Below are positions 1 through 64,000 of a stretch of DNA of 64,000 nt, in pieces (positions within the stretch are counted from its first letter, which is position 1; the number at the start of each line of letters is the position of its first letter). Source of the DNA: Ignavibacteriales bacterium (GTDB taxonomy: Bacteria > Bacteroidota > Ignavibacteria > UBA10030); assembly GCA_026390595.1 (NCBI GenBank), contig JAPLFQ010000005.1, positions 248,001-312,000 of the forward strand, written 5' to 3'. Below the pieces are notes generated by a model that saw only the letters and a list, made by a program, of their open reading frames with translations, was not told the origin of the DNA and ran no database searches. Position numbers and translations under genes: made by a program.

Positions 1-161
1 AGATCGCTCGTGGCTTCGATGATTTCACGATTAAACTTCAGGACGGCATTCCTGGAAGATCCGAGATGCCGCGGTAGTTTGGCCGGGTCGGTATCAAGAC
101 CCACGCACAGGAGCGATCGATTTTTGCGTTGGACCTTCAGGAGTTTATCGACGAATTTCAT
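1..161 (-). CDS. pyrF: Orotidine 5'-phosphate decarboxylase, N-terminal part (runs off the left edge)
   Basis: Only the first 53 codons are present; the gene continues beyond base 1. The translation begins MKFVDKLLKVQRKNRSLLCV and continues with GLDTDPAKLP, then a stretch ending FNREIIEAT. The pattern LCVGLDTDPxKLP followed by FNxxIIxAT is typical of the longer (type 2) OMP decarboxylases of Bacteroidota, which remove CO2 from OMP to give UMP in the last step of pyrimidine synthesis. The ATG at 159-161 is the only sensible start. It lies 61 bp downstream of dcd on the same strand and may be co-transcribed with it. The catalytic Lys/Asp region lies outside the window, so activity cannot be judged. 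Confidence 0.8.
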   Translation of the reverse strand, partial: MKFVDKLLKVQRKNRSLLCVGLDTDPAKLPRHLGSSRNAVLKFNREIIEATSD

Positions 162-222
162 GTGACACCGCTTTCCTCTCGTCTGCGTACGCGTGTGCAG
201 GATCCTCGGTTACAGAGGCGTT

Positions 223-759
223 CTATTTGAAATTCTTCCACATCATTGATTCAACGGGCTTTGTGGTTTTCTTGTTGTATTTCGCCCCGCGCTTCTTGCT
301 GTAGGCAACATCCACGTCGCCAGAGATCTCAAAGTAGATCAACTGCCCAATTGGCATGCCGGCGTAGATTTTGACTGGGTGGCGGACGGAGATCTCAAGA
401 GTCCATGTATTGCAGAAGCCGACGTCGCCCTTTCCGGCGGTGGCGTGAATGTCAATCCCGAGCCGACCGATACTGCTTTTTCCCTCGAGGAAAGGAACGT
501 GAGCGTGGGTTTCCGTGTATTCCTGCGTGACACCGAGGTAGAGCATACTCGGGACGAGAAGCATTCCGCCCCGGGGGATTTTGAAATGCTGAACCTTGTT
601 GTGTTTCCGGCAGTCGAGAATCTCTTCCTTGTACATCGCGAGCCACTCGCCAAGGTGCACGTCGTAGCTGTTCGATCCAAGATACTTTCGCCGAAACGGC
701 CTGATCACTATGGAACCGCGCTTCATCTCTTCGAGAATCCTGCTATCGGAAAGTATCAT
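223..759 (-). CDS. dcd: dCTP deaminase
   Basis: A 178-residue soluble protein of normal length for the family, which deaminates dCTP to dUTP (some members also hydrolyse dUTP). The N-terminus MILSDSRILEEMKRGSIVI and the central segment EGKSSIGRLGIDIHATAG match the dCTP deaminase/dUTPase trimer fold and its nucleotide-binding region. The downstream LEIS segment carries the Glu expected to act in deamination. The C-terminal tail (KRGAKYNKKTTKP) is the mobile segment that closes over the nucleotide. The gene lies between the DUF1634 gene (44 bp upstream) and pyrF (61 bp downstream), so two pyrimidine genes end this minus-strand block. I cannot tell a mono- from a bifunctional enzyme by eye. Confidence 0.88.
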   Translation of the reverse strand: MILSDSRILEEMKRGSIVIRPFRRKYLGSNSYDVHLGEWLAMYKEEILDCRKHNKVQHFKIPRGGMLLVPSMLYLGVTQEYTETHAHVPFLEGKSSIGRLGIDIHATAGKGDVGFCNTWTLEISVRHPVKIYAGMPIGQLIYFEISGDVDVAYSKKRGAKYNKKTTKPVESMMWKNFK

Positions 760-803
760 GGGTTCCTTGTTTGTTGAAGGTTGTGAGATCCAGTGAAATC
801 ACG

Positions 804-1190
804 CTAACGGAGCGAGAACACAAGCTCACCGAGAAGCATGGCCAGGACAACAAGGGCAACGGCCACGAACGGCTTGTCCTTTTCAGCGGCAAATCCAATG
901 GCAGCCGTCAAGACCCTGATGAACGGCGTCAGCATCAGGAGCAGCAATCCCGCAAAAATGAGGGTGGTGGGATCGAATGAACCAGCGGCGAGGTTTCTCA
1001 GAATTTCACCCGGCGTCGGGTTTTCGCGCGGCACCTGAAGGGAGCCGCTCGCAAGCCATGCCACGAGGAGCCCCGTCATCATCAGGCCGGCGCTGGCCCA
1101 CACTCCGATGCGCAGCACCCAGCCCACCCAGCGTTCAACCGTATGTTCAAGCGCAAGCTTCTCAGAGGGTGTCATTGTTGTGGTGCTCAT
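804..1190 (-). CDS. DUF1634 family membrane protein
   Basis: A 128-residue protein with three hydrophobic segments, around residues 22-45, 76-95 and 105-126. The first is preceded by the family-like stretch ERWVGWVLRIGVWASAGLM. This matches DUF1634, small inner-membrane proteins of unknown function that are often encoded next to TauE/SafE permeases. Here the start codon follows the stop of the TauE/SafE gene by 4 bp, so the two are almost certainly translated from one message and the protein may be a partner of the transporter. No catalytic residues are visible. The assignment rests on hydrophobic pattern and context. Confidence 0.75.
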   Translation of the reverse strand: MSTTTMTPSEKLALEHTVERWVGWVLRIGVWASAGLMMTGLLVAWLASGSLQVPRENPTPGEILRNLAAGSFDPTTLIFAGLLLLMLTPFIRVLTAAIGFAAEKDKPFVAVALVVLAMLLGELVFSLR

Positions 1191-1194
1191 CCCA

Positions 1195-2025
1195 TTATCT
1201 CCAGAACATCCTCAAAGAGACGAGAAGTAAAACGCCGGCGAAGATCCACGTGAGAAACGATCCCTTGACGCGCCGGTTGACCTTGACGCCGAGAAACGAT
1301 CCACCGAGGACGCCGAGGACGGCGGGGGCAACGATGTAGGGATTCAAATGTCCATGTGCGAAGTAAATGAATGCGCTTGCGGCGGCGGTGACCCCAATCA
1401 TGAAATTACTTGTCGCCGTTGCCGCTTTCATAGGAATTCCGGAAAGCATGTGCATTGCCGGGACCTTGAAGATTCCTCCACCGACCCCAAGCAACCCGGA
1501 GATATTACCGGCAATCAACGATACAAACAGAACCGCCGGTATCCGCCTGGCGGAATACGGCACAACCAATCCGGTTGCTTCATCCTTGTAGCTCGACGGA
1601 AACGCCCCGTCGGTCACAGCCGGTGCTGTGTCGTTCGAATGCTTCGATCTCCATATCATCATGAAAGAAACAAAGAGAAGAAGAGATGCAAAGATGCGGG
1701 ACAGCACCTCACCGCTAAGGAGGTTAGCCGTCACACCGCCGAAGATGGCTCCCGCGACAGTCGCGATTTCAAGCACCATCCCCAACCGTATATTTACGGT
1801 CTGCCGCTCCATGTTCATCGCAGCTCCTGCGCTTGAGGTGGCAATGACAGCGAGGATGCTGGTAGCGATCGCCTGGTGCATGGGGAGACCGAAGACGAGC
1901 AGCAGGAACGGCGTTAGGAAGACGCCGCCGCCAAGGCCAAGCATCGCCCCGATGGTGCCCGCAATACCTCCGCCGAGCATGAGTAGAAGAAATGAAACCG
2001 TTGACATGGTTATGATTGCCCACAT
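1195..2025 (-). CDS. TauE/SafE family sulfite/anion exporter-like permease
   Basis: A 276-residue integral membrane protein with about eight hydrophobic segments in two halves. Each half has a glycine-rich motif (GAMLGLGGGVFLTPFL near the N-terminus, GLLGVGGGIFKVPAM near the middle), the signature duplicated motif of the TauE/SafE family. Family members move sulfite, sulfoacetate or other organic anions across the inner membrane; the substrate here is unknown. The first ATG is used, but an in-frame ATG six codons later (2007) is equally possible and neither has a clear ribosome binding site. It is followed 4 bp later by the DUF1634 gene. It sits 132 bp downstream of rodA on the same strand with no obvious terminator between. 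Confidence 0.85.
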   Translation of the reverse strand: MWAIITMSTVSFLLLMLGGGIAGTIGAMLGLGGGVFLTPFLLLVFGLPMHQAIATSILAVIATSSAGAAMNMERQTVNIRLGMVLEIATVAGAIFGGVTANLLSGEVLSRIFASLLLFVSFMMIWRSKHSNDTAPAVTDGAFPSSYKDEATGLVVPYSARRIPAVLFVSLIAGNISGLLGVGGGIFKVPAMHMLSGIPMKAATATSNFMIGVTAAASAFIYFAHGHLNPYIVAPAVLGVLGGSFLGVKVNRRVKGSFLTWIFAGVLLLVSLRMFWR

Positions 2026-2157
2026 TGAAGATCTATGTCAGGATAACAAAAAGAGGTGTGAGTTTCAATCAAAGGAGCTTGGCAAAAGGAAATTGTGCGG
2101 GGGACAATAGCCCGAGGAGAGAAGGAGAATAGTTCTGAGTTGCTCGTAGCGAGGCGG

Positions 2158-3402
2158 TTAATGCTCTTTTCGATTGGCGTAAAAATTCATCAGGAGGCCG
2201 ACCATGGCCATGTTTGCGATAAGAGCTGAGCCCCCATAGCTGAGGAAGGGGAGCGGAATGCCAATGACGGGGAGCAATCCCATCGACATGCCAATATTCA
2301 CAAGGACATGGAACCCGAATATTCCTGTGATGCCGATTGCGGCGGCACTGGCAAATTTGTTTTTCGAGAGTCCGGCCACATTAATCCCATGGAGCAGAAG
2401 CGCCGTGAACAAACCAATCACAAGCGACGCCCCGACGAACCCAAACTCCTCACCGGGGACACAAAAAATGAAATCAGTCCATTGTTCGGGGATGAAATTC
2501 AGTTGCGTTTGAGTTCCCTGCAGGTACCCCTTGCCGAAAAATCCGCCGGACCCAATCGCAACCTTTGATTGATAGACGTTGTACCCCGCCCCCTTCTGAT
2601 CCGCGCCGGGATTCATGAACGTCGAGATCCGTTTCTGCTGATATGATGGCATGCGTTCATACACCGCCTGAACAGACAATCCGACACCCAGCGTGAGAGC
2701 AAAAACAACGGCAGCAGCGAAACGGTTCTGCCGGGCAAGATAGAGCAGCGTACCGCTGACGATGAGAGAGAAAAGAAAAACGAAAGTTCCGAACAGCGCA
2801 CCTGCGGCAGCGATGATAGGTGCAAGAATTGCGGCGAGGACAAAATTGGAAGAGCCCGCCCAGAATAAAACCGGCAGCAGCATTGCAAAAAAGACCAGGG
2901 CCGTTCCAAGATCGGGCTGGGCAAGAATGAGCATCATGGGAACGCCGACGATACCGAAAACGATGATGAGATGTTTGACGTTGGACAGAGAGATGGACGA
3001 CCGGGCAAGGAACGCCGAGAGCGCCAGCACGGTGGCGACCTTCGCGAATTCAGATGGTTGCCCCCCGAACGATGAGGGTCCGCCCGAGGCCCCGGATCCT
3101 CCCAGACCGAACCAGCTTTTTGATCCGGAAACCCGTTCCCCAACAACAAGCACGATGAAGAGGAGCAGGAGGTTGAGCGCGTAGACGGGCAGGGCAATTC
3201 GCTGGAGCGTCTTGATGGGGAAGAAGGCCATGACAAACAGCGCGAGGAGTCCGATTCCAGCCCAGACCATCTGCTTCCTGAATGCTGACGCCGCGCCCAC
3301 ATCGAACGTCGCGCTGTACACGGAAAGGAGGCCAAAGACCACCAGGGCAAGGCATATCAGGAAAGCTTTGAAGTCAAAATATTCCCGCAGATAATCGTAC
3401 AT
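2158..3402 (-). CDS. rodA: Rod-shape peptidoglycan polymerase RodA (SEDS family)
   Basis: A 414-residue polytopic membrane protein of the SEDS (RodA/FtsW/SpoVE) family, which polymerises lipid II glycan strands together with a class B PBP. Family features include VSGSKSWFGLG, the QPSEFAKVATVLALSAFLA segment, LAQPDLGTALVF with its conserved Asp, EQWTDFIFCVPGEEFGF, and the C-terminal GIPLPFLSYGGSALIANM. Proximity to mrdA (44 bp upstream) and the mre genes points to RodA rather than FtsW. It is the last shape gene in this minus-strand block. Length and topology are normal. Confidence 0.93.
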   Translation of the reverse strand: MYDYLREYFDFKAFLICLALVVFGLLSVYSATFDVGAASAFRKQMVWAGIGLLALFVMAFFPIKTLQRIALPVYALNLLLLFIVLVVGERVSGSKSWFGLGGSGASGGPSSFGGQPSEFAKVATVLALSAFLARSSISLSNVKHLIIVFGIVGVPMMLILAQPDLGTALVFFAMLLPVLFWAGSSNFVLAAILAPIIAAAGALFGTFVFLFSLIVSGTLLYLARQNRFAAAVVFALTLGVGLSVQAVYERMPSYQQKRISTFMNPGADQKGAGYNVYQSKVAIGSGGFFGKGYLQGTQTQLNFIPEQWTDFIFCVPGEEFGFVGASLVIGLFTALLLHGINVAGLSKNKFASAAAIGITGIFGFHVLVNIGMSMGLLPVIGIPLPFLSYGGSALIANMAMVGLLMNFYANRKEH

Positions 3403-3446
3403 ATGTCCTTACGCTTCAGGTTCTCAATGTTGCACTGCGGCTCACA

Positions 3447-5279
3447 TCAGTGAGCAACAGGCGCAGTTGCTCCGGCAACAGATTTCTGTGCTTGCACCGC
3501 TTTTGGTTTGTTGCGGATCAGTTCGCCGTACAGATATCGTTCCATAACCAGGCCCGCCAGAGGGGCAGCCTTTGCACCGCCAAAGCCTGAGTTCTCAAGC
3601 ATCACCGCCACGGCAATCTTTGGATTCTCGAATGGGGCAAATCCGACATACCAGGCATGATCTTTTCCGTGCGTGTTCTCCGCAGTGCCGGTCTTGCCCG
3701 CCGAGATAACGCCCGGAATGCGCGCAAGACTGCCGGTGCCTCCCGGTGCGTGAACAACGCGTTGCATGCCCTCCCGGATCAGCTCCATGACGTGCGGAGA
3801 CAAGCCGACGAGTGATGAATCGTGCGGAACAGAATCGATGGTCTGTCTTTTCTTGTTTCGAACCAGTTCCACAGCGTGTGGCTGATACACCGTGCCTCCG
3901 TTCGCGAGCGCTGAGGCGTAACGGGCCATCTGCAAAGGTGAAACCCCGACTTCGCCCTGACCGATGGCGAGACTGATCAGATATCCCTGCGTCCACTTCC
4001 CCTTGCCGTAGCGTGAATCGTAGTACTGCGTCGACGGAAGCAGTCCGGTCGTTTCTTCGCCCGTGTCGGTGTTTGTTGTCTGTCCGAAGCCGAAACGCCG
4101 TCCGTACTCAGTCCATCTATCGAATCCAACCTTCAGCATTAGCTGATAGAAAAAGACGTTGCATGATTTCTGGATCGCTTCGACCACATTCACAGAGCCA
4201 TGAACGTGAAGATCTTTGAACACCCTGTTGCCGAATCGGAAGCCGCCGGTACAGTGAATGCGGAAGTTCTCGTCGATAACTCCCTCCTGAAGAGCCGCGG
4301 CAGCAAGGACCATCTTGAATGTTGAACCGGGAGGATAGCGCGTGAGCGTGGCGCGGTTATAGAGCGGTTTCGCCGGATTCGTTTGGAGATTGTACCAAAG
4401 ATCAGCGGGGGTCACACCGCTCATAATGGACGGATCGTAGTCGGGCTTGCTGACGAGAGCGAGAATGCCGCCGTCCCTCGGGTCCATGGCGACAATCCCC
4501 CCGCTGTAGTTGGTCATCAGGGATTCAGCGAAAGCCTGGAGCCCGACATCGACGCTCAGAAGGAGGTCGTCCCCTTCTTTTGGCCCTACATCCCGTCTTC
4601 CATCTTCGAAGCTTCCAATGATCTGACCCTTCGAGTTCACCGAAACATATTCAAAGCCCTTTATTCCCTTGAGCAGCTGCTCATAGCGCGCTTCGAGTCC
4701 GGCGACGCCGACGAGATCCCCTTGTCGGTAACCTTCACCCGCGTCGGAGAGCTGCGCATCAGAAATCTCACGACGATATCCAAGGAGGTGCGACGCATAG
4801 GCGCCCGTGGGGTAGACGCGCTTCGATTCCACCTGGAAGGAGACACCGCGCAGCGTTGTGAGGTGTTCTTCAATCGCGGCGAGCGTCTTCATGTCGATAT
4901 CGCGTTTGATGCGCGCAGGAATAAACGGAGAATAGGCGCGCGCGCGGGCGATACGTTCCTCAAGCGTTTGCGGTTCCATTTGCAGGATGGAAGAAAGAAG
5001 GGGAATGTTCCGCTTTTCGAACTCCGCCGGTACGAGCGTGACGGAATATGCCGGACCGACATCGACGATCAGTTTACCGTTCCGGTCATAGATGTACCCG
5101 CGCACCGGATCTTTGACGAGGCCGCGGACACTGTTCTCTTCCGACTTCTTGTCCAACTCCACATGGTACAACAACTGAAGCTGGTACAGCCTCATCATCA
5201 GCAGCGCGAACACGGCCAGAACGAAAATCGTAAGCGCTCTGCGCCGCTCAAGGGATCCAAATTGTTCGTCGTGAATCAT
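3447..5279 (-). CDS. mrdA: Penicillin-binding protein 2 (elongasome transpeptidase)
   Basis: A 610-residue class B PBP with one N-terminal transmembrane helix (about residues 14-33), a non-catalytic pedestal domain, and a C-terminal transpeptidase domain. The catalytic motifs are all present: SxxK in RYPPGSTFKMVLA, SxN in QKSCNVFFY, and KTG in ISAGKTGTAENTHG. PBP2 cross-links the peptidoglycan made by RodA during side-wall elongation. Its start codon overlaps the mreD stop by 4 bp (ATGA), showing translational coupling, and rodA follows 44 bp later. Context and length support PBP2 rather than the septal PBP3. Confidence 0.93.
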   Translation of the reverse strand: MIHDEQFGSLERRRALTIFVLAVFALLMMRLYQLQLLYHVELDKKSEENSVRGLVKDPVRGYIYDRNGKLIVDVGPAYSVTLVPAEFEKRNIPLLSSILQMEPQTLEERIARARAYSPFIPARIKRDIDMKTLAAIEEHLTTLRGVSFQVESKRVYPTGAYASHLLGYRREISDAQLSDAGEGYRQGDLVGVAGLEARYEQLLKGIKGFEYVSVNSKGQIIGSFEDGRRDVGPKEGDDLLLSVDVGLQAFAESLMTNYSGGIVAMDPRDGGILALVSKPDYDPSIMSGVTPADLWYNLQTNPAKPLYNRATLTRYPPGSTFKMVLAAAALQEGVIDENFRIHCTGGFRFGNRVFKDLHVHGSVNVVEAIQKSCNVFFYQLMLKVGFDRWTEYGRRFGFGQTTNTDTGEETTGLLPSTQYYDSRYGKGKWTQGYLISLAIGQGEVGVSPLQMARYASALANGGTVYQPHAVELVRNKKRQTIDSVPHDSSLVGLSPHVMELIREGMQRVVHAPGGTGSLARIPGVISAGKTGTAENTHGKDHAWYVGFAPFENPKIAVAVMLENSGFGGAKAAPLAGLVMERYLYGELIRNKPKAVQAQKSVAGATAPVAH

Positions 5280-5773
5280 AGTGATTGAGAGAACCGGTAC
5301 TTGCGGACAAACGCGAACATGGGAAAGACGCCCACCATCAAAGTGTACAGACTTGTGAAAACGCTGAATTCAATCATCGTCGTAAACACAGAATCCTGTA
5401 TGCCCTGAAGAAACACACCGTAATAGATAACGTTGTGGACAAACGATGACAGCACGAGGATCGTCAGGAAGCGGTAGGACGCGAGTGTTTGTTCTGTGCT
5501 GTTGTCATTGAAGAAATACCCGGCTACGAACCCTGCGATGGTCATCGTCAACGCGCTCAAGCCGAAGAATTGCATTGCGACGGCGTCCTGTAGCAATCCG
5601 ACGAGAAATCCCGTGATGGTTGCCTCCATCTGGCCGTACCTGACAGCGACATACACCACCCAAATAAGGAACACATCGGGGAGAAATCCACCGATGGAAA
5701 GAAAAGGAATAAACGTTGTCTGGAGCAGCAACAACGCCAGGGCAACCAAAGCCGACCGTATGTAGTGTTCCAT
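5276..5773 (-). CDS. mreD: Rod-shape-determining protein MreD
   Basis: A small very hydrophobic protein (165 residues from the chosen start) with five or six transmembrane helices; the N-terminus is MEHYIRSALVALALLLLQTT. MreD is an inner-membrane elongasome component linking MreC and PBP2/RodA. The reading frame is open 12 codons further upstream (to 5809), but the ATG at 5771-5773 starts just before the first helix, as in other MreD proteins. The 3' end overlaps mrdA by 4 bp. It is separated from mreC by the three threonine genes and lies 78 bp downstream of thrC, which is unusual. MreD is poorly conserved, so the call rests on hydrophobicity, size and position. Confidence 0.8.
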   Translation of the reverse strand: MEHYIRSALVALALLLLQTTFIPFLSIGGFLPDVFLIWVVYVAVRYGQMEATITGFLVGLLQDAVAMQFFGLSALTMTIAGFVAGYFFNDNSTEQTLASYRFLTILVLSSFVHNVIYYGVFLQGIQDSVFTTMIEFSVFTSLYTLMVGVFPMFAFVRKYRFSQSL

Positions 5774-5851
5774 GCAAAAACCCTCGTCAAATCGACGGAC
5801 AAAACTCATTGAGAAAACACGCGAGAAGCAATTTCACGACCGTGTAACCGA

Positions 5852-7168
5852 TCACGAGCGCAGCAGTTCTCTTGCCTGTTCGTACTCTGCGTGGATGCGC
5901 ACGCTTTGTTTTGGACGATTCATCGCCTCTTCAAGTTGTGGAGGAAGAGGAATCGTTATGCCCAGAGCTTTGGTCACCACCTCGGGAAACTTCGCGGGGT
6001 GCGCCGTCGCGGCGACAATCGTGGGCTCGATCGGCGATCCCGACGGGCTCTTCCCGCGCGCCGCCACGACACCCACGGCGGTGTGTGGGTCAAGCACGTA
6101 ACCGCACCGATCATAGGTGCGGCGCATTTCGGTCAGCGTTTCGTCATCCCCGACGCTGAGAGCGGTGATCTCGTTCCGGATTCGCTGAAGATCGTTTCCG
6201 TAGAGAGCCCGAAGGCGGTCGAAGTTGCTCGGGTTTCCCACATCCATGGCGTTCGAAAACGTTTGTTGCGATCGGCGCGGTGTGAAAAGGCCGGTCTTGA
6301 AGTACTCCGGCACAACGTCATTTGAGTTGCTCGCCGAGATCAGGCCTACAATCGGGACCCCCATATGCTTGGAATATGTCGCGGCTGTCAGGTTCCCAAA
6401 ATTTCCGCTCGGAACAGCGAACACCGGTCCCCGATCGCGGCGCCCGGCTTCACCGGGCATCTGCCCGTACAGAATTGCAGCCCAGGCGTAGTACATAATC
6501 TGCGGAATCAGCCTGCCGAGGTTGATAGAATTTGCGGTGGTGAGGTTCAGCGCTCGCACGAGATCGCGATCTGCGAGAGCGCTTTTCACAAGTCGCTGGC
6601 AATCGTCGAATGTTCCCTCTACCTCAACGGCATGAATATTACCCCCGAGGGTGGTCATCTGCTGTTCCTGCAGCCGGCTGATCTTGCCGGACGGATAGAA
6701 GACAAATACGGAGATGTTCGGAACATTGAAAAATCCATGGGCGACAGCGCTTCCCGTATCGCCCGACGTCGCAACGACTATTGTCAAATCCTGTCTCTCT
6801 CGCTCCAGAAAGTATGAGAGGGCGCGTGCCATAAAGCGGGCGCCCACATCTTTGAAGGCGAGTGTAGGACCATGAAACAATTCGAGGAGGAAGAGGTTCT
6901 GTTCGAGCCTGACAAGCGGGATCGGGAAGTTGAACGCCCGTTCGGCCATAGCCCGAATCTCTTCCATCGGAATATCGTCGATGAATGCACCCAACACCTC
7001 GGAGGCTACCACGGGCAATCGTTGAACAGCACCGCCGTGTTCGCTCGGTAGCGGCAGCTGCGGAATGTGTTCGGGAATGTACAGGCTTCCATCGGGTGCA
7101 AGACCGCGGAACAGAGCTTCACGAAAACTTACCGAAGGGCTTTCACCAAGGACAGAGCGGAACTTCAT
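5852..7168 (-). CDS. thrC: Threonine synthase
   Basis: A 438-residue PLP enzyme that converts O-phosphohomoserine to threonine in the cytoplasm. The N-terminal half has the family start MKFRSVLGESPSVSFREALF. The PLP-binding lysine lies in HGPTLAFKDVGARFMARAL, and VATSGDTGSAVAHGF forms part of the phosphate-binding region. A further conserved stretch is AVPSGNFGNLTAA. Length is typical of the longer threonine synthases. The start overlaps the thrB stop by 4 bp, so thrB and thrC are translationally coupled, and mreD follows 78 bp downstream. Confidence 0.95.
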   Translation of the reverse strand: MKFRSVLGESPSVSFREALFRGLAPDGSLYIPEHIPQLPLPSEHGGAVQRLPVVASEVLGAFIDDIPMEEIRAMAERAFNFPIPLVRLEQNLFLLELFHGPTLAFKDVGARFMARALSYFLERERQDLTIVVATSGDTGSAVAHGFFNVPNISVFVFYPSGKISRLQEQQMTTLGGNIHAVEVEGTFDDCQRLVKSALADRDLVRALNLTTANSINLGRLIPQIMYYAWAAILYGQMPGEAGRRDRGPVFAVPSGNFGNLTAATYSKHMGVPIVGLISASNSNDVVPEYFKTGLFTPRRSQQTFSNAMDVGNPSNFDRLRALYGNDLQRIRNEITALSVGDDETLTEMRRTYDRCGYVLDPHTAVGVVAARGKSPSGSPIEPTIVAATAHPAKFPEVVTKALGITIPLPPQLEEAMNRPKQSVRIHAEYEQARELLRS

Positions 7169-8121
7169 CGGTCTCTTCTCCAGACAACGCGTGCGCCGTA
7201 CGGATTAGTCTTCGAAATGAACACATCGCTCGTGACACCGGCTGAGCGGCGAAAAGTCCGGACCATGGCAGCACTAATGACACGCGCTGCTCGCATCGAG
7301 GGGGCAATGGAAAAAACAGACGGGCCCGAGCCCGAAATTGAGCAGCCAAGCGCCCCCGCTCTGAGAGCCGCCTCTTTGACGGCGTCGAATCCCGGGATCA
7401 GTTTGGAGCGCAACGGCTCCATGATGACATCCTCAACAGATCGGCGAATCAGACTGTGATCTCCGCTTGCGAGTCCCAGGACGAGTCCGGCAACATTACC
7501 CCACTGGCGTACCGCGGTACGCAAGGGTATCTGCCGCGGTAACATTGCCCTGGCCTTCTTCGTGAGAACAACCACGTGCGGGTGAACGACGATCCAGACG
7601 AGGGAGTGATCCACGGGAATTGGAATGACGTCGACGGGATTGTAACTGCGGATGAGGCATCCACCACCCAGAAGAGAGGGGGCCGCGTTGTCTGCATGCA
7701 TGGAGCCGCAGGCAAACAACTCACCGTCGAGTGCGAACCGGAGTAAGTCGGGTTTCTGAAGTGGTTTTGCCAGCAACGCGTTCACAGCCATCGCTGCCGC
7801 AACGCTGCTTGCTGCCGAACTGCCGAGTCCGGAACCGATGGGCATGGACTTATGTAGAACCATGCGAACGCCGAAGGACGGTTTCATTTCCTGAAGCATG
7901 CAGTCTGCGACATAGGCTGCGACATTTCTCTTTGAATCGAGAGGAACCTGTGTTTGGGAAGTCTTCACAGAGAACGCGAGCCCGGGTTGCCGTTGGCGGC
8001 TCGCGAGAACAAAATCCCCGGGCCGGTACAGAGCAACGCCAAGGACATCAAATCCGGGGCCGAGATTGGAAACGGTTGCGGGCGCGAACGTCTTGACTGA
8101 TCTTGGGATCATTGTGCTCAT
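7165..8121 (-). CDS. thrB: Homoserine kinase
   Basis: A GHMP-superfamily kinase of about 318 residues that phosphorylates L-homoserine. The N-terminus contains FAPATVSNLGPGFDVLGVAL, and the ATP-binding glycine-rich loop is PIGSGLGSSAASSVAAAMAV; both are diagnostic of ThrB. The C-terminal third has GALGCSISGSGPSVFSI, the third GHMP motif. The frame is open two codons further to a TTG overlapping the thrA stop, but the ATG at 8119-8121, 2 bp after that stop, is the more likely start. The 3' end overlaps thrC by 4 bp, completing a tight thrA-thrB-thrC unit. Confidence 0.94.
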   Translation of the reverse strand: MSTMIPRSVKTFAPATVSNLGPGFDVLGVALYRPGDFVLASRQRQPGLAFSVKTSQTQVPLDSKRNVAAYVADCMLQEMKPSFGVRMVLHKSMPIGSGLGSSAASSVAAAMAVNALLAKPLQKPDLLRFALDGELFACGSMHADNAAPSLLGGGCLIRSYNPVDVIPIPVDHSLVWIVVHPHVVVLTKKARAMLPRQIPLRTAVRQWGNVAGLVLGLASGDHSLIRRSVEDVIMEPLRSKLIPGFDAVKEAALRAGALGCSISGSGPSVFSIAPSMRAARVISAAMVRTFRRSAGVTSDVFISKTNPYGARVVWRRDR

Positions 8122-8123
8122 AC

Positions 8124-10586
8124 TCAATACGGCAAGTAATGAAGAAGCTTGAGAATATCTGAAAACACGCCCATTGCGGTCACATCCGCCCCGGCCCCCG
8201 GACCCTGAACAACGAGCGGGGTCCGCGAGTAACGATTTGTAGTGATGGCAATAATGTTGTCACTCCCTTTCGTTCCCGCGAACGGATGATCAGGCGGAAC
8301 CTCTTTCAACTCAGCGGAAGCCTCACGCCCCCGCAAAGTGCCAACATACCGGAGCGCGTTGCCCCGCGTGCGCGCTTTCTGAAATCGTTGCTGTATCGTC
8401 CGGTCGAACCCGGCAAATCGAGAGTAGAAAGCGTCCGAGAACCCCCCTTTTCGCAGCGATGGGGGAACGAGGCTTTCCACCTGGATATCTTTCATATCAA
8501 GCTTCATCCCCAGGTGGCGCGCAAGGATGAGCAGCTTCCGGGCGACATCGCCGCCGGAAAGGTCTTCACGCGGATCGGGCTCTGTGAACCCAAGCTGGTG
8601 CGCCTCACGGACAAACTCGCTGAACGGTTTTGCACCGTCAAAGTGGTTGAACAGATAGCTCAATGTGCCGGAGAAAATTCCCTCGACTTTCACGATCTGG
8701 TCTCCGCTGGAGATAAGATCGGTCAGCGTCGATATCACAGGTAATCCGGCTCCGACGTTGGCTTCATACAGAAAGTGTTTCTTCCTGCTCTTCATGAGGT
8801 CCAGCAATGCGCTGTACCGGCTCCACGGGAGGACGTTCGCCTTTTTGTTTGGCGTGACGATATGAAGATTCGCGTTGACGAACTCCGGGTAGGCATCCAC
8901 AACATCGGAACTCGCCGTGCAATCAACAAGCACGGCGTTGATAAGCTCGAGACGGCTTATCTGGCGTGCCAGGTCGCTGAGGGACATTTTTCGGTGTGAC
9001 CGGTTGAGCTTGTCCCGCCACGATGTCAGATCGATTCCTGCCGGGTCGAGAATGTATTGTTTGCTGTTCGCGATGCCGCACACCCGGACATCATACCCTT
9101 GGGACAAAAGAAAGTCCCGCTGCTGGTGCAGTTGACGCAGCAGCGTGGAGCCGATATTGCCGACGCCCACAAGAATGACAGCAAGATGCTTGTTCTTCTC
9201 AAAGAAGGCTTCGTGAATGACGTTCAGGGCGCGGTTCATCTGATCGGATTGAATCACAAACGAAATGTTGCGTTCCGACGCTCCCTGAGCAATCGCAGAA
9301 ACATTGATGCCGTTATTGCCGAGCGCCTGGAATACTTTTCCAGACACTCCCGGCGTGCCCCTCATTCCTTCCCCGACAATCGCAACGATCGTTTGGTTGG
9401 TTTTTTCGTCCAGCGACGTCAACTTGCTTTGGAGCTCGTAGTGGAATTCGCTCGCCAGCGCCCGGCGGGCCGCGGCGAGATCGGATGTGCTCACCGCGAA
9501 ACAAATTGTATGTTCAGACGACGCCTGCGAGATGAGAATGACGTTGACACGGTGCGATGCAAGGGCCCGGAAAAGGCGTTCCGCTGTTCCCGGGACACCC
9601 ACCATGCTCAGGCCGCGCAGCGTTAAAAGAGCAATGTTATCGACGGAAGCAATTCCTTTGGCTGCCCCCTCCCAGTCCCCGGCCTTTTCGGAAATACGCG
9701 TACCCGGTGCACCCGGGTTCAGCGTGTTCTTAATGTCAATCGGGATTTTCTTCGCAACGGCAGGAGCGATCGTCGCGGGGTGGAGCACCTTTGCGCCGAA
9801 ATACGACAGCTCCATCGCTTCTTCATACGACATCTGGGAAAGAACAAACGCGGACGGGACAGCGCGCGGGTCGGCGCTCAGGATGCCGTCGACATCAGTC
9901 CATATCTCGATGACCGCAGCGTTCAGCGCTGCACCGACAATAGCTGCCGTGTAGTCTGAGCCATTGCGGCCGATAGTGGTTGTGCGGCCGTCTTCTGTCG
10001 AGCCGATAAAGCCGGTAACAACCGGTATCGGGGCTGGTCCGCTTTTCTTCATGAGCTGGTTGAAGTACGTCCGGATCTTCTTGTTCGTCTGGTCGAAGAG
10101 CACCATCGCGTGTGTGAACTGATCATCGGTGACTGTGAACTGGCGTGCGTCGACAAACACCGCGCGGCAAAGTTGCTGAAGATAGGCTGAAATAATTGTA
10201 GCGGAAAGCCGTTCGCCAAAGCTGGCGGTCAGGTCCAGCGCCCTTGGAGGGCAATCGCGCAAGAGGGATATCCCAAGAAGAACATTTCTGAGCTCGTCCA
10301 GAAGCCCGTCAACGGCGTCGAGCGTGCCCTTGCGTTTTCCTCGCTCGAGCAGCGCGTCGATGGCTTCGCGGTGTTTGTGAGCGATCTGATTATAGAGTTG
10401 TTGATAACTGGCGTCTCCCTTTTCAGCCGCACGGGCACACTGCAAAAGCTGGTTCGTGACACCCTGAAACGCAGAGACAACCACAACGACGCGGTCCCGT
10501 TTCGCTGCAGCAAGCACAATGTGTGCAACAGAACGGATACGCTTGGCATCGGCGACCGATGAGCCGCCAAATTTCAATACTTTCAT
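8124..10586 (-). CDS. thrA: Bifunctional aspartokinase / homoserine dehydrogenase
   Basis: An approximately 820-residue fusion covering the first and third steps of the aspartate-to-threonine pathway. The N-terminal aspartokinase begins MKVLKFGGSSVADAKRI and includes TTIGRNGSDYTAAI with its conserved Asp. A central regulatory region carries two ACT-type modules (around VGVPGTAERLF and EGMRGTPGVSGKVF). The C-terminal homoserine dehydrogenase has the NAD(P)-binding GVGNIGSTLLRQL and the catalytic-domain stretch EGIFSGTLSYLFNHF. The ACT modules imply feedback control by threonine or a related product. The frame opens at 10598, but the ATG at 10584-10586 gives the family-typical MKVLKFGG start. 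It lies between mreC and thrB on the same strand. Confidence 0.95.
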   Translation of the reverse strand: MKVLKFGGSSVADAKRIRSVAHIVLAAAKRDRVVVVVSAFQGVTNQLLQCARAAEKGDASYQQLYNQIAHKHREAIDALLERGKRKGTLDAVDGLLDELRNVLLGISLLRDCPPRALDLTASFGERLSATIISAYLQQLCRAVFVDARQFTVTDDQFTHAMVLFDQTNKKIRTYFNQLMKKSGPAPIPVVTGFIGSTEDGRTTTIGRNGSDYTAAIVGAALNAAVIEIWTDVDGILSADPRAVPSAFVLSQMSYEEAMELSYFGAKVLHPATIAPAVAKKIPIDIKNTLNPGAPGTRISEKAGDWEGAAKGIASVDNIALLTLRGLSMVGVPGTAERLFRALASHRVNVILISQASSEHTICFAVSTSDLAAARRALASEFHYELQSKLTSLDEKTNQTIVAIVGEGMRGTPGVSGKVFQALGNNGINVSAIAQGASERNISFVIQSDQMNRALNVIHEAFFEKNKHLAVILVGVGNIGSTLLRQLHQQRDFLLSQGYDVRVCGIANSKQYILDPAGIDLTSWRDKLNRSHRKMSLSDLARQISRLELINAVLVDCTASSDVVDAYPEFVNANLHIVTPNKKANVLPWSRYSALLDLMKSRKKHFLYEANVGAGLPVISTLTDLISSGDQIVKVEGIFSGTLSYLFNHFDGAKPFSEFVREAHQLGFTEPDPREDLSGGDVARKLLILARHLGMKLDMKDIQVESLVPPSLRKGGFSDAFYSRFAGFDRTIQQRFQKARTRGNALRYVGTLRGREASAELKEVPPDHPFAGTKGSDNIIAITTNRYSRTPLVVQGPGAGADVTAMGVFSDILKLLHYLPY

Positions 10587-10634
10587 AGAAAAATCCATTT
10601 TAAGATGATGAAACGGTGACGAGTTCCCGAAAGG

Positions 10635-11474
10635 TTATCGTCGCGTCTTCTGAGGCGTGGGCTGATCCAGCTCTGTCCGCTCAGAATCGGGGAGAAAAGA
10701 AAGAACAAAAACCTCTTCCAGCTTCACGAAATTCACGCCCGGTGAAACATAGACCTTCTTAAAGAGCGATCCCTGTTGTCCGCTCACCTCGCGCACAACA
10801 CCTATACGGATATTCGGGGGGTAGGTACTGCTGTAATCGGACGTCAGGACGGTATCACCGGCCGCCACATCCAGAGTTTTTGCAACGTTCGTAAGCATCA
10901 GATCATCACCATCCCAGGCGATGATGCCGTCCACGCGGCTGCGCTGAATTTTTGCGCTGGCACGAAAATCGGTATTGAGAAGAACCCTGACAACGCAGTA
11001 ATGATCGTTGACGCTTGAAACCACACCCACGAGCCCGCCGTCACCGACAACCGGCATGCGGGAAAGCACACCGTTGAGTTTTCCGACGTTGAGCGTCACG
11101 GTATTGCGAAGCAGGGTGAGGCTCTTCCCGACAACTTTTCCGGCAATCGTGGGATAGTGGTACGACTCTTTCAGGTTGAGAAGCTTCGCGAGTCTGTCGT
11201 TTTCCTGCCGGGCTTCGCGCAGGCGGCTTGCCTCGTCGGCAAGATCAATATTCATCCGGCGAAGCATGTCGTTTTCGCTGCGGAGAGCAAAGTATCGGGG
11301 CACAAAGGAGATCTGCTCCTGTACGACACCGAATGCGACGGTCGCGACGCTCCGGATATGTCGTACCTGGGTGTTGTCACCAAGAGCCATCAGAATAAGC
11401 GATACAACAAGGAGAGCGGAAAGTACCGCGTACTCCTTGAAGATCAACGCCAGATTGTAGAGACGTTTGAACAT
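10635..11474 (-). CDS. mreC: Rod-shape-determining protein MreC
   Basis: A 279-residue bitopic protein with one N-terminal transmembrane helix (about residues 13-32), a periplasmic coiled coil (roughly residues 62-100, rich in Arg, Glu and Leu) and a two-lobed beta domain. Typical MreC sequence in the beta domain includes PVVGDGGLVGVVSSVNDHYC and LLNTDFRASAKIQRS. MreC couples the MreB filaments to PBP2/RodA. The C-terminal tail (PDSERTELDQPTPQKTRR) is low-complexity and charged. The gene is 88 bp downstream of mreB, as usual, but is followed by thrA rather than mreD. Confidence 0.92.
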   Translation of the reverse strand: MFKRLYNLALIFKEYAVLSALLVVSLILMALGDNTQVRHIRSVATVAFGVVQEQISFVPRYFALRSENDMLRRMNIDLADEASRLREARQENDRLAKLLNLKESYHYPTIAGKVVGKSLTLLRNTVTLNVGKLNGVLSRMPVVGDGGLVGVVSSVNDHYCVVRVLLNTDFRASAKIQRSRVDGIIAWDGDDLMLTNVAKTLDVAAGDTVLTSDYSSTYPPNIRIGVVREVSGQQGSLFKKVYVSPGVNFVKLEEVFVLSFLPDSERTELDQPTPQKTRR

Positions 11475-11562
11475 GCGGGTGGTTGAACGTTCTATGGGGG
11501 AGGAGCCGTCGCCGGGAGGGAGAAGGCTCGCTCACGAGTTCGGCGAGCCAGGATCGCGCGCC

Positions 11563-12588
11563 TTAGTACCGTTTGCTTTTAATCAGTACTTTTGAAAAAT
11601 GCCTGAGGTCTTCCAGCACCCGGCCGGTACCGCGCACCACAGCGGTAAGCGGGTCTTCTGCCACGTGTACAGGAAGATTCGTCTCGAGCCGGATACGCTC
11701 GTCGAGCCCCTTCAACAAAGCGCCGCCGCCGGTGAGCATGATGCCGCGGTCCAAAATGTCTGCCGACAACTCTGGCGGGGTGCGTTCGAGCGTAACCTTG
11801 ACCGCTTCGACAATCTGTGCGATGGGTTCATTGAGCGCTTCGCGGATTTCTACAGAGCTGACTTCTGTTGTCTTGGGGACGCCGTTGACGAGATCGCGGC
11901 CCTTCACCTGTATGGTGATTTCCTCTTTCAGGGGCATCGCCGAACCCACTTCGCATTTGATTGCCTCAGCCGTCCGTTCGCCGATGAGAATATTGTGATT
12001 CCGTTTGAAGAACTGGATGATGGCGTTGTTTTTTTCGTCTCCCGCTACGCGGATGGATTCTTCCGTGACAATACCCGAAAGCGCAATGACGGCAATTTCC
12101 GTCGTTCCGCCGCCAATATCCACCACCATGTTTCCAACCGGAGCGTCGACGTCAAGTCCGATACCGATAGCGGAGGCCATCGGCTCCGCGAGGAGGTGAA
12201 CTTCTTTCGCTCCGGCATGTTCCGCGGCGTCCCGAACGGCACGTTTTTCAACTTCCGTGATTCCAGACGGGACAGAGACGACGATGCGACGGCTGGGTAC
12301 CCATCCCACACTGGTCTTCCGGATAAACTCGCGCAGCATGCCCTCGGCAATTTCAAAATCCGCAATGACTCCGTCTTTCATAGGACGAATCGTCCTGATA
12401 TCCCGGTGTGTGCGGCCGAGCATCTCACGCGCTTCGTGTCCGATGGCGATAATTTTTTTTGTGTTGCGGTCGAACGCGACGATGGAGGGTTCGTTGAGCA
12501 CGATGCCCTTTCCCTTCATCCAAATGACGGTATTGGCTGTGCCGAGGTCGACAGCGATGTCTGCAGAAAATAATGAGAAGAGGCCCAT
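11563..12588 (-). CDS. mreB: Rod-shape-determining actin homologue MreB
   Basis: A 341-residue bacterial actin that forms membrane-associated filaments and guides side-wall synthesis. The N-terminus MGLFSLFSADIAVDLGTANT contains the phosphate-1 loop. Later motifs include VVSVPSGITEVEKRAVRDA, the phosphate-2 motif VDIGGGTTEIAVI, and the adenosine motif MLTGGGALLKGLDERI. Length is standard. It is 36 bp downstream of purH and 88 bp upstream of mreC, all on the minus strand, so purine synthesis and shape genes probably share a transcript. Confidence 0.96.
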   Translation of the reverse strand: MGLFSLFSADIAVDLGTANTVIWMKGKGIVLNEPSIVAFDRNTKKIIAIGHEAREMLGRTHRDIRTIRPMKDGVIADFEIAEGMLREFIRKTSVGWVPSRRIVVSVPSGITEVEKRAVRDAAEHAGAKEVHLLAEPMASAIGIGLDVDAPVGNMVVDIGGGTTEIAVIALSGIVTEESIRVAGDEKNNAIIQFFKRNHNILIGERTAEAIKCEVGSAMPLKEEITIQVKGRDLVNGVPKTTEVSSVEIREALNEPIAQIVEAVKVTLERTPPELSADILDRGIMLTGGGALLKGLDERIRLETNLPVHVAEDPLTAVVRGTGRVLEDLRHFSKVLIKSKRY

Positions 12589-12624
12589 TGCGTACGTTGT
12601 GAATTGAGTTTGAGTGAAAGAGAA

Positions 12625-14163
12625 TTAGTGTCGGAAGTGTCTGATGGCCGTGAACGCCATCGCCACATTGTGCTCGTCGGCCGCCTTGATGACTTCCTCA
12701 TCACGCACCGAGCCGCCGGGTTGAATGACACACGTTGCGCCCCCCTTGACAGCCTCGAGGAGCCCGTCTGCAAAAGGAAAAAACGCATCCGACGCCACCG
12801 CACAGCCGGCAAGACTTAAACCAGCGTCAGCCGCCTTCAAAACCGCTATTTTTGCTGAGTCAACACGCGACATTTGGCCGGCCCCGATGCCGAGCGTGCG
12901 GTCTTTACGCGCATAGACGATCGCGTTGGACTTGACGTGCTTGGCTACCCGCCATGCAAAGATCAGCGCTTCGAATTCTTCTTCGGTAGGTTTTCGATTG
13001 GTAACGGTGCGCAGGCCTTCCCGCGTAATGCGGTGCTGATCCTGCTCCTGAACCAAGAGCCCTTCGATCACTCCGCGAATATCGAACGTCCGCGCAGAGC
13101 GAACATCGATCAGCTGCTGGATCAACCGGCGGTCCCGCTTCTTCATCAGAAAATCGAGAACGCCGTCCCCGAAGTCAGGGGCAATCACCACTTCGGTGAA
13201 GATGTCGTTGACTGCTTCGGCGGTGCTCATGTCGAGCACGCGGTTGACCGCCACGATGCCCCCGAACGCCGACTTTTGATCGGTCACAAAGGCTTTCTTG
13301 TAAGCATCGAGCAGCGTTTCGCCTGAACCGACTCCGCAAGGATTGTTGTGTTTGACAATCACCGCCGTCGGTTTTTCAAACTCTGCACTCAACAGAACAG
13401 CGGCGTTGATGTCCAGGATGTTGTTGTAGGAGAGTTCTTTTCCGTGAAGCTTCTTGAAATACGTGTCGAACTTTCCGTAGAGCGCAGCAGCCTGATGAGG
13501 GTTTTCTCCGTACCGCAGCGCGGTATTCTTCTTCATGGACACCGTGACGACGTCGGGAAGGCTCCGCGACGACTGGAGTCCGGTGAAATACGACGCGACA
13601 ATTGTATCGTAGGTCGCCGTATGCTGAAAGGCCTCGCGCGCAAGCTCAAAGCGCGTGTGAGAGGAAACACTGCCGCTGTTCTTTGTCAGCTCTTCGAGAA
13701 GGGATGCGTAGCGATCCGGATTAACCATGACAACTGTGTGGCGATAATTCTTCGCGGCCGCCCTGACCATGGCGGGACCACCGATGTCGATCTGCTCGAT
13801 CGCCTGATCAATGGTAACGTTCTCCCCTGCGATGGTTTGCTCGAAAGGATACAGGTTGACGACGACGAGGTCGATCGGTTTAATGTGATGCTGCGCGAGC
13901 TGTTTCAGGTGAAGCGGATTATCGGCAGCGGCGAGAATACCGGCATGGATGGCTGGATGGAGCGTCTTCACGCGGCCATCGAGGATCTCGGGAAAGCCGG
14001 TGACATCGGAAACGGATTTGACTTCAACGCCGGCATCTTTTAATGCCTGATGTGTTCCGCCTGTCGAGATGAGCTCGACGCCGAATCGCCGGAGACCTTT
14101 TGCCAGATCGACAATCCCGCGTTTGTCGGAAACACTGATCAGTGCGCGTCGAACGTTCAGCAA
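12625..14163 (-). CDS. purH: Bifunctional AICAR transformylase / IMP cyclohydrolase
   Basis: Catalyses the last two steps of de novo IMP synthesis. The N-terminal IMP cyclohydrolase begins RALISVSDKRGI and contains GFPEILDGRVKTLHPAIHAG. The C-terminal transformylase contains LRYGENPHQAAALYG, IVKHNNPCGVGSGE and FGGIVAVNRVLD. The frame is open to an ATG at 14235, but the TTG at 14161-14163 is preceded five bases upstream by a strong ribosome binding site (AGGGAGG) and places RALISV at residue 5, giving 512 residues, normal for PurH. I therefore prefer the TTG start. It follows purN by about 60 bp. Confidence 0.95.
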   Translation of the reverse strand: MLNVRRALISVSDKRGIVDLAKGLRRFGVELISTGGTHQALKDAGVEVKSVSDVTGFPEILDGRVKTLHPAIHAGILAAADNPLHLKQLAQHHIKPIDLVVVNLYPFEQTIAGENVTIDQAIEQIDIGGPAMVRAAAKNYRHTVVMVNPDRYASLLEELTKNSGSVSSHTRFELAREAFQHTATYDTIVASYFTGLQSSRSLPDVVTVSMKKNTALRYGENPHQAAALYGKFDTYFKKLHGKELSYNNILDINAAVLLSAEFEKPTAVIVKHNNPCGVGSGETLLDAYKKAFVTDQKSAFGGIVAVNRVLDMSTAEAVNDIFTEVVIAPDFGDGVLDFLMKKRDRRLIQQLIDVRSARTFDIRGVIEGLLVQEQDQHRITREGLRTVTNRKPTEEEFEALIFAWRVAKHVKSNAIVYARKDRTLGIGAGQMSRVDSAKIAVLKAADAGLSLAGCAVASDAFFPFADGLLEAVKGGATCVIQPGGSVRDEEVIKAADEHNVAMAFTAIRHFRH

Positions 14164-14222
14164 TGATTCCTCCCTGGTTCCACCCAATGATTCGTGTTCG
14201 AGGGTCGGCACCTTGAACGATG

Positions 14223-14837
14223 TCAATGTATCCACACGGACCTTTCGTTGATGATTACCCTGTTTTCAGCGAAGGCTTTGAGAGCGAGAGGATAAATCTC
14301 GTGCTCAATCTTCAACACCCTTGCCGCCAGCGTCTCCGGAGTGTCACCCTTTTCAACCGGCACAGTCTTTTGAAGAACAACGGGACCACGGTCGTACTCT
14401 TCATCGACGAGATGAACCGTGGCGCCGCTGAACTGCGCGCCGGATGCAATGACCGCTTCGTGGACGTGGTGACCATACATCCCCTCGCCCCCGAACAAAG
14501 GAAGCAAGGCGGGATGAATATTGAGAATGCGGTTCCGGTATTCGCGAACGACACCCGACGGGATCTTCCTGAGATATCCGGCAAGTGCGATGATGTGCAC
14601 GTCGTGCTTTTTCAGCGCATCGAGCATGGCCGAAGCAAACGAGGCCTCGTCCGGAAACTGCTTGTGGCTGAGATGCACGGCGGGAAGAGAGAGTGCGCGT
14701 GCAAGTTCCAGCACGCCCGCGTCTCCCTTATTGCTCAACACAAGCGTCACACGTGCAGGGAGAAGTTCCTGTTGAATAGCGTCGAAAATGGCCTGGAAAT
14801 TTGACCCGCGTCCGGAAGCAAACACACCGATGTTCAT
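14223..14837 (-). CDS. purN: Phosphoribosylglycinamide formyltransferase
   Basis: A protein of about 204 residues that transfers a formyl group from 10-formyl-THF to GAR, step three of de novo purine synthesis. The N-terminus MNIGVFASGRGSNFQAIFDA is the GAR-phosphate-binding motif. The catalytic Asn and His lie in LNIHPALLPLFGG, and the catalytic Asp in VDEEYDRGPVVLQ. The frame is open 8 codons upstream of the chosen ATG, but the usual PurN start is MNIGVxASGxGSN. The next gene on this strand is purH, so two purine-pathway genes are adjacent. Confidence 0.94.
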   Translation of the reverse strand: MNIGVFASGRGSNFQAIFDAIQQELLPARVTLVLSNKGDAGVLELARALSLPAVHLSHKQFPDEASFASAMLDALKKHDVHIIALAGYLRKIPSGVVREYRNRILNIHPALLPLFGGEGMYGHHVHEAVIASGAQFSGATVHLVDEEYDRGPVVLQKTVPVEKGDTPETLAARVLKIEHEIYPLALKAFAENRVIINERSVWIH

Positions 14838-14944
14838 CAAGCCAGAATCACACCGCGACATTCAAAGTTGAACAAAATGTAGCGATAAGTTGAGGGATAG
14901 TCAATGAAGTACAATGAAGGCGCGGACATTGGGATGCCCGCCGG

Positions 14945-15886
14945 TTAACTCACAGCTCCCTCGAGAATCTTCAACACGCCGTTTCGTGAGTCCAGAAGCG
15001 CCTGAACGCCGAACGGCAGCGTCAGTTTTTTTGGTATGTGTCCGTATTGGAGGTTCGCGAGAACGGGACAGGTGATCCGTCGCACCGCGTCCTCGATGAC
15101 CTGATCGATAGTCAGGTGCGGTTTGGAGGGATCGGAAGGAACGCAGTCGGTAAACTTCCCGAGGATGAGGCCACCAATGGACGTTGTGATACCCGCATGA
15201 TGCAGTTGCGTGAACATGCGGTCGACGCGATGAGGTGCCTCGTCGACATCTTCGAGAACAAGGAGCGCATCGCGGAGCTTCGGCAGGTAGGGAGTCCCCA
15301 ACAGCGACGCAAGAAGAGAGAAGTTGCCGCCAAGAAGCGGGCCCGTAGCCTTTGCACTATTATAGCTGGCCAACAACTCCCCGTCAGGATTCTGCAGGTT
15401 GCCGATGCGCGATGCCGATGTGACGACACGCCAGAAATGTTCCTCTGTGAACGGGTCAATGGTGTCCCACATTTCCACGCCGACCATGGGGCCTGAAAAC
15501 GTCACCAGGCCGGTCTTACTATAGAGAGCAAGCTGCAAACCGGTGAGATCGCTGTAGCCGACGAGAATCTTGGGATTACGCCGGGCGGCTTTGTAATCCA
15601 CCAGATGAAGGAGCCGGGGTGTTCCGTAGCCGCCCCGGATCGCGAAAACAGCCTTCACGCCCGGATCGCGGAGCATATCGTTGAGATCTTCCACCCGTTG
15701 TTCATCGGTACCGGCGAGATAGCCATACTGGGCCATGACATGCCGGCCGACCTTCACACGGTAGCCAAGATGTTCGAGATACTGCACCCCTTTGTCGATT
15801 TTTTCCTGAGCGGACGGCGCGCTCGCAGGAGAGATAATCCCGATGAGATCGCCTCTTCGGAGGCGGGGAGGTTTCAGTGTCTTCAT
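14945..15886 (-). CDS. LD-carboxypeptidase-like peptidase (family S66)
   Basis: A 313-residue member of family S66 (LdcA/MccF-like), which removes the terminal D-Ala from muropeptide tetrapeptides during peptidoglycan recycling or hydrolyses related amide bonds. The Ser-His-Glu triad is visible: nucleophile Ser in VGYSDLTGLQ after the oxyanion-region IRGGYGTPRL, Glu in LVLEDVDEAPHRVDRM, and His in LQYGHIPKKLTLPFG. No signal peptide is present, so it should act in the cytoplasm. It is the first gene of the minus-strand block and is divergent from the BNR-repeat gene. Microcin-immunity-type activity cannot be excluded. Confidence 0.9.
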   Translation of the reverse strand: MKTLKPPRLRRGDLIGIISPASAPSAQEKIDKGVQYLEHLGYRVKVGRHVMAQYGYLAGTDEQRVEDLNDMLRDPGVKAVFAIRGGYGTPRLLHLVDYKAARRNPKILVGYSDLTGLQLALYSKTGLVTFSGPMVGVEMWDTIDPFTEEHFWRVVTSASRIGNLQNPDGELLASYNSAKATGPLLGGNFSLLASLLGTPYLPKLRDALLVLEDVDEAPHRVDRMFTQLHHAGITTSIGGLILGKFTDCVPSDPSKPHLTIDQVIEDAVRRITCPVLANLQYGHIPKKLTLPFGVQALLDSRNGVLKILEGAVS

Positions 15887-15924
15887 GTGTTGTGCCCGAG
15901 AATTGTCCGGTTGGGATAATGTGG

Positions 15925-15954
15925 GAAAGATATAAAGAATAACAAGGAATGCAA
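15925..15954 (-). promoter_or_regulatory. Candidate Bacteroidota-type promoter for the S66 peptidase gene
   Basis: On the minus strand a TTG (15954-15952) is followed after 19 bp by TATCTTTC (15932-15925), close to the Bacteroidota sigma-ABfr consensus (TTG, 17-23 bp, TAnnTTTG). It lies about 40 bp upstream of the peptidase start codon. One base differs from the -7 consensus. Confidence 0.35.
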
Positions 15955-16083
15955 TGTAGAGGCGCCCGGCGAAGTGCTTGATTTTCTATGGAGAATTGGA
16001 TAACCTGCACGGCACACGCCAGCAGAATTCAACGGCAGCACAATTTCATCATTCCTCGTCTCAATACTCCCCTGGAGGTTCTC

Positions 16084-19000
16084 GTGAACACCAGCACTTT
16101 TCGTTCCCTGTGTTGCTTCCTTCTCCTTTGTGCCGTGAGCGTTGCGCAGGCACAGCTTGACACCGCTCTCTTCTCCGGCATGAAGGCCCGCAGCATCGGA
16201 CCGGCGGGCATGAGCGGACGGATCGGCGGTATCGATGCAGTCATCGCGAATCCTGAAATCGTGTATGTCGGTGTGTCGACCGGAGGTGTCTGGAAAAGCA
16301 CTAACAGCGGGACAACATGGAAACCACTGTTCGACACACAGCCGGTGGCCGCCATCGGGTCGGTCGCGATTTTTCAACCGAACCCGGCAATCGTATGGGT
16401 GGGAACGGGGGAGGGAAACCCGCGCAACAGTGTGAGTATCGGCAACGGCATGTACAAGAGCATGGATGGCGGTCAGACGTGGAGCCATTTGGGGTTAGAT
16501 CGAACAGAACGCATCCATCGCGTTCTCCTCCACCCGGGTGATCCGAATGTGGCCTACGTCGCGGCGATGGGCCAGATGTGGGGAGAGAATCCGGAGCGGG
16601 GTGTTTACAAAACAACCGATGGGGGCAAAACATGGAGAAAAGTACTCTCTGTTGACGACAAGACCGGTTGCGGCGAGTTGGTCATGGATCCGGCGAATCC
16701 GAACAAACTCATCGCGGCGATGTGGGAGTACCGTCGCTGGCCATGGTTCTTCAAATCCGGTGGTTCTGGCAGCGGCCTCTATACTACGTACGATGGCGGA
16801 GAAACCTGGAAACGGCTTGGCTCCGACGAAGGGCTGCCGAAGGGAGAATTGGGGCGAATCGGTATCGGCATCGCGAAATCGAATCCCGATGTTGTCTATG
16901 CACTCGTGGAAGCGAAACGCAACGCGCTCTATCGATCAGAAGATGGCGGACAATCATGGAAAATGGTGAACGACTCCCGCAGTGTGAATGGCCGGCCGTT
17001 CTATTACGCCGACATCCGCGTTGATCCTCAGAATGAAAATCGCATCTACAGCCTGCAGACAAATCTTACCGTAAGCACCGACGGTGGAAAGACCTTCAGC
17101 AATATTACACCCGGCAATCGGGTCCATTCTGATCACCATGCGCTCTGGATCAACCCGCTCGACGGAAGCCAGTTGATCGACGGAAACGACGGCGGCCTGG
17201 CAGTCAGCAACGACAGGGGAAAAACGTGGCGTTTTGTCGAGAACCTTCCGCTCGGGCAATTCTACCACATCAATGTCGACATGGAAACTCCCTACAACGT
17301 CTATGGTGGCATGCAGGATAACGGTTCGTGGCGCGGGCCCGGTGAACTATGGGAAAACGGCGGGATCCGGAATTGGCATTGGAACGAGGTCGGCTTCGGA
17401 GACGGGTTCGCAACTCTTGTTGACGCGTCCGACGCGAACTGCGGATATTCCATGTCGCAGACGGGGTGGCTCATTCGCTTCAACCGGAAGACCGGTGAGC
17501 GAAAAGACATTCGGCCGTGGGGACCCGACGAAGTCGAACTGCGTTTCAATTGGAATGCAGGGATCGCCGGCGATCCGTTTGATCCGAAGACGATCTACTA
17601 CGGGAGTCAATTCGTACACAAGAGCACAGACCGGGGCGACAGCTGGACGATCATGAGCCCCGACCTGACAACCAACGATCCATTGAAACAGAAACAGGAT
17701 GAGAGCGGCGGCATCACGAAGGATGTCACCGGCGCAGAAAATCATACCACAATTCTCACGATCGCGCCAAGCCCCGTACAGCGCGGTGTTCTCTGGGTTG
17801 GGACCGATGACGGTAACCTCCAGGTCACCCAGGATGGTGGAAAGACATGGACCAACGTGGTTGAGCGGATTCCCGACGTTCCGAAAAACACATGGGTTCC
17901 TCACATTGAAGCATCCAAATTCGAAGCGGGAGCGGCGTACGTCACCTTCGACGATCATCGGCGGAGCAACTTCAAAACATACGTGTTCAAGACCGAAGAT
18001 TTTGGAAAGAGCTGGAAAAGCCTGACGAAAAACGATCCCACCGCAGGGTCACAATCGATGTGGGGGTACGCACTGGTGATTGAGCAGGATCCGGTGAAGA
18101 AAGAACTTCTCTATTTGGGGACCGAGTTCGGCCTCTGGATGAGTATCGACGACGGAAAGAACTGGATGAAATGGACACATGGTTTTCCCACGGTTTCCGC
18201 CATGGCGCTGATGGTTCACCCCCGCGATCATGATCTGGTGATCGGCACACATGGCCGATCAGCATATATACTGGACGATATTCGGCCGCTCCGGACCGTC
18301 ACGAGCGAACTCCTCGGAAAACCGCTGCACCTGTTCAGTATACCAACGACGTATCAACACCAGGTGAAACAAATGGACGGCTACCATTTCCCCGGTGATG
18401 CGATGTTCAGGGGTGACAACCGTCCCTATGGTGCGCTCATCACCTATATCACAACTCCGCCGAAAGAACAGAAAGAGAACGCTGCGGAAGAGGGCATTGA
18501 TGAAACAACAAGAAGAGGTGAAGGGAGTGAGCTGGGGGAAGGGGGTCGCCCGGCAGCGAAAAAGAAAACGGTAAAAATGGAAATCCTCGACTCAAGCGGG
18601 ACGGTGATCCGCAAGATGGACGGCCCAATGGAAAAAGGGATCAATCGCGTAGCCTGGAACTTGCGAAGGGATGGGTTCAAGCGCCCGCAGCTTGAGGCGC
18701 CGCAGCAGCAGGACGATGAGTTTGCACCACAGGGTCCGGAGGTGCTTCCCGGGAAATACACCGTTCGGATCAAAATGGGCAAGGAAGAAGCAACACAAAC
18801 GGTTGAAGTGTTACCGGATCCGCGCGTGGCGGTTCCATTCGAAGCGCGTCAGCAGAAGGCCGAATTAATTCTTACGCTCAGCAAACACCTTGAGGTTGCC
18901 GCCGAGGCCATCGACCGGATCCAGAAGACACGCAAGGCAATCGATGCGGCCCTTGGCCAGCTGAAAGATCGAAAAGATGAGGTGTCGAAGAACCTCAGGA

Positions 19001-19341
19001 AGGAATCCTCGGATCTGAAGAAAACCCTGACAAAGATTGCAGACAGGTTCGTGGATGATCCGAATGCAGTGCAAGGAATGACACGAAGCCCCAACACGGT
19101 GTCGTCAAGGCTGGGCTCTGTCCTTCGCTCGCTCGGCTCGTCATGGGATGCACCGACTCCGACTCAATTGACATCCTTGCGACAGGCAGAATCAGTTCTT
19201 GAAGCAGCCCTCAAGGATTTCAACAAGGTCTTCTCCGGGGAGGTCTCGGCATACAAGGCAAAAGTGGAACAGGCAAAGCTTACTCTCTTTCCGGAAGGCG
19301 ACACGCTCGACGTGAACTGGAAGCCAACAAAGAAAGAATAG
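16084..19341 (+). CDS. Secreted BNR/VPS10-type repeat protein
   Basis: A protein of about 1,085 residues with a signal peptide (hydrophobic FRSLCCFLLLCAVSVAQAQ) and a large beta-propeller region made of BNR/Asp-box repeats. Repeats follow the pattern of STGGVWKSTNSGTTWKPLF, TTDGGKTWRKV, TYDGGETWKRLG and STDRGDSWTIM, spread over about residues 30-750. A region rich in Lys and Glu, predicted helical, follows near residues 930-1020. Such proteins are often annotated as sortilin/VPS10-like or glycosyl hydrolase, but the catalytic role is unproven. The frame is open from 15988, yet GTG at 16084 has GGAGG five bases upstream and starts directly at the signal peptide. A terminator follows at 19371. 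Confidence 0.85.
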   Translation: MNTSTFRSLCCFLLLCAVSVAQAQLDTALFSGMKARSIGPAGMSGRIGGIDAVIANPEIVYVGVSTGGVWKSTNSGTTWKPLFDTQPVAAIGSVAIFQPNPAIVWVGTGEGNPRNSVSIGNGMYKSMDGGQTWSHLGLDRTERIHRVLLHPGDPNVAYVAAMGQMWGENPERGVYKTTDGGKTWRKVLSVDDKTGCGELVMDPANPNKLIAAMWEYRRWPWFFKSGGSGSGLYTTYDGGETWKRLGSDEGLPKGELGRIGIGIAKSNPDVVYALVEAKRNALYRSEDGGQSWKMVNDSRSVNGRPFYYADIRVDPQNENRIYSLQTNLTVSTDGGKTFSNITPGNRVHSDHHALWINPLDGSQLIDGNDGGLAVSNDRGKTWRFVENLPLGQFYHINVDMETPYNVYGGMQDNGSWRGPGELWENGGIRNWHWNEVGFGDGFATLVDASDANCGYSMSQTGWLIRFNRKTGERKDIRPWGPDEVELRFNWNAGIAGDPFDPKTIYYGSQFVHKSTDRGDSWTIMSPDLTTNDPLKQKQDESGGITKDVTGAENHTTILTIAPSPVQRGVLWVGTDDGNLQVTQDGGKTWTNVVERIPDVPKNTWVPHIEASKFEAGAAYVTFDDHRRSNFKTYVFKTEDFGKSWKSLTKNDPTAGSQSMWGYALVIEQDPVKKELLYLGTEFGLWMSIDDGKNWMKWTHGFPTVSAMALMVHPRDHDLVIGTHGRSAYILDDIRPLRTVTSELLGKPLHLFSIPTTYQHQVKQMDGYHFPGDAMFRGDNRPYGALITYITTPPKEQKENAAEEGIDETTRRGEGSELGEGGRPAAKKKTVKMEILDSSGTVIRKMDGPMEKGINRVAWNLRRDGFKRPQLEAPQQQDDEFAPQGPEVLPGKYTVRIKMGKEEATQTVEVLPDPRVAVPFEARQQKAELILTLSKHLEVAAEAIDRIQKTRKAIDAALGQLKDRKDEVSKNLRKESSDLKKTLTKIADRFVDDPNAVQGMTRSPNTVSSRLGSVLRSLGSSWDAPTPTQLTSLRQAESVLEAALKDFNKVFSGEVSAYKAKVEQAKLTLFPEGDTLDVNWKPTKKE

Positions 19342-19370
19342 AATACTCCCAATACTCGAGGTGTTAACTG

Positions 19371-19422
19371 GTCCCGGCTGTGAGATCTCTCGAAAACGAG
19401 GAGCTCGCCGGGACTTTCTTTT
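19371..19422 (+). terminator. Intrinsic terminator after the BNR-repeat gene
   Basis: Arms GTCCCGGC (19371-19378) and GCCGGGAC (19407-19414) pair perfectly, with an inner imperfect stem between them, followed by TTTCTTTT. Confidence 0.7.
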
Positions 19423-19578
19423 ATGTCTCGAGTCGTCCAGCCTGCAACTTTTTCGCAGGAGGAGTCGTCTCACAGTAGGATAGTGTAATTTGTGCTTTTT
19501 CCGGAATGCCGGCAGGTATTCCTCGCTGCGGCCAAGAAACGGTTGCTGAAAGCCAACGGAAGAACGAAGGAATTGCAT

Positions 19579-20358
19579 ATGGCAGACCCGAAAAGACTCC
19601 GAGCCATTATTGTAGACGATGAGTCCCCGGCGCGGAACAAGATCCGCGAATTGCTGAAAGCCGAATCAGACATAGATGTGGTTGACGAATGCGCGAATGG
19701 AAGGGAGGCGGTACAATCGATTACCGCCAACTCGCCCGACCTGGTTTTCCTCGACATTCAAATGCCCGAGCTTGACGGTTTCGGTGTAATTGAGGCAATC
19801 GGACCGGAACACCTCCCCGCTGTGATCTTCGTGACAGCGTATGATCATTATGCGGTGCAGGCTTTTGAAGTTCATGCTGTGGACTATCTGTTGAAGCCTT
19901 TTGATCGGCAGCGTTTTCAAACGGCGCTGAACCGCGTCAGGGAACACCTGGAACCCAACCGCCGGGATGAGTTGAACCAGCAATTGGATACGCTTCTCCG
20001 GCAAATCAAAGGGCCGAAGAAACAGGCAGACAGATTGATTGTAAAATCAGGCGGCCGGGTCTTCTTCCTGAAGAACGATGAGATCGACTGGATTGAAGCC
20101 GCCGGCAACTATATCCGGCTGCACGTTGGTACCGAAACGCACTTGCTGAGAGAAACCATGAGTGCCATCCAGAAGAAACTCGATCCGGCGCTCTTTATAC
20201 GTATTCACCGGTCGACTTTTGTGAACATAGAAAAAGTCAAGGAACTCCAGCCCTGGTTTCATGGCGAGTACGTGGTCATCATGCGGGATGGGACGCAGCT
20301 GACGATGAGCAGGAGCTACCGCACGAATCTTCCCGACCTCTTGGGCACAACGCTCTAG
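19579..20358 (+). CDS. LytTR-family response regulator
   Basis: A 259-residue two-domain regulator. The receiver domain (about residues 7-125) has the acidic pair in IIVDDESPAR, the phospho-acceptor Asp59 in LVFLDIQMPELDGF, the conserved Thr in FVTAYDHYAVQAF, and the Lys in VDYLLKPFDR. The C-terminal LytTR DNA-binding domain contains VFFLKNDEIDWIEAAGNYI and FIRIHRSTFVNIEKVKEL. The frame is open 29 codons upstream, but ATG 19579 is preceded by AAGG and matches the domain start. No histidine kinase is adjacent; the only one in the window is the LytS-type kinase at 32460, a plausible partner. It faces the SusD gene, with a bidirectional terminator between. Confidence 0.93.
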   Translation: MADPKRLRAIIVDDESPARNKIRELLKAESDIDVVDECANGREAVQSITANSPDLVFLDIQMPELDGFGVIEAIGPEHLPAVIFVTAYDHYAVQAFEVHAVDYLLKPFDRQRFQTALNRVREHLEPNRRDELNQQLDTLLRQIKGPKKQADRLIVKSGGRVFFLKNDEIDWIEAAGNYIRLHVGTETHLLRETMSAIQKKLDPALFIRIHRSTFVNIEKVKELQPWFHGEYVVIMRDGTQLTMSRSYRTNLPDLLGTTL

Positions 20359-20393
20359 CGGTTCTGTTTTTTGAGTATTGGTGGTGCAAGTCC

Positions 20394-20430
20394 AAAAAAA
20401 AGCCGTCCCGATTCCCGGGACGGCTTTTGC
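20394..20430. terminator. Bidirectional intrinsic terminator
   Basis: Arms GCCGTCCCG and CGGGACGGC around an ATTCC loop, flanked by a run of A on the left and TTTTGCTTT on the right. It lies between the convergent LytTR and SusD genes and can serve both. Confidence 0.88.
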
Positions 20431-20445
20431 TTTAGCACGGACAGC

Positions 20446-21717
20446 TTACTGATTCCACAAAGGATTGCGGGCTTTTTCAGCCGATGAAATTGGAAAATTC
20501 TGCCACATACCAGCAAGGTGCATCTTACCAAACCGTCGCTGGTCAATCAGCCGATTGCCTCTCAGCATCAACTCTTTGTCTCTTTCAACAAAGATGCTAT
20601 AGGAGGTGGCGGTGACGGGATCGGCGAGCGTGATCGTGGTAGTTCCTGCAAGAGCCGAGACCGGCAGCTTCGTTGTTGCGTCAATCCTTGAAGCCCGCAC
20701 TTCGTTGATCAGCGTCAGAGCGTTTCCAGCCATCGCGCCACGAACCACTAACTCAGCCTTCATGAGATTGTTTTCCTGCCAATCGATGACTTCGATCGGG
20801 GTCTCCGTGACCTTATCAGGCTGCATGATGTACTTGAGTTGGCGGTAGAACAAGAATCCGCCCGTCCCGGTCCTTTGAGTAATTATAACCCGGGCTGACT
20901 CCGTTGGATCTTTTGTCAGATAAGCATAGAACCGAGGATCGACGCTGAACTGGGTCCGGGTCTCTCCGGCAGAGCCTCTCCAGAGGTTGTCATTTGTGGC
21001 GTTGTATTTTGCCGTAAGCGGATTGTCTCCCTTGATGAGTCCGAGTTGAACGTACGTCGCAGCATTGGCATAGTCACCCAGGAACAAATATGCCCTTGCG
21101 ATGAGCGAATTAGCGACTTTTTTCTCGTATGCGCTTGTTGTATGGTTGATAGCTTCTTTCCATTTCGCGATCGCATCCTGGTAAAGTTGTGCAGATGGAA
21201 CAAAGCGACTGAGATTCATCGGGGACCCGCCGGTCGTCTGGTCTTTGCCAAAATAGGCTGCGACGAAGTAGCGACCAACACCACCATAGAGATTTGCGTT
21301 ATATAATCCACGCTCTTTGACGGTGTTATCGGAGAACGTAATGAGGTTGTTGATGCGGAAGATAAGCGTATCCGCCAACTGGCGAAGCTCATGGGCAAGA
21401 GTGAACATACCAGCCGCTTCTTCGCTGTCCATCGGGTTGCCGTTGTCGGTATTTTGATATGAACTAAACGTTGCCTGTGAATTGCGCATGTCAAAGAGGA
21501 GTTCATCTGACAGGCCGCCGACATTCAAGGTGAGATCATCGATTGTGTAGGACAACTGATCCTGAAGACCGACAACAAAGCCATCAACGTACTTCTGCTG
21601 GTTAAGGTCGGTATCCTTCGTCATGTTGTAGTAAGGTTCAATATTCGACACGTAGTCTTCACAGGACGTGACGACTACAGCGCTGAGTACACACACAAGG
21701 ATTATTAGTTTTTTCAT
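20446..21717 (-). CDS. SusD/RagB-like surface lipoprotein (pair 1)
   Basis: A 423-residue predicted lipoprotein. The N-terminus MKKLIILVCVLSAVVVTSCE has a lipobox (VTSC) with Cys19 followed by acidic residues, as in Bacteroidota surface lipoproteins. The body is helical and TPR-like (for example SLIARAYLFLGDYANAATYV) and the C-terminal part has SIFVERDKELMLRGNRLIDQ, the usual SusD-like ending region. SusD proteins cap the SusC barrel and bind the nutrient. The frame extends two codons to a TTG, but ATG 21717 has GGAG eight bases upstream. It lies 21 bp downstream of its SusC partner. At 423 residues it is shorter than many SusD proteins; the ligand is unknown. Confidence 0.85.
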   Translation of the reverse strand: MKKLIILVCVLSAVVVTSCEDYVSNIEPYYNMTKDTDLNQQKYVDGFVVGLQDQLSYTIDDLTLNVGGLSDELLFDMRNSQATFSSYQNTDNGNPMDSEEAAGMFTLAHELRQLADTLIFRINNLITFSDNTVKERGLYNANLYGGVGRYFVAAYFGKDQTTGGSPMNLSRFVPSAQLYQDAIAKWKEAINHTTSAYEKKVANSLIARAYLFLGDYANAATYVQLGLIKGDNPLTAKYNATNDNLWRGSAGETRTQFSVDPRFYAYLTKDPTESARVIITQRTGTGGFLFYRQLKYIMQPDKVTETPIEVIDWQENNLMKAELVVRGAMAGNALTLINEVRASRIDATTKLPVSALAGTTTITLADPVTATSYSIFVERDKELMLRGNRLIDQRRFGKMHLAGMWQNFPISSAEKARNPLWNQ

Positions 21718-21738
21718 GTTCAATTCTCCATTCTCAGG

Positions 21739-24666
21739 TTAGAAGGTAAACCGTAGCCATGCGTTGTAGGTCCGTGGTTGTGGAAGAGTTGCGAACTCCG
21801 AAGACGAGGTGCTCAAGTCTCCACCACCGGTGTTTACCTCCGGATCCAGGGGGAATTTTGTCCATTTGAAGGCGTTGCGCACAGTGAAACCACCCTGAAC
21901 GCCGCTGATATAGCTAACCGGCATGAATTCCTTCATGAGATCAGTAAAGTTGTAGCTTAAGCTGATTTCCCGAATCGACAGAAGGTCTGCCGGATATATG
22001 AAGTTGGCATAATAGCTGGAGTTCATTTTGGCATATTTATTGGCCGCATCAACATACTCCGGAGTTCCGACTGCATACGTTGGAGCGTCGACCTGGACGT
22101 TGTTGGTCGTGATGATGGCGGGCATGGCGATGCCGAGGTTCTTCCTCAGCATGAGATACGGCATGTACGAGTAGGCAGCGATCGCACGGCGGATCGTGTA
22201 ACTCCAGGCGTGATGCCCAAGCGCCCATTCAGTCATTGCGTAGAACTGGAAATCCTTCAGGAATCGGAAATTGACCGTGAGAGATCCGGTGTGCTTCGGA
22301 ATCGGGTTCGCTTCGAGATCTTGATAGGTCGAAGTTACGTCGACGCCCTTGTATGTTCCGTCAGCATTGAACGTAGCACCGTTGACTTTGTAATCGTAGA
22401 ACTGATACTTCGGCAAGCCGGGTTTTATTACGTTCTCGAACCCCGTGAGAATCTGGGTTGTTGTTCCAAGGTCCCTCACTTCGTTTGTTTGATAATTCCA
22501 GATAAGAGACAAATTGAGATCGTAATTGGCTCCCCTGATCGGATTGAATTGGAGGAGGGACTCGAGTCCCTGGCCCCAAACGGAACCAACGTTGTAAGGA
22601 AATGTATACCCACCCAAACCGGTTGATGGTGCAAATGCCGAACGAACGATTGATTTCGTCGCATCCGATCGGTAGAACGTCAATTCGAGCGAGAACATGT
22701 TCAGAAACTCGGCGTCGATGCCAACCTCGAACTCTTTGATACGCTCGGGTTCGATCTCCGGATTACCCATCATGTTGAACATAATACCGGATCCGGCACC
22801 GCCAGCAACAGTTCTGTACATCAGCGGCAATCCATCGGTGTTGTTCGGGAGCTGCCCGGATTCGCCGTAAGCGCCTCGAAGTTTCAGCATGGTAATATCA
22901 GCGGGAAGGAATCCAAACCGGTCAAGTCGTACGCCCAGACTCGCGCTGGGATACATTATGGACGGCGAGGAGGTCCCTGATGCACTCACGTAGTCTTGGC
23001 GGGCACCGAGCGTCCAGAAAAACGTATTGTCGTAATTGAACGGCAGAGTAGCGAAAATACCAGCCTCTCGGCGTTCAGCCTGACTATCGTTTTTGGAGTT
23101 AAGCGTCACAGCGGCACCGACGTCATAGATATCGGCGCTTCCGAATTCCTGCACCGAAATCGATTGCGTTCTGGTAAGCCTGCTGACCACCTGAGATCCA
23201 ATTGTCGGAATGAACGTGAGATTGTCGGTCAGAAAATCTTTGTATGTATACCGGGCGTTGAGATCGTACGTCATCGTCCGGCTGTTGCGGTTATAAAGAT
23301 ATCGGTTTCCGAAAATCTGGTTGTATTGGAAGCCGTATGGATAGAGCTGGTCTTGCGTATACTGATTGAACTCTACGCCACCATTCCCCGAAATCTCCAG
23401 ATTAGTTAAAGGTCTATACGAAATATTGGCCGAACCAAGGAACTGGTTCATATAATGCATGTCTTTAATGGCTTCGATCGCAGGCTTGGCGCAGGTGACA
23501 TATGCCGGATAATAGCTCAGCGCATTGAGAAGCCAACCATAGATAATGTTGTCGTTGGGTGGCCGGCGAATTTTCGACCAATTGTAGGACGAGCTGACCT
23601 TGATGCTGAGGTTGTCTGTCGGCACGGCGGCAAGGCTCGCCTTGAGATTGTTTCGATCGAGATAGTTCTGGAAGCCGATAACGCCCTCATCAAACCGATT
23701 CTGGAATGAAGCGAAGTAGCGAAGGGCCGGCGTACCACCAGTGATGCTCAGCGAATGCTCTCTGATGAATCCGGGTGTTTTCAAAACGCCGTTGATTGTG
23801 TCTGCATTCAGAAAATCCGGTTTGTACTTGAAGGGCTGCTCGTTCTCGCCAAATGTGAACTGGTAGTCAATTGAATATGGTTTTCCCCCCGCGAGAGCGC
23901 GCGTACCCTTGCCTGACTTCGTCGTGATGAGCACGACACCGTTCGAGGCACTCGTTCCGTACGTCGATGCCGCGGCGGGTCCTTTCAGAATTTCAACGTT
24001 TTCTATGTCATTCGGATTCAAACTGGAGAGCATGCTGATTTGCTGTCCACCCAGTCCACCCGGACTGATATTGCCGCTCTCAATTCGTACACCGTCAATA
24101 TAAATGAGGGGCTGTCCAGAACCCGTGAGACCGGCGCCACCGCGGACGAAGAAATTCCATCCCGAGCCGGCATTTCCGGATGCGATTTGCACGTTTACAC
24201 CGGAAACCTTTCCGGAGATAAGCTGGGAGAATCCCTGAAAACCCTGGACCGAAGTGATATCCGCAACGGGAATTCTGGATACGGAAACTTCGGCAACAGA
24301 TTTCGTCGTTTTGGAAGCAATACCCGTGACAACGACAGCCTCCGCCTGGAAGATGTCTTCTTCCAATTGGAAATTCGTCGTTATCTTTTCTCCACGCAAG
24401 ATGATCTTGACGGCCTTCTTTTTGCTGCCGACAATCGAGGCGGTCAACTCAACCTGCTGTCCCCGAACATCGGATTCTCGGACGGTGAGGGAGTACTCAC
24501 CCGTTATGCCGGTGACCGAACCGATCCCCAATGTTTGGATGTACACCTGGGCTCCGACGATTACTTCGCCCTTCGTGTCGGATACTTTTCCCGATATTTT
24601 CAATCCCTGCGCGAATAGCAACGCAGGTATCGATATCAGGAGAGCAAGAAATGTTAGCCTGTGCAT
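21739..24666 (-). CDS. SusC/RagA-family TonB-linked outer-membrane transporter (pair 1)
   Basis: A protein of about 975 residues: signal peptide MHRLTFLALLISIPALLFAQ, a carboxypeptidase-regulatory-like domain (about residues 23-105; KISGKVSDTKGEVIVGAQVY), a TonB plug (about 110-240; SGKVSGVNVQIASGNAGSG and IYIDGVRIESG), then a 22-strand-type barrel ending in an aromatic residue (NAWLRFTF). It would import an oligomeric nutrient with the downstream SusD. The frame is open 79 codons further upstream, but ATG 24666 has AGGAG five bases before it and begins the signal peptide, so the longer N-terminus is rejected. It is divergent from SusC pair 2. Confidence 0.94.
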   Translation of the reverse strand: MHRLTFLALLISIPALLFAQGLKISGKVSDTKGEVIVGAQVYIQTLGIGSVTGITGEYSLTVRESDVRGQQVELTASIVGSKKKAVKIILRGEKITTNFQLEEDIFQAEAVVVTGIASKTTKSVAEVSVSRIPVADITSVQGFQGFSQLISGKVSGVNVQIASGNAGSGWNFFVRGGAGLTGSGQPLIYIDGVRIESGNISPGGLGGQQISMLSSLNPNDIENVEILKGPAAASTYGTSASNGVVLITTKSGKGTRALAGGKPYSIDYQFTFGENEQPFKYKPDFLNADTINGVLKTPGFIREHSLSITGGTPALRYFASFQNRFDEGVIGFQNYLDRNNLKASLAAVPTDNLSIKVSSSYNWSKIRRPPNDNIIYGWLLNALSYYPAYVTCAKPAIEAIKDMHYMNQFLGSANISYRPLTNLEISGNGGVEFNQYTQDQLYPYGFQYNQIFGNRYLYNRNSRTMTYDLNARYTYKDFLTDNLTFIPTIGSQVVSRLTRTQSISVQEFGSADIYDVGAAVTLNSKNDSQAERREAGIFATLPFNYDNTFFWTLGARQDYVSASGTSSPSIMYPSASLGVRLDRFGFLPADITMLKLRGAYGESGQLPNNTDGLPLMYRTVAGGAGSGIMFNMMGNPEIEPERIKEFEVGIDAEFLNMFSLELTFYRSDATKSIVRSAFAPSTGLGGYTFPYNVGSVWGQGLESLLQFNPIRGANYDLNLSLIWNYQTNEVRDLGTTTQILTGFENVIKPGLPKYQFYDYKVNGATFNADGTYKGVDVTSTYQDLEANPIPKHTGSLTVNFRFLKDFQFYAMTEWALGHHAWSYTIRRAIAAYSYMPYLMLRKNLGIAMPAIITTNNVQVDAPTYAVGTPEYVDAANKYAKMNSSYYANFIYPADLLSIREISLSYNFTDLMKEFMPVSYISGVQGGFTVRNAFKWTKFPLDPEVNTGGGDLSTSSSEFATLPQPRTYNAWLRFTF

Positions 24667-25556
24667 GTGCTCCTCCCTGGAGTGATTGGTGAATGCTTCA
24701 ACATGAAGCCGGGTTGTTGGTTGAAAAAAACGACAGAGCTCCCCACCACACAAGCGAAGTGTATCGCGTAGCGAACAGCAGGGTGATTCTCTGGGACCAG
24801 GACGAGACGGTGCTCTCGTAAAACCGTGAACGAAGACCTGAACACGGCCGCCGTTCAGGTGCAGAAATACTCTAAAAACGAGACCGCCCGTCACCCGCCA
24901 CAATCAATCCGCCGACGGCCGGACGCCGATGCAACCGGATTGAGACCAAGAAGTGTGAAGGTGTGACGAACCGGTACTTTCGAGATTTTAATATATGAAA
25001 TGCTCGGAATCAACTGCGAAGGACGAGTTTTTTTTGTGCACCGGTATTGTTCCCACCGCTCTGCCGACTTGCAGTGTCAAGATGGCGATCGCGCATTGCC
25101 AAAAATGACAATCCGAAGAGCACAGACTCAGCACGGAACTTTTGAAGGAAGACACTCGCCGGCCCAAAGCCGTGGTGAACGAGCACCGTCTCGCAGAAAT
25201 CCATTCCGTTCCACCGTTTCTTTCCCACCATGAGGAGCGCTGTTTTCGCAGCGCTGACCGTGAATAACAAATCACATTTCAAGATGCCCGAATAGTTGCA
25301 GAAACCGCAGCCCCTCGTCGATGTTCCCAAAACTTGACGGTTGGTCACGAGAACGCTCGCGCGCGCGTTCATTCATCAGTCTCCAGCGTTTACTCACAAG
25401 CGAAAAAGGCCGCTTCATGGCTTTCTGCTTCTTCCCTGTTGGCCACGTATGTAAATTCACTCAAAAGCGCTGATTGCCCCAATCGGTGAGTTTCACCCCG
25501 TTTTTCTTCAGTACACACTAACTCAACGATTCATCATCACTAACTAAGGAGAGATT
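24667..25556. other. 890-bp gap between divergent SusC genes
   Basis: No supported gene. It must hold the promoters of both SusC/SusD operons. Two inverted repeats stand out: CCTGAAC (24838-24844) with GTTCAGG (24854-24860), and AGCGCTG (25236-25242) with CAGCGCT (25249-25255) around TTTTCG. Short open frames here have no recognisable domain and no clear ribosome binding site. A strong AAGGAGAG site precedes the start of the right-hand gene. Confidence 0.6.
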
Positions 25557-28424
25557 ATGAAAGAATTGCTCCTACGTCTCGTCGCCGGATTGCTCGCATT
25601 GGTCGTCTTGCTTAGTCTGGCGGGATCGCAGGTTAACGCTCAGGTGAAGACCGGGGAAATTCGCGGGTCGGTATCAGAAACGGGCAGAGCAGAGGTGCTC
25701 ATTGGAGCCAACGTGTTCATGGTTGGCACAAGCCTTGGCGCTTCCACGAATCTTGAGGGACAATACATTATCAAACAGGTGCCGCCGGGAACCTATACGG
25801 TGCGCGCCCGCTACGTCGGTTATAAAGAACTCTCGCGCGAGGTCAAAGTCGTGGCGGGTGAAACAGCCACGCTGGACTTTGCCCTTGTCGCGACAGCAGT
25901 TCAGCTCGGCGAAGTCGTGGTTACCGGTCAGGGCGTTGCCACGGAGAAGAAAAGACTGCCTTCGGTTGTGGAATCAATTTCGTCCAAGGATATCGACCTC
26001 AGCCCCGCGAAATCCGTGGATCAGCTTCTGCAAGGCCGCGTGCCCGGTCTCATGGCATATTCACCCGGCGGCGCCCCTGGATCGTCCGCCCGCATCATGA
26101 CCCGCGGCATCAAGTCCGCCTTGGGCCAGCCAACGCCGGTGATCTACGTTGATGGCGTCCGCGTCGACAACAATCTTCAGGGACGTCTTTCAAACGCAAC
26201 CGGCGGTCAGCTTTCTTCGTCGATCTCGGACATTCTCTCCGGCGATATTGATCACATTGAAGTGATCAAAGGCGGCGCAGCGGCAACGTTGTACGGCGCA
26301 GAGGCTGCGAACGGTGTCATCCAGGTATTCACGAAAAAAGGGGTGCCCGGAGCCATCCGATGGAGTGCTAATGTCACTTCCGGTACCGACGTGGAGCCGA
26401 TGAAAGATTGGTCGAGCGACATGACGAAAGACAAATTCTTCCGGACCGGCATGTATCAGGGATATCGACTGGGTGCGATCGGTGGAAGCGACGTGATCAC
26501 GTACAACGTATCCGGAAAAATGTCGGAGAACAAGGGCGTCGTCACGCAGGATGCATTGTCTGAGAAACTTTACAACCTCTCGACAGGTCTGCGGGTCGTT
26601 GTCTCCGATCTTGCCAGCGTGGAAGTGTCGGCGAGCTACACACACGACCAATATGGTGTCCTTTCGAATGACAACTCGAGCCAGTCGCTTCTTTCAAACC
26701 TCGAAATTGAAGGCGCGTTTGACCTCCTCAACAATCAGGCGGCGAAGGACAGCCTGTTCAACCAACACCTTCTGGGAGAATGGAAAGAGAACATCAACCG
26801 CTGGATCTTTTCAACAAACTTCACCTATACGCCATTGGCGTGGTGGGACAACAAGGTGACGCTCGGCGTTGACTACCGCAAGAACGAAAACAGGCAGTTT
26901 GTTCCGATCGAACAGGGCGCGTTCTGGGGAACCGTGGGCGGATTGTTGTCACGATCGGATCGTGAATACAAGACGATCACCATGAATTACACGGCGACAT
27001 TCAAAGTGCCGGACGTGGGACCCGTCACGCAGCGGGTTATCGTCGGTGCACAGGGATTCAGGATCGATGACCGCGAAGTAAACGGAACGGGGACAACGTT
27101 CAGGATCCCCGGGACGCAGCTCTTCAACAACGCGTCGGTGGTCACGGCACTGGAAAGCAACCGCGAGTTGTTCAGTTACGGATATCTCGCTCAGGATCAA
27201 ATCGGTCTCTGGAACAAATTGTTTTTTGACGTTGGAGTCCGGTTTGACGGCAACTCCACCTTCGGAACGGCCATTGGCATTCAGACGTATCCGAAAGTCG
27301 GCGTCGCCTACAACGTGTCCGAAGAGTCTTTTTATCCCGATATGCTCAAGCCATATCTCGGCAGTTTCAAGGTTCGGGCTTCATGGGGAAAGACTGGTAC
27401 CTTTCCGCCCCCCTTCACACGGGACAGGACGTTCCTGTCAAACATCTTCTTCAACGAGTCGGCGCTTACCTTTGGCAACCCGGGGAACACGAGTTTGAAA
27501 CCGGAGAACACGACCTCCATTGATGCCGGGTTCGATGCCGGACTTCTGGACGACCGCATCTCAGTCGAGTTTTCATGGTACCGGCAGATCACGAAAGACG
27601 CGATGTTCACTGTGACCGAAGATCCCGCCGCGGGACTGGGGACGCAGCGAAGGAACGTCGGAGAAATCTTCAACGAGGGATTTGAAATTAGCGCGAGAGC
27701 TGTCGTTTTGGATAATGAAGATCTCCAGTTGAACCTGCGCGGATTCTATACGACGCTCAAGAACAGAGTGAACAGCCTCGGCGGCGCGGCTCCATTTACA
27801 GTTGCGGGCTTTTCGTTTGCTCCCCAGCGCGTGGAAGAGGGGAAAGAAGTAGGGATTATCCGTGTCAGCAAACCGCGGCTTGAGGCCGACGGTGTGTATC
27901 GCGGAAAGTTTGACACAGTCTATGTCGGTTCGCCTGTTCCGAAAAACACGATCTCCTTCGGCGCCGATGTCACCATCTTCAAAGACCTCACGATCTCCGG
28001 GTTGTTCGAAGGAGCGTGGGGACATTTCATTCTCAATCAATCACTTTCTCGCAGGATCGTAAACGGTCTTGCCAACCCGGCGCTCTATCCGACGGAGACC
28101 GCACTGGTGCCGAAAGTCGAAGCCGGAAGCACGCCCTACAACCGGAATTCAGCCTCTGCGGTTCTTGTGGAACCGGGTGATTGGTTCAAGATTCGCGAGA
28201 TTTCAGTTCGCTATAGGGTGCCCCGCTCAATCATCGGCGGATTAGTAAATGGGTTGTCGGTTACTGCAAGCGTACGCAACGTGGCGAGTTTTGGCATCAA
28301 GGTCACTAATATTGATCCGGAGACCAGTTTCATTCCAAGCACGACGATCGAAGTTGGAGGTATAGCTGGCGCAACAGTTGAATCGCCCCGTCAATACCGC
28401 CTCGGACTCGATTTCAATTTCTAA
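25557..28424 (+). CDS. SusC/RagA-family TonB-linked outer-membrane transporter (pair 2)
   Basis: A 955-residue outer-membrane transporter with a signal peptide (about residues 1-29, ending VNAQ), a carboxypeptidase-regulatory-like domain (about 33-115; GANVFMVGTSLGASTNLEGQ), a plug (about 125-250; LLQGRVPGLMAYSPGGAPGS, IYVDGVRVDNN and EVIKGGAAATLYGAEAANGV) and a beta-barrel ending GLDFNF. These are the hallmark SusC motifs. AAGGAGAG precedes the ATG. The paired SusD gene starts 41 bp after the stop. The sequence differs clearly from pair 1, so the two operons probably take up different substrates. No ECF sigma/anti-sigma pair is present, so control may be through the LytTR system or a distant regulator. 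Confidence 0.95.
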   Translation: MKELLLRLVAGLLALVVLLSLAGSQVNAQVKTGEIRGSVSETGRAEVLIGANVFMVGTSLGASTNLEGQYIIKQVPPGTYTVRARYVGYKELSREVKVVAGETATLDFALVATAVQLGEVVVTGQGVATEKKRLPSVVESISSKDIDLSPAKSVDQLLQGRVPGLMAYSPGGAPGSSARIMTRGIKSALGQPTPVIYVDGVRVDNNLQGRLSNATGGQLSSSISDILSGDIDHIEVIKGGAAATLYGAEAANGVIQVFTKKGVPGAIRWSANVTSGTDVEPMKDWSSDMTKDKFFRTGMYQGYRLGAIGGSDVITYNVSGKMSENKGVVTQDALSEKLYNLSTGLRVVVSDLASVEVSASYTHDQYGVLSNDNSSQSLLSNLEIEGAFDLLNNQAAKDSLFNQHLLGEWKENINRWIFSTNFTYTPLAWWDNKVTLGVDYRKNENRQFVPIEQGAFWGTVGGLLSRSDREYKTITMNYTATFKVPDVGPVTQRVIVGAQGFRIDDREVNGTGTTFRIPGTQLFNNASVVTALESNRELFSYGYLAQDQIGLWNKLFFDVGVRFDGNSTFGTAIGIQTYPKVGVAYNVSEESFYPDMLKPYLGSFKVRASWGKTGTFPPPFTRDRTFLSNIFFNESALTFGNPGNTSLKPENTTSIDAGFDAGLLDDRISVEFSWYRQITKDAMFTVTEDPAAGLGTQRRNVGEIFNEGFEISARAVVLDNEDLQLNLRGFYTTLKNRVNSLGGAAPFTVAGFSFAPQRVEEGKEVGIIRVSKPRLEADGVYRGKFDTVYVGSPVPKNTISFGADVTIFKDLTISGLFEGAWGHFILNQSLSRRIVNGLANPALYPTETALVPKVEAGSTPYNRNSASAVLVEPGDWFKIREISVRYRVPRSIIGGLVNGLSVTASVRNVASFGIKVTNIDPETSFIPSTTIEVGGIAGATVESPRQYRLGLDFNF

Positions 28425-28465
28425 CCGGATAACGACTGGTACTTCACATAAAGGAGAGACTTATT

Positions 28466-29899
28466 ATGCGTACGAAAATAAAGTTTACAAAACGATTTGC
28501 AGTCAGGATGATGGTTCCCCTGCTCGTCATTCTTATGGCGGCGTGTGACCTGGTCGATCCATCGAAGGTGGAGAACCCGGCCATCACGTCTGACAACCTG
28601 CTCGAAAACCCTGTTGGCGGGACAACGTCGCTCGTCACCGGCATGCGGCGGTATTATTCCAACATGATCGGGATCTCGTCGTTCATCGGCGACTTAGTAT
28701 CGGACAACCTTGACAACAGGACCTCGTTCTATGACAACACGCTGTCGTTTCCAAGGACGATCTCGGGCAACTCATTCACCTATGGCCCGATGTACGAAAA
28801 CGCGCTGCAGGTGAACGCCCTCGCAGACTTCGGGATCAAATCAATTCTGCCGGGGGACATCTTCGCTAGCAACGACCAGAAAGCGGAAGTCTATTTCTAC
28901 AAGGGAATGGCATTGCTGATTCTTGGGGAGGGGTTCACGAACTTCCCCATCACCGAGAAAGGGCCGGCGGTGACAGCACACCAGGCGCTTCAAACGGCAA
29001 ACGACCAATTCCAGACTGCTTTCAATCTAACCACACAGACAGCCATGAAGACCAACTGCCGGATGGCCCGGGCCCGGACGTTCCGGATGCTCGGAGACAA
29101 GGCAAACGCTGTTGCGGAAGCGAACGCAGCGCTGGCACTCGGCGGATCAACATATTTGTTCGCGGCGCAGTACGACCCGGCGCAGTTGACGTCGACAACG
29201 TACGCGGCCATGGTCGGTCGGTCGACAAACGACATCCAGCCACTCCCCCGGCTTGATTTCCTTGATCCCAAGTACAATACCAACGGGACCCAGGTTCCCG
29301 TGTTGAAAGCCGAAGAAGCGTACCTCATACTGGCGGAGGTTTCGTTGGCAAACGGAGACCTGGCGGGTACGAAAACGTACATGAAGAACGCCATCACCAC
29401 CGCAAGAGGACGGGCGACGGTCACGTACAACGACAAGGATACGAGACCCGGGCATCCGAACGATGCAGCCATGGTAGTGAAATCGGATGCCAGCGATCCG
29501 GCGATCGCAGGACTGATTCAGAAGCGCGGCGGCGCGTCCATAGTTACCATCTACTCTACATCGGGAACGAGTGTGACAACAGCAATGGTCGATACCTTGT
29601 CGTCTGTGTACTCGCACTTCAGAACCCTCTACCTGCTCCGCCAGGAGATCTTCTTCCTGGAAGGACGTCGGATGATCGATCTCGGCATCCGCCTGCCAGT
29701 GACACAACGACAGATCGACGGAAACCCGAACATCACCCCGGGCAGCCCGGGCACAACGGTTGTGGTGCCTGACTACATCCCGGCGACCGACGAAATGCGA
29801 CGGTTCACAACATCGGGAACGACGGTGACGATCTTGTGGGATATGAACAAAGTGCTGGCTGCAAACCGAAGCAGAGTCTCGCCGTTCAATATTCAATAG
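28466..29899 (+). CDS. SusD/RagB-like surface lipoprotein (pair 2)
   Basis: A 477-residue predicted lipoprotein with N-terminal basic region and hydrophobic stretch ending in the lipobox MAAC (Cys27), followed by Asp-rich residues. The body has SusD-type helical pairs, for example AEAYLILAEVSLANGDLAGT, and the conserved ending region RQEIFFLEGRRMIDLGIRLP. It should bind the substrate at the cell surface and hand it to the SusC barrel encoded 41 bp upstream. An AAGGAGAG-type ribosome binding site precedes the ATG. An intrinsic terminator follows at 29942. Confidence 0.9.
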   Translation: MRTKIKFTKRFAVRMMVPLLVILMAACDLVDPSKVENPAITSDNLLENPVGGTTSLVTGMRRYYSNMIGISSFIGDLVSDNLDNRTSFYDNTLSFPRTISGNSFTYGPMYENALQVNALADFGIKSILPGDIFASNDQKAEVYFYKGMALLILGEGFTNFPITEKGPAVTAHQALQTANDQFQTAFNLTTQTAMKTNCRMARARTFRMLGDKANAVAEANAALALGGSTYLFAAQYDPAQLTSTTYAAMVGRSTNDIQPLPRLDFLDPKYNTNGTQVPVLKAEEAYLILAEVSLANGDLAGTKTYMKNAITTARGRATVTYNDKDTRPGHPNDAAMVVKSDASDPAIAGLIQKRGGASIVTIYSTSGTSVTTAMVDTLSSVYSHFRTLYLLRQEIFFLEGRRMIDLGIRLPVTQRQIDGNPNITPGSPGTTVVVPDYIPATDEMRRFTTSGTTVTILWDMNKVLAANRSRVSPFNIQ

Positions 29900-29941
29900 A
29901 GAGATCGGGCAGCACCTGGTCTATGTGATATGGCCGTACAG

Positions 29942-29982
29942 ACAAGGCCTCCGGGAATTCTCGGGGGCCTTGTTGCTTCTTA
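29942..29982 (+). terminator. Intrinsic terminator after SusD pair 2
   Basis: Arms ACAAGGCC (29942-29949) and GGCCTTGT (29966-29973) with further pairing inside, followed by a T-rich TTGCTTCTT. It ends the SusC/SusD operon. Confidence 0.75.
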
Positions 29983-30023
29983 TCTCCGGGCTGCTTATGG
30001 TATTACAAAACCAAGGGGGCTTC

Positions 30024-30947
30024 ATGAATAGAAGTGCGGTCTTCTTTTTTTCCGCGGCAGTTCTGACGTCGATTTGTACAGGACAAACACGGACCAGCAA
30101 TGCCTCGCTGATGTCCCTTGTGGAATCAGAACGTGCGTTTGCGAAGACGAGCATCTCAATAGGAGCGCGTCCATCATTCATGATGTATTTCACCGATGAT
30201 GCGATTGTCTTCCGTCCCCACCCCGTGAAATACAAAGAAGCGATGAAGAACGTTCCGCTCCCCAAAAACCCAACCGAAGCAACGCTTGAATGGGACCCAA
30301 TCTGGGCAGATGTCTCGCAGAGCGGAGATCTTGGCTATACGACAGGTCCTTCGGTGTGGACAGACCACAGTCCCGCCAAACGCGCCACCTATTACGGTTT
30401 CTATTTTTCATTTTGGAAGAAACAACCAACGGGAGAATGGAAGGTAGTGTTTGATGTAGGAACGGAGATGCCTGGGCCATTTACCGGCCCTAGAATTCTC
30501 TGTTCACCAGCGGAAGTCAGAAGCAAAGCCGCCGCGGCAACCATGAGTGTAGAAGAACAACAGTCGAGCCTGATGATTGCAGAAGGAAGATTTCTGGAAA
30601 CGACCCGGCAAAAGGGAACAAAAAAGGCCTTTGAGGAAAACCTCAACACGGAAGCGCGCATCTATCGGCAAAAATCACACCTGGTCGTTGGAATCGATTC
30701 AATTCAAGCGTACTTTTCGAACAAGCCGTATCTATCAAAGTGGGAACCACTTGATGGAAGAGTAGCAGAAGCAGGCGATTTGGGATATTCGTACGGCAGC
30801 TACACCGTCAATAATAGCCCCAACCCTGCCGATGATGAAAAGGGATATTACCTCCACGCCTGGAAGCGGGATGCATCAAACCGATGGAAACTGGTGGCCG
30901 AGGTCACGAGCCCGTTGCCGCCCGAGGCGGCCAAGACAAAACAATAA
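30024..30947 (+). CDS. Secreted double NTF2-like (DUF4440/SnoaL-type) protein
   Basis: A 307-residue protein with signal peptide (MNRSAVFFFSAAVLTSICTG) and two copies of an NTF2-like fold. Copy 1 (about residues 25-150) includes SLVESERAFAKT and SGDLGYTTGPSVW; copy 2 (about 180-300) includes LMIAEGRFLETT and AGDLGYSYGSYTV. The repeated E-x-x-F helix and GDLGY turn show the duplication. NTF2-like secreted proteins are diverse (binding or hydrolysis), so no reaction is assigned. The frame is open from 29925 across the preceding terminator, but ATG 30024 follows AAGGGGG. The decarboxylase gene begins 17 bp after its stop, so they are co-transcribed. Confidence 0.75.
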   Translation: MNRSAVFFFSAAVLTSICTGQTRTSNASLMSLVESERAFAKTSISIGARPSFMMYFTDDAIVFRPHPVKYKEAMKNVPLPKNPTEATLEWDPIWADVSQSGDLGYTTGPSVWTDHSPAKRATYYGFYFSFWKKQPTGEWKVVFDVGTEMPGPFTGPRILCSPAEVRSKAAAATMSVEEQQSSLMIAEGRFLETTRQKGTKKAFEENLNTEARIYRQKSHLVVGIDSIQAYFSNKPYLSKWEPLDGRVAEAGDLGYSYGSYTVNNSPNPADDEKGYYLHAWKRDASNRWKLVAEVTSPLPPEAAKTKQ

Positions 30948-30964
30948 ACGCTCCATATATAGAG

Positions 30965-32455
30965 ATGGATACTTCTGTGAATAAAGACGCCGATACGCAG
31001 CACCCACAAGGTGCGCTTGGCGACATGCCGGCGGAAGAGTTTCGGAAATTCGGCCATCAAATGGTTGATTGGGTGGCCGACTACCTGGACACAGTCGAAC
31101 AAAGACCGGTGCGGTCAAACATAAGCCCCGGTGATCTTGTGCGCTCGCTTCCCGCTCTTCCCCCGCAGCAAGGGGAGCCAATGCAACAAGTTCTTGCTGA
31201 TGTCGACCGCCTGATCATGCCAGCCGTGACCCATTGGAACCACCCGAGATTTCATGCGTATTTCAATTCGTCTTCCAGCAGCCCGGGAATTCTCGGTGAG
31301 TTGCTCAGCGCAGCGCTGAATGGAAACGGAATGGTGTGGGAATCCTGTCCCGCCGTATCGGAACTGGAGGAAGTGACCCTTGGCTGGCTGCGTCACATGC
31401 TGGGGTTACCGAAGGAATACTGGGGGATGATTCTTGACACCGCGTCGACAAGCACGATGCACGCGATTGCCGCCGCACGAGAATCGTTGACGGATCTGAA
31501 AACAAGAGAGCATGGAATGTCGGGACGCACAGACCTTCCGAAGCTCCGTGTCTATCTTTCGGATTTTGCACATTCATCAATCGAGAAAGCGGTGATCACG
31601 CTCGGCTTCGGCATGGATGGGATTCGACGAATCGCCGTGGATGACGAGTTCCGTATGCGGCCCGAGGCACTGGCAGAAGCCATTACGGACGATCGCCGCC
31701 ACGGAATGCGTCCTTTCTGTGTCGTGGCAACGGTTGGTACGACATCGTGTACCAGCATAGACCCTATACCGGCAATTGCAGATATCTGTGAGAGAGAAAA
31801 CCTCTGGCTTCACGTTGATGCGGCGTATGGCGGAAGCGCGGCAATCGTTCCGGAGAAACGTTATGTTCTAGAGGGGTGCGACCGGGCTGATTCGTTTGTG
31901 GTGAATCCGCACAAATGGATGTTCGTCCCCGTCGACCTCAGCGTGCTCTACACCCGAAAGCCCGACATCTTGCGGCGTGCGTTTTCACTTGTCCCTGAAT
32001 ATCTTCGCACAGCACACGACGATGTCGTCCACAATCTCATGGATTTCGGAGTCCCGCTCGGCAGACGGTTCAGGGCGCTTAAATTCTGGTTTGTCCTCCG
32101 CTACTTCGGATGGGACGGCCTCGCTGCCAGGCTCCGCGAACATCTTCGCCTCGCGCAGGAGTTCAAGCGCTGGGTTGAAGCAGATCCGGACTTCGAAGTG
32201 CTGGCGCCGGTTCATTTCGGTGCTGTGTGCTTCCGTGCTCACCCCAAAGGAATGGATACAGAACAATCTCTCAGCAAGCTCAACGACGACCTGATCAACG
32301 CCGTCAACGGGAGCCGCGAGACCTTTCTTTCGCATACAAAACTTGGCGACCGGTATACCATTCGAATGGTAATTGGTCATCTCAAGACGCAGGAATCACA
32401 CGCGCTTCGTACGTGGCAGCAACTGCAGAGAGAACTCAAAACACTCATAGCCTGA
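30965..32455 (+). CDS. PLP-dependent group II (aromatic-L-amino-acid-type) decarboxylase
   Basis: A protein of about 496 residues matching the aromatic amino acid decarboxylase family. Visible motifs: EEFRKFGHQMVDWVADYLD near the N-terminus, THWNHPRFHAYF, the His of DFAHSSIEKAV, the PLP-binding HVDAAYGGSAA, and the Schiff-base lysine in VVNPHKWMFVP. The LPALPPQQGEPMQQVLADVD segment and overall length fit tyrosine/tryptophan/DOPA decarboxylases, but the true substrate is unknown. It has no signal peptide and should act in the cytoplasm. An upstream extension of the frame overlaps the previous gene and is rejected. The histidine kinase gene starts 4 bp after the stop, an unusual partner. Confidence 0.9.
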   Translation: MDTSVNKDADTQHPQGALGDMPAEEFRKFGHQMVDWVADYLDTVEQRPVRSNISPGDLVRSLPALPPQQGEPMQQVLADVDRLIMPAVTHWNHPRFHAYFNSSSSSPGILGELLSAALNGNGMVWESCPAVSELEEVTLGWLRHMLGLPKEYWGMILDTASTSTMHAIAAARESLTDLKTREHGMSGRTDLPKLRVYLSDFAHSSIEKAVITLGFGMDGIRRIAVDDEFRMRPEALAEAITDDRRHGMRPFCVVATVGTTSCTSIDPIPAIADICERENLWLHVDAAYGGSAAIVPEKRYVLEGCDRADSFVVNPHKWMFVPVDLSVLYTRKPDILRRAFSLVPEYLRTAHDDVVHNLMDFGVPLGRRFRALKFWFVLRYFGWDGLAARLREHLRLAQEFKRWVEADPDFEVLAPVHFGAVCFRAHPKGMDTEQSLSKLNDDLINAVNGSRETFLSHTKLGDRYTIRMVIGHLKTQESHALRTWQQLQRELKTLIA

Positions 32456-32459
32456 TCCC

Positions 32460-33584
32460 ATGGGACACACACCACTACGTATCGATAGAAAAGAGGGGCT
32501 CTTCGAGCGCAAATGGGTACAATGGATCTCGTACTTCCTTGTCTGGACTGCGACCGGACTCTTCTTCGCGTCAGAATCCGCTCTCTGGGGGCGGTATGTT
32601 TTCCGGACACCCGTGACGTGGGACCTCGCCCTGAAGACCAACCTGTCCTTCTATTATATATGGGCGTGTATCGCCCCGCTGGTTCTGTGGCTTGGGAGAC
32701 GATTTCGATTCGAACGCGGTTCGAGGACGATTTCCTTGGCAGTCCATCTCCCGACAAGCGTGCTCCTCTCAAGCATCCAACTTCTCATTGCCGAAATTGT
32801 CGTTCAGTCATTCAGCCCCGACAGACTGCAGTTGTATGAGGCATTCAAGGCAATCCAGCACACGTTTGTCGTGTACTTTCACATCAACCTTCTCACGTAC
32901 TGGGCTATCCTCGGGATCGGGTACGGGCGTGAGTACTACCGGAAGTTCCGGGAACGCGAAGTGCGCGCAGCGCAGTTGAAGACGCAGCTGACACAGGCAC
33001 AGCTCCAGTCATTGAAAATGCAGCTCCACCCCCACTTTCTTTTTAACACATTCAACACGATTTCCTCGCTCATGCACAAGAATGTGGACGATGCGGATCG
33101 CGTTCTTGCCAGGCTCGGCGATCTGTTGCGGTATTCACTCCACAATGTTGGTGTACAGGAAGTGGCGCTGCGCGAAGAGATAGATTTTCTGCAGCGCTAT
33201 CTGGAGATTGAACAAACGCGATTTGGTGACCGTCTCAGGGTCAAAATCAATATTGACGCCGATGTGCTGGACTGTAAAGTCCCGAACCTGATCCTGCAGC
33301 CGCTCGTGGAAAACGCCATCCGGTATGCGGTAGCCCCAAGGGCGAGCGGCGGGAGCATCGAAATCTCTGCGCGGCAGGTCATCGGATCGCTTCGGATTTC
33401 AGTTTTGGACGACGGACCGGGCCTGATCATGGAAGACGGCTTGCCGGTCCATGAAGGAGTGGGATTGAGGAATTCACGCGAGCGACTGGAGCAGCTGTAC
33501 GGCGAAAATCACCGGTTTATGCTTTCGAACAGGTCGCCCAAGGGGCTGGAAGTGGCCATGGTCATACCGATGGTCGCCTCCTGA
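32460..33584 (+). CDS. LytS/YehU-type sensor histidine kinase
   Basis: A 374-residue kinase with about four transmembrane helices in residues 20-155, a short coiled-coil linker (about 160-187), the His_kinase domain with the H-box QLHPHFLFNTFNTI (phospho-acceptor His192), and an ATPase domain with N-box LVENAIRYAV and G-boxes DDGPGL and GVGLRNSRERLEQLYG. Kinases of this class work with LytTR response regulators. None is adjacent here; the LytTR regulator at 19579 is the nearest candidate. The start lies 4 bp after the decarboxylase stop, so translation is probably coupled. The sensing signal is presumably detected by the membrane domain; there is no extra periplasmic domain. Confidence 0.93.
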   Translation: MGHTPLRIDRKEGLFERKWVQWISYFLVWTATGLFFASESALWGRYVFRTPVTWDLALKTNLSFYYIWACIAPLVLWLGRRFRFERGSRTISLAVHLPTSVLLSSIQLLIAEIVVQSFSPDRLQLYEAFKAIQHTFVVYFHINLLTYWAILGIGYGREYYRKFREREVRAAQLKTQLTQAQLQSLKMQLHPHFLFNTFNTISSLMHKNVDDADRVLARLGDLLRYSLHNVGVQEVALREEIDFLQRYLEIEQTRFGDRLRVKINIDADVLDCKVPNLILQPLVENAIRYAVAPRASGGSIEISARQVIGSLRISVLDDGPGLIMEDGLPVHEGVGLRNSRERLEQLYGENHRFMLSNRSPKGLEVAMVIPMVAS

Positions 33585-33667
33585 GTTTCTTGAGGTGTCC
33601 GCTCCGCAACAATCTTCCCTGGAAATCGTATCTCATGAATGATATTCATGAGTTGGTGAAAGCGAAA

Positions 33668-34630
33668 ATGGATTCGACGTCTGTCTGGAAAACCGCTGCA
33701 CAACTTCTTGTCTTTGCCTGCTTGGTACTTCTGCCGGGTGTCCCCGCACAGTCTCAAACGCCGCAGCGTAAGTCTTTTGAACAGAATCGCTTCGAAAGCA
33801 GTGGGCCGGTCAGAGATCTCACAATGGCTGACGCGCACTACAGGCTTGGTTTGGAGAACATGCACGAGCCCTCGAACTCTGACAGGGCGATCGAACATCT
33901 GGAAAAGGCCGTCGAGCTTGATAAGGCAAACGGCGAGTACCACTACATGCTCGCGGAAGCGTACATGGCGAATTTCCAGTCTGCCGGTCTGGTTCGCATG
34001 CCATTTCTTGCGCCAAAAGTGAAGGCGCAGCTTGAACTGGCTGTACAGTGCGATCCAGGTTCGACGGCGTACCGCGAGGCACTTGTGAACTATTACGTCT
34101 ACGCTCCCGGGATTCTTGGGGGAGGCTATCAAAAAGCACACGAACAGGCAGCCGAGATTTCAAAAATCGATTCCTATTTGGGAATGCTGGCGCACGCTGG
34201 TGTCTATGCAGGAGAGGGGGAGAGCGAGAGAGCCGCTGATCTCTACAAGAAGGCAATCTACTCCCGGCCGGCGTCCTGGCAGGCATATCATCATTTCGGA
34301 AATTACTATCTCGACCTCGGCGAGATCGACGCCGCGATCACGATGTTCAAAAAATATGTTGAAGTGGCACCGGATCAGGCAGAGAGCCATTATCAGCTCG
34401 GCCGGGCCTATCAGCAAAAAAGAATGTATGCGGAAACGATAACAGCGTTCCAGAACGCCCTCGGAAAAGATCCATCGCGTACTCCGCTGGTGTTTCGAAT
34501 TGCTCAGCTCCATGAATTTATGGGGAGCAAAGCGCTCGCACGGGAACAGTATCAACGATATCTTTCGATGGTGCCAAGCGGAAGGGCCGCAGACGATGCG
34601 CGCGTGAAAATTCGGGAGTTGCCGCATTAA
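33668..34630 (+). CDS. Secreted tetratricopeptide-repeat protein
   Basis: A protein of about 320 residues with a signal peptide (hydrophobic AAQLLVFACLVLLPGVPAQS) and several TPR units, including RAIEHLEKAVELDKANGEYH in the N-terminal half and AADLYKKAIYSRPASWQAYH, AAITMFKKYVEVAPDQAESH and ETITAFQNALGKDPSRTPLV in the C-terminal half. TPR proteins of the periplasm or outer membrane act as scaffolds; no partner can be named. An ATG at 33635 and a TTG at 33590 are also in frame. I prefer 33668 because it begins the signal peptide and has GGTGA upstream. It is the last gene before a strong terminator. Confidence 0.8.
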   Translation: MDSTSVWKTAAQLLVFACLVLLPGVPAQSQTPQRKSFEQNRFESSGPVRDLTMADAHYRLGLENMHEPSNSDRAIEHLEKAVELDKANGEYHYMLAEAYMANFQSAGLVRMPFLAPKVKAQLELAVQCDPGSTAYREALVNYYVYAPGILGGGYQKAHEQAAEISKIDSYLGMLAHAGVYAGEGESERAADLYKKAIYSRPASWQAYHHFGNYYLDLGEIDAAITMFKKYVEVAPDQAESHYQLGRAYQQKRMYAETITAFQNALGKDPSRTPLVFRIAQLHEFMGSKALAREQYQRYLSMVPSGRAADDARVKIRELPH

Positions 34631-34655
34631 ATTCCGCAAGATCAACCGCATGTGC

Positions 34656-34688
34656 AATCCCCGGCCTGTCCCCGGGGATTCTTTTTAT
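34656..34688 (+). terminator. Intrinsic terminator after the TPR gene
   Basis: Arms AATCCCCGG (34656-34664) and CCGGGGATT (34672-34680) pair perfectly around a 7-base loop, followed by CTTTTTATT. Confidence 0.9.
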
Positions 34689-34855
34689 TGTCAGTCAGGT
34701 CAGGATCTCTTGACCGTTTCCCTCTTGCCGCATTTATGGCTATATTGATGAGTCCGCGCAGGTATTATCATTGAAAAGCGACAACGAGGAACCAGCCTCG
34801 AACTACAGGCGTTGATAGATATGGATGGTGTTGTTCAACAAACAAAGGTCTCGCG

Positions 34856-36490
34856 ATGAAAACGAAGTTCTCAGTGTGGATTGTTGCCGCGGTGATGCTC
34901 GCGGGCATGTTGGTCGGATTCCAGGGAAGAAACCTTATCTCTGCGGACAACATGTACGAGCAGTTCAAGAAGTTCCAGGACATTCTCGTGCTGACGGACA
35001 AATACTATGTCGACCCCGTGGAAACACGCAAGCTGACCGAAGGCGCAATTACCGGTATGCTCGGACAGCTCGATCCGCATTCGGTGTATTTCCCGCCGAA
35101 AGCATTTGAAAAGGCGTCGGAGGAAATGCAGGGAAATTACCAGGGAGTCGGGTTATCGATCCGCGCACTGAATGATACGATTTTCGTTGTGGAACCCATG
35201 GGGGGAGGGCCGGCTGCGAAACTTGGAATTCTCTCGAACGACCGGATTATCCGGATTGGCGACAGTACGTCAATCGGCATCACATCCGATCAGGCGTCAA
35301 AACGTCTCCGCGGTCCAAAAGGGTCCAAAGTGAAAATTTCGATTGTTCGCCCGGGCGTGCCGGAGAACCTCGTGTATGAAATTACACGAGCGGAGATTTC
35401 CATCGTCAGCATCGATGTTGCCCTCATGATCAACAATGAAGTAGGGTATCTTGCCGTGAACAAGTTTTCCACGAAAACCAGCGAGGAAATGCAAACCGCC
35501 ATGCGTGACCTCCGCAGCAAGGGTATGAAGCGTCTCATCCTGGACCTCCGGTACAATCCCGGCGGCGTCATGGAAGAAGCGGTGAGGATGGCAGATCTGT
35601 TCCTCGATGCCGGCTCGAAGTCAAAGCCGCGGCAGATTGTGTATACCAAGGCCCGCGCCACAGAGCTGGAAGAGAGCTTTACCGCTACGAGCGGTCAGGA
35701 ATACGAACAACTGCCCCTCATTGTCTTGATCAATCATGCTTCCGCCAGCGCAAGTGAAATTGTCGCCGGCGCAATTCAGGACTGGGATCGCGGGCTCATC
35801 GTTGGTGAGACAAGTTTCGGCAAAGGATTGGTGCAGCGACAATGGGCTTTTGGCGACGGGTCGGCGTTTCGACTGACAATCGCCCGTTACTATACGCCGA
35901 CCGGCCGGCTCATCCAACGGTCATACACCGGGAAAGACAAATCAGAGTATGAGAGGGAAGCGTTCGACAGGGTTGAGCAGGAGGGAGACAACCTGGAGCA
36001 CAAGAAGGACGCGACGGCCAAAGCCGATTCAGGACGCCCCGTGTTTCACACGAACGCAGGGCGTGTGGTCTATGGCGGCGGGGGCATCTCACCCGACTAC
36101 ATTGTGAAGCCGCCAGCGGCAACGGAGTTCATGCAGAACCTCCAGCGGCGCGACGTCTTCTACCAGTTCATCACCACCTGGCTTGACACACGCGGACAGG
36201 CGTTGCGTTCCACGTACGGAGAAGATGTGCAGCGATTTGTCAAAACCTTTGTCGTCACAGACGAGATGCTGCAGGATTTCCGCACATTTGTTACCACGAA
36301 GGGGGTGAAGGTTGAGGAAAAGGATCTTCAAAAGGACATGCTCTTTGTCAAGGCGCGCTTGAGGGCGGAGGTTGCCCGGTCATTCTGGGGAAATATTGGC
36401 TCGTATCGCGTCATGCTTGAGGTCGATCCACAATTCCAGAAGGCAATAACCCTGCTGCCCGAAGCGGTGAAGTTCGCGAAACTGAATTAG
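34856..36490 (+). CDS. S41-family C-terminal processing protease (CtpA/Prc-like)
   Basis: A 544-residue periplasmic protease. The N-terminus has an uncleaved or signal-type hydrophobic segment (about residues 6-24). An S41 N-terminal region (about 33-92; LTDKYYVDPVETRKLTEGAI) is followed by a PDZ domain (about 93-170; GNYQGVGLSIR and VVEPMGGGPAAKLGI) and the protease core (about 190-385). The core has the nucleophile-bearing NHASASASEIVAGAIQD (Ser in 296-300) and the general-base Lys323 in VGETSFGKGLVQ. Such enzymes trim or degrade envelope proteins. A C-terminal extension of about 150 residues is present. The gene stands alone between terminators. Confidence 0.94.
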   Translation: MKTKFSVWIVAAVMLAGMLVGFQGRNLISADNMYEQFKKFQDILVLTDKYYVDPVETRKLTEGAITGMLGQLDPHSVYFPPKAFEKASEEMQGNYQGVGLSIRALNDTIFVVEPMGGGPAAKLGILSNDRIIRIGDSTSIGITSDQASKRLRGPKGSKVKISIVRPGVPENLVYEITRAEISIVSIDVALMINNEVGYLAVNKFSTKTSEEMQTAMRDLRSKGMKRLILDLRYNPGGVMEEAVRMADLFLDAGSKSKPRQIVYTKARATELEESFTATSGQEYEQLPLIVLINHASASASEIVAGAIQDWDRGLIVGETSFGKGLVQRQWAFGDGSAFRLTIARYYTPTGRLIQRSYTGKDKSEYEREAFDRVEQEGDNLEHKKDATAKADSGRPVFHTNAGRVVYGGGGISPDYIVKPPAATEFMQNLQRRDVFYQFITTWLDTRGQALRSTYGEDVQRFVKTFVVTDEMLQDFRTFVTTKGVKVEEKDLQKDMLFVKARLRAEVARSFWGNIGSYRVMLEVDPQFQKAITLLPEAVKFAKLN

Positions 36491-36910
36491 AGCGGGCGTT
36501 ACACCCAAGATGTTTCATCGTGGGGCTCATCGCCAGGCAGGCGATGGGCCCCCGCTCTTTTGTATACACGCCGAATCGGGATTGCGTGAAGAGAAGAGCT
36601 TCGCGCGATCACCTGCCTGAGTCAGCACCTGCAATCCCCCGGCTCGCCAACAAAGGCTTGACTTCATTCCAAGAGATGGCTACTTTCCTTCTGCAATCCT
36701 GCGCCGAGACACGGGCCCGCTCATAGAAACCGGGCATACAGGGATCAAGCTCACGTCCGAAAGGAAGAGACGCTTCGATCGGTTTCTACACCGGATGGTT
36801 GTGCGCTGTGCCTCTTCGGTATTCTGTGCACGTCTCTGCGCCCGACCAGCAATTTTTCCGTGTCCTTCTTTCTCCTCGATTCACTTCGTTCCATAGTATG
36901 TGAGGAAACC
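36491..36910 (+). other. 420-bp gap: terminator and upstream region of cassette A
   Basis: No supported gene. The left part holds a strong terminator (36522-36562). Further on, TAGAAACCG (36724-36732) and CGGTTTCTA (36780-36788) form a perfect 9-bp inverted repeat with a 47-bp spacer upstream of the TonB-dependent receptor; it could be a regulatory site or chance. GAGGAAACC precedes the next start codon. Confidence 0.5.
36522..36562 (+). terminator. Intrinsic terminator after the S41 protease gene
   Basis: A 13-bp stem (GGGGCTCATCGCC with GGCGATGGGCCCC, one T-G pair) around AGGCA, with outer pairing between GAGCGGG (from 36490) and CCCGCTC, followed by TTTTG. Confidence 0.88.
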
Positions 36911-39664
36911 ATGAAAAGGCTCCTTTGTCTCTTCCTTCTCGCGTCCCAGCTTGCGCTGGCCGGGACAACAGGAAAAATAGCCGGACGAGTTGTTGATGCT
37001 GCGACTCGCCAGCCCCTCCCTTCGGTTAATATCCAGATTGTGGGAACATCGTACGGTGCGGCGACCGACGTCGATGGAAATTACTTCATCATCAACGTCC
37101 CCGTGGGCACCTACACGCTTCGTGCGTCGATGATCGGATATACGGGGAAGACTGTCTCGAACGTGAAAGTCATGCTCGACATGACAACGACAATAGACTT
37201 TCGCCTGGATGCTGCAGACGTCCAGTTGAACGAAGTCATCATTGTCGCAACCCGTCCCCCCATTCAACCCGATGTGACATCCACAAAACATACCATCGAA
37301 GAGGAAACGATCAACGCCTTGCCGGTGACCGATTTCCGGGAAATTGTCGGCATGCAGGCGGGCGTCAGTGGCAGCCATTTTCGCGGCGGCCGGTTCAACG
37401 AATCGCTCTTCCTTGTGGATGGCGTTGCAATCAAGAGCGCGGTGAATAGTTACAGCGGAACCACGACGGGGGGCTTCGCGATCGACATTCCCCAGCTAAG
37501 CGTATCGGAAATTCAGGTTTCGACCGGCGGATTTGAAGCCGAGTACGGAAACGCGCAGTCGGGTATTGTCAATACCATCACCAAGAGTTCGTCGAAGTTC
37601 GGCGCGAAACTGCGCGTTCGTACATCGGATTTTCCGTGGAGCAAAATCGAGTACCGCCCGAACGCGTATGGCAAGGGTCAAGCCGATTGGAAGAACTACG
37701 AGGCCTATGTCAGCGCACCGAGTGTTACGATCGGCAACGCAACGCTCTCGCTGACGGGATCCGCCGACATCGCGTTTCAGACCAGGGACATTCTGGCCCA
37801 TGAGGATTTCTATAACGAAGCGTATCAGACAAAACTGAGTTACAATAGCCCCGGCACAAGGGTGACGCTGAGCGGCCTGAAATCATGGTCCCTCGACAAT
37901 TCGTACTATCACCGGTATTCAAGATACGGTCCGTTGAGTGAAGGATATGAATTGGACAAGTACCAGCAACTTACAACGATATCGGGTGTCCAATATCTTC
38001 AACAATTTATATTCGTGCCCGATCCGCAGAACTACAAGAACGCAAAGGCACCGGAGTCTGCAAAGTACGATGCGACAGGACAAGTGTACACAAATGTCCA
38101 GAATTTCTACCAGTCAGGCATGCAGAACCACATTTCGTGGCCTGTCAAAAACAGTTACAACATCAGCCTCTCGCTGTCGCAGACAATCGACAATCACTCA
38201 TTCCTCGACGTCAAGTTGTCTCTTTTCACCTCCTGGTTCAACGAGGTCGTCCGCAACGCCAACGACCAGTTGAAAACCGGCAACCTGGGTGCGGACCTCA
38301 ATTGGGTGTACAATGGCACTTCTGCTGGTTATAAAGACAGGCAGTTCGAGGGAGGGTATTGGTATTACACAGGAGATGAGGGATGGTATCTGAATCAGGT
38401 TTCGCGCACAGCATCGATGCGCGTGGACTACTCCAATCAGCTCAATTCATCAAATCTTCTGAAGGGGGGCATGGAGTTCAACTGGAACAAGGGAGATGTC
38501 GAAAAGGTCACGTTTGAGTCTGTACTCGCACGCAAATTCGACGTCTGGGCACAGGACTTGTATGACGTCGCACTCTACGTCCAGGACAAGATCGAGGTAC
38601 GCGATGGTTTCATTCTGAACGCAGGACTCCGTTTCGATTACTACAACCCCAACGGTTTCGGCTCGGCGGTTCTGTATCCTCTGGACCCGACCGAGTTGGC
38701 CGACCCGGCCCGCCGTGCCAGCCTTACGTCCAGCGATAAGGTCGACCCTCGCTGGCAGGTAAGTCCCCGCATCGGCATTTCGCATCCGATTACGGAGCGC
38801 GACAAAATTCACTTCTATTATGGTCACTTCTTTCAGCGCCCCGACCTCCGCTTCCTGTATGAGAACATGAAGCTCGATTTCAGATACACCACGAACGTCG
38901 ATCTCGGAAACCCGAGGTTGAAGCCCGAAAAGACCGTGTCGTACGAAATAGGGTGGGAACACCTCTTCTCGGATTTCCTGAGACTGGACGTCACCGGATA
39001 TTTCAAAGACATCACAAACCAGATCGCTGCGGCCGACTACGATCTTCCGGGATCGGCTGAACCATTTCAGGCCTACGTCAATCTCGACTATGCCAACGTA
39101 CGCGGCATTGAATTCACGCTCGAGGCCGTCGGTGGCCGGGCTGTCGGCGGCATGGTCAACTACAGCTATTCGTTCGCCAACGGACGTTCTTCATCGGTCT
39201 ACCGCAGCAATGGAGAAATTGTTCCCCGGCGCCTGGATCCTCTCGATTGGGATCTCCGGCACAGGATCAATGCGAACATCTTCCTGCGCTCGACAGGAGC
39301 AATCGAGAGACTCATCGGGAATGCGGAACTCGACCTGGTACTGCTGGTGCGGTCGGGGTACCCGTACACCCGCAACACTCGTGACGTGTTCCCGCTGTTC
39401 GCCCTGCGCAACGATGGGCGTCTCACGTGGGCGAAGAACGTTGATATGAGATTCCGGAAATCGTTTACGGTCTCGAATCTCGAACTCTCGCTGCTCGTCG
39501 AGGCGCGGAATCTCTTCAATTGGACGAATGTCTCCTACATCGCGGGCGGTCGAGAAGGAATCGCCACGTACGAACAGACCGGGGATCCATCAGGCCCGTA
39601 CCATGATCCGCAAACCACGACGCGACCGCGAGCATATCGTCTCGGCTTTGAACTTCAGTTCTGA
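36911..39664 (+). CDS. TonB-dependent receptor with N-terminal regulatory-like domain (cassette A, gene 1)
   Basis: A 917-residue outer-membrane protein: signal peptide MKRLLCLFLLASQLALAG, carboxypeptidase-regulatory-like domain (about residues 22-100; GKIAGRVVDAATRQPLPSVN), a TonB plug (about 115-240; ALPVTDFREIVGMQAGVSGS, RGGRFNESLFLVDGVAI and GGFEAEYGNAQSGIVN), and a barrel ending YRLGFELQF. It is not a classical SusC: no SusD follows. Instead a T9SS-type secreted protein starts 8 bp after the stop and a PorV-like gene follows that. GAGGAAACC precedes the ATG; an upstream in-frame extension is rejected. Cassette B has the same order. The substrate is unknown. Confidence 0.92.
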   Translation: MKRLLCLFLLASQLALAGTTGKIAGRVVDAATRQPLPSVNIQIVGTSYGAATDVDGNYFIINVPVGTYTLRASMIGYTGKTVSNVKVMLDMTTTIDFRLDAADVQLNEVIIVATRPPIQPDVTSTKHTIEEETINALPVTDFREIVGMQAGVSGSHFRGGRFNESLFLVDGVAIKSAVNSYSGTTTGGFAIDIPQLSVSEIQVSTGGFEAEYGNAQSGIVNTITKSSSKFGAKLRVRTSDFPWSKIEYRPNAYGKGQADWKNYEAYVSAPSVTIGNATLSLTGSADIAFQTRDILAHEDFYNEAYQTKLSYNSPGTRVTLSGLKSWSLDNSYYHRYSRYGPLSEGYELDKYQQLTTISGVQYLQQFIFVPDPQNYKNAKAPESAKYDATGQVYTNVQNFYQSGMQNHISWPVKNSYNISLSLSQTIDNHSFLDVKLSLFTSWFNEVVRNANDQLKTGNLGADLNWVYNGTSAGYKDRQFEGGYWYYTGDEGWYLNQVSRTASMRVDYSNQLNSSNLLKGGMEFNWNKGDVEKVTFESVLARKFDVWAQDLYDVALYVQDKIEVRDGFILNAGLRFDYYNPNGFGSAVLYPLDPTELADPARRASLTSSDKVDPRWQVSPRIGISHPITERDKIHFYYGHFFQRPDLRFLYENMKLDFRYTTNVDLGNPRLKPEKTVSYEIGWEHLFSDFLRLDVTGYFKDITNQIAAADYDLPGSAEPFQAYVNLDYANVRGIEFTLEAVGGRAVGGMVNYSYSFANGRSSSVYRSNGEIVPRRLDPLDWDLRHRINANIFLRSTGAIERLIGNAELDLVLLVRSGYPYTRNTRDVFPLFALRNDGRLTWAKNVDMRFRKSFTVSNLELSLLVEARNLFNWTNVSYIAGGREGIATYEQTGDPSGPYHDPQTTTRPRAYRLGFELQF

Positions 39665-39672
39665 GGTGCACG

Positions 39673-41571
39673 ATGAAAAGACAACTCACCATACTTCTGT
39701 GTGTACTCTTCCTGGGGGCAACGGCAAGCGAAGCGCAGTACAAGCTTGTCCAGAAGCCAAAGAAAACCTTCGACCACAAGGTTGGCGCCCTCTGGAACAT
39801 GATTACCAACAACGGGTATTGGGGTAACACGTACGCCGAGCCGAACTTCGAGTGGCCCGGCGGGAGCGGCAACGTGTATGGATGGCGCACGTCCATCTGG
39901 ATCGGTGCCGTCATTGACACGATCGGTTACACATCCTATGGAGACGGCAACCATTTTGTGCCGCTTGATACCATTCAGGTGAAGCGTCGCGCGGATGGTT
40001 CGCTGTCTGCTGAGGATACGTATACCCGCTATACGGACGTAAATCCGCCCAGCCCGACCGGTGTCCACGTCAATCTCGGCGTTGAGGTCACCGAGCGTAC
40101 CTACGCATGGGATCAGTCATACAATGATGATTTCATCATCAGCGACTACTGGATAAAGAACATCGGCGACGACGTCAACAAGGACGGCACCATCGACGTC
40201 ACCAGAACTCTGAAGGGTGTCTATGTCGGTTTCAGAATGGACTGTGACGTATCCGGGTTCAATGGATCGAATACAGACGGCAACTACTGGGATCTCGACG
40301 ACCTTGCGGGCTACGACGCAGCAAACAAAACCGTGTATCTGTGGGATGGCGATAATCCGACGACCCCCGAAAACGATACCGGAAATCCCGATCCAGTCAC
40401 GGGGGTGCTGCGCTCGCCCGGGTATGTCGGCGTCAGGTTGATCCATGCGGACAGAGGCCATTTCGTCGGCACCTATACAGGCCAGCCAACGATGGGAACA
40501 CCATCGTACAGGTTCTTTGAGCCGACCACATCGCAGGCCATGTACGAGTTCATGAAAGGCTACGGCATCGCGCCGAACGCAACCGAGACAAAAGACTATC
40601 GGGCGATCATGGCGATCGGTCCGTTTACGATCCCCGCAGGCGACTCGATCCATATCGTGGTTGCGTGGACCCTCGGATATGGATTCGGCGGAATGGTCAA
40701 GAACTCGCAGGTTGCCCAGAATATGTTCGACGGCAACTATTCCAAAGCTCCGGCGGCACCGGATGAACCTCAGTATGTGATCCAGACAACAACGGACAAC
40801 GGCCAGAATTCCGTGGCGATCCAGTGGAAGAAAAATGCTGAAGCAAGCATAGACCCTCTGACAGCTGCGAAAGACTTCGCGGGATATGCCGTGTACAAGA
40901 CCGTGCGTCAGGACGCGGGAGGTAATCCTCTTTGGGACACGCTTGCAGTCTATGTCAAGAACAACGCTATCGACAAGAAGAAAGACTCGCTCTGGTTCGG
41001 ACGGCCCTTCGTGAAGAGCTGGCCGCCGGCGAGTGTTTTTGATGGAAAAGATACAGTGTACCAGATTCTCGATCGCGGAGTACTCAACGGCATGATTTAT
41101 ACATACGCCGTGACCGCATTCGATCAGGGCGATACGCTTCTGGGCATCGGGCGGCTAGAGAACAATATTGGCCGAGGCAGGCCGACGACGCGCGTCTATA
41201 TGGCAAACGCGCCTCCGAGGGCTAGCATGGACCGCATCAAGGTGGTCCCGAATCCGTTCATGGGCTCGAGCCGTTTCAACAATCCCAATCCGATCGAAAC
41301 AAATCCATGGGTGAACCGTTTGCGGTTCATCAATCTGCCGGCTGATGCGACGATCTCCATTTTCACACTCGCCGGAGATCTCGTACAGACAATTCACAGC
41401 AACGATATCGTCTATCAAAGCCGTGATGTCAGCATCACAGGCAACTTCACCGGTGTTGCGGAGTGGGATCTCACCACAAAGAACAATCAGGAAACCGTCA
41501 GCGGAGTGTATATCTATGTTGTCGAATCGTCGGCGGGGACTCACACCGGCAAATTTGTCATCATGCGCTAG
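39673..41571 (+). CDS. T9SS-type secreted protein with FN3-like and sorting domains (cassette A, gene 2)
   Basis: A 632-residue exported protein with signal peptide MKRQLTILLCVLFLGATASE. The body is unrecognised; a fibronectin-III-like module appears near residues 370-420 (SVAIQWKKNAEA, FAGYAVYKTVRQD). The C-terminal 90 residues look like a type A T9SS sorting domain: VVPNPFMGSSRF, then ATISIFTLAGDLVQTIHSND, then VSGVYIYVVES and a terminal Lys-Phe-Val-Ile-Met-Arg. It would be moved across the outer membrane by T9SS and kept at the surface. It is packed between a TonB-dependent receptor (8 bp) and a PorV-like barrel (9 bp), suggesting it is the receptor's surface partner in place of SusD. It resembles the cassette B protein in architecture. 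Confidence 0.82.
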   Translation: MKRQLTILLCVLFLGATASEAQYKLVQKPKKTFDHKVGALWNMITNNGYWGNTYAEPNFEWPGGSGNVYGWRTSIWIGAVIDTIGYTSYGDGNHFVPLDTIQVKRRADGSLSAEDTYTRYTDVNPPSPTGVHVNLGVEVTERTYAWDQSYNDDFIISDYWIKNIGDDVNKDGTIDVTRTLKGVYVGFRMDCDVSGFNGSNTDGNYWDLDDLAGYDAANKTVYLWDGDNPTTPENDTGNPDPVTGVLRSPGYVGVRLIHADRGHFVGTYTGQPTMGTPSYRFFEPTTSQAMYEFMKGYGIAPNATETKDYRAIMAIGPFTIPAGDSIHIVVAWTLGYGFGGMVKNSQVAQNMFDGNYSKAPAAPDEPQYVIQTTTDNGQNSVAIQWKKNAEASIDPLTAAKDFAGYAVYKTVRQDAGGNPLWDTLAVYVKNNAIDKKKDSLWFGRPFVKSWPPASVFDGKDTVYQILDRGVLNGMIYTYAVTAFDQGDTLLGIGRLENNIGRGRPTTRVYMANAPPRASMDRIKVVPNPFMGSSRFNNPNPIETNPWVNRLRFINLPADATISIFTLAGDLVQTIHSNDIVYQSRDVSITGNFTGVAEWDLTTKNNQETVSGVYIYVVESSAGTHTGKFVIMR

Positions 41572-41580
41572 GGGTGCCCT

Positions 41581-42543
41581 ATGAAAAAAATCATTCTGCT
41601 CACTCTCCTTGCCATCGTTCCCCTTGCCGCCCAGCAGTTTGGGCAGGTCGGCACCAGCGGCGCGCAACTGCTGAAGATCAATTTTGATCCCCGCGCCTCG
41701 GCGCTGGGCTACGCAGCTGCGTCTGTGGTGAACAATGCTTCGGCCCTCTATACGAACGTCGCCGGCATCGAAGGCATCCAGAAGGCCGACATGGCGTTCA
41801 CGTACGTGCCATGGTTCGCCGGGATTGACATGGTGTCCTTCGCCGCCGCCTACCGTCTTCAGGATATCGGTGTGGTGGGAGTACAATTGACCGGATTCAG
41901 CGCACAAGAGGAAATCACCACGATCGACTCGGAGAACGGCACAGGACAAACATTCTCGATTCAAAACACCGTTCTCGGTGTTTCGTTTGCCCGGCACATC
42001 ACCGACAAGCTCGTTATGGGTATGCAGGCGAAGCTGGTCCGTGAATCGTACTTTGATCATTCCACGTCCGGCCTTGCCTTCGATATCGGCAGCAGCTACG
42101 ACCTCGGCTTTCTCGGATCACATCTGGCCCTCACGCTTCAAAACTTCGGACCGGACCTCGACCCGTTGGAAGGCAACTACAATGACTACAGCGACAACAA
42201 CATTCAAAAGGGGTTTGCCCGGGTCCCGCTTCCCGTGACGTTTCGCGCATCATTCACGATGGAGCCGATTGTCTCGGAGGCATATCGCGTCCGGTTCATT
42301 GCCGACCTGATTCATCCCAACGACAACATTGAGCATTATTGCTTCGGCAGCGAAGTGCTGCTGTATGATTTCCTCGTCGTGCGCGGCGGCCTGAAGATGA
42401 ACTATGACAACGAGTCGTTTGCGGCAGGGGTGGGATTCAAAGGGGACAAGTTCCTCGGTCAGGATGTGCGGTTCGATTATTCGTATGAGAAGTTCAAAGT
42501 CCTTCCGTCGGTGCAGAAGCTCTCGATTGGGATTTCTTTCTAA
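41581..42543 (+). CDS. PorV/PorQ-family outer-membrane barrel (cassette A, gene 3)
   Basis: A 320-residue protein with signal peptide (MKKIILLTLLAIVPLAAQQ) and the PorV/PorQ opening: SGAQLLKINFDPRASALGYA followed by AALYTNVAG-like sequence (NASALYTNVAGIEG). The rest alternates as in a FadL-type barrel. PorV is the T9SS shuttle that carries cargo to the attachment complex, and PorQ is related. Its position directly after a T9SS-type cargo gene (9 bp, AGGGG ribosome binding site) suggests a dedicated partner for that cargo. It is not necessarily the housekeeping PorV, since a second copy lies in cassette B. A strong terminator follows. Confidence 0.88.
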   Translation: MKKIILLTLLAIVPLAAQQFGQVGTSGAQLLKINFDPRASALGYAAASVVNNASALYTNVAGIEGIQKADMAFTYVPWFAGIDMVSFAAAYRLQDIGVVGVQLTGFSAQEEITTIDSENGTGQTFSIQNTVLGVSFARHITDKLVMGMQAKLVRESYFDHSTSGLAFDIGSSYDLGFLGSHLALTLQNFGPDLDPLEGNYNDYSDNNIQKGFARVPLPVTFRASFTMEPIVSEAYRVRFIADLIHPNDNIEHYCFGSEVLLYDFLVVRGGLKMNYDNESFAAGVGFKGDKFLGQDVRFDYSYEKFKVLPSVQKLSIGISF

Positions 42544-42596
42544 GTGTTGACCGAGGCGCGGTGATCGAAGATAGAGGTGTGTGCACGTTGAAAACA

Positions 42597-42630
42597 CCCG
42601 GTGGGGCACAAGGCCCCATCGGGCTTTTTA
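42597..42630 (+). terminator. Intrinsic terminator after cassette A
   Basis: Arms CCCGGTGGGGC (42597-42607) and GCCCCATCGGG (42613-42623) form an 11-bp stem with one G-T pair around ACAAG, followed by CTTTTTA. It overlaps the 5' open part of the next reading frame. Confidence 0.88.
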
Positions 42631-42668
42631 TTGCCCCCCTTGCACGAGCGCGGCAACTCACTCTGGTA

Positions 42669-44306
42669 ATGTTAACAATTGTGAGCGCGTGCCAACTCCT
42701 CCAGGCAGGGGGGAGGACCATGCTTGGCACAGTGCGCGATCGTCATCGGGGTGCGCCCATCACATCGGCCGGCATCCAGGTCTTCGACCGGTCAGGAATT
42801 CTTCTGACGACAACCACCACGAACGCGCAGGGGCAATGGCAGGTCAGCATCCCGGCAACAGGAATCACCGGTCAGGGAGAATTGCCGCAGACGTTTTCTC
42901 TCGAGCAGAACTATCCCAATCCATTTAACCCTTCGACGAAGATTCCGTTTACCCTTGTGAAGTCCGGCAACGTCCGCATCACTGTGCACAATATTCTTGG
43001 ACAATTGGTTGATGCTCAAGAATACAGTCTCCAGCAGGGAAGCTATACGATCGATTGGAAAGCGAAGGGGAGCGCTGGAGTCCTTTTCTATTCTGTTGAG
43101 ATGGGGGGCGAGCGCCTGACGAAGAAAATGGTGCAGATCGATCGCGGCAACTCGGTCGGCCTTACCAACCTTTCTGTCATGTCCACCCGTATGTCGTATA
43201 GCGTCGCATCGGCGTTTGCGATCGATTCGTGCCGCATTGTCGCTTCGTCGATGGTCTACGAACCCGATACAGTCACGGTCGCGTTTGTCGATTCCGCCCG
43301 CGTTGATTTCGGGCTGGAAAGCGTCCACGACCGGGCGTTTGTCGTGGATCTGCATAATGACCTTATGGAGCTCATCGCTGGAAAGAACTTCGCATATCAG
43401 ATAGCGGACCGGCACACGGTTGTCCGTAACGGCGACCCTCAATCCGATATACCACGGTTTCGTGACGGCGGAGTGGATGCGCAGATATTTTCAATCTGGA
43501 TCTCACCCGATACAGCCGCGTCAAGGCACTACTCAACCGCAATGCGCTTTCTTGATACGCTCAAAGGCCAGGTGAGCCGGAACGCGAAGGATATAAAGCT
43601 GGTAACCAAAGCAGATTCCATCGACGCGCTCAACCGTCAGCAGAAAATTGCCGGCATTGTGGTTGTGGAGGGGGGGCACTGCCTTGAAGAGAAATTGGAT
43701 AACCTGATCGCTTTTTACAATGCGGGCGTGCGGGTGATGACGATTACGTGGAATAACAGTACATCGTGGGCTGTTTCTGCGAAGGATGCCGCCGGTGGGA
43801 CCAAAGGCGGGCTCAGTGAATTCGGAAAGCAAGTAATTCGGACGATGGATTCACTCGGGATAATTATCGATGTGTCGCACGTCGGGCCGCAGACGGTTAC
43901 CGATATTCTTGCAACCTCCACGAACCCGATCATAGCATCACATTCAGGGGCCGCTGCGTTGCGCAATCACTATCGTAATCTCACAGACGCGCAAATCCGG
44001 GCCGTCGCTCAACGCGGCGGGGTGATCGGTGTTGTGTTCTATCCGACGTTTCTTGTCTCTTCTGGAACCGCGAGGCTGGAAAACGTCCTGCAGCATATAG
44101 ATTACATTAGGAATCTCGTCGGCGTTGACTATGTAGCCTTAGGTTCAGACTTTGATGGAATTGAAACAACACCAATTGGCCTCGAAGACGTTACGAAGTT
44201 CCCCGCAATAACAGAAGCGCTTCTTCAAAGGGGATATTCCAAGCAGGATGTCCGGAAAATCCTTGGCGAGAATTTTATGCGCGTCTTCCGGGCAGTGTGC
44301 AAATAG
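42669..44306 (+). CDS. Secreted membrane dipeptidase-like enzyme (M19) with internal T9SS-type domain
   Basis: A protein of about 545 residues. In order: a hydrophobic lead with lipobox-like VSAC, a regulatory-like beta domain (about 18-68; TMLGTVRDRHRG), a T9SS type A sorting-type domain (about 76-158; LEQNYPNPFNPSTKIPF and NVRITVHNILGQLVDAQEYS), a short linker, and an M19 renal-dipeptidase domain (from about 221). The zinc residues are present: VVDLHND, Glu of VVEGGHCLEE, IDVSHVG, IIASHSG and GSDFDG. The sorting-type domain is internal, not C-terminal, which is odd. The start is uncertain: the frame is open to a GTG at 42561 (across the terminator), and ATG 42720 has the strongest ribosome binding site but would lose any signal peptide. 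Confidence 0.88.
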   Translation: MLTIVSACQLLQAGGRTMLGTVRDRHRGAPITSAGIQVFDRSGILLTTTTTNAQGQWQVSIPATGITGQGELPQTFSLEQNYPNPFNPSTKIPFTLVKSGNVRITVHNILGQLVDAQEYSLQQGSYTIDWKAKGSAGVLFYSVEMGGERLTKKMVQIDRGNSVGLTNLSVMSTRMSYSVASAFAIDSCRIVASSMVYEPDTVTVAFVDSARVDFGLESVHDRAFVVDLHNDLMELIAGKNFAYQIADRHTVVRNGDPQSDIPRFRDGGVDAQIFSIWISPDTAASRHYSTAMRFLDTLKGQVSRNAKDIKLVTKADSIDALNRQQKIAGIVVVEGGHCLEEKLDNLIAFYNAGVRVMTITWNNSTSWAVSAKDAAGGTKGGLSEFGKQVIRTMDSLGIIIDVSHVGPQTVTDILATSTNPIIASHSGAAALRNHYRNLTDAQIRAVAQRGGVIGVVFYPTFLVSSGTARLENVLQHIDYIRNLVGVDYVALGSDFDGIETTPIGLEDVTKFPAITEALLQRGYSKQDVRKILGENFMRVFRAVCK

Positions 44307-44338
44307 AAAAGGCAGACAAATCGCTGTCCGCCTTTTTT
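44307..44338 (+). terminator. Intrinsic terminator after the M19 dipeptidase gene
   Basis: AAAAGGC with GCCTTTT and GACA with TGTC, separated by one mismatch, around AATCGC, followed by a run of seven T. Confidence 0.8.
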
Positions 44339-44349
44339 TCTCAGGCTGC

Positions 44350-44374
44350 TGTCCGACAGTTGAACTGTCGGACA
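44350..44374. repeat. Perfect 25-bp palindrome between convergent genes
   Basis: TGTCCGACAGTT and AACTGTCGGACA (12-bp arms) around a single G. No T-run follows on either strand, so it is not a standard terminator. Confidence 0.8.
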
Positions 44375-44445
44375 TGAGTCACCTTCGACAGATAATCTGT
44401 GGAAGAACGACGGTTGCTGTTCTTCGCGCCTTTTGTCGACAGCGC

Positions 44446-46158
44446 CTATCTCTTGTCAAGCGAGATCGTCACCCCCCATCCCTCCGGATCATCAGGCGGC
44501 GCATCGTTCCAGTCGCCGTACGCATGGGTGTCGTCTGTCTCATAGAAGACGATGTACTTGCCGGCCTGAAGCGAGATTGATCCGTCGAACAGGCGGTTCT
44601 TGGATGCTCCACCCGCAGGATCTGTCGATCGATACTTCATCTTCCAAACCGTCTTTCCTGAATTGACATCCTCTATCCACGCGTAGTCATACATCTCGCC
44701 ATCGCGCCCCTCGCCAACGGCATAGATGTGCACGTCGCTCGTCTTCGAAAGCGTAAACTCCTTTCGCCGCCGCTCGTCGTTTCCGACACGGAGTATGCTG
44801 GCTACCGCCGGAGAATTAGCACGTTCTTCGATCGCGGTGACATCGTTGGGATCAAACGGATCGCCGACCGCGCTGAGGGTGATTCCCCAGTGTTCAGGAT
44901 CGAAGGGGGATGAAGAATTCCAGTTGTGGTACGAGTGTGAGCCGTCGGTTACGAAGTGAACGACATAACTCCCCTTGTCAAGATGGATGACCTTATCCAC
45001 GAGCCGGTTTTTCTTGTCCCCTCCAGCGTGACTGGTTTCGTCAAATGTCATTTTCCAAACCTTTTTCCGCGTCGAGGCGTCGACGATCCATCCGTAGTCG
45101 GACATCTCCCCGTCCCGGCCTTCTCCGAGGGCATAGATACGAACGTCCATCCCCTTTTTGAGAGAGAACGGCTTTGATTTCGATTCGTGATCACCCAATC
45201 GGTTGAGATCTGCAATGACATTCTTCTCTTCTGCGGGTTTGTACTCAAACGTCTTTGCGTACTTTCGCTGCGCTTCGTCTTTCACCCACACCGTCAAACC
45301 CCAGAAGGATGGGTCGTAGGGGGGAGGCGCATTCCATTCTCTGTATGAGTGGGAGCCATCGGTGACAAAGTATGCAACGTACTGTCCCGCCTGTAGTTGG
45401 AGGGTTTCGCGCGACATCCTGTTCTTTCCCGCCCCTCCGGCGCTCTTCAGATTGCGATCGTTCATCTCCCACACCCGCTGGCCGGTTTTCGCGTTGATAA
45501 TCCAGCCGTAGTCGTCCATGCTTTCGTCCTGGTTTTCCCCGAGCGCGTAGATCGTGACCTCGGTCGGTTTTTCAAGGGCGAAGCCCTGATGCACATAGTC
45601 ATTGTCCCAGACACCGGTCAGCGAGACGACCGCGGTCTTCTTCAGTTCTTGCTGCCACCGGTCAACCCCTTCGCGCCCAACTGCTTTTCCGTGTCCGTGA
45701 ACAGTGATGGAGAGATCATTGTATTCCCGGCCACGGCTGCGGCCGTCAAAGATCTTGCTCGAAAGAAGTTCCATGAAGTCGCTGAAGCTTTCCACTCCGC
45801 CGGACGGTTCGGGGTACGCGGCATAGTACACTTCGTATTCTCCTTTGGGGAGTTGAACGACGTCATCGTAGTCGGCAAGGTTGCGGCTTCGGGTATGCTG
45901 CTTTGCGCTTCTGAGTTTCCACACCACGGTGCGCGTGGCTTTGTCAAGAATCCAGGCCGAAGTGCCGACGCCGCGATAGCGGTCGGTTGCCGCGACAGCA
46001 TGGATGGTAATATCCTGGTTGGATTCGAGAACGAACCCGTCGTTCTTGACTTCATAGGCTCCTACGCGCCGGATCTCAGTGAGGAGATCTCCCTGCGCAA
46101 ACAGGGGAGACGCGAAAAAAGCGATAATGAACGGAAGTACATAAGCCGTTCGTTTCAT
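44446..46158 (-). CDS. Secreted protein of unknown function made of four tandem domains
   Basis: A 570-residue protein with signal peptide (MKRTAYVLPFIIAFFASPLF, then AQ). The mature part is four copies of one domain of about 115-120 residues, near 32-155, 177-293, 316-432 and 452-567. Copies 2-4 share the pattern: a beta strand ending IYALGE or IYAVGE, a D-E-M-x-DY-GWI or AWI stretch, K-x-VW-x-M, AGG-x-x-KNR, G-x-Y-V, TD-x-SHSY-x-x-WN, PP-x-DP and WG-x-T. Copy 1 is divergent. The fold may be a beta-sandwich like bacterial pre-peptidase domains, but I do not recognise the family and assign no function. GGAGG precedes ATG 46158. It lies downstream of a TonB-dependent receptor gene on the same strand, past a repeat. 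Confidence 0.8.
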   Translation of the reverse strand: MKRTAYVLPFIIAFFASPLFAQGDLLTEIRRVGAYEVKNDGFVLESNQDITIHAVAATDRYRGVGTSAWILDKATRTVVWKLRSAKQHTRSRNLADYDDVVQLPKGEYEVYYAAYPEPSGGVESFSDFMELLSSKIFDGRSRGREYNDLSITVHGHGKAVGREGVDRWQQELKKTAVVSLTGVWDNDYVHQGFALEKPTEVTIYALGENQDESMDDYGWIINAKTGQRVWEMNDRNLKSAGGAGKNRMSRETLQLQAGQYVAYFVTDGSHSYREWNAPPPYDPSFWGLTVWVKDEAQRKYAKTFEYKPAEEKNVIADLNRLGDHESKSKPFSLKKGMDVRIYALGEGRDGEMSDYGWIVDASTRKKVWKMTFDETSHAGGDKKNRLVDKVIHLDKGSYVVHFVTDGSHSYHNWNSSSPFDPEHWGITLSAVGDPFDPNDVTAIEERANSPAVASILRVGNDERRRKEFTLSKTSDVHIYAVGEGRDGEMYDYAWIEDVNSGKTVWKMKYRSTDPAGGASKNRLFDGSISLQAGKYIVFYETDDTHAYGDWNDAPPDDPEGWGVTISLDKR

Positions 46159-46301
46159 GGCGGTGCCTCCAAAAAGTGATGCGCGTTGAATTGACAAGGG
46201 ATATACGTTGAACGTAGGGCGTTGGACGAAAGAAAGACCCTTTTCCTCTTACGGGAAGAGGGATGTTTAGTTTCCTTCGAAGAACGATCGGAAGATGCAA
46301 T

Positions 46302-46386
46302 CACAAAGTCACGAAGGCGCGAAAGAGTATGAAATATCTTTCTTCTCTGCGTTCTTACTTGTGTCCTGGTGTCTTTGTGGCGAGGC
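46302..46386. repeat. Imperfect inverted intergenic repeat
   Basis: Left arm begins CACAAAGTCACGAAGGCGCG; the right arm ends GTGTCTTTGTGGCGAG, whose reverse complement begins CTCGCCACAAAGACAC. The arms are degenerate tandem units of about 8-10 bases. It lies between the receptor and repeat-protein genes. Confidence 0.55.
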
Positions 46387-46407
46387 GTACCTTTTCAGAA
46401 GGGAGGA

Positions 46408-48900
46408 CTAAAACTTCACGGTCATGCCCAATGTCGGAAGAATCGGCCAGAGCTTGATTTCCTCGACATAGGGGTTACCGTTGCTGCTGAACCGGTAGCG
46501 ATAGGATTGTATGTTGGTGAAATTGAAAAGATTGCTGACATCAAAGAAGGCGGAAGCGAAGAGCCCTGCAACATCGAATTCCTTTCCGAGGCGGATGTCA
46601 ACCCGGCGATAAGCGGGAAGCGTCGCGCTGTTCTTGGACCCCGGAATCCATTCCCATTGGGACTTCTGTGTGTTGAATTGAGAAACGGACGGCGTGTAGG
46701 CATACCCGCTTCCGTACTGTACGCGCAGGTTTGAACTCCACCGGCCTCCGAGATCCCATTCGCCGACAACCGAGAGGGTATGCCGCTGATCGGTGAACCG
46801 CGGGTATTCTCCGATCCTGTCTGTGAGCAGGTCTTCGCGCGCATCAAGGAGCCCATAGCTTACCCATCCGTAGAAACGGGCCAGGCTGACTGCGAGGTAG
46901 ACATCAAGCCCGCGTGCGGAACCGCTTGCGTCGTTTTTTCGTGAATAGGTGATACGGCCGCTGCTGGTGCGCGATGATGAAATGAGGTTGGGGTACAGCT
47001 TGTAGAAGCCCTCGATCTTGATGGTGAGCGACGTGCCCGCTCCGGGGTCGAACAGAAACACATGTTCAATACCCAGAAGATAATGGATAGCTTTTTGCGC
47101 TTTCGTGTTTGTATCCGACGCGGCCGAGTACGCAAGCTGGCGATAGATCGGAGACTGGTAGAAGAAACCCCACGCAGCGCGGAGGGTCGTCTGGTCAATG
47201 AACCGGTACGCAACATTCAGCCGCGGGCTCAGGTTCAGGTCCCTGTTTACTCCGAAGTAATCGAGCCTCCCGCCAAGATTGAGGAGAAGTTTCTCGTTCA
47301 CCTGAACGACGTGCTCGTTGTACAACGCCAGCTTGAATGAGCGCGCTTCGATGTTCTCGTTGGCCGCATCGACGGCGCTATCGACCCGGTGTGTTCTCGT
47401 TGTGTCGGGGTAGCGTGTTGTGTTCATGTTCTCGTCGATGATGCGGCGATCGACAAGCTGCTGGTTGAAGAGGATCGACTGGTAGCTGACGCCGCAATTG
47501 AGCTCATAGTAAGGGGTCAATTGCAGCTCGAAGGCACTCTTCAATTCAATCGTCCTGATCCTCAAATCGTTTGAGTAAAGATGTTCCTGGTTTGAGCGAT
47601 AGAAATAGTTGGGGGTCGAACTGATATCGCGTGCGAACGTGTTGGAATTGTAGCTGTTTTCCTCGTCGATCTGTTCATAATAGGAGATCTCGCTTTTCAG
47701 GAAAGCGGTTGACGAGAGAAAGTTCGTGCTCTGAACATCGAAAAGATTGCTGATGTAATGAGCGCTTTCTTCTTCAAAGGAGGTCGAAGATTCGCGGAAC
47801 GCAGCCTGTTTTCCCTTGTACTGGCCGTTGTAGGTAAACGGCCCGCCCAGCGTTGACTGTGGTTCGAGCGTAAATGCGTCACCCGCATGGATGAACTCGA
47901 ACTGGAGTTTGTCCTTCGGCGAAAGCGAATACGCGAGGACTCCCTGGATATCATAGAAGGAGGGGCGTATGGATTCGTCAATGCCCATCAGGGACATCGC
48001 GTACTCTACATAGCTCTTCCTGGCTCCCACGATGAACGAGCCACTTGAGGTCATTGGCCCTTCAAGGAGGAGGTCGAAATTTGTCATGCTCAGGGTTCCG
48101 GCCCCCTGCAACTGCTCACGGCTTCCTTCGCGGTATTCGATATCCATCACAGCGCTCATCCTGTCGCCGTACTTTGCGCTGAAACCGCCGGTGACGAGTG
48201 TAACCTTCCTCATCATGTCGGTATTGAAAATCCCGATGCTCGCATTTGGCGCTTCCTTGACGTGAAACGGTTCATACACCAGTGCACCGTTGACGAGAAC
48301 GAGATTCTCATCGGGTGTGCCGCCGCGGACATTGAATTTTGCGCTGAACTCGTTATCCGATGATATGCCGGGAAGCGTTTGCACGGACCGGAAAACATCA
48401 GGGATCACCGTCGTCGTCTCGGTAATGTGGCGACCCTGGAGGGAAAGCGCGCCGCCATCTGCCTGCGATGTCTGCCCGGGTGCGCTGGAATACACCGTGA
48501 CTTCCTGCAGCAGAATGTCCGTGGCGACGATCCTGACATCGAGTACCTGATTCTTGTCTCTTATTTCGACATGTCTGGTTTCCGTTTTGTAGCCAACCAG
48601 ACTGGTGAGCACATCGTACGAACCGGACTTGAGCATGAGTTTGAATGCACCACGATCGTCGGTTGATGTGCCGAGAGCGAGACCCTTGATGTAGACCGTC
48701 ACGAACGGAAGAAGTTCGTGGGTGGAAACATCACGAACAGTTCCGGAGAGCACATAGGACTGAGCTGAGGCGGAGTGCATGAAGACCAGACAGCAGAGTG
48801 CAAGAGCGACCGCGGCACACCAGGCTCTTCGCGCAGAAATGCCCGTACTGCCGCCGTTGTATCGGCGGAAGGTCACGTTGTGAGATTGGTGTGAATGCAT
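46408..48900 (-). CDS. TonB-dependent receptor
   Basis: An 830-residue outer-membrane receptor with a long basic N-region and signal peptide ending HSASAQ (about residue 47), a carboxypeptidase-regulatory-like domain (about 50-130; LSGTVRDVSTHELLPFVTVY), a plug (about 150-260; DVFRSVQTLPGISSDNEFSA, NVRGGTPDENLVLVNGALVY and VTGGFSAKYGDRMSAVMDIE), and a barrel ending LGMTVKF. It resembles the large FecA/CirA-like receptors of Bacteroidota rather than SusC. The barrel gene upstream ends 24 bp before it, so they form one operon. The substrate is unknown. No TonB/ExbBD is in the window. Confidence 0.92.
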   Translation of the reverse strand: MHSHQSHNVTFRRYNGGSTGISARRAWCAAVALALCCLVFMHSASAQSYVLSGTVRDVSTHELLPFVTVYIKGLALGTSTDDRGAFKLMLKSGSYDVLTSLVGYKTETRHVEIRDKNQVLDVRIVATDILLQEVTVYSSAPGQTSQADGGALSLQGRHITETTTVIPDVFRSVQTLPGISSDNEFSAKFNVRGGTPDENLVLVNGALVYEPFHVKEAPNASIGIFNTDMMRKVTLVTGGFSAKYGDRMSAVMDIEYREGSREQLQGAGTLSMTNFDLLLEGPMTSSGSFIVGARKSYVEYAMSLMGIDESIRPSFYDIQGVLAYSLSPKDKLQFEFIHAGDAFTLEPQSTLGGPFTYNGQYKGKQAAFRESSTSFEEESAHYISNLFDVQSTNFLSSTAFLKSEISYYEQIDEENSYNSNTFARDISSTPNYFYRSNQEHLYSNDLRIRTIELKSAFELQLTPYYELNCGVSYQSILFNQQLVDRRIIDENMNTTRYPDTTRTHRVDSAVDAANENIEARSFKLALYNEHVVQVNEKLLLNLGGRLDYFGVNRDLNLSPRLNVAYRFIDQTTLRAAWGFFYQSPIYRQLAYSAASDTNTKAQKAIHYLLGIEHVFLFDPGAGTSLTIKIEGFYKLYPNLISSSRTSSGRITYSRKNDASGSARGLDVYLAVSLARFYGWVSYGLLDAREDLLTDRIGEYPRFTDQRHTLSVVGEWDLGGRWSSNLRVQYGSGYAYTPSVSQFNTQKSQWEWIPGSKNSATLPAYRRVDIRLGKEFDVAGLFASAFFDVSNLFNFTNIQSYRYRFSSNGNPYVEEIKLWPILPTLGMTVKF

Positions 48901-48924
48901 GGCGCGTAATCGGTACGTGGAATC

Positions 48925-49675
48925 TCAGAATCTGAATTCAAGACCGAGCTGGATCATCAGGAGATCTGTCTTGGATTTGTTGATATCGTAAACGACCTGG
49001 CCGGAAACCCTTCTGATCGAACCTTCTCTCAGGTACTCGGCCTGCGAACCGGCCATGTAACTGCACCTGAGATCAAGAAGAATTTCTCCCAACTCCGGTT
49101 TGCCCCCCCTCTGGTTCCGCGTCATTCTTCGTGTAGATGGAGATGAGGACGCCCCCGCCGCCACCATAGGAAAAAGCAAAGTCGTCGAGGTTTGTTGAAC
49201 TGGCCACTTCCTCGCCCCCATTTCCCTGGTTCTGAAGGGTTGTCTTCGTGAAGAGATAGTTGCCCCCGACGGCCTCTTCAAGATACGGTCGGAAGAAACC
49301 ACTGTTCTGCTGAAGGCGGAGGAAGAGATGTCCTGGGGCGAGGTTATTTTCGGTTGCGACGTCCACTGTTACGTCAGGTATGGTTATGCTGAAGGGCTCC
49401 CGCTTTTTCTCGGTTCCATAGTTCATGTAGCCAAATTGAAGACCGATCATGAATGCATAGTCCCTGGGCGCCAGCCCGATGTTGCCGGTGAGGCCGACAC
49501 CGGCCCGGTCCCCATTTTCTTTTAAGGCCCCTTGCGGAAGACCGACGAGGAAATTCAAACCTCCATGGAAAACCTGGGCTTGAGTCGAAAGCGCTGTGGC
49601 AAAGAGCAGAAAAGAGACTACGAGGGGTCGAAAGGTCGCGAAAGAACCGAAAATTGATTTCTGTGCGGAGTTCAT
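48925..49675 (-). pseudogene. Outer-membrane beta-barrel protein gene with a +1 frameshift in a G7 run
   Basis: The 5' part (49675 to about 49103) encodes a signal peptide (LVVSFLLFATALSTQAQ) and the first strands of a small barrel (HGGLNFLVGLPQGALKENGD), ending IYTKNDAEPEGG. The 3' part is in another frame and encodes GGKPELGEILLDLRCSYMAG and a typical last strand, QLGLEFRF. The switch falls in a run of seven G on the coding strand (49103-49109). Removing one G restores a single 249-codon frame reading EGGKPELGE. This may be a sequencing error, a recent mutation or a phase-variable tract. As given, the product stops after 200 residues. GGGAGG precedes the ATG. The receptor gene follows by 24 bp. 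Confidence 0.8.
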
Positions 49676-50231
49676 ACGAGGGCCTCCCGGGTGGATATCA
49701 ACACCCTGAGTATCGATTTCTGCGAGAATTGCCTAATCTAATGATTTTTCCAAACGAATAAACTCGCATTGTCTGCGCAATTGGGAAGAATCGACAGAGG
49801 TAATGAATTTCCATTGCGTTGCGCCAATCCCTTCCGTACTTTCTTGAGAAGACTGGTGCGACAGCTTGACATTCCCGGCAAAAAGTTCTATACTGCCTCC
49901 GCTGAAACCGAGTTTTATTACTGAAACCCAGTGCCATCCACCCTTGCTGAGAGATTTATCCAGAGGATAATTCTCGTACTTCTCAGACCGTACCATCGCT
50001 GCAGGGTGACCAGCGACACGCCGCGGGGAGCATTTGCGGCCAACATAGGCGTTCGTCTCAACCCCATTCATTCGAAACTTTGATAGAAGGGAGGTGCTGG
50101 GATAGAATACATGCTACTCCGTGTTTGTGTTACCACTCACTGCGATCGCGTTACTATCTTCTCGATCCTTTCTCGTATCATACTTCGATCAATAACTCAC
50201 TGATATATTTCTACATCCAAGGAGCAACATC
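49676..50231. other. 556-bp gap between divergent operons
   Basis: No gene is supported with confidence. A minus-strand open frame (49733-50071, 112 codons) has no recognised domain and no clear ribosome binding site. The region should hold promoters for the minus-strand barrel/receptor operon and for plus-strand cassette B. AAGGAG lies just before the start at 50232. Confidence 0.5.
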
Positions 50232-53200
50232 ATGAGATCCTCCTGGTGCAAAGTTCTCCTGATACTCTTGATTATCCTTGCCATCCCAGCGCTCCTGTTT
50301 GCTGGGAACGGAAAAATTTCCGGGACGGTAAAGGACGCTACCACCAAGGAAGCCGTTGTTGGTGCAAACGTGGTTATCGTAGGCACGACGATGGGTGCGG
50401 CGACAGATGCCGAGGGGCGGTATTACATCCTGAACGTACCTCCCGGGACGTATGCCGTGCAGGCATCCGTTGTTGGGTATGCGCGTTTAGAGGTCGGCGG
50501 TGTTCAGGTGCGTGCCGATCAGACCTCAGACCTAAATTTCGATCTACGCCAAGAAACAATCGAACTCAAGGAAGTGGTCATTCAGGCGCAGATGAGAGTG
50601 GTTGACAAATCTCAAACATCTTCCAAGTCGACCATCGGAAAAGACGAATTGTCAAACAAACTGCCGATCACCGGAGCCTTGGAAGTCTTGAACACCACGC
50701 CCGGAGCATTCAAAGGGTTCGTGCGCGGCGGCAAGATCACGGAAACCAAGACCATCGTTGACGGTGTCGACATCAGCGATCAGTACTATGCCATCGGCGG
50801 AGACCAGGCGAACCAGGGAATCTTGTACTCTTCCGGGCTTGTGACTCGCTACAGAGATTACCAATTGAGCACAAACGCCACCGTCACCTTCAACGCGGTT
50901 GAGCAGCTCTCCGTAAACACCGGAGCCACAGGCGCAGACAATGCGTCAGCGACAGCTGGTATCATCAACTACGCTCTCCGTGAAGGACGCGGAAAGCTCT
51001 CGGGCAGCTTCTCCGCCCGAGTAAGTCAGTTGAGTGGGCTCAAGTACGACGGTCCGGATCTTTACTGGAATGACCAGGTTTACTATGACGAGAAGAATGC
51101 AACGCAGGCTCGTCTTGCAGCGAATAAAGCACTCCAGGCGACGGCACCGACAGCTGCCCGCCAATTGGCAATTACCCCGGATAGTATCAAGAGCTTGAAA
51201 TACACGTACTACACGGGAAAATACCTAAACAACGACAAGCCCGTGATCGATGTCGACGGGATGATCAGCGGCAGCATCACCGATAATTGGGGATTCATGC
51301 TGAGCGGCAAATACTATGACTCCCACGGACGCTTGCCGAACGAACACTCTCAGCAGGCCGACCTGACATTCAAGACGACCTACAACCTGAGCAAGTCTTT
51401 CAAGATCAATGCATTTGGCATCTTGAATGACAGAGGTTACATCTTCGGCTGGAAGAACTCCTACTATAATGACAAGGCCAGGCTTTTCCTGGAAGGCGTT
51501 CCCAAGAGCGATGGATTTAATTTTGTTGGAAGCCTCAAGGCCACCCACATGCTCTCCCAGTCATCGTTCTATGAAATTCAGCTCAGTCACACGTATCGTC
51601 AGGATCGCTACGGGTATTCCGACGATAACGGTGACGGGATCTGTGCCCTCAATGAAAACGGGGAGTTCCTGACGCTGGAAAAAACGGCCGATGCCGAGAA
51701 GTACATCTCACGCTCTGGTATTGACCTGTTTAAGTTCTTCCGTATCGGTGACGAAGCGGGTCCGAGCTTTATCACACAGCCAATGACCGCGGGCAACGGA
51801 CAGATCCTGATCACACGCCCAACGTTCTATTATGAGAACACAAAGAACATCGTTACGACGGCCAAGTTCGATATCACCAGCCAGGTTGACTACAACAACC
51901 AGTTGAAAGCTGGAGTCTCCTTCCAGTTCAACGATATCAGCAAGGTCCAGAGAAATTCGAGCCTTGGCTCCGATGCGACGGACGTTCTCAGAAAAATGCT
52001 CGTTGAAAAATGGCAGTTCTACCCGACGCAATTCGGCGGCTATGTTTCGGACCGCATGGAATATGCGGGCCTCGTCATCAACCTTGGCGCGCGAATCGAC
52101 CGATGGGATCCCAAAGCAGCAGACTGGGCCAATTACTACAACCTGTTCGTTCTGACGAACAATGTTCAAATTGACGACAGCTTGCGCAAGGAACTGCTCC
52201 CGATCCGGGGCAAGGATGACGTAAAGCCATACTGGTTCTTCTCACCGCGTATCGGTGTGTCGCACCCGATCTCGGACGAAGCTGCGATGTACTTCTCCTA
52301 TTCACGCAACTCCATTCCGCCGCCATTCTCACGCCTCTACGGAAGCTACAATGCCGTTCTCGGCGCAGCCGGTCAATTACCGCAGTTCGCAAGCTTGAGG
52401 CAGGAGCCAGTCCGATCCTCGAACTACGAACTCGGTGCGCAATGGGAGTTTGTCCCGAAGAAGTTCGGATTGACGTTCACCGCATACATGCGTGACATCG
52501 AGAACTACAGCCAGAACGCAGTGACGCTGAACCTGGCCAACGGATCAAACGCCATGTGGGTCAGCGGGCAATATGCTGATGCACGCGGTGTTGAGTTCGG
52601 CATCCAGGCGCTGCGTCAGACCTATTTCGATTTCGTTACCGTCTATGGTCGTTTGAACTACTCGTACAGCTACATCAAGCAAACGGGCTGGACAGGAAAC
52701 GATGCGCTGCAGCAAACCACCTTCTCGCGTCCCGATACCCTGAAGTATGGAAACACGCTGCCGTTTGATGATCTCTGGGCCTATAACAAGGTTGAGACCA
52801 ATGTAACCGGCGGCAGTAACCTGCTGACAGGCGGATACGATCGCGCTCACCGCATCAGTTATGTTCTGTTCCTTGAATTCCCGTACCAGGTCATGGTCTC
52901 CTCTGTCGGCACGTTCCAAAGCGGATTCTACTATCCGTTGAGCGTGACCGTCGATCCGCGTGTTGCCGGCCGCGACTTTGGACAGGCGCCGTGGAACAAG
53001 ATGGTTGACTTGCGCGTGGAAAAAGGGTTCACACTCAACAATATTCACTTCGCGGTGTTCTTCGACCTGAAGAACGCGTTCGGCTGGAAGAACATCATCG
53101 GCTACGACAACACGGCCTCCGGCGCACAGCTCTGGGAATATTCTGCTGCTGGAATCGCGAAGTTGAATGACGGCACAATTGATCCTACGGGTTCCTACAA

Positions 53201-53279
53201 GCGCGCGGTGTACTACGATGGAAGTCCGTTCTACGACATTCCGAGTGAATACTACTTCGGCGTGAGGATTGATTTCTAA
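50232..53279 (+). CDS. TonB-dependent receptor with N-terminal regulatory-like domain (cassette B, gene 1)
   Basis: A 1,015-residue outer-membrane receptor: signal peptide (KVLLILLIILAIPALLFAG), carboxypeptidase-regulatory-like domain (about residues 27-107; KISGTVKDATTKEAVVGANV), plug (about 125-260; LPITGALEVLNTTPGAF, VRGGKITETKTIVDGVDISD and NASATAGIINYALREG), and a barrel ending YYFGVRIDF. It matches the cassette A receptor in layout but the plug and barrel sequences differ widely. AAGGAG lies seven bases before the ATG. The secreted partner gene starts 46 bp after the stop. The substrate is unknown. Confidence 0.93.
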   Translation: MRSSWCKVLLILLIILAIPALLFAGNGKISGTVKDATTKEAVVGANVVIVGTTMGAATDAEGRYYILNVPPGTYAVQASVVGYARLEVGGVQVRADQTSDLNFDLRQETIELKEVVIQAQMRVVDKSQTSSKSTIGKDELSNKLPITGALEVLNTTPGAFKGFVRGGKITETKTIVDGVDISDQYYAIGGDQANQGILYSSGLVTRYRDYQLSTNATVTFNAVEQLSVNTGATGADNASATAGIINYALREGRGKLSGSFSARVSQLSGLKYDGPDLYWNDQVYYDEKNATQARLAANKALQATAPTAARQLAITPDSIKSLKYTYYTGKYLNNDKPVIDVDGMISGSITDNWGFMLSGKYYDSHGRLPNEHSQQADLTFKTTYNLSKSFKINAFGILNDRGYIFGWKNSYYNDKARLFLEGVPKSDGFNFVGSLKATHMLSQSSFYEIQLSHTYRQDRYGYSDDNGDGICALNENGEFLTLEKTADAEKYISRSGIDLFKFFRIGDEAGPSFITQPMTAGNGQILITRPTFYYENTKNIVTTAKFDITSQVDYNNQLKAGVSFQFNDISKVQRNSSLGSDATDVLRKMLVEKWQFYPTQFGGYVSDRMEYAGLVINLGARIDRWDPKAADWANYYNLFVLTNNVQIDDSLRKELLPIRGKDDVKPYWFFSPRIGVSHPISDEAAMYFSYSRNSIPPPFSRLYGSYNAVLGAAGQLPQFASLRQEPVRSSNYELGAQWEFVPKKFGLTFTAYMRDIENYSQNAVTLNLANGSNAMWVSGQYADARGVEFGIQALRQTYFDFVTVYGRLNYSYSYIKQTGWTGNDALQQTTFSRPDTLKYGNTLPFDDLWAYNKVETNVTGGSNLLTGGYDRAHRISYVLFLEFPYQVMVSSVGTFQSGFYYPLSVTVDPRVAGRDFGQAPWNKMVDLRVEKGFTLNNIHFAVFFDLKNAFGWKNIIGYDNTASGAQLWEYSAAGIAKLNDGTIDPTGSYKRAVYYDGSPFYDIPSEYYFGVRIDF

Positions 53280-53325
53280 GAGAACGACACTGGCTGTGAA
53301 CCATACTATTAATGGGAGTAACATT

Positions 53326-55893
53326 ATGAACATGACAAGACAGAAAGAATTGCTCTTCGCGATTCTTGCTCTATTGCTCGTTGTCGTTCCGGCAACATTG
53401 TTTGCCCAGACGGCACCCGCCACCTCGACGGTAAATTACCCGGGTGGTGGTGTGATTCAGGCGGGCGATACGTGGGAATCATTCCTGCCGATGAGCTTTA
53501 CGCCAAGCTACAGCGACGCAGGTACATACCTGACTCAAGGCTATAAGAACTTCATTCGCCTTGGCAACTTCGACCGCGCCTGGTCAACCCCGGCTACGCA
53601 CTGGCCGGCAGCGTGGTTCTATACAAACTACTGGTACAAAAACGCATGGGCCGGAGCATTCGATCCGGATCCAAACTTCTGTCCCACACAGATCGGTGGC
53701 AAGGCCAACCCCAGCTATTTTTCTGCGACCGCAGGGGGTAACAACTACGCGCAGGTGCAGTATATGCCCACACTGCAGGGTGGCACCGATGCCGCCCGCC
53801 ACTATACTGTCGAGCCATACTGGGTCGACAACACTCGGCGGCAGCACGCGGTATACGAAGCGGCATTCCCCAGCAATCTGGGTCTCGACGTAAAGATGCG
53901 CGCCCACGGTTTCCAGGGACCGAACTGGAACAACCTGAACGACTTCGTCATACTTGAGATCGAGTTCAAGAACACCGGCGTCCTCGACATGAACATGGAT
54001 GGTGTCGCCGAGAAAGTGAACAACACGATCAAAGCGCTGGCGTTCAGCTTCACAGAAGAGCGATATATGTCGGTTGGAAGTTATGGCGGCGGTGGACGAA
54101 ACAACAATGATATTACGTTGACGCCCCTCGTAGCTCAGGGAGCATGGGTCGAGGATGCTGATGCCTCCGGTTCACCCTGGGCGTTTGCTACGATGTATCC
54201 CGCCTGTTCGGTCTTAAACCCCACAGCCGGAAATGTCGATATCGGATTCAATACCGGTGCCAGGAAGTGGTATACAGATACCTGGTCTGGCTTTGTTATC
54301 ATCGACGTAAAGAGCGGGAGCCTGCCGACGGATCGTTCGAAGTCGGTTGTCGGCAATGCTACAAAGCAAACCATCTATGGCACAGACCCAATCGGCGTCG
54401 GTGCGCAGCGTGGATGGTACATGTCCTCCGGAAGCCAGGCCCAGCTTTGGGGGTCCAGCAATCCGAAGGCACAGTTCCTGACGGCGACCGGAGCATGGTT
54501 CCTCGATGCCGGAAGAAGCCGACAAACAGACGCGACCAACTTCAATCTCAGTCCCAATCCGAACTTCTTCTCCGGCGGCATAGCAGGCGACATGACGACG
54601 TTTGTGCCGAAAACAACCGGAGCCGGACGACCGGATGGAGACTTCAAGAGCACGAACATTTTTGATAACCCGTCGTACGAAGACGGCAAAGCTGATGCGA
54701 CGACGAACTACCCGACCGGTTGGGGAAAATTCTCCAAGGGAGCAAGCAACACTGAGAACTTCAATGGAGACATGTTCGCCGGTGTAGGTCCGTTCAGTCT
54801 CGCCCCGGGCGAGTCCATGGTCATCACCATGGCGACCGTTGCAGGATTTCGCCTCGAAGGTATTCAAAAGGCAGTCCGCGCAGCACGCTGGGCATATGCA
54901 CAGAACTACGTTCTTCCCGTGCTTCCACCGTTGCCCGACATGAAGGTTACGAACACGTTGACAAAGTCGGTTGCTGTGGAATGGGATACGCGAGCCGAAG
55001 CTGAACCCGGTTTCGCAGGATACAAAATCTACAAGTCCTCACAATATCTCAAGAAGTACTTCCTGGAAGATGGCATGCGCGTTTCCGACCGGTATCAGGA
55101 GAACATGACACCGGGACCGCTTCCCGCAAACCTGAAGAAACCGGTCAATCCGAAGTTTGACGCGTTTGGTCAGGTCAATGCGACCGCATCCCAGGGATCA
55201 TACCAGCCCGACACGTGGGGCACATGGGATCTGGTTGCGGTCATTCCGACTGCTTCGAAGTCAACCTATGCAACAGGGGCCTCACCCGGATACACATATC
55301 GTTATGAGGACAAAGATGTTGTTCTCGGATTCTCCTACTGGTACTATGTTGCTGCCTACAAAGAAGGCACCTTTACCGGTCCGGATGGTGAGACAACCAC
55401 ACGCATCGAGACGCACTCGACCAACAGAAACGGCGCGACAGGCTTATGGGCGCTCACGTACCCGTTCGCAATCCAAAACGCCAACTTTGGAAAGACCGCA
55501 ACGACTGATGCAGCCGCAAGTGCTGCAGGCATGAAGAACGTCGGTGCAGTGCAGATCGTGTACTCGGCGCTTGCTCCGGCCGGCAGTGTGGGCACCGTTG
55601 GAGTCCGTCCGAATCCGTATAAGAGAGCGGCTTTGCACGACAACAGGGCGAATGTATATGATCACAAGCTCCTGTTCTACAACCTGCCGCCGTCATGCAA
55701 GATCACCATTACCGACGTATCAGGGCAGATCATTGATGTCATCAATTTCAGTTCGACCGATGCAAACCGCGGCAGCACATTCTGGGATATGTTCTCCAAG
55801 GATGGTCTTGAAGTCGCGAGCGGTCTCTACCTGTACGTCGTCGAATCGCCGACAGGAGACCGGAAGATCGGTCAATTCTCCATCTTACGATAA
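53326..55893 (+). CDS. T9SS-type secreted protein with FN3-like and sorting domains (cassette B, gene 2)
   Basis: An 855-residue exported protein with signal peptide (ELLFAILALLLVVVPATLFA, then Q). The large N-terminal part is unrecognised and rich in Trp, Tyr, Asn and Gly. An FN3-like module lies near residues 540-590 (SVAVEWDTRAEAEPGFAGYK). The C-terminal end resembles a T9SS sorting domain: VGVRPNPYKRAAL, CKITITDVSGQIIDVINFSS, VASGLYLYVVES and a final KIGQFSILR. ATG 53326 has GGGAG upstream; the frame is open 19 codons further, overlapping the receptor gene, and is rejected. The order receptor, this gene, PorV-like barrel repeats cassette A, and the FN3-like and C-terminal modules are similar to those of the cassette A protein. 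Confidence 0.82.
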   Translation: MNMTRQKELLFAILALLLVVVPATLFAQTAPATSTVNYPGGGVIQAGDTWESFLPMSFTPSYSDAGTYLTQGYKNFIRLGNFDRAWSTPATHWPAAWFYTNYWYKNAWAGAFDPDPNFCPTQIGGKANPSYFSATAGGNNYAQVQYMPTLQGGTDAARHYTVEPYWVDNTRRQHAVYEAAFPSNLGLDVKMRAHGFQGPNWNNLNDFVILEIEFKNTGVLDMNMDGVAEKVNNTIKALAFSFTEERYMSVGSYGGGGRNNNDITLTPLVAQGAWVEDADASGSPWAFATMYPACSVLNPTAGNVDIGFNTGARKWYTDTWSGFVIIDVKSGSLPTDRSKSVVGNATKQTIYGTDPIGVGAQRGWYMSSGSQAQLWGSSNPKAQFLTATGAWFLDAGRSRQTDATNFNLSPNPNFFSGGIAGDMTTFVPKTTGAGRPDGDFKSTNIFDNPSYEDGKADATTNYPTGWGKFSKGASNTENFNGDMFAGVGPFSLAPGESMVITMATVAGFRLEGIQKAVRAARWAYAQNYVLPVLPPLPDMKVTNTLTKSVAVEWDTRAEAEPGFAGYKIYKSSQYLKKYFLEDGMRVSDRYQENMTPGPLPANLKKPVNPKFDAFGQVNATASQGSYQPDTWGTWDLVAVIPTASKSTYATGASPGYTYRYEDKDVVLGFSYWYYVAAYKEGTFTGPDGETTTRIETHSTNRNGATGLWALTYPFAIQNANFGKTATTDAAASAAGMKNVGAVQIVYSALAPAGSVGTVGVRPNPYKRAALHDNRANVYDHKLLFYNLPPSCKITITDVSGQIIDVINFSSTDANRGSTFWDMFSKDGLEVASGLYLYVVESPTGDRKIGQFSILR

Positions 55894-55918
55894 TAAAATA
55901 ACTATGAGGGCAAGATCT

Positions 55919-56959
55919 ATGAAAAAGATCTCTTCACTATCGATTGTGGCTTTGCTCCTCGTGGTTTTTGCCACCGGGATCGTGACCGCCCAGACGCGCA
56001 AGGCTGGTATCAACAGCGCTGCGTTTCTGAAGGTCGGCGTGGGGGCACGGCAGGTTGGCATGGGCTCAGCTGTCACATCTTCGAATGGAGACGTGACGAA
56101 CATGTTCTGGAACCCAGCCGGTGTCGCTCTGCGCGACGAGAAAGCCCAAGTATCATTCACGTATAATTCATGGATTGGAGGTCTGTCACAGAACGCGTTC
56201 GCCGGGTCCTACAAGCTGGAAGGGATCGGCACGATCGGCGTTGGTGTCATGACTTTCGGCATGAGCGGTATCATCGCCGATCGCGATGTGTACCCCGGGA
56301 ACACCGTGCTCCAAGGTTTACAAATTGATCAGGCCAGTGCAGATACCTATGACTATATGGATATGCTTGCGCAAGTGACGTACTCCACATATGTCATGGA
56401 TCGCCTGACGCTCGGCGCGTCGGTGAAACTGATCAGCGAGAAGATCGATGACATGAACGCCACCGCGGTCGGCTTTGACCTCGGTTCGGTGTACAACATC
56501 GGTCTTCTGAACTGGAGTATCGGTGCCCGCATCACCAACCTGGGAAGCGACATCAAGTTCTACGATTACGCCTCCCCGATTCCGCTGACGTTCAGCATGG
56601 GAACATCGCTGACACCGATTCACGTTGGAGATAATTCCATCACGTTTGCGATCGATGCCGTGAAGCCGCAAGATGGTCAGCAGTACTACTACACCGGCAT
56701 GGAATACAACTTCAATAACATGATATTCCTCCGTGGCGGTTGGAAGCTGAACTACAGTTACCTCGGAATGGCGGGTGACGGTATTGATCAGGGAACATCT
56801 CAACGCATGGGAGTCCAGACGAGCCTTGAAAAAGGATCGTTGGGAGCCGGCGTACGAGTGCCGATGTCTGATCTGATGCTCTCTCTCGACTATTCGTACA
56901 CGGTGTTCAGCTCCTTCTCCGATGTACACCGGATTACGCTGCACGTATCAATGAAGTAA
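55919..56959 (+). CDS. PorV/PorQ-family outer-membrane barrel (cassette B, gene 3)
   Basis: A 346-residue protein with signal peptide (ISSLSIVALLLVVFATGIVT, then AQ). The PorV-like opening is SAAFLKVGVGARQVGMGSAV then NGDVTNMFWNPAGVA, the family hallmark. The barrel region has DRLTLGASVKLISEKIDDM and LNWSIGARITNLGSDIKFYD, and an aromatic-rich C-terminus. ATG 55919 is preceded by GAGGGC; a long in-frame extension upstream overlaps the cargo gene and is rejected. The gene begins 25 bp after the cargo stop and is followed by a terminator. As in cassette A, it may be a cargo-specific T9SS shuttle. Confidence 0.9.
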   Translation: MKKISSLSIVALLLVVFATGIVTAQTRKAGINSAAFLKVGVGARQVGMGSAVTSSNGDVTNMFWNPAGVALRDEKAQVSFTYNSWIGGLSQNAFAGSYKLEGIGTIGVGVMTFGMSGIIADRDVYPGNTVLQGLQIDQASADTYDYMDMLAQVTYSTYVMDRLTLGASVKLISEKIDDMNATAVGFDLGSVYNIGLLNWSIGARITNLGSDIKFYDYASPIPLTFSMGTSLTPIHVGDNSITFAIDAVKPQDGQQYYYTGMEYNFNNMIFLRGGWKLNYSYLGMAGDGIDQGTSQRMGVQTSLEKGSLGAGVRVPMSDLMLSLDYSYTVFSSFSDVHRITLHVSMK

Positions 56960-56994
56960 GCAGAAACCCTTTCTGCTGGCTGTTTGTACAACTC

Positions 56995-57035
56995 ACGGTC
57001 AGGGTGACTAATCTCGCCCTGACCGTTGTGTTTTT
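56995..57035 (+). terminator. Intrinsic terminator after cassette B
   Basis: Arms ACGGTCAGGG (56995-57004) and CCCTGACCGT (57017-57026) pair perfectly around 12 bases, followed by TGTGTTTTT. Confidence 0.88.
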
Positions 57036-57155
57036 CCTGCCTACGCTCCATGAAGAATGCCGGAGAGAGCAAAAAGGCTGGAAACAGAATGAATATCCGC
57101 CTATACTCTCAGTGAAAACAATCCTCACCACCCCATCTATTGCAAGGAGAGACCA

Positions 57156-58190
57156 TTGACCCCAGAGAATCTTCCCCTGCTGCCGACGAGCGTCATCGGC
57201 AGCTATTCTTTTCCGCGCTGGCTTGACCACGTACGTGAATTGGGTGCAACGGGCGTTCTGACGCCTGATCAGGTGCGGGAGGCGCACGACAACGCAGTAA
57301 AGTCGGTGATCAAGGACCATGAACTGGCCGGCGTCGATATCATCACGGACGGGGAAATCCGGCGCGAGACGATGGTGTACTTCTTTTCGAAACGCATACG
57401 CGGTTTCGATTTTACTCAATCCAAGATGCACGCGATTGGAAACCTCGATCCGTCGATTCAGATGGCGGATCCCGTCATCACCGAAAAAGTGCAATGGATG
57501 CAGAACCTGACCATGGACGAGCATTTCAGGTTTCTGAAAGAACACGCCGTCGCGCGCACCAAAGTCTGCGTCACCGGACCGCAGATGCTTGCCAAGCGCG
57601 CAACGAACGAATACTACAAAGACGAGAAAGAACTTGTTTTCGACCTGGCAGACATTCTGAACAAAGAACTGAAAGGACTTGTCGCCGCCGGATGTGAATT
57701 CATACAGATCGACGAACCGGTCTGGGTCGGTTTCCCGCAGGACATGCCGTGGCTTGTCGAGTCATTCAACAGACTCGTTGATGGAGTCCAGGCAAAGATT
57801 GCGCTGCACGTCTGCTATGGCAACTATCAGCTCAAGAAGCTATTCAAAGGCCAGTATGCAGAACTCTTCCCCGCGATTCTGGAGACGAAGACCCAGCAGC
57901 TGTGCCTCGAATTCGCGGTGTCTGACGGCGTGGGATTGGAGATCTTCCAGCAGCACAAAACAGACAAAGACATTGCCGTCGGTGTGATTGATGTGAAGGA
58001 TGAAAAGGTCGAAACCCCTGAGGTCGTTGCGCAGCGTATCCGGCAGGCGTTGAAATTCATCCCTGCAGAAAAGATGACAATCGTGCCGGACTGCGGCATG
58101 AAATTTATGCCGCGCGATCGGGCATTTGGAAAACTGAAGGCAATGGTGGAGGGAACGAAAATCGTGAGAAGAGAACTGGCAGGAAGTTGA
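57156..58190 (+). CDS. Short MetE-like cobalamin-independent methyltransferase
   Basis: A 344-residue TIM-barrel protein matching only the catalytic C-terminal half of MetE (full MetE is about 750 residues). It begins LLPTSVIGSYSFPRWL, as MetE-C domains do. The four zinc ligands are present: His218 and Cys220 in LHVCYGN, Glu252 in LEFAVSD, and Cys313 in PDCGMKF. IQIDEPVW is the substrate-site motif. Such core-MetE proteins transfer methyl groups to homocysteine or related thiols, often from a donor other than methyl-THF. The start is TTG, with AAGGAG seven bases upstream. It opens the methyltransferase/glycosidase cluster and may use methyl groups made there; that link is inference. Confidence 0.85.
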   Translation: MTPENLPLLPTSVIGSYSFPRWLDHVRELGATGVLTPDQVREAHDNAVKSVIKDHELAGVDIITDGEIRRETMVYFFSKRIRGFDFTQSKMHAIGNLDPSIQMADPVITEKVQWMQNLTMDEHFRFLKEHAVARTKVCVTGPQMLAKRATNEYYKDEKELVFDLADILNKELKGLVAAGCEFIQIDEPVWVGFPQDMPWLVESFNRLVDGVQAKIALHVCYGNYQLKKLFKGQYAELFPAILETKTQQLCLEFAVSDGVGLEIFQQHKTDKDIAVGVIDVKDEKVETPEVVAQRIRQALKFIPAEKMTIVPDCGMKFMPRDRAFGKLKAMVEGTKIVRRELAGS

Positions 58191-58195
58191 AAAAC

Positions 58196-58295
58196 GAACC
58201 GCCAAGCACGCCAAGCGGCGCCAAGAAAAGAATGAGAGAATCTGCTTCTGCATAATTCCAACCCGCTTAGCGTCCTTGGCGCCCTTTGCGGTTCA
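58196..58295. repeat. Imperfect inverted repeat of CGCCAAG units
   Basis: Left arm 58196-58225 (GAACCGCCAAGCACGCCAAG and on) contains three CCAAG-type units; right arm 58264-58295 is its degenerate reverse complement, ending GCGGTTC. It lies between the MetE-like gene and the next gene. Confidence 0.7.
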
Positions 58296-58305
58296 TCTTT
58301 ATCTC

Positions 58306-60180
58306 TTGAACTTAGAATTTGGCCTTAGAGGTGTACAAATTTCCACTTTTCTCTGGCTACGGAACCTGAGTGATTTCCTTGTCGGAAGCCTCCGAAGTGC
58401 CCGGCGTTTCGACGGAGAAGCCTACATACACCAGCTTGCCGAACAAGGGTTCACTCATGTGACAGTCAACGGTTTAGGCGTTGACCGGCCGTTCGAAAGC
58501 GGGCCACCAGGGGACGTGTATTCATGGTTCTATGACTACAGTCCCGACCTTGATCAGTTTGTGTCGAGCCCGCTCATCGAAGGATACTACCCCAAAGAGT
58601 ATCTCAAGGCAAATCTCGATTTTCTGAAATCAAATTCCGCTCTCGCTGTGAAGCATGGACTTGTCCCGGGACTCCACATCAACTCGCCTCGCTCAATGCC
58701 TGAAGAATTCTGGATGAAGTATCCATTCCTGCGAGGGGCGCGGGTCGATCATCCGAGAGAAAGCTTCCGGCCCCGCTACACGCTCGCCATGGCGCATCCC
58801 GTTGTGCAACAGCATTACCGTGCATTGGTCCAGAATCTGATGGCGGAGGTGCCGCAGCTCGGATTTATCCACATTTGGACCAACGACAGTGGGTCCGGTT
58901 TCGAGTTTGTCACATCGCTGTATGCCGGCAGGAACGGAGGCCCCTATTTGATCCGTGAGTGGAAGGGGGACGACGAAATTGCCCGAAAAGCCGCGGACAA
59001 TGTGCTGACATACTATCGCATTCTGCGGGATGAAACAAGGCGGGTCAATCCGGCATGCCGGGTGGTCTGTGATCTTGGGCCATTCTACGCGGAGCGCAAG
59101 TACATTGCACCCGGACTCGGCGACGGGCTTGACGCGGGGGCGTTTGGCGGCTTCGAAGGCTCCGAGAGCAGGCAAGAACAAGAAACGCTGAAGAAGTCGG
59201 GCGCTCTGGTTCACGCCAAACTTGATCTTGCGGATAACAATGTGCTGGGTCTCCCGTATCCGGCTCTTGTCCATGAACGTCTCCGGGATGCGGCCAAATC
59301 CGGCGTGACGTGTTTGCTGGTAAATAGTGCGCCAAAGTCCCTCGTGCCGTACGATATCAACGGGGAAGTGCTTCGATCATTCCAGCAGAACCCGGAACAA
59401 TTGTTTGAGGACATGCTGCTCGATGCTGCACGGGCTTGGGTTGCCGCGCCGCTTGCCCAAGACCTTGTGAGATTATGGATGCTGTCTGATGCGGCGGTCC
59501 GCGCCTACCCCTCGGGCGTTCCATACAGCACCTTTGCATTTCCGTGGTTCCGTTTCTGGGTGAGGCCGTTTGTACCAAATATCGGGGCGCTCCCGGAAGC
59601 AGAGCGGTCGTACTACGAACAGTTTCTCCTCGCAACCTTCAACAATCCGGCCCGTGTCGATCTCAACAACGACATGATGTGGAATTTCCTCACTGTGAAG
59701 GAGGCCGGGGAAAAACGCGAAGCAATTGACCGGAACGTTGTTTCTCCGCTGATCGAGGCGCTCGAAGCGGCAACAACACTGCTTCAGGGACTGACCCGGA
59801 CAGAACCCACCAGGAAGGTATTTGAGGATGTACGTGACCGCCTCCGTGCCGCGCTCTGCTATTTCGTGACAATGCGCAACAGTGTAGCGTGGACGGAATC
59901 GGTGCATGGGCATCTGGAAGCACAATCGATGAGCGAGAAAGAACGGTTTAGGTCGCTCTGCCGGGCAATGATCACAAGTGAACTTGAGAACGCAAAGAAC
60001 CTGCTGAAGCTGTGGAATGAAAGCAGTATCGATTGGTTGCCGGTCTCGACGTCAGGAGAATCGCTCCACATCTATGGCGATAACTTTGGCGATCTCGTGC
60101 TCCGAAAGATTACGTTGATGCAGCACCACATCGATGACGAACCGTACATCGACAAAGAGTTCATGTGGAGAATGAAGTAG
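58306..60180 (+). CDS. Probable TIM-barrel glycoside hydrolase-like protein, start uncertain
   Basis: About 625 residues with no signal peptide and no confident family. Near the N-terminus are ISTFLWLRNLSDFLVG and AEQGFTHVTVNGLGVD, like the start of an (alpha/beta)8 barrel; later GFIHIWTNDSGSGFEF has the look of an active-site loop. The second half is helical. The pattern vaguely recalls GH20/GH67-type enzymes, but I do not assign a family. There is no ATG near the 5' end: the frame is open from a TTG at 58276 inside the inverted repeat, and TTG 58306 is the next choice, with no clear ribosome binding site. The N-terminus may be truncated. Confidence 0.65.
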   Translation: MNLEFGLRGVQISTFLWLRNLSDFLVGSLRSARRFDGEAYIHQLAEQGFTHVTVNGLGVDRPFESGPPGDVYSWFYDYSPDLDQFVSSPLIEGYYPKEYLKANLDFLKSNSALAVKHGLVPGLHINSPRSMPEEFWMKYPFLRGARVDHPRESFRPRYTLAMAHPVVQQHYRALVQNLMAEVPQLGFIHIWTNDSGSGFEFVTSLYAGRNGGPYLIREWKGDDEIARKAADNVLTYYRILRDETRRVNPACRVVCDLGPFYAERKYIAPGLGDGLDAGAFGGFEGSESRQEQETLKKSGALVHAKLDLADNNVLGLPYPALVHERLRDAAKSGVTCLLVNSAPKSLVPYDINGEVLRSFQQNPEQLFEDMLLDAARAWVAAPLAQDLVRLWMLSDAAVRAYPSGVPYSTFAFPWFRFWVRPFVPNIGALPEAERSYYEQFLLATFNNPARVDLNNDMMWNFLTVKEAGEKREAIDRNVVSPLIEALEAATTLLQGLTRTEPTRKVFEDVRDRLRAALCYFVTMRNSVAWTESVHGHLEAQSMSEKERFRSLCRAMITSELENAKNLLKLWNESSIDWLPVSTSGESLHIYGDNFGDLVLRKITLMQHHIDDEPYIDKEFMWRMK

Positions 60181-60190
60181 ACAAAGTGTA

Positions 60191-60241
60191 AGTTGGTAGT
60201 TTCGAGTTTCAAGTTTTGAGTTCAAAGTTTGGAGTTTGAAG
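60191..60241. repeat. Degenerate AGTTTGAG-type direct repeats
   Basis: The stretch has five or six short units such as AGTTTC, AGTTTTGAG, AGTTCAAAG and GAGTTTG in a row, in the gap before the UROD-like gene. It is the only such low-complexity stretch noticed. Confidence 0.5.
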
Positions 60242-60292
60242 GCTCACGTTGAACGCTTCACCATTCACTTGTTCTAACCAGGGACAACCATC

Positions 60293-61453
60293 GTGCTTCA
60301 TCGCGTAGACATCCGATATCCAATCAGCGAGATGGAGAAGAGCAGAAGGAGGATGGAGGCAGCTCACAGGTTTCAGTGGTACGACAGGGCTCCGGTGTTC
60401 TTGGGGATAGAGGCGCGCTATCTTCTGCATGAGCGGGGAGTGACATTCGCGGAGTACTTTTCAGATCCCAAAACACAGTTCATTCACCAACTCGAAAACC
60501 TTAAGTGGCGCATCGAAAACACCCCGGATGATTGGTTCACACAACCCATTCTTACCATTTCTCCAGATTTTCAAAATGTCACAAACGCCAGCGGCTGCGG
60601 GGGAGAAATCTACTGGCAGGAGAACGAGACTCCGCAGGTCATCCCGCGCATCGGCACGATCGACGAACTTGCGGTCTATACGCTGCCGGATTGGCGTGAC
60701 AGCTTGTGGGGAAAAAAGCTGAGTTGGTTCCATGAGATGAAGCGCCTCTCGGAGGAGGTGGATCTTACACTGAATGGAGAACGCATTCCCATCCATGTAA
60801 CGATCGGGATCAACGCCGACAGTCCGTTCATGACGGCAATTGACCTTGTGGACACGAATTTCTACACTTGGATGCTTGAAGCGCCGGACCTTTGTAAGGT
60901 CTTTCTCCAGAAGATCACAGACCGTTTCATCGAGGTCGAAACCGGCTTCCGGAAGGTGGTCGGCCGCCCTGAGCAGGACGGGCTCTGCTATTCCGATGAC
61001 TCTGCACAGATTATTTCGCTCGATCAGTACCGTGAATTCTGTGTACCCTCCGGCAGGCGGCTCTACGATCTCTTCGGCACAGATCGTCATGATGGCAGGA
61101 TGATGCATTTATGTGGCAGAAACGTGCATTTGCACGAAGCTCTTCTCAATGATCTTCACATCACACAACTGACCGGCTACGGTTCTGGGAATGCGCCCGA
61201 AGAAATGCACGTGCTTGCAGGAAAAATCCTGTTACACGGGAATGTCGACCCGATGACGCTTTTCGAGGGATCGGTGCATGACGTTGAGCAGGAAACGGCC
61301 AAAATACTGGAAGTATTGGCAGTGCATGGCGGCATCATCCTTGGTGACGGTTATAACGTTGTTCCAGCTTCGCCTCTCTCCAATCTTGACGCTGTCCGTA
61401 AAACAAGCGAACGATTTGGACTCCCTGTTGGTAAGAGTCACATGCACACCTGA
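60293..61453 (+). CDS. UROD/MtaA-superfamily methyltransferase-like protein
   Basis: A 386-residue protein of the uroporphyrinogen decarboxylase superfamily, which also holds the corrinoid methyltransferases MtaA, MtbA and CmuA. Family signatures: HLCGRNVHLHEALL with the His272-x-Cys274 metal pair, LLHGNVDPMTLFEGS, and GGIILGDGYNVVPASPLSNL near the C-terminus. In MtaA-type enzymes a third zinc ligand (Cys) falls in that last motif; here the position appears to be Tyr354. So metal binding and methyl transfer are not certain. It is unlikely to be HemE. It starts with GTG after AGGGA; ATG 60332 is an alternative. It sits between glycosidase-like genes, 15 bp before the next one. Confidence 0.85.
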   Translation: MLHRVDIRYPISEMEKSRRRMEAAHRFQWYDRAPVFLGIEARYLLHERGVTFAEYFSDPKTQFIHQLENLKWRIENTPDDWFTQPILTISPDFQNVTNASGCGGEIYWQENETPQVIPRIGTIDELAVYTLPDWRDSLWGKKLSWFHEMKRLSEEVDLTLNGERIPIHVTIGINADSPFMTAIDLVDTNFYTWMLEAPDLCKVFLQKITDRFIEVETGFRKVVGRPEQDGLCYSDDSAQIISLDQYREFCVPSGRRLYDLFGTDRHDGRMMHLCGRNVHLHEALLNDLHITQLTGYGSGNAPEEMHVLAGKILLHGNVDPMTLFEGSVHDVEQETAKILEVLAVHGGIILGDGYNVVPASPLSNLDAVRKTSERFGLPVGKSHMHT

Positions 61454-61468
61454 GAACAAAGAACCCCG

Positions 61469-63049
61469 ATGAAAGAAACAGCGATACAATGCGGTCACCC
61501 ACAACTTGATGCGCTCTATCCGAGGATCAAGAAGTTCCTCATGAGTGATGTCACCGAATACAACATGTTCGGAACAAAGGTCCGGGGATATCGCACTCCC
61601 GATACGCCGAGTCTCTGGATTCGCGACTACTCGGACATGATGCGCGGTTTCCGGTACTGGGAAACCGACATGAAGAGCATCGTCGATCACTTCGCCGAGA
61701 CCCAGACAGCCCGGGGATGGATTTTCGACTACTTCACCATGACGCCGGAAAAAGTACCGTGCGAGAGAGAAAACTGGGCGAAGTACGTCCGCGTGCCGGT
61801 TGAAGCGGATGTAGAGTTTCGGTTCATCAAAGCCATCTATCTCGCGTGGCAGGCGACAGGCGACGACCAGTGGGTGAAGAGCCTCATGCCGGTTGTCGAG
61901 AAGGCTCTCAACTACGTTCTGACGGATGATTGGCGCTGGGACAAGAAGACAAAGCTTGTGAAAAGGGGATACACGATCGACACGTGGGACTTCGATTACA
62001 CCGCAGGACGCCACCCGTGGCTGAATTTCCAGATCAACGATGATACGTACTGGGGAATTATGCACGGCGATAGCTCGGGCTTTTACGAAGCGTTTTCCCA
62101 GGTTGCGACGATATACTCAACGCTTGGTGTCCGGAAGCGTGCGCTGCACTGGAAGACATTCGCCGAGGCGTTCCGGCGCCGCGCAAACAAAGTCTCCTTC
62201 AACGGGCGGTTCTATACACACCACGTTCATCTTGTTCCGGTCATCATCGACGGGGTCGACGAAGCGGAACAAATTAGTCTCAGCAATCCGATGAACATCA
62301 ATCGCGGATTGGCAACGCACGACATGGCTGTCAGCATCATCAAAGAATATCAGAAAAGGGGAAAGGCATTGTCGGCTTTTGCAGATTGGTTCAGCATCGA
62401 TCCGCCGATGCCGGACGGAATCTATGGTGACGAGAAACTCGTAGCAGGCGCCTACTGCAATGGCGGTCTTCTCCCGCTGGTTGGGGGAGAACTTGCGCGC
62501 GCGGCCTTTGAGCACGGGTTTGAAGAATACGGCGTCGAGCAATTGTTGAAATATGAAAGCCTGACAAGAAACAATGAGACGTACTTATGGTACTTCCCGG
62601 ACGGCAGGCAGTCGACGGTCGAGACGAGCACAAGTCCGGACGCGTCACCAACGGATGGTTGGGGTTCCTCCGCAATGTTGTACGCATTGATGGAGGGGTT
62701 GGCGGGAGTCGTGGATCAGCACAAGCTCCTTCAGAAGGTCCGGCTCTCTCCCCGATGGATTGCCGCGGGAAGAAACGAAGCGTCGGTACGCACGTCCTAC
62801 GGCGCGTCGGGCGCATCGTTTGAGTATTCCTTTGGACACAACGAATCAACGAAGACCATCGAGCTAGACCTGAGCGGATCATCATCAACAAGTCTTCACA
62901 CACTCCTTCCGCGCGGGACAATGGCCACGGCAGTGACAGTCAACGGAAAGAAGACACGGTTCACCAATAAGACGGTCGAAGACAGTCCCTATGTCGACGC
63001 AGATGTTGAGGTAAAGAAGAAGGCTGTCGTCGAAATCCGATATCGATAG
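61469..63049 (+). CDS. Six-hairpin (alpha/alpha)6-barrel glycosidase-like protein
   Basis: A 526-residue protein without a signal peptide. It is rich in aromatic and acidic residues, with SLWIRDYSDMMRGFRYWETD in the first helical pairs, TWDFDYTAGRHPWLN, and the helix-loop stretches YWGIMHGDSSGFYEAFSQVA and MAVSIIKEYQKRGK. The C-terminal part (about residues 430-526) is a beta-sandwich. This pattern fits the six-hairpin glycosidase superfamily (for example GH63/GH78/amylo-glucosidase-like), but the exact family is not evident. The substrate is unknown. The start ATG lies 15 bp after the UROD-like stop and the next gene is 11 bp downstream, so the three are one operon. Confidence 0.75.
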   Translation: MKETAIQCGHPQLDALYPRIKKFLMSDVTEYNMFGTKVRGYRTPDTPSLWIRDYSDMMRGFRYWETDMKSIVDHFAETQTARGWIFDYFTMTPEKVPCERENWAKYVRVPVEADVEFRFIKAIYLAWQATGDDQWVKSLMPVVEKALNYVLTDDWRWDKKTKLVKRGYTIDTWDFDYTAGRHPWLNFQINDDTYWGIMHGDSSGFYEAFSQVATIYSTLGVRKRALHWKTFAEAFRRRANKVSFNGRFYTHHVHLVPVIIDGVDEAEQISLSNPMNINRGLATHDMAVSIIKEYQKRGKALSAFADWFSIDPPMPDGIYGDEKLVAGAYCNGGLLPLVGGELARAAFEHGFEEYGVEQLLKYESLTRNNETYLWYFPDGRQSTVETSTSPDASPTDGWGSSAMLYALMEGLAGVVDQHKLLQKVRLSPRWIAAGRNEASVRTSYGASGASFEYSFGHNESTKTIELDLSGSSSTSLHTLLPRGTMATAVTVNGKKTRFTNKTVEDSPYVDADVEVKKKAVVEIRYR

Positions 63050-63060
63050 GAAGCGCCACC

Positions 63061-64000
63061 ATGAAAAGAAGAGACTTTCTTAAAGCTCCCGCAGCAGCAG
63101 GAGCTCTGCTCGGTACCAGCCTCCAGTTTGGAGAGGTTTCCGCAAAAGAAGAATTGTCGCCAACCCCTCAGGATCAGGTAAAACCGGAGAACCTGCAGCG
63201 CATGCACCCGGATTTTATTACATGCCTGCCCGGTGTCGAATATTTCTTCTTTGGCAATGGCGACATCACGGGGGTGGTTCAACACTGCCCGAAAGACAGC
63301 AGCGGATCATTCCTCGGATTTACGTTCATGAATCCGGGGCTCTTCAGCAGAAAATGGAGCACCTATCTCTATCATCCCGAGCGGGGTTTTACGAACACGC
63401 GTTTTGGCGTTACAATTGAAGAAAGCGAAACAGGCAGCCCCAAAAAAGACGGAATGTACACCGGCGTAAAGGGGTATTCGGTCACGCCCGAGAATTTCGT
63501 ATCGATGCAATGGAAATACACCGAAAACGTCCCGATTGCTTCTCTTCACTGGAAAGCCGGAGAGTGCGAGATAGAGGAGGAGTTCTTTGCTCCGAGCGAG
63601 GGGTCTGTTCTTTTCCGGAGGGCAACCGTGAAGAACGCGTCAGCCAGACCGCTGCGTGTTCGTCATGGCCTGTCGTTGTATGCGAACTTCGGTCTCTTTG
63701 ATCAAATCTATGTCGATGAAAAAGAGAAGGCGGCCTTCGCACGCGGACTTGCAAAGATGAAATTGTTCACGCTTGAAAAAGAGGCAACCGTCGCCGGTCG
63801 TTACGATGTGCGCGTTGACGCCGGAATCATTGCTCCGGGCGAGTCACGCCAGGCAACATACGTGTACTGCCTGAATGACGGAGAGAAAATATTCAAGAAA
63901 AAAACCTTCGAGGTCCTTTGGAAGAACACCGTACGCTATTGGAGCGCAAAGGGGATTCTGGAAACCGGCAACAAAGAATTTGACGATCTCTGGAAGGTCT
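63061..64000 (+). CDS. Tat-exported glycoside hydrolase-like protein (runs off the right edge)
   Basis: The first 313 codons are in the window with no stop. The N-terminus MKRRDFLKAPAAAGALLGTS is a twin-arginine signal (KRRDFLK plus hydrophobic stretch), so the protein is exported folded. The rest is beta-rich (HPERGFTNTRFGVTIEES, RRATVKNASARPLRVRHGLS), like the N-terminal beta-sandwich of GH65/GH94/GH15-type enzymes, and ends NKEFDDLWKV, as if entering an (alpha/alpha)6 barrel. The catalytic region is outside the window. It starts 11 bp after the preceding glycosidase gene with GGAAG upstream. Family and substrate are not assigned. Confidence 0.75.
   Translation, partial: MKRRDFLKAPAAAGALLGTSLQFGEVSAKEELSPTPQDQVKPENLQRMHPDFITCLPGVEYFFFGNGDITGVVQHCPKDSSGSFLGFTFMNPGLFSRKWSTYLYHPERGFTNTRFGVTIEESETGSPKKDGMYTGVKGYSVTPENFVSMQWKYTENVPIASLHWKAGECEIEEEFFAPSEGSVLFRRATVKNASARPLRVRHGLSLYANFGLFDQIYVDEKEKAAFARGLAKMKLFTLEKEATVAGRYDVRVDAGIIAPGESRQATYVYCLNDGEKIFKKKTFEVLWKNTVRYWSAKGILETGNKEFDDLWKV

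Follow-up and report, generated by a model that had tools for sequence, protein, structure and literature searches.

A one-strand glycan-catabolic island of Ignavibacteria with a candidate corrinoid methyl-transfer module and a core methionine synthase homologue

Methyl groups are a common feature of polymers from plants, algae and bacteria, in the form of methylated sugars and of methyl esters. In the papers searched, the one route met for the removal of a methyl ether from a sugar is that of the porphyran loci, in which a P450 monooxygenase O-demethylates 6-O-methyl-galactose and yields formaldehyde without a corrinoid (PMC10033563). The closest corrinoid-dependent systems are the MtaB–MtaC–MtaA methanol system of methanogens and acetogens, the type 1 mlp gene clusters, which combine a UroD-superfamily methyltransferase with a corrinoid protein and an activase and, as far as described, have no folate methylase (PMC10418091), and MtgBCDE, where methionine synthesis draws, by way of a corrinoid protein, on the demethylation of glycine betaine (PMC12478193). 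The words “glycoside” and “sugar” are absent from the main text of PMC10418091, and the passages of PMC8065059 treat mtaB, methanol, corrinoids and glycoside hydrolases in separate sections. The published core methionine synthases (core-MetE/MesB, MesA, MesC, MesD) accept methyl groups from methylcobalamin in vitro, and their donors in vivo are probably corrinoid proteins; MesB and MesC go with the Wood-Ljungdahl pathway, MesA is found in methanogens and MesD in aerobes (PMC7857596, PMC7005905). A glycan island that includes both a corrinoid system and core-MetE was not found in the accessible parts of the open-access papers searched.

The preliminary description of the window, i.e., the whole stretch of 64,000 nucleotides that was analysed, had placed five genes on one strand at its right end, and core-MetE, UROD and three glycosidase-type ORFs are indeed all located on the + strand at positions 57156–64000. 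A one-strand catabolic island of 65–75 kb has this cluster at its left end. The first gene of the island encodes a SusC-like TonB-dependent outer-membrane receptor (50232..53279, +; PF13715 75 bits, PF00593 58 bits), homologues of which are located upstream of core-MetE in relatives. The adjacent gene encodes the exported 874-aa protein Sus874 (53269..55893, +; 5' end uncertain), whose C-terminus matches FlgD_ig below threshold and which occupies the usual place of SusD and is kept in the island of relatives. Pfam gave no SusD match in Sus874, and the island accordingly has a SusC-type receptor only and not the SusC–SusD pair of a classical polysaccharide utilization locus. A PorV-like outer-membrane protein (55886..56959, +; PF19572 28.9 bits, cut-off 27; 5' end uncertain) precedes core-MetE. 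No riboswitch was matched by Rfam at the gathering threshold in the window and eight stretches of island DNA.

The absence of a corrinoid gene from the window was confirmed, with all seven B12-binding matches of the genome located elsewhere, and the expectation that a corrinoid protein and further glycosidases would follow to the right was borne out by synteny. Contigs are unbroken in two relatives, where the island continues into an MtaC-like corrinoid protein, MtaB and a second UROD. One strand is unbroken in both: it ranges from SusC via core-MetE, UROD and 6hpGH to MtaC and MtaB over about 66 kb in G002, and from SusC via UROD and 6hpGH to MtaC and MtaB over about 62 kb in G003, which has no core-MetE. 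In G071, a member of another family, the island extends from SusC and core-MetE to MtaB, the glycosidase-type protein GH777 and a glycerate kinase. The MtaC-like protein, MtaB and second UROD of the genome under study are located on contig C4, whose start carries IS-like sequence at the point matching that at the end of contig C5, and C4 appears to meet the C5 end at this break. Reactivator-type proteins, which the preliminary description had also proposed to look for, are present but located elsewhere in the genome.

The MtaC-like protein combines PF02607 and PF02310 with a DMHDIG motif (DxHxxG) and has the features of a corrinoid carrier; MtgC models score above MtaC models, all below cut-off. 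MtaB (PF12176, 526 bits) has kept the zinc ligands E, C and C, which are invariant in 13 sequences and which we take to be Glu164, Cys220 and Cys269; one solved relative, 2I2X, was found in the PDB. Its score against the methanol equivalog NF040651 is 428.7 bits and hence below the cut-off of 720. The second UROD, which is encoded beside MtaC, lacks the HxC motif in seven of seven sequences. With the zinc ligands of MtaB, a two-domain corrinoid protein and UROD-family proteins together, the island resembles the MtaB–MtaC–MtaA system, but it differs in these three respects of scores and motif, and in being a Bacteroidota glycan island with core-MetE. It shares UROD-family methyltransferase homologues and a corrinoid protein with the type 1 mlp clusters, whereas no activase was seen among its named genes.

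The former designation of three proteins as glycosidase-like is strengthened by the predicted folds of GHx and 6hpGH, which are glycosidase folds, but none of the three has a Pfam match over the cut-off. GHx (58276..60180, +; start codon uncertain) has 634 aa, belongs to a family that Pfam does not name and is a paralogue of GH777; its predicted TIM-barrel structure (AlphaFold pLDDT 80) compares best with GH138 (Z 15.2), GH115 (14.3) and GH67-type alpha-glucuronidase (13.8) at 8–12% identity. The putative six-hairpin glycosidase 6hpGH (61469..63049, +; 526 aa, pLDDT 75) has a GH78-like predicted fold, the top Foldseek matches being GH78 alpha-L-rhamnosidases with an E-value of 4e-12 at 12% identity. 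The third protein, TatGH1 (63061..64000 and on to C5:313340, +; 759 aa; the full ORF is seen in L009 7061–9340), is a putative glycosidase-type protein whose reported Tat export agrees with its signal (TIGR01409 20.3 bits, cut-off 16.7), and its best PDB profile match is dextran dextrinase (E 0.013). PDB sequence searches yielded no credible relative of GH777 or of GHx, 6hpGH and TatGH1 (all three as profiles, two also singly).

None of the island genes directly names a methylated substrate. The island encodes a protein of heparinase II/III type, which together with the uronidase-type fold predicted for GHx points to uronic acids, and the glycan probably contains these. This bears on the strongest competing explanation, to which we give a somewhat less than even chance: the island would degrade a methyl-esterified polyuronide, methanol from the ester would pass via MtaB and MtaC to methionine or methyl-THF, no ether would be demethylated, and UROD would be an auxiliary methyl acceptor enzyme. 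The family membership and zinc ligands of MtaB are in line with this, and so is the grouping of a PF00809 pterin-binding protein, MTHFR and a corrinoid protein at C5:134–137 kb; moreover, anaerobes are known to use pectin-derived methanol (PMC13391211). However, the scan of island proteins, several of which are unnamed, revealed no methylesterase, and the MtaB score under the methanol cut-off also counts against this explanation.

UROD (60293..61453, +; PF01208 90 bits) is an MtaA-like protein of the UROD superfamily, and the gap of 15 bp to 6hpGH is as first measured. Its His-x-Cys pair was correctly recognized: the motif H272-x-C274-G is kept, and the zinc pair H272 and C274 does not vary among 16 sequences, the most distant of which has 29% identity. 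The loss of the third zinc Cys of MtaA, at whose place this protein has Tyr354 and its relatives have Phe, Ser or Asn, had gone unmentioned. Identity with HemE was ruled out (TIGR01464 20.6 bits, cut-off 302.95). It is doubtful, in our judgement, that UROD is not a methyltransferase at all and instead catalyses, after loss of the third ligand, another step on sugar acids such as decarboxylation or lyase chemistry. This would account for the replaced ligand and the weak score against mtaA_cmuA (TIGR01463; 38.2 bits, cut-off 235.4), and it is compatible with the 20 UROD homologues of the genome, whose motifs vary (HxC plus the third Cys in three of the 20), and with the presence of UROD in just 12 of the 29 genomes that have 6hpGH. 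Against it stand the invariant HxCG motif and the order of the NCBIfam scores, with corrinoid methyltransferases at the top (55.6 and 38.2 bits) and HemE behind, albeit all below cut-off. Furthermore, two of four relatives at 29–33% identity (L056, L058) are located a few kb from a short corrinoid protein among the matches listed. Orthologues of at least 59% identity are present in 12 of 150 genomes including the one under study, and no plasmid homologues were found.

The protein core-MetE (57156..58190, +; PF01717 148 bits over residues 9–334) comprises 344 aa and represents the catalytic half of MetE only, a zinc/homocysteine methyltransferase fold of about 340 aa without the folate half. 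All four zinc ligands noted previously, H218, C220, E252 and C313, are invariant across 21 aligned sequences. The same holds for the homocysteine residues S16, E67 and D186, which align with the top PDB match 3RPD; these Ser, Glu and Asp positions were taken from PMC7857596. Size, zinc ligands and homocysteine residues are thus those of the core methionine synthases, but the protein differs from the published Mes types in its glycan-island setting, in a genome without a CdhC-type acetyl-CoA synthase match, and in scores below the curated NCBIfam methionine synthase cut-offs (PRK04326 327.5 of 406, PRK09121 206 of 392). Acetyl-CoA synthase PF03598, the Wood-Ljungdahl enzyme that accompanies MesB, went unmatched in the genome, which is 95.7% complete, while the control matched in two methanogens, which makes the CoFeSP donor proposed for MesB unlikely here. 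MesX (PF08908), the partner of MesD, had no match either, and the control genomes also gave none.

Of the 150 genomes searched, 25 have core-MetE homologues with at least 63% identity, and at all 25 loci read these are located in the island on the same strand beside PorV or glycosidases, which documents that core-MetE is not a housekeeping gene. PorV lies upstream in 23 of the 25 loci, GHx downstream in 20 and 6hpGH downstream in the other five. In some loci, L050, L065, L103 and L104 among them, the ORF caller had taken an antisense frame, and core-MetE was placed by tblastn. The neighbourhood, whose lack of conservation would have refuted the preliminary description, was thereby shown to be conserved, and with HemE excluded for UROD, neither protein falls into the housekeeping families suggested as a possible refutation. 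A search of 395 genomes gave 18 core-MetE hits including 13 distant relatives of 35–42% identity from other Bacteroidota, and the same island was rejected for these, the called ORFs having no GHx, 6hpGH or PorV match in 13 of 13 neighbourhoods.

Core-MetE might alternatively be a methionine synthase of accessory role that uses another donor, is unlinked to MtaC and persists through block inheritance of the island, a scenario that we regard as unlikely. It could draw on the seven genomes with core-MetE in which MtaB was not found (G011, G054, G083, G096, G097, G131, G140), on five UROD genomes with 6hpGH in which core-MetE was not found, and on the surroundings of MetH, which are conserved too. 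It is opposed by the confinement of core-MetE to the island with an active site invariant over class-level distance, and by redundancy with MetH or MetE: among the matches listed, 14 of 23 core-MetE genomes contain a MetH-sized frame (921–1244 aa) with a B12 domain and five of 23 a frame of 570–606 aa, and G131 and G140, outside those 23, harbor full-length MetE frames. A short corrinoid protein, counted as such when its open frame did not exceed 546 aa, is moreover present in 23 of 23 core-MetE genomes of a 100-genome set, among the matches listed. In the same set it accompanies core-MetE or UROD in 28 of 28 genomes, vs 28 of 72 others, again among the matches listed, a co-occurrence that is partly built in because MtaC itself is an island gene in some genomes.

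The MetH control, in which the downstream gene was matched in 11 of 14 relatives, shows that adjacency alone proves little in related genomes, and joint presence/absence was therefore used in its place. Core-MetE is present in 22 of 29 genomes with 6hpGH (found in 29 of the 150) vs three of 121 without it, and these three have GHx beside core-MetE. The 29 genomes comprise 15 with core-MetE only, five with UROD only, seven with both and two with neither; UROD and core-MetE are hence separable, and this pattern gives no support to their being mutual substitutes. Island-type MtaB (at least 65% identity) was detected in 18 of 150 genomes and only where core-MetE or UROD is present, and it was not found in eight of the 30 genomes that have either; in G131 and G140, UROD, MtaC and MtaB were not seen in the stretches of DNA examined. 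That unrelated genes were merely kept together by descent in a slowly rearranging clade is very improbable, even though the MetH control would allow it, since the set is patchy in families f1, f5, f6 and f20, where it is present or absent together.

A dedicated methyl-transfer module within a glycan-catabolic island is well supported, because core-MetE is island-bound in 25 of 25 genomes and MtaB occurs only with core-MetE or UROD. The methyl-transfer system conceived in the preliminary description is partly supported. The explanation that we favor, and to which we assign an even chance, is that this Ignavibacteria island serves to take up and degrade a complex glycan and includes a dedicated corrinoid methyl-transfer module with core-MetE as discharger. 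Counting against it are the scores of MtaB and the MtaC-like protein, the third zinc ligand missing from UROD and the HxC motif missing from the second UROD, the genomes in which MtaB was not found, and the lack of an island gene that directly names a methylated substrate. The TonB/SusC-type system would take up the glycan, and GHx, 6hpGH and TatGH1 would cleave it together with other enzymes. Import would follow through sodium symporters and an ABC transporter of the Rbs type, and kinases, an aldolase and sugar-acid enzymes would finish the sugars. MtaB would move a methyl group of the glycan, from an ether or as methanol from an ester, to the cobalt of the MtaC-like protein, and zinc-thiolate enzymes would discharge the methyl-corrinoid. 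We infer that core-MetE draws on the MtaC-like protein and, in the place of MtaA in methanogens, converts homocysteine to methionine, so that methyl groups from the glycan would end on homocysteine; UROD may give methyl to, or load it from, some thiol or other substrate.

This proposed direction from catabolic demethylation via a corrinoid protein to methionine would be shared with MtgBCDE, whose donor enzyme differs and whose MtgE belongs with the homocysteine module of MetH and not with core-MetE. Demethylation inside a polysaccharide locus would likewise be shared with the porphyran loci, in contrast to their corrinoid-free monooxygenase chemistry. An O2-free, B12-dependent route off methyl ethers of sugars or sugar acids, with MtaB- and UROD-type enzymes methylating the corrinoid protein and core-MetE passing the methyl group to homocysteine, is quite unlikely in our estimate. 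The island offers a defined protein set for testing. If true, the coupling of glycan breakdown to corrinoid methyl transfer would represent an oxygen-free demethylation route and account for the association of a methionine-synthase-like gene with glycosidases, placing core-MetE in a setting outside the Wood-Ljungdahl and methanogenic ones described for MesA to MesC. The island suggests that this uncultured bacterium detaches methyl groups from its food and recycles them.

The glycan-catabolic island begins at window position 50232 on the + strand of a draft genome of 4.77 Mb in 36 contigs (G000), in which the window corresponds to C5:248001-312000. A TonB/SusC-type receptor is followed, all on the + strand, by an 874-aa exported protein, a PorV-like protein, core-MetE (57156-58190), the 634-aa glycosidase-type protein GHx (58276-60180), a UROD-like protein (60293-61453), a 526-aa six-hairpin glycosidase-type protein (6hpGH) and a Tat-exported glycosidase-type protein that crosses the window edge. 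From core-MetE onward the intergenic gaps measure 85, 112, 15 and 11 bp. To the right, contig C5 carries a PLP enzyme of the cysteine-desulfurase family, an FGGY kinase, an Rbs-type ABC transporter, a sodium symporter, a LarA homologue, a xylose-isomerase-like TIM barrel and, near the contig end, a second Tat glycosidase-type protein. The PLP enzyme (L009 9344-10627), which lies inside the island, shows by reading a Tat-type leader; its SufS/PvdN-like scores are all under cut-off.

The preliminary description had pointed to the right of the window for a corrinoid protein. None is present on C5 between the window and the contig end, and direct contig continuity is lacking in G000, but synteny with two other genomes indicates that a corrinoid protein does follow. 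In G002 (C14) and G003 (C56) the cluster is unbroken: past a symporter, LarA, an IclR regulator, a TIM barrel and a second Tat protein, the same strand carries the genes found on contig C4 in G000. This continuation includes DUF4432, Gfo/Idh oxidoreductases, a heparinase II/III-type protein, a class III aminotransferase, an amidohydrolase, GH38, an enolase-superfamily protein, an FAA hydrolase, GH3, a DHOD-like protein, a cyclase, an M20 peptidase, ROK and PfkB kinases, a second UROD (UROD2), the corrinoid protein, MtaB, the GHx paralogue GH777 and a glycerate kinase. A DeoC-type aldolase belongs to the island in G000 and G002 and was not seen in G003, where the 150-genome search also found no core-MetE. 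The stretch from SusC to MtaB measures ~66 kb in G002, against ~62 kb in G003. G071, from another family, harbors SusC, core-MetE, GHx, 6hpGH, MtaB, a UROD, GH777 and the glycerate kinase on one strand within ~55 kb. Parts of an IS3-like transposase lie at the right end of C5 (end of L010) and the left end of C4 (start of L112), with a similar ORF at C4:59 kb; this pattern would be expected if an insertion had split the G000 assembly between neighbouring genes.

The C4 MtaB matches PF12176 with 526 bits, and its zinc ligands are conserved in 13 orthologues; the one solved relative found is 2I2X, the M. barkeri MtaB. It scores under the methanol equivalog cut-off, and the island corrinoid protein, which scores best with MtgC models, likewise remains under cut-off. 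MtaB at no less than 65% identity occurs in 18 of the 150 genomes, all 18 of which also harbor core-MetE or the UROD. Island genes flank 11 of the 14 loci read among these 18; the other three (G036, G080, G086) have no island genes beside them and are placed at the ends of contigs or on a very short one. An MtaB at 42-49% is present in eight further genomes, of which four lack both core-MetE and UROD; in G010 and G021 this type is accompanied by another UROD and a corrinoid protein, with no clear island gene. At L094 and L107, where no island context is clear, another kind of MtaB (47-48%) is accompanied by a corrinoid protein and by a UROD3 of its own that carries HxCG. Among 100 genomes examined, a short corrinoid protein is present in all 28 with core-MetE or UROD versus 28 of the 72 others (Fisher p ~2e-9, relatedness ignored and the association partly built in).

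The four zinc ligands and three homocysteine residues of core-MetE are all kept and invariant in 21 sequences (at least 63% identity), with positions checked against the 3RPD alignment and PMC7857596. The window UROD has H272-x-C274 and lacks the third Cys of MtaA, which is replaced by Tyr, and by Phe, Ser or Asn in relatives. D235, D236, D352 and N355 are invariant in 16 sequences, and one might guess that they stand in for the third zinc ligand. The zinc motifs of the 20 PF01208 proteins in G000 are very varied, and in the alignment three combine HxC with the third Cys (C5:43670, C21:75091, C20:112918). Eight of the 20 match the HemE model, all of them below cut-off (the highest at 93.8 of 303 bits), so the draft assembly shows no evident HemE.

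Our comparison of 150 genomes, including G000, revealed core-MetE at 63% identity or more in 25 (four weaker matches at 26-35%) and window UROD orthologues at 59% or more in 12 (four more at 29-33%). Across all 25 core-MetE loci, the strand of core-MetE carries PorV upstream in 23 and, downstream, GHx in 20 and 6hpGH in the other five. The 29 genomes with 6hpGH have core-MetE only (15), UROD only (5), both (7) or neither (2). Core-MetE therefore belongs to the island, and the UROD was added in some of the lineages. In this set of genomes adjacency counts as weak evidence, because the MetH neighbourhood, taken as control in 14 relatives, is also conserved (downstream gene matched in 11, other neighbours in up to 8). 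The weight rests instead on core-MetE, GHx, 6hpGH and MtaB being jointly present or absent across families f1, f5, f6 and f20. In seven of eight family f49 genomes examined (L160, L163, L165, L167, L168, L170, L171), the surroundings of a distant core-MetE (37-42%) include a TonB receptor, 23-24% identical to SusC, and a gene whose product measures 639-682 aa.

The predicted GHx fold resembles GH138 (Z 15.2, 497 residues, rmsd 5.1) and also GH115 and GH67-type chains, at only ~10% identity and with GH20/GH84 hexosaminidases scoring nearly as high; it hints that GHx may act on uronic acids, as several of the former do. GH777 (L016 11908-14241) shares 37% identity with GHx and has an extra N-terminal domain; their family, conserved in the island, yielded no Pfam or PDB sequence relative. 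6hpGH is structurally similar to GH78, and the island has a heparinase II/III-type protein. A methylated substrate polymer containing uronate and deoxysugar would be compatible. Upstream of 6hpGH, some genomes encode a PhyH-type dioxygenase (L052 5044-5814, PF05721; by reading only also L063 13750 and L065 10844), a conceivable oxidative alternative.

UroD-superfamily methyltransferase clusters are described in PMC10418091, whose main text leaves glycosides and sugars unmentioned; core methionine synthases presumably receive their methyl groups from corrinoid proteins (PMC7857596, PMC7005905); betaine demethylation is tied to methionine (PMC12478193); a methoxy sugar is demethylated by a P450 (PMC10033563); and one phylum has MtaB and glycosidases, treated in separate sections (PMC8065059). 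The present island unites elements of these systems, an arrangement without a match in the open literature searched. The placement of a methyl-transfer module within a glycan island is well supported, the proposed mechanism could equally prove right or wrong, and ether demethylation is an unlikely reading.

Further methyl-transfer genes lie elsewhere in G000. RACo is located on C20, and C19 carries a frame of MetH size that includes a B12 domain. C21 68-83 kb (L013) encodes a corrinoid protein, a stand-alone MetH activation domain (PF02965), a homocysteine S-methyltransferase, three URODs (one with the full HxC..C), GH38, a GH78-type protein and, by reading only, a PfkB sugar kinase and a GH3-like ORF, and is a putative second methyl-transfer locus with sugar genes; L056, L058 and L097 have partly similar gene sets. 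A row at C5:134-137 kb (L088) of a pterin-binding protein, a MetV-like ORF (reading only), MTHFR and a corrinoid protein might provide methyl-THF entry. An acetyl-CoA synthase of the CdhC type was not found in G000. Methionine and methyl-THF are thus both possible as methyl sinks.
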